Of a DNA stretch of 32,117 nucleotides, positions 1-32,117 are shown in pieces (position 1 is the stretch's first letter; every line of letters begins with the position of its first letter). The position numbers were made by a program, and so were the translations under genes. The stretch is taken from contig JAABSG010000011.1 of NCBI GenBank assembly GCA_011390475.1, positions 1 to 32,117 of the forward strand, read 5' to 3'. A model generated the notes under the pieces. It saw only the letters and a list, made by a program, of their open reading frames with translations. It was not told the origin of the DNA and did not search any database. The DNA is from Geminicoccaceae bacterium. Lineage in GTDB: Bacteria > Pseudomonadota > Alphaproteobacteria > Geminicoccales > Geminicoccaceae.

Positions 1-438
1 GCCGGCTGTGGCATGCGCGAGGTGTCGGTATTTTTCACCGACGTCGACATCTACGTGATCTCGCTCTATCTGCCGACGCCGGCCACTGACGCCGCCACCG
101 TTCTGGCCCCCGACACGGCGAAGCTGGTGCGGCTCGACATCGTCTATGATGGATCGATGCCGGACAGCTTGCCGGACGAGTGGCGCTCGCGCATCGCGGA
201 CGCGGTGTCGACTGAAATGCTGAGGACGCTGCAAGGCTTCTACACACGCATCCGCAGCGGCGACGTGGCGACGATCGGCTATGCCCCCGACAGCGGCACC
301 AGGCTTCGCATCAATGGCGAGGCCGTCGTCGCTCGGCCCGGGAACGATCTGATCGACACCATGCTGAGAATCTGGCTCGGGGACAGCCCCATCTCGGACA
401 ATCTCGAGCGCTTGCTGCTCGAGGGCTCCTGCCCCTGA
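1..438 (+). CDS. Chalcone isomerase-like domain protein (5' end outside window)
   Basis: Frame is open to the window edge (GCGMREVSVFFTDVDIYVISLYLP). The pattern 'vYvisLYLP ... LvRLDIVYDGSMP ... GDVATIGYAPDSGTRLRINGE ... IWLGDSPISDNLERLLLEG' resembles the bacterial chalcone-isomerase-like family. Confidence 0.65.
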   Translation, partial: AGCGMREVSVFFTDVDIYVISLYLPTPATDAATVLAPDTAKLVRLDIVYDGSMPDSLPDEWRSRIADAVSTEMLRTLQGFYTRIRSGDVATIGYAPDSGTRLRINGEAVVARPGNDLIDTMLRIWLGDSPISDNLERLLLEGSCP

Positions 439-1024
439 CGAGCGCTCGGCCGCGCCCTGCAACCGATCGGACGAAACGACCGAGCCGTGTCGATGGCGGA
501 GACGAAACCGGCCACGGGGGGCGAGCACGTCGAGAGACGTCACCGGCAGCAACCGCTCGATGCTGGCGGCGCGCGGCCAGCAGCGACCATGCGGATCGAC
601 AGACGGCGCAGCTGCTTGCCGGTGACATGATGCAGGCGGAACCGCAGCCATATCGCGTCAGCATCGCCGGATGAGGAGGTTGGATAATCGGCAAGCTCAA
701 TGCCAGATCGAAAGCTCAGACGACGCCCGCCAGCCTCGATGCATGATCCAGGCCGGGCTTGCCGACCGAGAGCCGCTCTGCAGACACCTCGGACCAGCAC
801 GACCGCACCTGCCGCGCCGCCGCCCTCGAGCTCGGGCTGATCGGTGGACCCTCTGGATGCTCGACCAACCCGCTACCCCGCGGCATCTTCACCCTGCCGG
901 GGGGGCGCGGAACAAGGTTTCCCGACAACCGCACGATGTGCCGAAATGACCGCACGCTCGTCTCGCAGATTGGCTGCTGCCACGTCCAACGCACACGTAT
1001 TGTCGCCGACATGTCATGAATTGC

Positions 1025-1039
1025 TGGCACTAGTCCTGC
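1025..1039 (+). promoter_or_regulatory. Candidate sigma54 (-24/-12) promoter
   Basis: TGGCACTAGTCCTGC: GG and GC are separated by exactly 10 nt, followed by RBS AGGAGGT (1063-1069) and ATG at 1078. Confidence 0.4.
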
Positions 1040-1077
1040 CCGTCAGTTGCTGTGCAGGAACAGAGGAGGTGTCGAGC

Positions 1078-2448
1078 ATGACGAAAGCGAAGCTGCCTTT
1101 CGGGGCGTTCACCGGTATCGCCGTGCTGGCGGCCAGCGCGGTCCTCGCACCCGCCGTCGTGTCCGCCGAAGAGGTCACGATCAATCTCTGGTCGCGCGCT
1201 GATCGCTCGGGCCCCTTGCGCGCCGGCAACATCGTGGCGGCTGCCGATCAGCTCAATCGAATGTTGGAGACAACGGGTAGCGAGACCCGCGTGGTCATCG
1301 ATCTCTTCGAGAACAACGCCGACGGCTTCGACGCCGACGCGCTCGATCTCTTCAAGGCCTTCGCCGTCGATCGCGGCCCGGACATCTACGTGCTGGCCCA
1401 CGAATGGATCGGCGCCTTCGTCGAGGAGGGCTTGGCCTACCAGCTCGACGACCATATCGAAGCCAATCCCGAGCTCTATGACGACGTCATCGACACGCTC
1501 TGGGAATCGGTCGCCTACAAGGGTAGCCGCTACGGCATTCCCCAGGATTCCGAAATCCGCATGTTCTTCTACGACAAGAACATGCTCCGCCAGATCGGCA
1601 AGGACGAGGCCTTCATCGAAGGGCTGCCCGCCTTGGTCGAGAGCGGTGAGTTCACCATCTACGACATGACCGACCTCGCCAAGGAGGTCGTCGACGGCGG
1701 TGCTGCCGAGTACGGCATCGTGCATCGACCCAATGTCGGACCGGACTTCCAGATGCTGATGAAGAGCTTCGGCATCGACCAGTACAATGCCGACGAGGGC
1801 AAGCTGCAGATCTCCGAGACGCAGCTCGCCGCCTTCTTCGACTGGCTGAAATACAGCGTCGATGCCGGCGTCATTCCGGCCAACATGACCGCCTGGTCGT
1901 GGGACGAAGTGCATGCGAGCTTCCGCACCGACAAGACCTCGTTCATCAAGTTCCACGGCATCTGGAATGTCCCGGCTCAGCTCGAGACCAGGGGCCTGAC
2001 CAAGGACACCTATTTCGACGAGATCGGCTGGACGCACAGCCCGGCCGCCGAGGCCGGCGGCGCGCCTGCGAACCTCTCGCACCCGATCATCTACGCCGTC
2101 TCGGCCGAGAGCGAGCATCCCGAGCTCGCCGCCCTCATCATCGGCCTCGCCAGCCAGAACTACCTCAACACCGCCCACGCCGTCACAACCGGCCACACGC
2201 CGATCAATCACGGCCAGGCGGCGATGCCCCGCTTCGTCGAGGAAGGCTGGGCGCTCCGGGCCGGGGCCCCGATGCTGGAATACGCCAGCTTCATGCCGAA
2301 CCATGCGATGATCGGCCAGTACAACGCCATCGTCTTCACCGGCATCCAGGCGGTCGAGACGGGCCGTCTCGAGCCCAAGGACGCGGCCGCCTTCGTGGTC
2401 GAGGAGCTGCAGGCGGAGCTCGGCGACGAACTCGTCGTGCTCGACTGA
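1078..2448 (+). CDS. ABC transporter extracellular solute-binding protein, family 1
   Basis: Start MTKAKLPFGAFTGIAVLAASAVLAPAVVSAEEVTINLWSRAD (signal peptide), AGGAGGT RBS, SBP-like sequence; followed by two permeases and an ATPase. Confidence 0.88.
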   Translation: MTKAKLPFGAFTGIAVLAASAVLAPAVVSAEEVTINLWSRADRSGPLRAGNIVAAADQLNRMLETTGSETRVVIDLFENNADGFDADALDLFKAFAVDRGPDIYVLAHEWIGAFVEEGLAYQLDDHIEANPELYDDVIDTLWESVAYKGSRYGIPQDSEIRMFFYDKNMLRQIGKDEAFIEGLPALVESGEFTIYDMTDLAKEVVDGGAAEYGIVHRPNVGPDFQMLMKSFGIDQYNADEGKLQISETQLAAFFDWLKYSVDAGVIPANMTAWSWDEVHASFRTDKTSFIKFHGIWNVPAQLETRGLTKDTYFDEIGWTHSPAAEAGGAPANLSHPIIYAVSAESEHPELAALIIGLASQNYLNTAHAVTTGHTPINHGQAAMPRFVEEGWALRAGAPMLEYASFMPNHAMIGQYNAIVFTGIQAVETGRLEPKDAAAFVVEELQAELGDELVVLD

Positions 2449-2457
2449 ATGACGCCG

Positions 2458-2484
2458 GAGGGGGCCGCGTCGTCCGGCCCCCTC
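2458..2484 (+). promoter_or_regulatory. Intercistronic hairpin after the solute-binding protein gene
   Basis: GAGGGGGCCG-cgtcgtc-CGGCCCCCTC: perfect 10-bp stem, 7-nt loop, no U-tract. Confidence 0.6.
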
Positions 2485-2495
2485 GCTTCACCGGG

Positions 2496-3440
2496 ATGAC
2501 CATGACCAGCCAGTCATCGGCGACCAGCCGGTCATCGGCCGCCGCCCGCCGGCAGCTCGCCAACATGGCCCTCTTCATGGGGCCGGCGACCGTGCTGCTC
2601 TTCATGTTCTTCATTGCGCCCGTCGTGGTCGACGTCTTCGTCGCCTTCACCGACATGGGCCGCTCGCTGCGCGTCACCGAGTTCACCACCGCCAATTTCG
2701 AGCGGCTGCTGACCAATGACAGCCGCATCGGCCCGACCATGGCGGTGACCTTCACCTACGTCCTGCTCACGCTCGGCATCTTCAACGTCACCTTCGGCCT
2801 GCTCCTGGCGCTGACCACCACCGCCTTGCCCGAACGCTCGGGCGCCTTCTTCCGCGCCATCTGGCTCCTGCCGCGGATGAGCCCGTCAGTGGTCTACGCG
2901 CTCTTGTGGGCCTGGGTGATCGGGCCGACCGATCGCGGGCTGATCAACCAGGTCGCCGTCGGCTGGCTCGGCCTCGAACCGGTCGATCTCCTCTCCAACC
3001 AGCCGATGCTGCTCATCGTCCTGGCCAACGGCTTCATCGGCGCGTCGATGGGCATGATCATCTTCACCAGCGCCATTCGCGCCATCCCGGAGCACCTGTT
3101 CCACGCCGCTCGCGTCGACGGTGCCGGGCCCCTGGCCGTCATCTGGCACATCACGCTGCCGGCGTTGCGCTGGCCCTTGAGCTTCATCACCGTCTACCAG
3201 ACGCTCTCGCTCTTGGTGAGCTTCGAATATATCTGGCTGATCACCAATGGTGGACCCTTCTACGACACCATGGTCTTCGCCCTCTACGTCTACAAACGCG
3301 CCTTCGAGAACGGGCAATACGCCTACGGTGCCGCCTTGAGCCTCATCCTGGTCGCCATCGGCATCGCTGCCTCCCTTTTGATGTGGCGCCTGCTCGACAT
3401 GAAACGGCTGCTGCAGACGCCCAAAATCGAGGTCCAATGA
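2496..3440 (+). CDS. ABC transporter permease (MalF/UgpA type)
   Basis: In-frame start MTMTSQSSATSRSSAAARRQLANMALFMGPATVLLFMFF; EAA-like region 'HAARVDGAGPLAVIWHITLPALRWP'. Confidence 0.88.
   Translation: MTMTSQSSATSRSSAAARRQLANMALFMGPATVLLFMFFIAPVVVDVFVAFTDMGRSLRVTEFTTANFERLLTNDSRIGPTMAVTFTYVLLTLGIFNVTFGLLLALTTTALPERSGAFFRAIWLLPRMSPSVVYALLWAWVIGPTDRGLINQVAVGWLGLEPVDLLSNQPMLLIVLANGFIGASMGMIIFTSAIRAIPEHLFHAARVDGAGPLAVIWHITLPALRWPLSFITVYQTLSLLVSFEYIWLITNGGPFYDTMVFALYVYKRAFENGQYAYGAALSLILVAIGIAASLLMWRLLDMKRLLQTPKIEVQ
2504..2539. repeat. 18-bp tandem duplication (1 mismatch) at the 5' end of the first permease gene
   Basis: GACCAGCCAGTCATCGGC / GACCAGCCGGTCATCGGC; encodes TSQSSA-TSRSSA. Confidence 0.9.
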
Positions 3441-3459
3441 GCATCGAGGTCCAATGAGC
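3426..3459. repeat. 17-bp perfect tandem duplication at the permease/permease junction
   Basis: ATCGAGGTCCAATGAGC x 2, adjacent. Confidence 0.95.
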
Positions 3460-4557
3460 GTCACCCTGCCGTCGCTGCAGCGGGCGCGCCCGGCCCCGCT
3501 TCGCGCCCAGGCCGACTGGGACGCGCTGGCCAAGGCCGGCAACCGCCGGCGCGCGATCGGCCAAGGTTTGCTGATGGCCTTCCTCGTCACCGTCTCGGTG
3601 CCGATCCTGCTGCCCTATTTCTGGATGTTCACGATCTCCGTATCGGCGCGGACCGGCGGCGTCGATTCGGCCGTGCTCTGGCGCTCGATCGGCATTCTGG
3701 TGCCCGCCGTTCTCGCCTTGGGCTTCCTCAACCTCTTGACCGATCGTGGCATGCGCCGCCTCTACGGTGCGGCCGGCATCGTCCTCATCGCTGGCACTGC
3801 ACTCGCCTGGGCGATCGGCCCCGACCTCCATCTGCAGAACTGGGCTTTTCTGCGTGATGCCAATTTCGTCGAGAACCTCTCCGGCCGCGGCGCCGGCACG
3901 GTCGAGGCGCAGTTTCCCTCGGTCTGGACCGCCTTCGGCAACTCGCTGCTCTTGGCCGGCGTGCAGACCTTCCTCGTCCTCTCGGTCGCGACCCTCGCCG
4001 GCTACTACCTCTCGCGCTTCAATTTCCAGGGTCGGGCGAGCTTCCTCCAGGCGCTCCTGATCCTCCACGCCTTCCCGGCGATGACTTTGATCATCCCGAT
4101 CTTTCTCTTGATGCACTGGACCGGGCTGCTCGACACTCTGACCGGCGTCATCCTGGTGATCGCGACGCTGGAGCTGCCCTTTGCGGTCTTCATCATGAAG
4201 GGCTTCTTCGACGCCGTGCCCTGGGACATCGAGATGCAGGCCATCGTCGACGGTGCGTCGCGCCGCCAGGCCTTCGCCCAGGTCGTGTTCCCCCAGGTCA
4301 AGGTCGGACTTCTGGCCGTCGGCGTCTTCTCCTTCATCCGCGGCTGGGAAGAGTACGTCTTCGTCCGCACCCTCCTCTTCGACAAGCAGAACTGGACGAT
4401 GAGCCTCTACATTTTCTGGGTGAGCGAGGACATCATGGGCGTCGATTACGGCGTGGTCGCGGCGGTCGGCGTGTTCTACGTCGTGCCGTCGATCCTCCTC
4501 TATGTCTTCTGCCAGAAATACCTCGTGCAAATGAGCCTCGGCGGGATCAAGGGATAA
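3454..4557 (+). CDS. ABC transporter permease (MalG/UgpE type) with extra hydrophobic segments
   Basis: C-terminal half with EAA-like loop 'MQAIVDGASRRQAFAQVVFPQVKVGL' and 'QKYLVQMSLGGIKG' ending typical of MalG-type permeases. Confidence 0.88.
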   Translation: MSVTLPSLQRARPAPLRAQADWDALAKAGNRRRAIGQGLLMAFLVTVSVPILLPYFWMFTISVSARTGGVDSAVLWRSIGILVPAVLALGFLNLLTDRGMRRLYGAAGIVLIAGTALAWAIGPDLHLQNWAFLRDANFVENLSGRGAGTVEAQFPSVWTAFGNSLLLAGVQTFLVLSVATLAGYYLSRFNFQGRASFLQALLILHAFPAMTLIIPIFLLMHWTGLLDTLTGVILVIATLELPFAVFIMKGFFDAVPWDIEMQAIVDGASRRQAFAQVVFPQVKVGLLAVGVFSFIRGWEEYVFVRTLLFDKQNWTMSLYIFWVSEDIMGVDYGVVAAVGVFYVVPSILLYVFCQKYLVQMSLGGIKG

Positions 4558-4559
4558 GC

Positions 4560-5636
4560 ATGGCCAGGATCGAGCTCGAGCAGGTCGCGAAAAGCTGGGG
4601 CGATGTCGTCGCCGTCGAGCCTACCGACCTCGTGATCGAGGACGGCGAGTTCGTGGCCATCCTCGGCCCCTCCGGCTGCGGCAAGTCGACGACGCTCTTC
4701 ATGCTCGCCGGCATCTACGCCCCGACCGGCGGCGAGATCCGCTTCGACGGCCATCTCGTGAACAGGGTCGAGGCCAGGGACCGCAATGTCGGCATCGTCT
4801 TTCAGTCCTACGCCCTCTACCCGCACATGACTGTTGCCAAGAACATCCGCTTTCCCTTGAAGTTCAAGGGCGTGCCCGCCGACGAGGCCGCCCGCCGCGT
4901 GAGCGAGGCCGCCCGCCTCGTGCATGTCGAGGAGCTGCTCGACCGTCTGCCGGCCGAGATGTCCGGCGGCCAGCAGCAGCGCGTGGCCCTGGCCCGGGCC
5001 CTCGTCAAGGAACCGCAACTCCTCTTGCTCGATGAGCCGCTCTCCAATCTCGACGCCACCTTGAGGCTCACCATGCGCGCCGAGATCCGCCGCCTGCAGC
5101 GCCGCCTCGGGGTCACCACCATCCTCGTCACCCACGACCAGATCGAGGCCACCACCATGGCCGACCGCGTGGTCTGCATGTCCAAGGGCCGGATCGAGCA
5201 GATCGGGACCGCCGACGACCTCTACCAGCGCCCGAACAAGCTGTTCGTCGCCTCGTTCATCGGCGCCCCGCCGATCAACCTCCTGGACGGGCGTGCCGAG
5301 CGCGGCACCGTCCGGGTCGGCGAGCTGACGCTTCCGGCAAGCGGGATCGAAGGTGCCGTCGTGCTCGGCATCCGCCCGGAGCATCTCGGCCTCTCGGCCC
5401 CGGGCCACGGTCTCGCCGGCCGCATTCTCACGGTCGAGCCGCTCGGCCGCGAGACCCTCTACGAAGTCGCCACGCCACTCGGCAGCCTGCGCGTCCTCGA
5501 GGCCGGCAGCGAGCGCCGCTGGCGGGAGGGCGACGCGTCCGGGGTCACCGTCCCGGACGAGGCGCTTTTGATCTTCGACAAGGCGAGCGAACGTCGCCTC
5601 GAGACCGCGAGCCTGGCGCTGGCCGAGGCCGCATGA
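4560..5636 (+). CDS. ABC transporter ATP-binding protein (MalK/UgpC family)
   Basis: Walker A GPSGCGKST, Q-loop QSYALYPHMTV, signature SGGQQQRVALARAL, Walker B LLLLDEPLSNLDA, C-terminal regulatory domain. Confidence 0.95.
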   Translation: MARIELEQVAKSWGDVVAVEPTDLVIEDGEFVAILGPSGCGKSTTLFMLAGIYAPTGGEIRFDGHLVNRVEARDRNVGIVFQSYALYPHMTVAKNIRFPLKFKGVPADEAARRVSEAARLVHVEELLDRLPAEMSGGQQQRVALARALVKEPQLLLLDEPLSNLDATLRLTMRAEIRRLQRRLGVTTILVTHDQIEATTMADRVVCMSKGRIEQIGTADDLYQRPNKLFVASFIGAPPINLLDGRAERGTVRVGELTLPASGIEGAVVLGIRPEHLGLSAPGHGLAGRILTVEPLGRETLYEVATPLGSLRVLEAGSERRWREGDASGVTVPDEALLIFDKASERRLETASLALAEAA

Positions 5637-6481
5637 CGGGGTCGGGCATCACGCTTCGCCATGGCGACCGCGCCATCCGCCTCAAATGGCACAAGCTCCG
5701 CCGTCGCCCCGACCGCGCGCCCCATGACCGCGGCAGCCTGGCGATCGGCCTCGCCCGTGGTGCGCTCATGGAGGTCGACCTGCAGCTCACCGACGATGAC
5801 CATTGGGTCTGCCTGCACGACGCCGTGCTCGATGCCGAGACCACCGGCAAGGGCCCTGTCGCCGGCACGCCCCGCCGCGTCATCGAAGGCCTTCGCCAGC
5901 GTCACCAGGACGGCAGCCCGCTCGACGCGCCGCCACTCTTCTTCGACGAGCTCATCGCTCAGATCGAACGCAGCCCGGCCGGCAGCCGCCTCCAGCTCGA
6001 TCTCAAGCTCGACGGCCGCGGCCTCAACGGCCTCGCCCGCGCCCGCTTCGGCGCACTCGTGGCCCCCTTGGCCGATCGCGTCGATATCGGGGCGCACGAC
6101 TGGCAGGTCGTGACCGAGCTCAGCGGCCTCGCCCCCGGCAGCCGCCCGGGCTTCGACCCCTTGGAGCTGCTGCCCGATCCGGAGAACCCGGTGCTGGAGG
6201 ATCGTGCGGCGGCGCTCGCCTTCGCCGCCGCCATGATGGAGACGGCACCAGCCGCCACCATGCTCTATCTTTATCACGGCCTCATCACGCAGGCGGCGGG
6301 CCTGGGCGTCGATCTCGTCGGCATCGCCCATGCCCACGGCCGCGAGGTCGACTGCTGGACCATCGATCCCGGTCTCGCCGGCCTCGAGCCCCTGATCCGC
6401 CACCTCTTCGCCACCGGCTGCGACCAGCTCACCACCAACGCGCCCGAGGCGCTCGAAGCCTGGTGGCAGACATGCTCGTGA
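5633..6481 (+). CDS. Glycerophosphodiester phosphodiesterase family protein (divergent N-terminal motif)
   Basis: ATGA overlap with upstream ATPase; 'MEVDLQLTDDDHWVCLHDAVLDAETTGKGPV' matches the GDPD ExD...HD...T.G.G pattern; 'VDCWTIDP' near C-terminus. Confidence 0.78.
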   Translation: MTGSGITLRHGDRAIRLKWHKLRRRPDRAPHDRGSLAIGLARGALMEVDLQLTDDDHWVCLHDAVLDAETTGKGPVAGTPRRVIEGLRQRHQDGSPLDAPPLFFDELIAQIERSPAGSRLQLDLKLDGRGLNGLARARFGALVAPLADRVDIGAHDWQVVTELSGLAPGSRPGFDPLELLPDPENPVLEDRAAALAFAAAMMETAPAATMLYLYHGLITQAAGLGVDLVGIAHAHGREVDCWTIDPGLAGLEPLIRHLFATGCDQLTTNAPEALEAWWQTCS

Positions 6482-7497
6482 CCCGGACCACCGACCGCCT
6501 GGTCGCCCCGACCGCCGCCTGGCGCCATGCCGCCGACGCCGCCTCCGCCACGGCGCACGACACGCTCTTTCAGGGCTCGGGCTGCCTCGATGCCATCGAG
6601 CATACCCGCCCGCCACTGGCCCCGATGACCGAAAACACGCTTCGTGTGCTGGCCTGGAACGCCGAACGGCTCAAATATCTCGATGCCGCCATCGACCTCC
6701 TGCGCCGCCTCGACGCCGACATCCTGCTGCTGACCGAACTCGACCGTGGCATGGCCCGCTCCGCCGACCGAGACACCCCGGCCGAGCTCGCCGCCGCCCT
6801 CGGCATGGCCCACGTCTTCGCCGTCGAATACATCGAACTCGGCCTCGGCGATGCCCGCGAGCGCGCCTGGCACGCGGGCGAGACCAACCGCGACGGGCTG
6901 CACGGCAACGCCATCCTGAGCCGCCTGCCCATCGACCGCTGCGCCCTCTCCCGGCTGGAGCAGGACGGCACCTGGTTTCAAGGCGAGCGCAACGGCGAGC
7001 GGCGGATCGGCGGCCGCAATGCCGCCATCGCCGAGATCGCCGGCATCACCTGCGTCGCCGTCCACCTCGAGAGCCACTCCGACCCCGCCCACCGCGCGGC
7101 GCAGACCCGTGTTCTTCTGGACGACCTCGAGGCCTTCGCCGAAACGGGTCCCGCCGTCATCGGCGGCGACTTCAACACCGCTACCGTGGCCCACGATGCC
7201 AAGGGCACGGTCCCGCCCGACCAACTTCTCGACCCGGTCCCGCACGAGCCGCTCTTCGCCGTCATGGCCGATCACGGCTTCGCCTGGCAGAACTGCAACA
7301 CGGTGGGCGTCGCCACCCAGCGCACCCGACCCGACGGGACGCCGGAGCCTCCTTTCGCTCGCATCGACTGGCTCTTCACCCGTGGCCTAGCCGCCCGCGA
7401 CCCGGCGACCATCCCGGCCATCGACCCATCCGGATCGGCGCTTTCCGACCACGAGATCCTGGCCGTCACCGTCGAGAGCCGCACATGCGCTTCGTGA
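6472..7497 (+). CDS. Endonuclease/exonuclease/phosphatase (EEP) family protein, copy 1
   Basis: 'LRVLAWNAERL', 'DADILLLTELDRG', 'GNAILSRLPI', 'VIGGDFNT', 'IDWLFTRGL', 'SDHEILAV' motifs. Confidence 0.87.
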   Translation: MLVTRTTDRLVAPTAAWRHAADAASATAHDTLFQGSGCLDAIEHTRPPLAPMTENTLRVLAWNAERLKYLDAAIDLLRRLDADILLLTELDRGMARSADRDTPAELAAALGMAHVFAVEYIELGLGDARERAWHAGETNRDGLHGNAILSRLPIDRCALSRLEQDGTWFQGERNGERRIGGRNAAIAEIAGITCVAVHLESHSDPAHRAAQTRVLLDDLEAFAETGPAVIGGDFNTATVAHDAKGTVPPDQLLDPVPHEPLFAVMADHGFAWQNCNTVGVATQRTRPDGTPEPPFARIDWLFTRGLAARDPATIPAIDPSGSALSDHEILAVTVESRTCAS

Positions 7498-8351
7498 CCT
7501 ACAATATCCAGTACGGCCTCGGCAAAGACGGCCGCTTCGACCTCGCCCGCATCGCCGGCGAAATCGCCGCGGCCGACGTCATCGCGCTGCAGGAGGTCGA
7601 GCGCTTCTGGCAGCGCTCCGGCATGACCGACCAGCCGGCCGAACTCGCCCGGCACCTGCCCGACCACCACTGGGTCTACGGTGCCAATCTCGACATGCAC
7701 GCCGACGCGACGGACGAGGCCGGCCGGCCGGTCCACCGCCGCCGCCAGTTCGGCACGATGATCCTCTCGCGCCTGCCGATCCTCGCCTCGCGCAACCATC
7801 TGCTGCCCAAATACGGCACGCTGACCCAGCACAGCATCCAGCAGGGTACGCTGGAGGCCGTCATCGCGCCCCCGGCCGGCCCCGTCCGCGTCTACTCGGT
7901 CCACCTCAGCCACTTGGCCCCGGAGACCCGGCTGCCGCAGATCGAGACCGTCCTCGCCATCCTCCGCCGGGCGCCCGCCGAGGGCGGGGCGTGGTGCGGC
8001 GGCCACCCCGACCCCACGGCCGGCTGGACCGAGGGCCGGATGCCACCGATGCCGCGGTCCGCCATCCTCATGGGCGACGTCAACTTCCCGCCCGGCAGCC
8101 GGGAGTACACGGCCCTCCTCGGCCCCGCGACCGAGCGCTACGGACGACTGCTGCAGCTCGACGGCCTCGTCGATTCCTGGACCGCCGCGGGCCACTCCGA
8201 GGCCGCCGGTGTTACCTGCGACAACGGTCGACGCATCGACTACCACTTCCTGACGGCCGATCTCCGCCACCGCATCCGCGACGTCTGGATCGACGAGGCG
8301 GCGCAGGGCTCCGACCACCAGCCCGTCTGGCTCGACCTCGACCTCGACTGA
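7485..8351 (+). CDS. Endonuclease/exonuclease/phosphatase (EEP) family protein, copy 2
   Basis: 'MRFVTYNIQYG', 'VIALQEVERF', 'GTMILSRLPI', 'ILMGDVNFPPGS', 'RIDYHFLT', 'GSDHQPVWLDL'. Overlaps copy 1 by 13 bp. Confidence 0.88.
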   Translation: MRFVTYNIQYGLGKDGRFDLARIAGEIAAADVIALQEVERFWQRSGMTDQPAELARHLPDHHWVYGANLDMHADATDEAGRPVHRRRQFGTMILSRLPILASRNHLLPKYGTLTQHSIQQGTLEAVIAPPAGPVRVYSVHLSHLAPETRLPQIETVLAILRRAPAEGGAWCGGHPDPTAGWTEGRMPPMPRSAILMGDVNFPPGSREYTALLGPATERYGRLLQLDGLVDSWTAAGHSEAAGVTCDNGRRIDYHFLTADLRHRIRDVWIDEAAQGSDHQPVWLDLDLD

Positions 8352-8361
8352 AGGGGCGAGT

Positions 8362-8392
8362 CGACCGTGCCACGGAAGAGCGGCACGGGTCG
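8362..8392. terminator. Candidate hairpin between convergent operons
   Basis: CCGTGCC (8365-8371) acggaagagc GGCACGG (8382-8388), extendable by 3 bp across a bulge; lies in the convergent gap 8352-8449. No clear U-tract. Confidence 0.35.
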
Positions 8393-8449
8393 TGTGAATG
8401 ACCGATCACGACCAACGCCCCGCCGGCGCGCCTCACGACGGTCCACGCT

Positions 8450-10225
<1,776 letters not shown>

Positions 10226-10230
10226 CGCCT

Positions 10231-11112
10231 TCAGGCCCGCTCGCGCGGGCGCTCGGCGAGACCGGGATGGTCGCTGAACACCGGCAGCCGGGGCGTCCAG
10301 CGATGCGCCATGGGCGTAAAGCCGAAGCTGATGGGATCGGCACCCTCGACCGTCCAGCGCACGGTCCGGCCGAGCTCGAGCAGGCCGAAGGCGCCGGCCG
10401 GCTCGCCCTGGGTGGTGAAGCTCTCGGTCAGCGATTGCTGGGTCAGATGGGTGATCCCATCCACCGTGGTGATGGTGTTCCAGTGCACGTGGCCGGCCAG
10501 ACAGACGACCGGTACCCGCGCCAGGGCCAAGGCCGCCCGGATCCGCTCGGCGCCGGGATAGGTGGCACTTCTGGGGTTCTGCTCGAAATAGTAGTTGCCG
10601 GTCTGCGCATGGCCCGAGACCGGCACGTGGCTCAGGACCAGGAGCGGGCGGTCGGCCGCCTGCACGGTTCGCGCCAGCCAGACGAGGTCCTCCTCGACCA
10701 GGACGAAGCCCCGATGCGTTGGGCCGCGGCGAATGCGCGTGTCGGCGCGCCAGAGGACGAGGCGCCAGTCGACGACGTCGAGCGTGGCGTGGCCGAGCGA
10801 CTGGCCCAGAAGCTCCTCGTTCTCGGCAACGCTCAGATGGTCGCGGTCGTGGTTGCCGCAGAGATGCAGCATCTGGCCCGTCGTTGCCTCGCGCACCGGG
10901 CGCAGGGCGTCGGCGACCTCGCTGGCGAGCCGGCGATCGGTCACGGCGTCGAGATCGGAAATGCGGTCGCCGAGTTCCAGCACGTGGTCCGGACGGGCGT
11001 CGGCGACGTAGCGGGCGAAGTCGTCCAGGAGCGCCAGGGCGGCATCGCCGCGCTTGGTGGTGGTAGGTGCGCCGTGGTGGATGTCGGTCACGATCGCGAG
11101 ACGAACGGTCAT
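10231..11112 (-). CDS. Calcineurin-like metallophosphoesterase
   Basis: MTVRLAIVTDIHHG ... VLELGDRISD ... LHLCGNHDRDHL ... VLSHVPVSG ... VCLAGHVHWN: full D-x-H / GD / GNHD / GHxH set. Confidence 0.9.
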   Translation of the reverse strand: MTVRLAIVTDIHHGAPTTTKRGDAALALLDDFARYVADARPDHVLELGDRISDLDAVTDRRLASEVADALRPVREATTGQMLHLCGNHDRDHLSVAENEELLGQSLGHATLDVVDWRLVLWRADTRIRRGPTHRGFVLVEEDLVWLARTVQAADRPLLVLSHVPVSGHAQTGNYYFEQNPRSATYPGAERIRAALALARVPVVCLAGHVHWNTITTVDGITHLTQQSLTESFTTQGEPAGAFGLLELGRTVRWTVEGADPISFGFTPMAHRWTPRLPVFSDHPGLAERPRERA

Positions 11113-11145
11113 CGTGCATGCCCGGATGGTTGTGCAACGAGAAAG

Positions 11146-11173
11146 AAGGGCCCGCCGGTGGCGGCGGACCCTT
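11146..11173 (-). terminator. Rho-independent-like hairpin/attenuator after the family-5 SBP gene
   Basis: On the - strand AAGGGTCCGCC-gccacc-GGCGGGCCCTT (11-bp stem with one G-U pair) followed by CTTTCTCGTT; located between the SBP stop (11189) and the metallophosphoesterase start (11112). Confidence 0.6.
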
Positions 11174-11188
11174 TGGCGAAGCCGGCGA

Positions 11189-12769
11189 TCAGTTGGTGCC
11201 GTCGATCGCGATCGCACCGGCGCGGAAGTCGAGCACGTAGGGGATGTGCCCGGGCTGGGGCGCCCAGGAAACGGCCTGGCGCATCGCCCAGCTCTCGTAG
11301 GGACGCCAGAGCGGCAGGACCGGCGGGTCGGCCTTGATCCGCTCCATCAGCTGGCCATAGGCCTCCCGGCGATCCTCGACCGTCTTGCCGAAGCGGAACG
11401 CCTCCCAGTCGGCGGCATAGTCGGCGTCGGTGGTGAAGCGGCCCTCCGATTCGGACGGGCCACCCGGCGCCCACATCACCCCAAAGGAGCCGAACGGGTC
11501 GGCGAAGTACATCGGATTGGACCAGGTGCGGGCCATCATCGCGGGGTCGTTGCCGGTCCATTCCGGGGAGGCGTCGATCCGCCCGTTGATCCCGACTGCG
11601 GCCCACATCTCCATGATCGCCTGCGCCGCCAGGGTATCGTTGGTGTAGTACGAGGGCGAATGCATGTCGTAGACGACCTCGAAGCCGTCATAGCCGACCT
11701 CCTCCAGCAATTGCCGGGCCTCGTCGGGGTCGTGATAGAAGGTCTCGAGCTCCGGCATGTAGAGCGGGCCGTACTCGGCCATGGTGTGCGAACTCGGCAC
11801 GATGGCCTGGCCCAGCCACAAGGTCTCGTTCAAGAGCTCGCGGTCGATCGCCAGGGAAAGGGCCCGGCGCATCCGCGGATCCTCGAGCTTTTCGTGGTTG
11901 CTGTTGAAGATCACCACGTGGAACAGGGCCGTATTCGAGCCCACGGTCTCGATCTCGGGGTCGGCCTCCAGCAGCGCCAGCTGATCGGGTGCGATGTTGG
12001 TCGCGATATCGGCTTCGCCGGTGCGCAACGCCGTCAAGCGCGACGCGACCTCGGGCACATGGCGCACCGTGGCCCGCTCGAGCGGTGCCGGCTCGCCCCA
12101 GAAGTCGTCGAACCGCTCGTAGACGATCCGCTGCCCGGGCACGAACTCGGCGACGCGGTAGGGGCCGGTGCCGACCGGGGCCAGTGACATCGCCTCGTAA
12201 TCGTCGTCCTCGATCGCGTCCGGATCACCGGCCAGCGACTTCACATAGGCCTCGGGCACGATGAAGAGCTGCTGAAGGTTGAGCAGCGTCTCCCAGAGCG
12301 GCTCCTCCCGCTCGACATGAATGCGCACGGTCAGCTCGTCGACCTTCTCCGCCCGGTCGATGTTCGAGAGCCGGTCGCGCATCCGCACCTGGTAGGGCGG
12401 GAAGGTCGCCTGGACCATGCGGTTGACCGAGAAGACCACGTCGTCGGCGGTCATCACGTCGCCATTGTGAAAGCGCACGCCCTCGCGCAAGCGGAGCTCC
12501 ATGGTCGTGGGCGAAACCAGCTCCCAGGCGACCGCGAGGCCGGGCAGCCACTCGGGCTCGACCTTGGCGTAGTCGCGGTGGATCAAGGGATCGAAGATGT
12601 TGAAATAGAACTGCGAGCCGACATTCGAGTGGTCGCGACCGGGATCGAGATAGCTCGACATGTTGCCGGCCGCCACCGTGATCTCCTGGGCCGCCGCCGC
12701 GGACAGAGAGCAGGCGACCAGGGTCACGGCTGCAGTCGTGGTCAGGATGCGTCGCATCGGGTTCTCCAT
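11189..12769 (-). CDS. ABC transporter substrate-binding protein, family 5 (DppA/OppA-like)
   Basis: Signal peptide MRRILTTTAAVTLVACSLSAAAAQE; 'FNIFDPLIHRDYAKVEPEWLPGLAVAWELVSPTTMELRLREGVRFHNGDVMTADDVVFSVNRM' is a family-5 SBP signature. Confidence 0.93.
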   Translation of the reverse strand: MENPMRRILTTTAAVTLVACSLSAAAAQEITVAAGNMSSYLDPGRDHSNVGSQFYFNIFDPLIHRDYAKVEPEWLPGLAVAWELVSPTTMELRLREGVRFHNGDVMTADDVVFSVNRMVQATFPPYQVRMRDRLSNIDRAEKVDELTVRIHVEREEPLWETLLNLQQLFIVPEAYVKSLAGDPDAIEDDDYEAMSLAPVGTGPYRVAEFVPGQRIVYERFDDFWGEPAPLERATVRHVPEVASRLTALRTGEADIATNIAPDQLALLEADPEIETVGSNTALFHVVIFNSNHEKLEDPRMRRALSLAIDRELLNETLWLGQAIVPSSHTMAEYGPLYMPELETFYHDPDEARQLLEEVGYDGFEVVYDMHSPSYYTNDTLAAQAIMEMWAAVGINGRIDASPEWTGNDPAMMARTWSNPMYFADPFGSFGVMWAPGGPSESEGRFTTDADYAADWEAFRFGKTVEDRREAYGQLMERIKADPPVLPLWRPYESWAMRQAVSWAPQPGHIPYVLDFRAGAIAIDGTN

Positions 12770-12808
12770 TGCAGGATGTGATCCGGCCCGTTCGGGACAG
12801 GCCGGCCG

Positions 12809-13696
12809 TCAACGCTGGCGCAACCGCACGTCGGCGCGGTCGCGCAGCCAGTCGCCCAGGATCTGGACGGCGAAGGTGACAGCGAGAATCAGGAAGGCCG
12901 CACCGGTGACGATCCATGGTGCGGTCGGCATGTAGTCCCGCCCGATGCCGACCATGGCACCGAGCGTCGCGGTCGGCGGCTGCACGCCGAGCCCGAGAAA
13001 CGAGAGCGTGCTCTCCAAAAGGATGATGTTGGAGAGGCTCGAGGTGAACTGGACCACCATCGGCGAGACCAGATTGGGCAGGAGGTGTCGGCCGGCGATC
13101 CGCCAGGGCGTGGCACCGGCGGCGCGCGCCGCCTCGACGAACGGCATGCGCACGAGCTTGCGAGCCTCGCCACGGATGATCCGCGCATACTGCTCCCACC
13201 CGGCGAGGCCGAGCACGACCACCAGCACCGACAGGCTGTTGCCGAAGATGGTCAGCACGAAGAGGGCCACGAGCGTGAACGGCACTGCGATCTGCGTGTC
13301 GACCGCGCCCATCACGGCAGCGTCCGTGCGGCCGCCGGCAACACCCGCCAAGAGCCCGAGCGAGCAGCCGATCAGGAGCCCGATGACGGCGCCGAGAAGG
13401 GCGAGACCGAGGGTGAGGCGCAGGCCGTAGAGGCAGCGCGAGAGGATATCCCGGCCCAGCTCGTCGGTGCCGAGCCAATGGCCGGGGCTGGCCCTCTCGA
13501 ACCCGATCGGCGGCCGGAACCGAGCCAAAAGGCTCTGCGCGTTGGGCTCGAACGGGGCGAGCCACGGCGCCAGGACGGCAAGCATGACCAGCACCAGCCC
13601 GACCGCGAGCGCGGTGCGCTGGATCACGTCCATCTCGGACCAGATCAGGGTCAGCGCCGACTGGCCGGGGCGATCGAGGGGCAGCGCTTGCCGCAT
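12809..13696 (-). CDS. ABC transporter permease (DppC-like)
   Basis: 'HWLGTDELGRDILSRCLYGLRLTLGLAL' and 'FVEAARAAGATPWRIAGRHLLPNLVSPMVV' typical of DppC. Confidence 0.93.
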   Translation of the reverse strand: MRQALPLDRPGQSALTLIWSEMDVIQRTALAVGLVLVMLAVLAPWLAPFEPNAQSLLARFRPPIGFERASPGHWLGTDELGRDILSRCLYGLRLTLGLALLGAVIGLLIGCSLGLLAGVAGGRTDAAVMGAVDTQIAVPFTLVALFVLTIFGNSLSVLVVVLGLAGWEQYARIIRGEARKLVRMPFVEAARAAGATPWRIAGRHLLPNLVSPMVVQFTSSLSNIILLESTLSFLGLGVQPPTATLGAMVGIGRDYMPTAPWIVTGAAFLILAVTFAVQILGDWLRDRADVRLRQR

Positions 13697-13699
13697 GGC

Positions 13700-14629
13700 T
13701 CAAGCCGCCTCCGCCTGGCGCAGCCGGGGATCCGCCCAGGCATAGGCGAGATCGACCAGTGCGTTCACGACCAGCACCGCCAGGGCAACGGTGAGCACCC
13801 CGAACTGCAGGACCGGGTAGTCCCGCCGCATGGCCGAGCGCACCAAAAGATCGCCGATCCCGGGCCAGGCGAAGATGCTCTCGACCACGACCGATCCGGC
13901 AGCCGCGAGGCCCGCGATCTGCAGGCCGACGACCGAGAGGATGGTGATCGACGCGTTGCGCAGGCCGTGGCCGAGAATCACCTCGTGCTCGGCCAAGCCC
14001 TTGGCTCGGGCGGTGCGCATGTAGTCCTGCCCGAGCACGTCGAGCATGGCGTTGCGGGTGAAGCGGGTGAGGGCGGCGATCAGGCCGGCGGCCAGCGTGA
14101 TCGTCGGCATGATGAAATGCAGGGCCGTGCCGTTGCCGACGACCGGCAGCCAGTCGAGCGTGTAGGCGAGGACCAGGATCATGAAGACCGCGAGCACGAA
14201 ATTGGGCACCGCATAGCCGAGAAAGGCCACGCTCATGATGGCGCTGCCGATCCAGCTCGTGCGGTAGACGGCCGCCAGGATGCCGAGCGGCAAGGCGACG
14301 GCCAGGGTCAGGCCGATCGCCGGCAAGAGCAGCTGCAGGCTGGGCCAGAGCCGGTCGGCGACGATCGCCGAGACCGGCCGGCGCTCGACGAAGGACATGC
14401 CGAACTGGCCGTCGACGAAGCCCATCAAGAAGGCCCGGTACTGCTCCCACCAGGAACGGTCCAAGGCGTAGTAGCGGATCAGGATCTCGCGATCCTCGGA
14501 GGTCAGCCCCTCGCCGACGATGAAGTCGATCGGCGAGCCCGAGAGGCGGGTGGCGAAGAACACGAGGGTGACGATCACGGCGAAGGTGAGCGCCATCCGC
14601 AAGAGCACCTCGAGCGCGTGGATCGCCAT
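13700..14629 (-). CDS. ABC transporter permease (DppB-like)
   Basis: Start MAIHALEVLLRMALTFAVIVTLVFFATRLSGSPIDF; 'DYMRTARAKGLAEHEVILGHGLRNASITILSVVGLQIAGL' typical of DppB. Confidence 0.93.
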   Translation of the reverse strand: MAIHALEVLLRMALTFAVIVTLVFFATRLSGSPIDFIVGEGLTSEDREILIRYYALDRSWWEQYRAFLMGFVDGQFGMSFVERRPVSAIVADRLWPSLQLLLPAIGLTLAVALPLGILAAVYRTSWIGSAIMSVAFLGYAVPNFVLAVFMILVLAYTLDWLPVVGNGTALHFIMPTITLAAGLIAALTRFTRNAMLDVLGQDYMRTARAKGLAEHEVILGHGLRNASITILSVVGLQIAGLAAAGSVVVESIFAWPGIGDLLVRSAMRRDYPVLQFGVLTVALAVLVVNALVDLAYAWADPRLRQAEAA

Positions 14630-14630
14630 C

Positions 14631-15464
14631 TCAGCGGTCTCCTGCTGCCGCCAGGATGGGCCGCGCATCACCCGAGACCGCGCGCCCGAGGTCGTGCCGG
14701 ACCTGGACGAAGGGCACACCGGCGGCTCGTGCAGCGGCACCGTCCGTCGCCACGGTGTCACCGAGAAAGACCGCATCGGCCGCCGCGACCCCGGCCCGGG
14801 CCAGCGCTGCTTCGACGAGGTCCGGTGCCGGCTTGCCGAGATCGCCCGTGGGCCGAATCGGTATCGCTGCACCGAGGGCAGCCCAAAGGGCGCCGGTTTC
14901 GGGCAAGGGCGTGCCGTCCGCCGCCGGATGGCTGGTATCGGAATTGGTGCGCCAGACGGGCACGCCGCGATGCGCCAGAGCGACCAGTTTCGCCAGATCG
15001 CCGAAGGTGAAGCCGGGCGAGCGGGCCAAGACGGCGAGGTCCGGGGCCTCGCGGTCGAGGCGCAGGCCCAGCCGGCGGGCCAGCCCTTGGATCCGGGAGT
15101 TGGCGAAAAGCGCGATCCGGGCACCGGGCGACTGCCGCGCGATGGCACGAAGGGTCTGCTCGCCAGCGAGGAAGATCCGGTTGGACGGCACGCGCATGCC
15201 GAGACCCGTGAGCCGCGCCGTGAGGCTCCGCGCGGTATCCTCCGAATTATTGGAGACGATCCAAAGCCGGGGACCGTGCTCGTCCACCAGGCGCGCGGCA
15301 CCAGGCAGCACGGCAGTGCCCGAGATCAGACAGCCGTCGAGATCGGCGAGAATCGCCAGGGCACCCGCCAAGGGTGTCTCGAGGAAATCGTGGAGCGAGG
15401 CCGGCTGGCGCAAGGGGCTGCCTTTACTGTCGTGACGCCCCACACTCGAGCCCGCTCGTGTCAC
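14631..15464 (-). CDS. HAD-IIA family hydrolase (NagD/phosphoglycolate phosphatase-like)
   Basis: 'LAILADLDGCLISGTAVLPGA', 'LWIVSNNSEDTARS', 'GKPAPDLVEAALARAG', 'VFLGDTVATDGAAARAAGVPFVQV'. Start uncertain (GTG 15464 or GTG 15443). Confidence 0.85.
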   Translation of the reverse strand: MTRAGSSVGRHDSKGSPLRQPASLHDFLETPLAGALAILADLDGCLISGTAVLPGAARLVDEHGPRLWIVSNNSEDTARSLTARLTGLGMRVPSNRIFLAGEQTLRAIARQSPGARIALFANSRIQGLARRLGLRLDREAPDLAVLARSPGFTFGDLAKLVALAHRGVPVWRTNSDTSHPAADGTPLPETGALWAALGAAIPIRPTGDLGKPAPDLVEAALARAGVAAADAVFLGDTVATDGAAARAAGVPFVQVRHDLGRAVSGDARPILAAAGDR

Positions 15465-15475
15465 AGAGTTGTGAC
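15460..15475. promoter_or_regulatory. Candidate operator: 16-bp inverted repeat in the divergent HAD/LysR region
   Basis: GTCACA-gagt-TGTGAC, perfect 6-bp arms, 25 bp upstream of the LysR ATG. Confidence 0.4.
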
Positions 15476-15499
15476 CGCTGCAGGCTATACCTTCACCCC

Positions 15500-16501
15500 A
15501 TGAAGGAAACGAAGGCCAGACGGGAAAAGCACCTGACGCGGCCGCGGCTGCAGGCGCTGGTCGCGGTCACCGAGGCCGGCAGCTTTGCCGCGGCAGCCCG
15601 CCGCCTCGGCATCTCGCACACCTCGGTGGCGCAGCAGATTCACGAGCTCGAGCAGGAGCAGAGTGTCCATCTCTTCGACCGGATCGGGGGCAAGCTCTGC
15701 CCGACGCCGCTTTGCGACGAGCTCTACGATATCGGCCAGCGCATCATCAGCGCCGAGCTCGACGCCGAGCGGCTCTTGTCACGCTGCGATATCCATGGCC
15801 GGCGCTTCCTGCGCGTCGGGCTCGGCAACGCGATGCCCGGCATGGCACTGATCGCCCAGGTCATCCAGGACGTTCCGTCCTTGTCGGTCTCGGTGGTCAC
15901 GGGCTCGCACCAGCGGATCATGCAGGCCGTGGCGAGCCGCGAGATCGACGTGGCGATACTGCCCGATGTGCCGCGCGACCCGCGCTTCCGCATCGCCCCC
16001 CTGGTCAGCCAGGACATCGTGGCCATCGTCCACCCGGACCATCCGCTCAGCCGGCGGGCCAACCTCGGTCTGGGCGAGCTGGCCGAACAGAAGCTGATCT
16101 ACCGCACCCGCGGCTCCTCGACCCAGCGGCTGGTCGACCGGGCGATGCGCGCGGCCGGCTTCGATCCGATCCCGGTGCTGACCGCCGATACCCGCGACGG
16201 CGTCGCCGAGGCGGTGGCGCTCGGCGTCGGGATCGGCTTCATGTGGCGGCTGGGCACCAGCCGGACGGACATGTTCCGCTGCCTGGCCGTGGCCGAACTG
16301 GCCCAGGCCTCCCAGGAGGTCGTGTTCGCCCTGGGCGACGAGCGCAACGTCGTCATCGACCTCTTTTTCGGCACGGCCGAGCGCTTCGTCGTGCATCGAT
16401 CCGGGCAGGTGCTGGCGTCGGGTCGGGCGTCGAACGCGGCTCGGGTTGCGCCGGCGGACGGTCGGCCAGGCGCGGGCACCTCGAAAAACGTCGCGGCTTG
16501 A
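15500..16501 (+). CDS. LysR-family transcriptional regulator
   Basis: N-terminal HTH 'LQALVAVTEAGSFAAAARRLGISHTSVAQQIHELEQEQSVHLFDRIGGKLCPT' plus LysR substrate-binding domain; divergent from the HAD/Dpp operon. Confidence 0.93.
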   Translation: MKETKARREKHLTRPRLQALVAVTEAGSFAAAARRLGISHTSVAQQIHELEQEQSVHLFDRIGGKLCPTPLCDELYDIGQRIISAELDAERLLSRCDIHGRRFLRVGLGNAMPGMALIAQVIQDVPSLSVSVVTGSHQRIMQAVASREIDVAILPDVPRDPRFRIAPLVSQDIVAIVHPDHPLSRRANLGLGELAEQKLIYRTRGSSTQRLVDRAMRAAGFDPIPVLTADTRDGVAEAVALGVGIGFMWRLGTSRTDMFRCLAVAELAQASQEVVFALGDERNVVIDLFFGTAERFVVHRSGQVLASGRASNAARVAPADGRPGAGTSKNVAA

Positions 16502-16637
16502 TCGTAGCCGCGCGGCAATCGCAATGGCAAACGGCGGACCGGGCAAGGGAAGGTCGAACCCCCTTCATCCGGCCCGCCGATCCGAAGGATACCGCCGCCG
16601 CTGCCAAAAAGGGCGGCAGAACGTCGGCGACCGTCCG

Positions 16638-18500
<1,863 letters not shown>

Positions 18501-18613
18501 GAGCTTCCTTTCCCCCGGTTCCAACTTGCGAGCGGACCGTAACGGACCCGCGCGCACTTGTCTGCCGATGCCGCTGACGGAACGCCGCGCGGCCCGGCAT
18601 GCGCACACCCATA

Positions 18614-18632
18614 CTGCTGCTATACGCAGCAG
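18614..18632. promoter_or_regulatory. Perfect inverted repeat in the pckG/frdA divergent intergenic region
   Basis: CTGCTGC-tatac-GCAGCAG, 7-bp arms, 5-nt centre. Confidence 0.35.
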
Positions 18633-18788
18633 GAGTGCCACCCGACCACTGCTCCAGCCGCTGCCCGCGAGGCGCAGCGCGCCTCCTGGCACCGTCGCGA
18701 GACCTCGAAGCCTTGCCCGATGCCCAGAACAGTGCATTCTCGCTCGACGAACGCCGGCCCTTGAACAATCATTGATGTGAGTTCACTC

Positions 18789-20576
18789 ATGCAGATGATC
18801 GAAGCGGATCTCGCCATCGTCGGCGGCGGCGGTGCCGGCTTACGGGCGGCGATCGCGGCGGCCGAGGCGGACCCGGGACTGCGCATCGTGCTGGTCTCCA
18901 AGGTGGTGCCGATGCGCAGCCATACCGTGGCCGCCGAGGGCGGTTCCGCCGGGGTGATTACCGAGCAGGACACCCTGGATCTGCACTTCGAGGACACGGT
19001 GGCCGGCGGCGATTGGCTCGCCGACCAGGACGCGGTCGACTATTTCGTCCGACATTGCACCGAAGAGATGGTGCAGCTGGAGCACTGGGGTTGCCCCTGG
19101 AGCCGCAAGCCCGACGGCGACACCAATGTGCGCAATTTCGGCGGCATGAGCACCGCCCGCACCTGGTTCGCTGCCGACAAGACCGGCTTCCACATGCTCC
19201 ACACGCTCTTCCAGACCTCGCTGAAATACAGCTCGATCGACCGGCTCGACGAGTATTTCGCGGTCGACCTCCTGGTCGAGGACGGGCGTTGCCAGGGCCT
19301 GGTCGCCATCGAGATCGCCACCGGTGATTTCGTCCTGATCGACGCCAAGGCGGTGGTCATGGCGACGGGCGGGGCCGGACGCGTCTTTCGCCAGAACACC
19401 AACGCAGGCACGGTCACCGGCGACGGCATAGGCATGGCCTACCGGCACGGCGTCGCGCTGCGCGACATGGAATTCGTGCAGTACCATCCCACAGCCCTGC
19501 CGGGCAGCGGCATTCTGATCACCGAAGGCTGCCGTGGCGAGGGTGGCTATCTCGTCAACAAGGACGGCTACCGCTACCTCCAGGACTACAATCTCGGCCC
19601 GGTGGTGAGCGAACCCACGCCCAAGACCATGGAGCTCGGCCCGCGCGACCGGCTGAGCCAGGCCTTCTGGCACGAGGAGCGCGCCGGCCGCACCGTCGAT
19701 ACGCCGCTCGGTCAGGCCGTGCACCTGGAGCTCATGCACCTGGGCCGCGCCAAGCTGCACGAGCGGCTGCCGATGATCTACGAGCTCGCCCGGACCTTTC
19801 TCGGTATCGACCCGGCGGAATCGCCGATTCCCGTGCGCCCAGCCGTCCACTACACCATGGGCGGCATCGCCACCGATGCGCGGACCGCGACCCGGTTGGC
19901 GGGCCTCTATGCCTGCGGCGAATGCTCCAGTGTCGGCATTCACGGCGCCAACCGGCTGGGCTCCAACTCGTTGGCCGAGCTCTGCGTCTTCGGCCGCGTC
20001 GCCGGAGAAGCGGCGGCCCGCCATGCCCGCGACGCGAAGACCAGCGATGCGGCAGCGCTCAGCCGACAGGCCGAAGCGGTCGAGGGACGTGCTCTGGCGC
20101 TGCTGACGCGCGAGGACGGCCGGGATCGGCTCGCCACCCTGCGCGACGCGATGGGCGATACCATGCAAGAGGGCATCGGCATCTTCCGCGATACCGCGGG
20201 CATGCAGGCGACGTGTGACAAGCTCGCCGAGCTCGAGGACCGCTACCGGCGCGTCCATCTCGACGACCGGACGAGGAGCTTCAATACCGAGTGGCTGACC
20301 GCCATCGAGCTCGGCTTTCAGCTGAAAGTGGCGGGGGCGATCGCCTGGTCGGCGCTGAAACGGGAGGAGTCGCGCGGCGCCCACAAGCGGCTGGACCAGT
20401 TCGGCGAGCGCGACGACGAGAACTTCCTGCAGCACACGCTGGCCTTCCACCAGGCCGACGCGCCGCCGCGGCTGGACTATCAGCCGGTCAACATCACCCG
20501 GCTGCCACCGGCCGAGCGCCGCTATGGAAGTGCAACCAAAAAAGCGGCGTCGGCAGCGCAGGGAGCCTTGCCATGA
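18789..20576 (+). CDS. frdA: Fumarate reductase flavoprotein subunit
   Basis: [28 protein letters not shown], '[12 protein letters not shown]', '[39 protein letters not shown]', '[22 protein letters not shown]'; close to recalled E. coli FrdA. In-frame GTG at 18777 also possible. Confidence 0.93.
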
Positions 20577-21328
20577 GCGATAGCGGGCGGGAAATCGAGA
20601 TCGAGGTGCTGCGCTACCATCCGGAGCGCGATTCGGAGCCGCACTTCGAGACCTTTCGTGTCCCCTTCGCCCACGACACCTCGGTGCTGGAAGGCCTGCA
20701 ATACATCAAGGACCACCTCGACGGTTCGCTGACCTTTCGCTGGTCGTGCCGCATGGCGATCTGCGGCAGCTGCGGCAAGATGGTCAACGGCGAGCCGAAG
20801 CTCTCCTGCCACACGTTTTTGCGCGACTACTATCCGGGCAAGCTGCGGGTCGAGCCGCTCTGGCACTTCCCGATCGTGCGCGATTTGGTGGTGGACCAAA
20901 CGGACTTCATGGAGAAACTGGAGGCTATCAAACCCTACATCGTGCGCGACGAGGAAAAGCCGGTCAGCGAAGGCGTCTACCGCCAGACCCCGGCGCAGCT
21001 GGCCCGCTATCAGCAGTTCAGCCAATGCATCAACTGCCTGCTCTGCTATGCGGCCTGCCCGCAATACGGCCTGAACAGCGACTTCCAGGGGCCGGGCATC
21101 CTGGCCTTGCTGCACCGCTACAACAGCGATTCGCGCGATCAGGGCCAAGCCCGTCGCATGCCGATCGTCAATGCCGAGGAGGGTGTCTGGAGCTGCACGC
21201 TGGTGGGCTACTGCTCGGAGGTCTGCCCCAAGAACGTCGACCCGGCAGCGGCCGTCAACCGCAACAAGGTCAACAGCACCATGGACTACTTTCTGCGCTT
21301 CCTCCGGCCGCGCGGCGCCAGCTCGTGA
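20573..21328 (+). CDS. frdB: Fumarate reductase iron-sulfur subunit
   Basis: Cys motifs for three Fe-S clusters: [11 protein letters not shown]...[34 protein letters not shown] overlap with frdA. Confidence 0.95.
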
Positions 21329-21711
21329 GCGCGCGCAACACCTACAGGCGGCCGATGAGCGGCTGGTATCGGCGCAACCCGCGGTTCATGGCCTACCTCC
21401 TGCGCGAGGGAACCGCTGTGTTCCTGGCCCTCTATGCGGTGTTTCTGCTTTGGGGCCTGACCGCGCTCTCGGCTGGTGTCGAGAGCTATGCGCGCTGGCT
21501 GGCGTTCCTCGCGAGCCCCGTCTCGGTGCTGCTGCACCTCCTGATCCTCGCCGCCGCCGTCTATCACGGCGTCACCTGGTTCCAGGTAGCGCCCAAGGCG
21601 ACGCCACCTCTCTCGCTTGGTGGCAAACCGGTGTCCGATCGGATGATCGTCGGCGGCGGCTACGCTGCCGGCGTGGTGGTCACCCTCGTCATTCTCCTCG
21701 TCGCCTGGTGA
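21325..21711 (+). CDS. frdC: Fumarate reductase membrane subunit C
   Basis: GTG start overlapping the frdB stop (GTGA); 128 aa with three hydrophobic segments, '[31 protein letters not shown]'. Confidence 0.88.
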
Positions 21712-21719
21712 GGGAAACG

Positions 21720-22079
21720 ATGCCGAAACGCTCGCACGAGCCCATCTTCTGGTCGCTGTTCGGTGCCGGCGGAATGGTCGCCGCGTTGGCGCTGCCGGCC
21801 CTGGTGCTGATCACCGGCATCGCCTGGCCGCTCGGCCTGACGTCCGAAGGTGCCATGAGCCATGCGCGCATGAGCGGCTTCGCCGGCAGCTTCATCGGCG
21901 GTCTGGTGCTCTTCGTCCTGATCTCGCTCACCCTCTGGCACGCCGCCCATCGCATCTTCCACAGCCTCCACGACTTCGGCGTTCAGCGTGGCCTCGGGGT
22001 CTGGAAGGTCGTCTGCTACGGCGCCGCTCTCGGCGGAACGCTTTGGGCGGCGGTCGTGCTGGCGATGCTCCAGCGCTGA
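21720..22079 (+). CDS. frdD: Fumarate reductase membrane subunit D
   Basis: MPKRSHEPIFWSLFGAGGMVAALALPALVLITGIAWPLG, 'LWHAAHRIFHSLHDFGV'; 119 aa, three hydrophobic segments, directly after frdC. Confidence 0.88.
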   Translation: MPKRSHEPIFWSLFGAGGMVAALALPALVLITGIAWPLGLTSEGAMSHARMSGFAGSFIGGLVLFVLISLTLWHAAHRIFHSLHDFGVQRGLGVWKVVCYGAALGGTLWAAVVLAMLQR

Positions 22080-22122
22080 TCCCCGGCCTCGACCTTTCGA
22101 CCGCGCAAAGACTGCCGGAATC

Positions 22123-22157
22123 CGGTCGTCGTTCGAAACCGCGGGGTTCGACGACCG
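22123..22157 (+). terminator. Candidate hairpin downstream of frdD
   Basis: CGGTCGTCG - 17 nt - CGACGACCG, perfect 9-bp arms, 44 bp past the frdD stop; no U-tract. Confidence 0.3.
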
Positions 22158-22269
22158 CGAGGTCGAGCCGATGACGTTCGCAGCGCCGCGGCCAGGCGGT
22201 GTCGATTTCATCGACAGGCAGCGTGGCGCTCGCGGTGTTCCTCGTCTGGCCGGCGTTGCTTTTCGGCGG

Positions 22270-23200
22270 TGACTGGTGCCCCGAGCCGAGAGGTTTCGAA
22301 CCACGCTGGGTTTCCCGGAGGCCCCTTCTCGTGAGAAGGGTCGGGTCGAAGCCAGCCACGTTTCGTCGATTTCGACGAGGGCGACGGTGACGAGACGCAG
22401 CAGCGCTGCATTGTCGGGGAAGACGCGGACCTCGAGGTCCGTCGCTTCAGCTCCTGCTGGACGGCGCGTTCGATCGGGTTCGAGCTGCGCCGTGCGCTTG
22501 CGGTGGTGTTCTGGCAGGGTGAGGACGACGAGGCCTTCGGGGATGGCGGCGGCCAGCTCTGGTGCCTCGTTGCGATGGCCATCGACCAGGGGATCTCGGC
22601 TCGGCTTCGGCGGCGGCGAGGTTCTTGGCGTTCCAGATTTCTCGAATTTGGCTGCCCCAAGCAACGACTGGGCGCTTGCGAATGGCCACTGTCGGGGCAT
22701 GAGGGTCGGGGCATGAGGGATGGCGATCTCGTGCCAGATGAACCTGGCAACGCTGCCAGACGGCGATGAACTGCACGCCGCGCATCCCGCGCCTGACCAG
22801 GTCGTCCAGAACAGCCCGCCAGTGGACTTCGGCCTCCGAGAGTGCCACCGACACGCCAATAATGCGCCGACGGCCGTCCGGGCCGACGCTCGCCGCCAGG
22901 GCGTCCTGGCCTTCGATGGGTAATCGGGCGCAACCTTCGCCCGGCTCGGTGGCCACCGGCGATCGGCCGAGGACTTCGCGCGACTGATCGAAAGAGCGAC
23001 CGACCTGCTCGTTGCCGGAACTGTTCGGGTCCTCGTCGAGCGACTGAAACGCGAGCAGACCCGGCAAAAGGGCTCCAAGAGGGAAGGCGCGGACGGGTCT
23101 CCAGCAACCCTGCCGAGATCGCCGCCCGCATGACCAGGGCGGTGTCGCTCTCGCCGGCGCGGACGGCATGCGAGCCAGCGGTGGTGTCGATCGCGGTCCG
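22270..23200 (-). pseudogene. Decayed IS256 (Mutator)-family transposase
   Basis: Fragments in different - frames: 'DGRRRIIGVSVALSEAEVHWRAVLDDLVRRGMRGVQFIA|VWQRCQVHLA', 'NPIERAVQQELKRRT', 'LEVRVFPDNAALLRLVTVALVEIDETWLAS'. Frameshifts plus an apparent internal deletion. Boundaries approximate. Confidence 0.85.
22691..22718. repeat. 14-bp perfect tandem duplication inside the IS256 remnant
   Basis: GTCGGGGCATGAGG x 2, adjacent. Confidence 0.9.
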
Positions 23201-23410
23201 GCGCCCGCTGCCCGCTGCCCGAAACGGCAATCGGCGATCGGCGCTTGCGGGATCGGCTGGGCGGCGGCGCCGTGCGGTCTCGTCGATTTCGCCTAATAGT
23301 AGAATTTTACTCATTCACTCGCGCATTGCGCTATACAGCCGATGTCGTTTCAGGTAATTTTTCCGACGATATGCAACCATAGAATGTGGCGCTCGGGGGT
23401 GCCTTTGCTG

Positions 23411-24082
23411 GTGAAAAGCAACATGCCGGCCAACCTTTCACGGCGTCCGGGGCTCGTGACGACGGGCCTTTGCACGGTTGCCGCGAGCGCAGCGATGCTG
23501 GGTGCGGTCGTCGCCCTCATGCTGATCGACGTGGCGCCGGAGGCCGGCCGCCCGGTCGCTGCCAGCACTGCCGAAACGGTTTCGCCGGACGCGACGGCCG
23601 GCCTCGATCCGGCAACGGTGCCCGAGGTCAGGGCGCCGAACGAAAGCATTGCGGCGCCGAACCAGGCCGAAGTGGCGAGCGCGGTCGCATCTGCCGCCCT
23701 ACCGGCGACGGCGTCCATCAACGAAGCGGCGGGTGCCATGGGGGCCACGGTCGCTGCGACCGCGCGGCCGCCGCTGAACAACCTGCCACTCGACCTGGGC
23801 CCTCGCGTCGCCCATGCGCTAGCGGCACTCGAGCCCACCGGATTCACGGTGCTGGCCGGCTCCTTCGTCAGCGAGCGCCATGCCGCGGCGCTGGCCGAGG
23901 CGATCGCGGCCGTCACCGCTCCGGTGAAACTGACGCCGTTCGTGGATGCCGACGGGCGCGGCGGCTGGCTGGTCTCGGCCGGGCCGTTCGCCGACGCTGC
24001 CACCGCCACGGGCGCAGCCGCCGACATTCGCCGGCTCGTCGGTGTCGATCCGCAGATCCGCCCGCTGGAGTGCTGCGAGTGA
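23411..24082 (+). CDS. Single-pass membrane protein with C-terminal SPOR-like domain, first gene of the T6SS operon
   Basis: N-terminal TM 'LVTTGLCTVAASAAMLGAVVALMLIDV', low-complexity linker, C-terminal 'FTVLAGSFVSERHAAALAEAIAAVTAPVKLTPFVDADGRGGWLVSAGPFADAATATGAAADIRRLVG' (SPOR-like). Start uncertain (GTG 23411 / ATG 23423 / ATG 23342). Confidence 0.7.
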   Translation: MKSNMPANLSRRPGLVTTGLCTVAASAAMLGAVVALMLIDVAPEAGRPVAASTAETVSPDATAGLDPATVPEVRAPNESIAAPNQAEVASAVASAALPATASINEAAGAMGATVAATARPPLNNLPLDLGPRVAHALAALEPTGFTVLAGSFVSERHAAALAEAIAAVTAPVKLTPFVDADGRGGWLVSAGPFADAATATGAAADIRRLVGVDPQIRPLECCE

Positions 24083-24516
24083 CGAGGCCGCTGGCCCTGA
24101 TCGCGGCGGCCCTGCTCGGCCTTTCCGGCTGCGCCAGGCCGTGCCTGATGGACCAGACCGGCACCATGACCGTGAACGCCGCGGCCGACGCCAACCGGAC
24201 CTCGGCGACGGCGGTCGATGTCGCCGCCACCACCGAGCCCGCCCTGGCCGACCGCCTCGCCGGTCTCGACGCCAGCACCTATTTCGCGACCCGCGAGCAG
24301 CTGTTGCGCGACCATCCGGCAACGCTGACTGTTACCGGATGGGAGGTCGCCCCCGGCCAGTCCGTGGGCCCCGAGCCACTGCGCTTCGCTTGTCGAACGG
24401 ACGCTGTCTTCGTCTTCGCCAGCATCCACGCGCCGGGTGCCCACCGGGTGCGCCTGGAGCGTTTGAAGGGTCTGCGTGTCGACATCGGCCTCGATGCGAT
24501 CGAGGTGACCCGATGA
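24079..24516 (+). CDS. tssJ: T6SS outer-membrane lipoprotein, TssJ-like
   Basis: Lipobox 'ALIAAALLGLSGCARP'; size, position before tssK, and pattern 'NRTSATAVDVAATTEPALADRLAGLDASTYFATREQLLRDHPATLTVTGWEVAPGQ' fit divergent TssJ; GTGA overlap upstream. Confidence 0.68.
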   Translation: MTRPLALIAAALLGLSGCARPCLMDQTGTMTVNAAADANRTSATAVDVAATTEPALADRLAGLDASTYFATREQLLRDHPATLTVTGWEVAPGQSVGPEPLRFACRTDAVFVFASIHAPGAHRVRLERLKGLRVDIGLDAIEVTR

Positions 24517-25946
24517 GCCCCCACGACCACGACGAGCCGGTCCGCTTCGCCACGTCGGACCCGGTACAGTGGCACGAGGGCATGTTGCTGGCGCCGCAGC
24601 ATTTCCAGCTCGAGGCCCGCCGCATCGAGGCGATGGTCAATGCCCAGATGCGCGCGGCGACACCCTTTCTCTGGGGGGTCAGGCTGCTGGAGATCGACCG
24701 GTCGGCGCTGCTCGCGGGCCAGTTCCGCGTGCTGGCGCTCGAAGCTCTGTTCAGTGACGGCCTGATCGTCTCCCATCCGGCCCCGGGCTCGCCGGAGCTC
24801 ACCTTCGACCTCCTGGCCATCGACCGCGACCTCGGGGTGGAGCCCGCGACCATCCACGTCGCCGTCGCGATGCACTCCGATCGGGCAGCAGCACCGGGGG
24901 CGCTCCGCCGCTATCTGTCGCTCGACGGCGCGCCGGCGCCGGACGAGAACACCGGCGACAACCCGGTGGCCGCGCCACGACTGCGCCCAGCGCCGACGCT
25001 TCTCGTCACCGACAGTCCCTTCGTCGGGCCCGGCAGCGCCTACGTGGCACTGCCGCTCGCGCGCGTCGCCCAAGTCGACGGGCGGCTGCAGCTGCTCGAC
25101 TACCAGCCGCCGCTGTTGCGCGTGACCCGCGATACGCCGGCCCACAAGCTGGCCACCCGGCTGGCGCTGGAGTTGCGCGAGAAGGCGCAAGGCCTGAGCG
25201 ACCGCTGGCGCGCCGCCCTGGAGTCCGGCGGCACCGATGCACCCGAGCTCGCGGCCGTTCTCAGAGGCCTCGTGGCAGCCTTGCCGCGGCTCGAGGCGCT
25301 GCTGCGTGACGAGGTCGCGGCACCTTATGATCTCTACCTCGCCCTTTGTGACGTCTTGGGGGCCGTGGCCGGCATCGATCTCGCCTTGGCGCCACCCTCG
25401 GCGCCGCCCTATCGCCACGCCGACGCGCTGCCGGCTTTTCGGGCCTTCGCCGATCTCGTCCTGCCGGCCGTGGCCAGGCTTCACGCGGGCCGCCGCACCA
25501 TGTCCATGGCACGGCTCGAGGACGGCGCCTTTGCGCTGGCCGGCGATACGGCAACGCTCGACCACCCGTTCCAGATCCTGCTCAGACCGGCGCCCGGCGT
25601 TCGTGCGGCGGGGACTCGCGAGTGGGCGATGGCCGTCACCATCGCGACCGAAGATGCCATGGCCGGCGCCCGGGGCCGGCGGGTGCGGGGTGCGGCGCGG
25701 CGCGTGCTGGCCCAGGATGCGACGCTCGATGTGGCCGCACCACCCGGTGCCGTCGTCATCGAGGTCGATCGTGACCCCGCGTTCCTGACCCCGGGCGTCC
25801 GGCTGGAGATCCGGCATCCCGCCGGTGAAACGGCACCAAGTGCGCCTGCCTCGGCAGCGCTGCTGCTGCCACCGGAGCGGCGTGCCAATCGCTCGGCCTC
25901 GACATCGGCCGTGGGCGCGGCGAAGCGCGCGGAGCCGGTCGCTTGA
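24513..25946 (+). CDS. tssK: T6SS baseplate subunit TssK
   Basis: 'DPVQWHEGMLLAPQHFQLEARRIEAMV' and 'YVALPLARVAQVDGRLQLLDYQPPLLRV'; ATGA overlap with tssJ. Confidence 0.94.
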   Translation: MSPHDHDEPVRFATSDPVQWHEGMLLAPQHFQLEARRIEAMVNAQMRAATPFLWGVRLLEIDRSALLAGQFRVLALEALFSDGLIVSHPAPGSPELTFDLLAIDRDLGVEPATIHVAVAMHSDRAAAPGALRRYLSLDGAPAPDENTGDNPVAAPRLRPAPTLLVTDSPFVGPGSAYVALPLARVAQVDGRLQLLDYQPPLLRVTRDTPAHKLATRLALELREKAQGLSDRWRAALESGGTDAPELAAVLRGLVAALPRLEALLRDEVAAPYDLYLALCDVLGAVAGIDLALAPPSAPPYRHADALPAFRAFADLVLPAVARLHAGRRTMSMARLEDGAFALAGDTATLDHPFQILLRPAPGVRAAGTREWAMAVTIATEDAMAGARGRRVRGAARRVLAQDATLDVAAPPGAVVIEVDRDPAFLTPGVRLEIRHPAGETAPSAPASAALLLPPERRANRSASTSAVGAAKRAEPVA

Positions 25947-26746
25947 GTGGTCCCGCCGCACCGCGCCCCACCCGCGAGGCGTTGCGCGCCTTCCAGCGCC
26001 TCGATGGCGCGATCGCCGAGGCCACGGCCAGAGCCACCCTGGCGGTGGAGAACGCGACCGACGATCCGGACCCCGACGCCGCTGCACGGATCGCCACCGA
26101 GCAGACTCGCGCCGCTTTCGTCACGCTGCGCCGCCTCCTGGTCGAGCTGGGCGCGCCCGAGACACCGACCGCGAGATCCGGGGCGGTCGATCGCGGCCCG
26201 GTCGATCGAGGTTACGTGCTCGCCTGCTACGCCGACGAGGCGCTCCTCCATCTGGTCCGCTGGCCGGGCGCCGCCCTCTGGTCGGGCATGCTGCTGGAGC
26301 GGGCACTCTATGGCACGGAGATCGCCGGCGAGCGTCTGCTCGAGACGGCCGAGCGCATGGTCGATCTCGTCGAGCCGGCACGCCGCGATGTCGCAGCGGC
26401 ACTCTTCCTCGCCATCGCCGCCGGCTTTCGCGGTGGCCGCCGCGGCAAAGCGGACGATGCGGTGATCGAACGCTTGCGACAAGGTCTGTTCGACATCGCC
26501 ATGGACCGTCCGGCGCCGGAACGACTGGAGTTGCGGCGGCGCTTCGCGCAGGCCACGGACCACACGGTGAGCGCTCCCCGACGGCCACCCTCACGGGCGG
26601 TCCAGCGCGCCGCCGCAGCACTGGCGCTGGTCGTCGCCGGCTGGCTGGTGGCGGGACATCTCCTTTGGCACTCGACCCATGTCGACATGGTGCGGCTGGC
26701 TGATCAGGTGATCGCGGCCTCGCGCAGCGACGGGTCTCGTTTTTGA
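25943..26746 (+). CDS. tssL: T6SS inner-membrane protein TssL (DotU/IcmH family)
   Basis: 'YVLACYADEALLHLVRWPGAALWSGMLLERALYGTEIAGERLLE' and C-terminal TM 'AAAALALVVAGWLVAGHLLW'; no domain after the TM. Possible TTG start overlapping the tssK stop. Confidence 0.87.
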   Translation: MSGPAAPRPTREALRAFQRLDGAIAEATARATLAVENATDDPDPDAAARIATEQTRAAFVTLRRLLVELGAPETPTARSGAVDRGPVDRGYVLACYADEALLHLVRWPGAALWSGMLLERALYGTEIAGERLLETAERMVDLVEPARRDVAAALFLAIAAGFRGGRRGKADDAVIERLRQGLFDIAMDRPAPERLELRRRFAQATDHTVSAPRRPPSRAVQRAAAALALVVAGWLVAGHLLWHSTHVDMVRLADQVIAASRSDGSRF

Positions 26747-26749
26747 GCC

Positions 26750-29700
26750 ATGGCCACGCTGCTGCCGTTCCTGCCGATCATCGCCGCCGGACTGACCGCT
26801 CTGCTCCTGCTCGCCGGTATGGCCACCTGGTGGCTGGCCACGCGCCCCGGCACCGCCGAACCCACGAGGTCGGGCGTAGCCGAGCCGGCAGAACCGAACG
26901 CCACGGGGCCGAAAGAGCGGCCGGACGATACCCTGGGCGCGCTCGGGTCGGGTCCGCTGGTCGCCGTGATCGGCGCACCCGGCGCCGCCGTCTCGGCGGT
27001 GGTGGCCGCTGCCCGTGGCGAGGCGTCGATCGCGGCGCCCGACGGTGACGGCCGCATGGTCGCCATTCCGGGCGGCGCCGTGCTCGATTTCGGCGATGCG
27101 TTGCTGGCGGCCGCCGACTGGCGCGAGCGCTGGACCGCCGCGATCGGCCGAACATCGGCGCTGCGCGGCTGGGAAGGCACTGTCGACGCCCTCGTCCTCG
27201 GTGTCTCGGCACGGGTCCTGGCCGATCTCTGGCGCGAGTCGCCGGCTGCCATCGAAGGCCTCGGTGGCCGCTTCGCGGCGCTGATCGAGGACGCCCAGCG
27301 CCTCGGCGGGCTGCGCTGTCCGGTCTACCTGCTCCTGACCGACGCCGAAGGCCTGCCCGGCTTTGCCGCGCTCGCGCATGAAGCGCGCCTGGAGCATTCC
27401 GATGCGGCGCCGCTCGGCTGGTCGCAGCCCTACGGTGCCGATGCGCCCTTCTCGCCACGCTGGGCCGAGGAGGCCGTGGAGACCCTGGCACTGACGCTGG
27501 AGGACGCCGTGCTCGACGGCCTTTCCGGCATCACCGATTTCGCCCGGCGGCCCGGTCTCGTGCTGGCGCTGCCGGCCGCCATCCGCGACCTCGGCGAGCC
27601 GTTGCGGGCCCTCCTCACGGCGACGATGCGACCGGCCCCCGCCGGCGAGCCCGCCATGCTCCGCGGCCTCTATCTCACCGGTGCCGGGGCCGATGCCACT
27701 GGGCCAGACGGGCCTGAACCGGCCGCCTTCGCGGCCGAGCTCTTCGCCCGGAAAGTCCTGCCGGAGGCTGGCCTCGCGCAACCGGCCCGGGCACTGGCGA
27801 CGAAAGGCGCCCGCGTGGCGCGCCGCCTGCGCATCGGCACCGGCGTCGCTGCCGCCGTCGCCACGCTGGCCCTGCTCGCACTCTTCGCCCTGGAGCGGCG
27901 GCAAGAGAGTGTCGTCGAGCTCTTGGCGCTGGTCGACCGCTACGTGGCCGAGGATCAGGCGCTCGCCGCCCGGGGTCTCGAACCGTCGCCTGCGGTACTC
28001 GCCCGGGCGACCGAAGAGTTGTTCGACGCCATGGCCGAGCTCGAGTTCGATCGGGTCGCAACCGTGCTGGCCCCCACCTCCTTTCTTTCCGGGCTCGACC
28101 ATCGGCTGCAACAGGCGCTCGCTATCGGCTTCGACCGGGTGGCGCTTCGCGCCATCGGCCGCGGGCTCGAAAGCCGGGTGGTCGAGGCCGGCACCGCGGC
28201 AGCGCGCGCGCATGGCCCGACCCCCGACGCCTTCGTCACCCTCGCCGAGACGCTGACCGCGCTCGACGACGACATCCGCCGCTTCGACGCCTTGCCGCAC
28301 TCGACCAGGCCGGCCGATCTAGCCCGCTCGAGTCACGCCGCCCTCGGCGTCACGCCGCCGGCCGGTTTCGATGACCACTACGGGCTCTACATCAAGGCCC
28401 TCGGTCTGACCCGGCAGCGCGGCTTCGATGGACCGGGCGCCTGGGCGGCGCTGGAGGCGACGCTCGGCCGCGACCTGTTCGGCGCACTCGGCGCGGCCTA
28501 CCGGCAAGACCCGTTGTTCGTTGCGATCGAGACCATCGCGGCGAACGCCGGCCTGCTCCTCGCCGGAGGCCGCCCGGACGGCGCCGAATTCACACCGCAG
28601 CTGCAAGCCCTGCTGGGCGCGATCGGTACGGCCGAGCGGCTGCTCGCCGATCCGGCCCGCAATTGGCTGGGACCGGAGGCCGTCGAGACCGATCGCCGGC
28701 TGGCAGCGGCCGCAACCCAGATCAGCGAGCTCAGCTTCGCGCCCGGCTCGCTGCGGGTCCAGCTCACCGCCGGCCTGCGCCGCGAGCGGGAGGCGGCGCA
28801 GGCGGAGCTCTTGCGCCTGCAAGGCTTCGCCGGCCGGCCGGTGGTGCACGTCGCCGACTCCGCACCGGCCAGGCTCGATCCGCTCTATCCCCGCCTGCGC
28901 CAGTCCACGCACCAGCTGCTCGACGATCCGAGGCGCGGTTCACTGGCCCGAGTGCCGGCGACCTCGGCCATCTCGTCTGCCAGCTCGCCCGCCGGGCAGC
29001 GCTTCGCCTGGACGACGGAACGGCTGACCGATGCCTCGGCGGCGATGGAGTGGTTGCAGGAGATCACGGCAGCGTCGGCCACGGCACTGCCTGCCGATCT
29101 CCGCGAGATCGTCGTCGGCGAGACTCGCGCCCGTGCCGAGGCGCGGGTCACGGAGCTGCTCGACGCCGCGCGGCAGCCGCTCGGCAACCCGGCCTTCGTC
29201 GACGACCTGGCACGCGCCGAAGCGCAGGCCTTCGCGACGGCAGCCCCGCTCTTGGCCGAGCTGCGCGACAAGGCGGCGCTCTTGCAGCTGACCAGGGCCA
29301 GTGCCCGCCTCGCCGCCACCGCCGACGTCCAGGCCCGCCGGGTACTGGTCGAGGCCGACCGCGAGCTCGCCGCGGCCCGCCTCTATTCGCCCGGAATCCA
29401 AGGCTTCGCGCTCTGGGACGGCCAGCCGGGCGGTGCGGCCAGCGTCTTCGGCCTCGCCAGCGATGCGTCGCTCGCCGGCCTCGTCCGGGAATGGCGAACC
29501 TTCAGCCGGCTCTTGGCCCAGGGCCGCGCCGGCCCGGCATTGCGCTACCTGCGCGGTTCGCCGTCCGGGCCGCCGCTCGACCTCGCCGCGTCCACGGCAC
29601 TCTGGCGCGAGACCCTCGCCGTTCTGGCCGATTACGACCAGAGCGCGCCCCGCAACGACCTGGCGGATCTGGAGCGCTTCATTCTGCTCGATCTCAACGA

Positions 29701-30646
29701 GCTGGACCAGGGCAGCTGCACGGCGCACCTCGCCGCCATCCGTCCGGGGCCCAGCTTCTTCGGCGTCCGGCTCGCCGCGCTTCGCGAGGCTGCGCAACGT
29801 CGCTGCGCCGCGCTCCGGACCGGTGACGCACGAGCGACCTGGGCTGCGATCTCGAGTGCCTTCGAGGCTGGCCTCGCCGGCCGCTTTCCCTTCGTCGGCG
29901 CCGGCGTCGGTGAACCGATGACCCAGCTGACCCGCCTCGCCGATGTCGCCGATCCACAGAGTGTCCGTCGCTTCTTCGCGACCTTCGGCGACGAGCTCGC
30001 CGGGCTCGGCGATGCCGACACCGCGGCCGATTGGCTCGATATCGACGCCAGCGACTTCGCCGCGGCGCTGGAAGCCACTCGGCCGTTTCTCGGATTGCCC
30101 GAGAACGGCGCTGTCGCGTCCACGCCCGCGTTCGCCGTTACCGCCGACTTCCGCAGCAATGCGGACCACGAGCGCGGCGGCGATCAGATCATCGAATGGA
30201 CGCTGCGCATCGGCGCAGACCGGGTCAGCTCCTTCGAGCCCGACCGCCACCTCGTCTGGCGGCAGGGTGACCGGGTCGAGCTGAGCTTGCGCTGGGCCCG
30301 CAACGCGCCGCAGGCACCAGCCGCGCCGCGCCGTCCCGACGCCACGCTGGACGGCCGAACGCTGCGCCTCGCCTATGACGGCCCCTGGGCCCTTCATGCG
30401 CTCATCGCCGCCAATGCGGCGCCGTTTCCCGATATCGTCCTGGTCGCCGACCCGGAGCCGAACCTGTTGCGGATCACCACGCCGCTGGTCCAGAATCCGG
30501 ACGCCGCCCGGGGCGAGCTGCCGCGGCTCGACGACGCCCTCGTCTATCTCCGCCTCGACGTTCGGGCGGTGGACGCGACCGGCAGCGTCCCGGTCGGCCC
30601 GACGCTCGCCATGCCGGTCTTTCCGGCGCGTGTGCCCGGCGGATGA
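26750..30646 (+). CDS. tssM: T6SS inner-membrane protein TssM (IcmF family)
   Basis: 1298 aa; N-terminal TMs, 'PVYLLLTDAEGLPGFAAL', 'MLRGLYLTGAGAD', 'AAELFARKVLPEAGLAQPAR', central TM, C-terminal 'YDGPWALHALIAAN'. Confidence 0.92.
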   Translation: MATLLPFLPIIAAGLTALLLLAGMATWWLATRPGTAEPTRSGVAEPAEPNATGPKERPDDTLGALGSGPLVAVIGAPGAAVSAVVAAARGEASIAAPDGDGRMVAIPGGAVLDFGDALLAAADWRERWTAAIGRTSALRGWEGTVDALVLGVSARVLADLWRESPAAIEGLGGRFAALIEDAQRLGGLRCPVYLLLTDAEGLPGFAALAHEARLEHSDAAPLGWSQPYGADAPFSPRWAEEAVETLALTLEDAVLDGLSGITDFARRPGLVLALPAAIRDLGEPLRALLTATMRPAPAGEPAMLRGLYLTGAGADATGPDGPEPAAFAAELFARKVLPEAGLAQPARALATKGARVARRLRIGTGVAAAVATLALLALFALERRQESVVELLALVDRYVAEDQALAARGLEPSPAVLARATEELFDAMAELEFDRVATVLAPTSFLSGLDHRLQQALAIGFDRVALRAIGRGLESRVVEAGTAAARAHGPTPDAFVTLAETLTALDDDIRRFDALPHSTRPADLARSSHAALGVTPPAGFDDHYGLYIKALGLTRQRGFDGPGAWAALEATLGRDLFGALGAAYRQDPLFVAIETIAANAGLLLAGGRPDGAEFTPQLQALLGAIGTAERLLADPARNWLGPEAVETDRRLAAAATQISELSFAPGSLRVQLTAGLRREREAAQAELLRLQGFAGRPVVHVADSAPARLDPLYPRLRQSTHQLLDDPRRGSLARVPATSAISSASSPAGQRFAWTTERLTDASAAMEWLQEITAASATALPADLREIVVGETRARAEARVTELLDAARQPLGNPAFVDDLARAEAQAFATAAPLLAELRDKAALLQLTRASARLAATADVQARRVLVEADRELAAARLYSPGIQGFALWDGQPGGAASVFGLASDASLAGLVREWRTFSRLLAQGRAGPALRYLRGSPSGPPLDLAASTALWRETLAVLADYDQSAPRNDLADLERFILLDLNELDQGSCTAHLAAIRPGPSFFGVRLAALREAAQRRCAALRTGDARATWAAISSAFEAGLAGRFPFVGAGVGEPMTQLTRLADVADPQSVRRFFATFGDELAGLGDADTAADWLDIDASDFAAALEATRPFLGLPENGAVASTPAFAVTADFRSNADHERGGDQIIEWTLRIGADRVSSFEPDRHLVWRQGDRVELSLRWARNAPQAPAAPRRPDATLDGRTLRLAYDGPWALHALIAANAAPFPDIVLVADPEPNLLRITTPLVQNPDAARGELPRLDDALVYLRLDVRAVDATGSVPVGPTLAMPVFPARVPGG

Positions 30647-31728
30647 GCGCGACCGACGCCCTCTTCGACGGCTTGCTGGAGCCCGTCCCGGGACCCTTGC
30701 CCGCCGGCGAGTCGTTGCGCTGGGGTCCGATCCATGCCGCGATCGAGGAGGCCCGGCGCGAGGAAGACGAGGACCTGCCGCAGGGGGTCTGGCGACGCGA
30801 CGTCAAACGGGCCGACTGGGACCAGGTGGTGGAGCTGTGCCGCGAAGCGCTGGCCCTGAAGTCCAAGGATCTCCAGGTCGCCTGTTGGCTGGTCGATGGC
30901 GCCATTCGGCTGCATGGGCCGGCCGCCGGGGCAGGGGCTCTGGACTTCCTCGCGACGCTCGTGGCCACCTGGTGGGACGAGCTCTATCCAGCGCACGACG
31001 GTGATGTCGATTCGCCCCGCTTCGCGCCCTTGATCTGGCTCGATGGTGCCCTGGCGCAATGGCTCGCCGCCTATCCGATCGCCACGGCCGAGACCGAGGA
31101 CGGCGTCACCGCGCTCAGCTGGAGCGACCACGCGGCCGCCTGCCGCCGCGAGGCCGCCGGACGCGCCGGCAAGCCGGCCAAGGCCGGCCGCTCCTGGCCG
31201 ACGATCGCCGGTTTCGACGCGCTCGCCGACCGCACGGCACGCGACCACCTGGACAGGCTGGCGACGGCCGGTCCTGCCCTGGACCGGGCGACGGTGGCCC
31301 TCGAGGAGCGGTTGGCACTGCTGGCCGGCGAGCAGGCACCGAGCTTCGGACGGCTGCGTGCCGTCATTCGGGATGTCGCGTCGCTGCTGCAACCGATCCT
31401 CGCCCGCCGTCCGCCGGCCGTGGCGCCAGTACCGGCCCAGCCCGTCACCCCGTTCGCTGCAACGATCGCCAAGGTCAGTGCCGCCATGAGCCTGAAGCCA
31501 GCACCGCTCGCCACGGCCAGCCTCGTCGATCGCGAGCAAGCCTACCGCGCACTGGCGGACATCGCAGCGTACCTCCGCCGGGTCGAGCCGCACAGCCCGA
31601 CACCGTTTCTCATCGAACGCGCTATTCGTTGGGGTGGCATGACGCTGCCCGACGTTCTGGCGGACGTGTCGCGGCGGGGCAGCGACGGCGACATCCTGAA
31701 ATGGCTGATGGAGGGGGCGAACAAGTAA
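30643..31728 (+). CDS. tssA: T6SS protein TssA (ImpA family)
   Basis: ImpA-like N-terminus 'PLPAGESLRWGPIHAAIEEARREED' and C-terminus 'AYRALADIAAYLRRVEPHSPTPFLIERAIRWGGMTLPDVLADV'; ATGA overlap with tssM. Confidence 0.9.
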   Translation: MSATDALFDGLLEPVPGPLPAGESLRWGPIHAAIEEARREEDEDLPQGVWRRDVKRADWDQVVELCREALALKSKDLQVACWLVDGAIRLHGPAAGAGALDFLATLVATWWDELYPAHDGDVDSPRFAPLIWLDGALAQWLAAYPIATAETEDGVTALSWSDHAAACRREAAGRAGKPAKAGRSWPTIAGFDALADRTARDHLDRLATAGPALDRATVALEERLALLAGEQAPSFGRLRAVIRDVASLLQPILARRPPAVAPVPAQPVTPFAATIAKVSAAMSLKPAPLATASLVDREQAYRALADIAAYLRRVEPHSPTPFLIERAIRWGGMTLPDVLADVSRRGSDGDILKWLMEGANK

Positions 31729-31851
31729 TTGAGCGTACCAAGACGTTTTCCGTTGCGGATTAAATTCAACCCAGAGTAGAAATATACGGTCAGCAAACGC
31801 GAGAGACTCGTCTGCAAAGGGTCCGTCAGCGGGCCAATCGGGAGACCACCA

Positions 31852-32117
31852 ATGACCGAAAGCGTTCAGCACAAGCTGTCGCGGGTGCGCCCGCCGCGCG
31901 TCCAGATCACCTACGACGTCGAAATCGGTGACGCCGTCGAGCGCAAGGAACTGCCGTTCGTCATCGGCGTCATGGCGGATCTCTCGAGCAAGCCGGCCGA
32001 GCCGCTGCCGCGGCTCGCCGATCGCAAGTTCGCCGCCATCGACCGGGACAATTTCAACGAATGCCTGGCGGCAGCATCCCCGCGCGTCGCGTTCGCCACG
32101 CCGAACAAGCTGCAGCC
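31852..32117 (+). CDS. tssB: T6SS contractile sheath small subunit TssB (truncated by window end)
   Basis: MTESVQHKLSRVRPPRVQITYDVEIGDAVERKELPFVIGVMADLSSKPAEPLPRLADRKFAAIDRDNFNECLAAASPRV...; no stop before the window edge. Confidence 0.94.
   Translation, partial: MTESVQHKLSRVRPPRVQITYDVEIGDAVERKELPFVIGVMADLSSKPAEPLPRLADRKFAAIDRDNFNECLAAASPRVAFATPNKLQ

Follow-up and report, generated by a model that had tools for sequence, protein, structure and literature searches.

A T6SS operon of a Geminicoccaceae bacterium opens with a gene for a membrane-anchored SPOR protein that overlaps tssJ, and the sequence comparisons support this protein as a partner of tssJ that is conserved within a T6SS branch without OmpA-fused TssL. 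Probably, the protein is a stand-alone accessory, anchored in the inner membrane, that would associate with TssJLM, contact peptidoglycan beside this complex and anchor or position it. The operon lies in a window of 32,117 nucleotides (the whole stretch of DNA analyzed), which corresponds to contig C447. The draft genome to which this contig belongs has 4.1 Mb, is 87% complete and has a Rhodospirillales MAG (isolate CSSed165cm_57) as its nearest named relative.

A SPOR protein and TssJ are encoded by overlapping genes

The first gene of the operon (23411–24082, + strand) starts with GTG. Its product has a homologue of 72% identity in the same genus and matches the Pfam SPOR profile (PF05036) with E = 8.3e-7 and 29.7 bits, above the cut-off of 21. 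In a SPOR scan of the whole genome, it scored 32 bits and was one of five SPOR proteins. Hydropathy analysis revealed a single hydrophobic segment near the N-terminus, with positive charge on its N-terminal side. This transmembrane segment spans approximately residues 15–39 (23453–23527, + strand), where the model has a helix at residues 14–39. It is followed by an Ala/Pro-rich, low-complexity and disordered linker of ~100 residues, which extends to approximately residue 140. Since this linker has such a length in the window protein and is variable among the SPOR proteins paired with tssJ elsewhere, it could bridge part of the periplasm. The C-terminal SPOR domain comprises residues 142–217 (23834–24061, + strand). 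The AlphaFold2 model of the protein was built from an input of two sequences only and is of low confidence (mean pLDDT 45); the RNP-like beta-alpha-beta-beta-alpha order of the SPOR fold is nevertheless visible in the domain region. The SPOR domains of RlpA (6i05 and 6i09) ranked first when the predicted domain was compared with known structures by Foldseek (probability 1.00, TM-score on target 0.75). The original prediction of a transmembrane-linker-SPOR architecture, for which it had proposed a profile search, is thus confirmed. No OmpA-family peptidoglycan-binding domain was found in this protein with Pfam. Of note, the region upstream of the SPOR gene, which begins after the fumarate reductase genes and measures ~1.3 kb (22080–23410), contains no recognizable gene and is possibly regulatory or the remains of a decayed gene.

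The stop codon of the SPOR gene overlaps the start codon of the next gene in the tetranucleotide GTGA (24079–24082, + strand), exactly as predicted. Searches of the product of this next gene (24079–24516, + strand) with Pfam and NCBIfam did not return a TssJ match. The protein has the lipobox LSGC, and its AlphaFold2 model (pLDDT 87) matched 3zhn, 4a1r, 3rx9 and 6ixh in Foldseek with E values of ~1e-5. The best structural matches were all TssJ or TssJ complexes. The protein is therefore identified by its modeled fold and lipobox as TssJ, an outer-membrane lipoprotein, which agrees with the earlier assignment.

The T6SS cluster encodes a short TssL

Downstream of tssJ, the operon continues on the + strand with tssK (24513–25946; TIGR03353, 4.3e-50), tssL (25943–26746), a divergent tssM (26750–30646; Pfam and NCBIfam) and tssA (30643–31728; TIGR03363, 3e-68). 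The 5' part of tssB (31852–32117; Pfam) runs off the contig. A second contig, C431, starts with matching tssB sequence, followed by tssC, hcp, tssE, tssF, tssG, clpV and vgrG, and further encodes eCIS_core, MORN_2 and DUF4280 proteins. Based on these matching ends, C431 apparently follows C447. Two genes beside vgrG on C431 (locus L027) are of separate interest. The eCIS_core-domain protein (10218–11963, − strand) has a long C-terminal part and is a candidate T6SS cargo, and the DUF4280 (PAAR-like) gene (12742–13131, − strand) is a candidate for the spike cap.

TssL has 267 residues, and its DotU domain (8.2e-15) covers residues 48–236, followed by one transmembrane segment and a tail of ~25 residues. 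It is therefore of the short form without a C-terminal peptidoglycan-binding extension, and the original reading that TssL ends just after its transmembrane segment was correct. An OmpA-type or TagL-type anchor elsewhere in the cluster had been named as the observation that would speak against a role of the SPOR protein. Profile searches of C447 and C431 found neither an OmpA nor a TagL protein among the T6SS genes, and none of the 11 OmpA domains elsewhere in the 87%-complete genome adjoins T6SS genes. One of these domains belongs to Pal, encoded in the tol operon, and was rejected as a T6SS anchor. So were the remaining ones, which are OmpA-like or MotB-like and include one truncated fragment at a contig end.

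The SPOR-tssJ pair recurs across Alphaproteobacteria

A search with TssM as a single query within the family and order found only the sister species. Class-wide searches with TssM and DotU were then used, and the loci obtained were translated in six frames and searched with profile HMMs. A SPOR gene immediately upstream of tssJ, in the same orientation, was found in 14 genomes including that of the window (the others being G030, G256, G153, G036, G171, G349, G264, G116, G071, G407, G136, G390 and G313), and in two strains of Azospirillum brasilense, 2020WEIHUA_K and Sp7, where the arrangement is located on plasmids. The carriers belong to at least nine families (f1, f6, f41, f86, f106, f123, f153, f158 and f172). 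The SPOR match was above the Pfam cut-off in every case scanned, and in G030 and A. brasilense Sp7 the domain was found by a custom profile only. The distance from the SPOR stop codon to the start of the TssJ-domain match ranged from −7 to 79 nt.

Could the SPOR gene be a housekeeping gene of divisome type that merely lies beside the T6SS operon and has no function in secretion? Genomes encode several unrelated SPOR proteins, and the SPOR gene near one T6SS locus (L079) does encode a DacF-like carboxypeptidase; we rejected it as a member of the pair. However, with ~five SPOR genes per genome, their repeated occurrence beside one specific gene cannot be attributed to chance, and neither can the gene order, because it is the same in many other genomes. 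Together with the close spacing and the overlapping genes in so many families, and with the two SPOR genes in a row in both A. brasilense strains and in G071, this makes a housekeeping gene without a T6SS role very improbable. In these tandem arrangements (L156, 7235–8741, in A. brasilense; L069, 5348–6799, in G071), the first SPOR gene before tssJ is short (~170 aa) and the second is longer.

The original prediction also proposed a check for co-occurrence of the SPOR protein with TssL lacking the extension. TssL was without OmpA in every carrier of the pair, and no SPOR gene was found near any of the 22 loci with OmpA-fused TssL. On the other hand, a SPOR gene was present at 13 of the 20 DotU loci of the class with a detected TssJ-like gene and absent from seven loci with short TssL and TssJ, and also from the Niveispirillum loci. 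Therefore, the SPOR domain is not universally required where TssL is short.

The scanned loci yielded several further observations. The sister species has a second T6SS with OmpA-fused TssL (L030, G030:C661), so that both wall-binding solutions occur in one genome. Many small-genome Alphaproteobacteria (L103–L135, genomes of ~0.6–2.6 Mb) have short-TssL T6SS loci at which no nearby TssJ-like gene was found; in these lineages, the gene may have been lost, may lie elsewhere or may have diverged too far. In G256, tssK is split over two frames (L062, 10567–11905), owing to a frameshift or else to an error in the assembly. In G462, a frame of 639 residues (L152, 9636–11552) has a DotU domain that precedes transmembrane segments and an IcmF/TssM-like N-terminal stretch, and is a possible TssL-TssM fusion.

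Glycan-contacting residues are only partly conserved

In RlpA, Gln270 and a basic patch of Arg302, Arg309 and Arg311 contact denuded glycan (PMC6895207). The window SPOR protein has Leu148 at the position of Gln270, and Leu187 and Ser189 at those of Arg309 and Arg311, so that two of the three patch arginines are lost; Arg183 may stand for Arg302. The Gln position is occupied by His in the sister species and by Glu in Azospirillum, and Gln is retained in eight of the 15 distinct genomes with the pair. The fold-determining Gly is conserved among the paired proteins. Given these replacements, strict recognition of denuded glycan should not be assumed for the window species. Contact with peptidoglycan by members of this family is plausible.

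These residues bear on both main rivals of an accessory wall-contact subunit. According to the first, the SPOR fold would serve as a protein-protein module that joins the inner membrane to TssJ, stabilizes or chaperones TssJ, and binds peptidoglycan weakly or no longer. In favor of such a module, tssJ and no other T6SS gene is always the partner, and several members do not conserve the glycan-contact residues, in contrast to the pairing and the fold-determining Gly. However, peptidoglycan binding is the main known role of SPOR domains, half of the members retain the Gln, and SPOR is also fused to TssL without a detected adjoining TssJ (see below). We consider this explanation possible, with perhaps one chance in four of being correct.

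According to the second, the SPOR protein would position the T6SS: denuded glycan produced by septal amidases would recruit TssJLM to the wall at the septum or young pole. SPOR domains do bind denuded glycan (PMC6895207), the layout of one transmembrane segment, linker and SPOR domain is that of FtsN, and the Gln is kept in the eight genomes mentioned. Its replacement in Azospirillum, and its loss together with most of the basic patch in the window species, make targeting to denuded glycan less likely there, and we regard septal positioning as a slightly weaker candidate than the protein module. It can coexist with a wall-contact role. The targeting to division sites that the original prediction suggested is speculative. 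Assembly of the membrane complex through the SPOR subunit and TssJ at denuded peptidoglycan, septal or under remodeling, across a large alphaproteobacterial branch is likewise unlikely; it would tie T6SS firing sites to cell-wall remodeling or division.

Apparent repeated recruitment of SPOR to the T6SS

A TssK tree of 93 rows has two deep sides, with the systems with OmpA-fused TssL and the TssL-SPOR fusions on one and the short-TssL systems on the other. The SPOR-tssJ pair occurs only on the short-TssL side, in alphaproteobacterial branches, and was gained or lost several times (six changes by parsimony, of which three are forced). Niveispirillum, family f135 and many small-genome lineages lie on the same side without the pair. 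The mutual exclusion of SPOR and OmpA-fused TssL follows this split between two deep clades and thus does not constitute independent evidence; for the same reason, Fisher's test (p = 0.03) is confounded by phylogeny and is no proof. The association of the pair with short TssL is real, but few independent events lie behind it.

TssL with a C-terminal SPOR domain was found in three genomes of the same phylum outside the class (L154, 2.7e-6; L155, 3.8e-5; and L153, 0.0018, which is below the cut-off). No TssJ was detected beside these fusions. Fourteen DotU-SPOR proteins had been noted before (Broms et al. 2012; PMC3326028). Since a long distance in the tree separates the fusions from the alphaproteobacterial pair, the T6SS membrane complex seems to have acquired SPOR on more than one occasion. 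Of all the indirect evidence for a stand-alone SPOR protein working together with TssJLM, these fusions are the strongest.

Proposed role of the SPOR protein

Of the explanations considered, an accessory subunit that contacts the cell wall ranks as the most likely, and we favor it with some confidence over the TssJ-directed module and septal positioning as its main rivals. The SPOR protein would be held in the inner membrane by its single transmembrane segment, with its SPOR domain in the periplasm, and would work alongside TssJ, TssL and TssM as an accessory component of their membrane complex. The SPOR domain would take the place of the OmpA domains of most other T6SSs, which are located on TssL or in TagL, TagN or TagP, and would touch peptidoglycan beside the TssJLM channel and thus hold or position it. 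The original claim that the SPOR protein supplies the anchor is supported in part. The conserved tssJ partnership in systems without OmpA-fused TssL and the TssL-SPOR fusions argue for it, whereas the lost Gln and Arg residues and the short-TssL systems without SPOR argue against it.

The SPOR-tssJ pair is thus a concrete candidate for the wall attachment of many alphaproteobacterial T6SSs with short TssL and without TagL. If this is true, two domain families unrelated to each other, OmpA and SPOR, would have been recruited for one job. In the literature searched, outside which lay most subscription papers including Aschtgen 2010, no T6SS component was described that consists of a separate SPOR protein. 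Peptidoglycan-binding accessories of the T6SS are known as such, and what sets the present case apart is the SPOR family and the pairing with TssJ. The T6SS of A. brasilense has been studied (Cassan 2021, as cited in PMC11837500), and its TssJ is strongly induced by fructose (PMC11837500). With a studied T6SS and two SPOR genes, A. brasilense allows the idea to be tested directly.

Comparison with known systems

Like the OmpA domain of TssL fusions or of TagL in EAEC, the SPOR domain is predicted to be an inner-membrane-anchored, periplasmic peptidoglycan-binding domain of the T6SS complex. TssL without the C-terminal extension is known from systems in which a separate accessory serves (PMC8253398), and the same form of TssL is present here. 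Genes for TagL-, TagN- and TagP-type accessories lie in the T6SS cluster, as does the SPOR gene, which overlaps tssJ and recurs there. However, the domains of OmpA-fused TssL and TagL are of the OmpA family and bind the DAP-containing peptide, whereas the window protein belongs to the SPOR family, which has an RNP-like fold and binds denuded glycan. Moreover, the SPOR protein has one transmembrane segment where TagL has three, and its gene accompanies tssJ, not tssL.

The DotU/TssL-SPOR fusions (PMC3326028; L153–L155) resemble the window protein in that the membrane complex carries SPOR instead of OmpA. In the fusions, SPOR is part of TssL and the systems belong to the TssK clade of OmpA type; in the window, it is a separate, TssJ-paired protein of the other clade. 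FtsN, DedD and DamX share with it the N-terminal transmembrane segment, the periplasmic linker and the C-terminal SPOR domain. In contrast to these divisome proteins, it is encoded in a T6SS operon and its key Gln is not conserved. Finally, the LspD secretin of the Legionella T2SS (as cited in PMC9239104) also places a SPOR domain on a trans-envelope secretion machine; there, the domain is part of an outer-membrane secretin of a T2SS, unlike in the T6SS-linked window protein.
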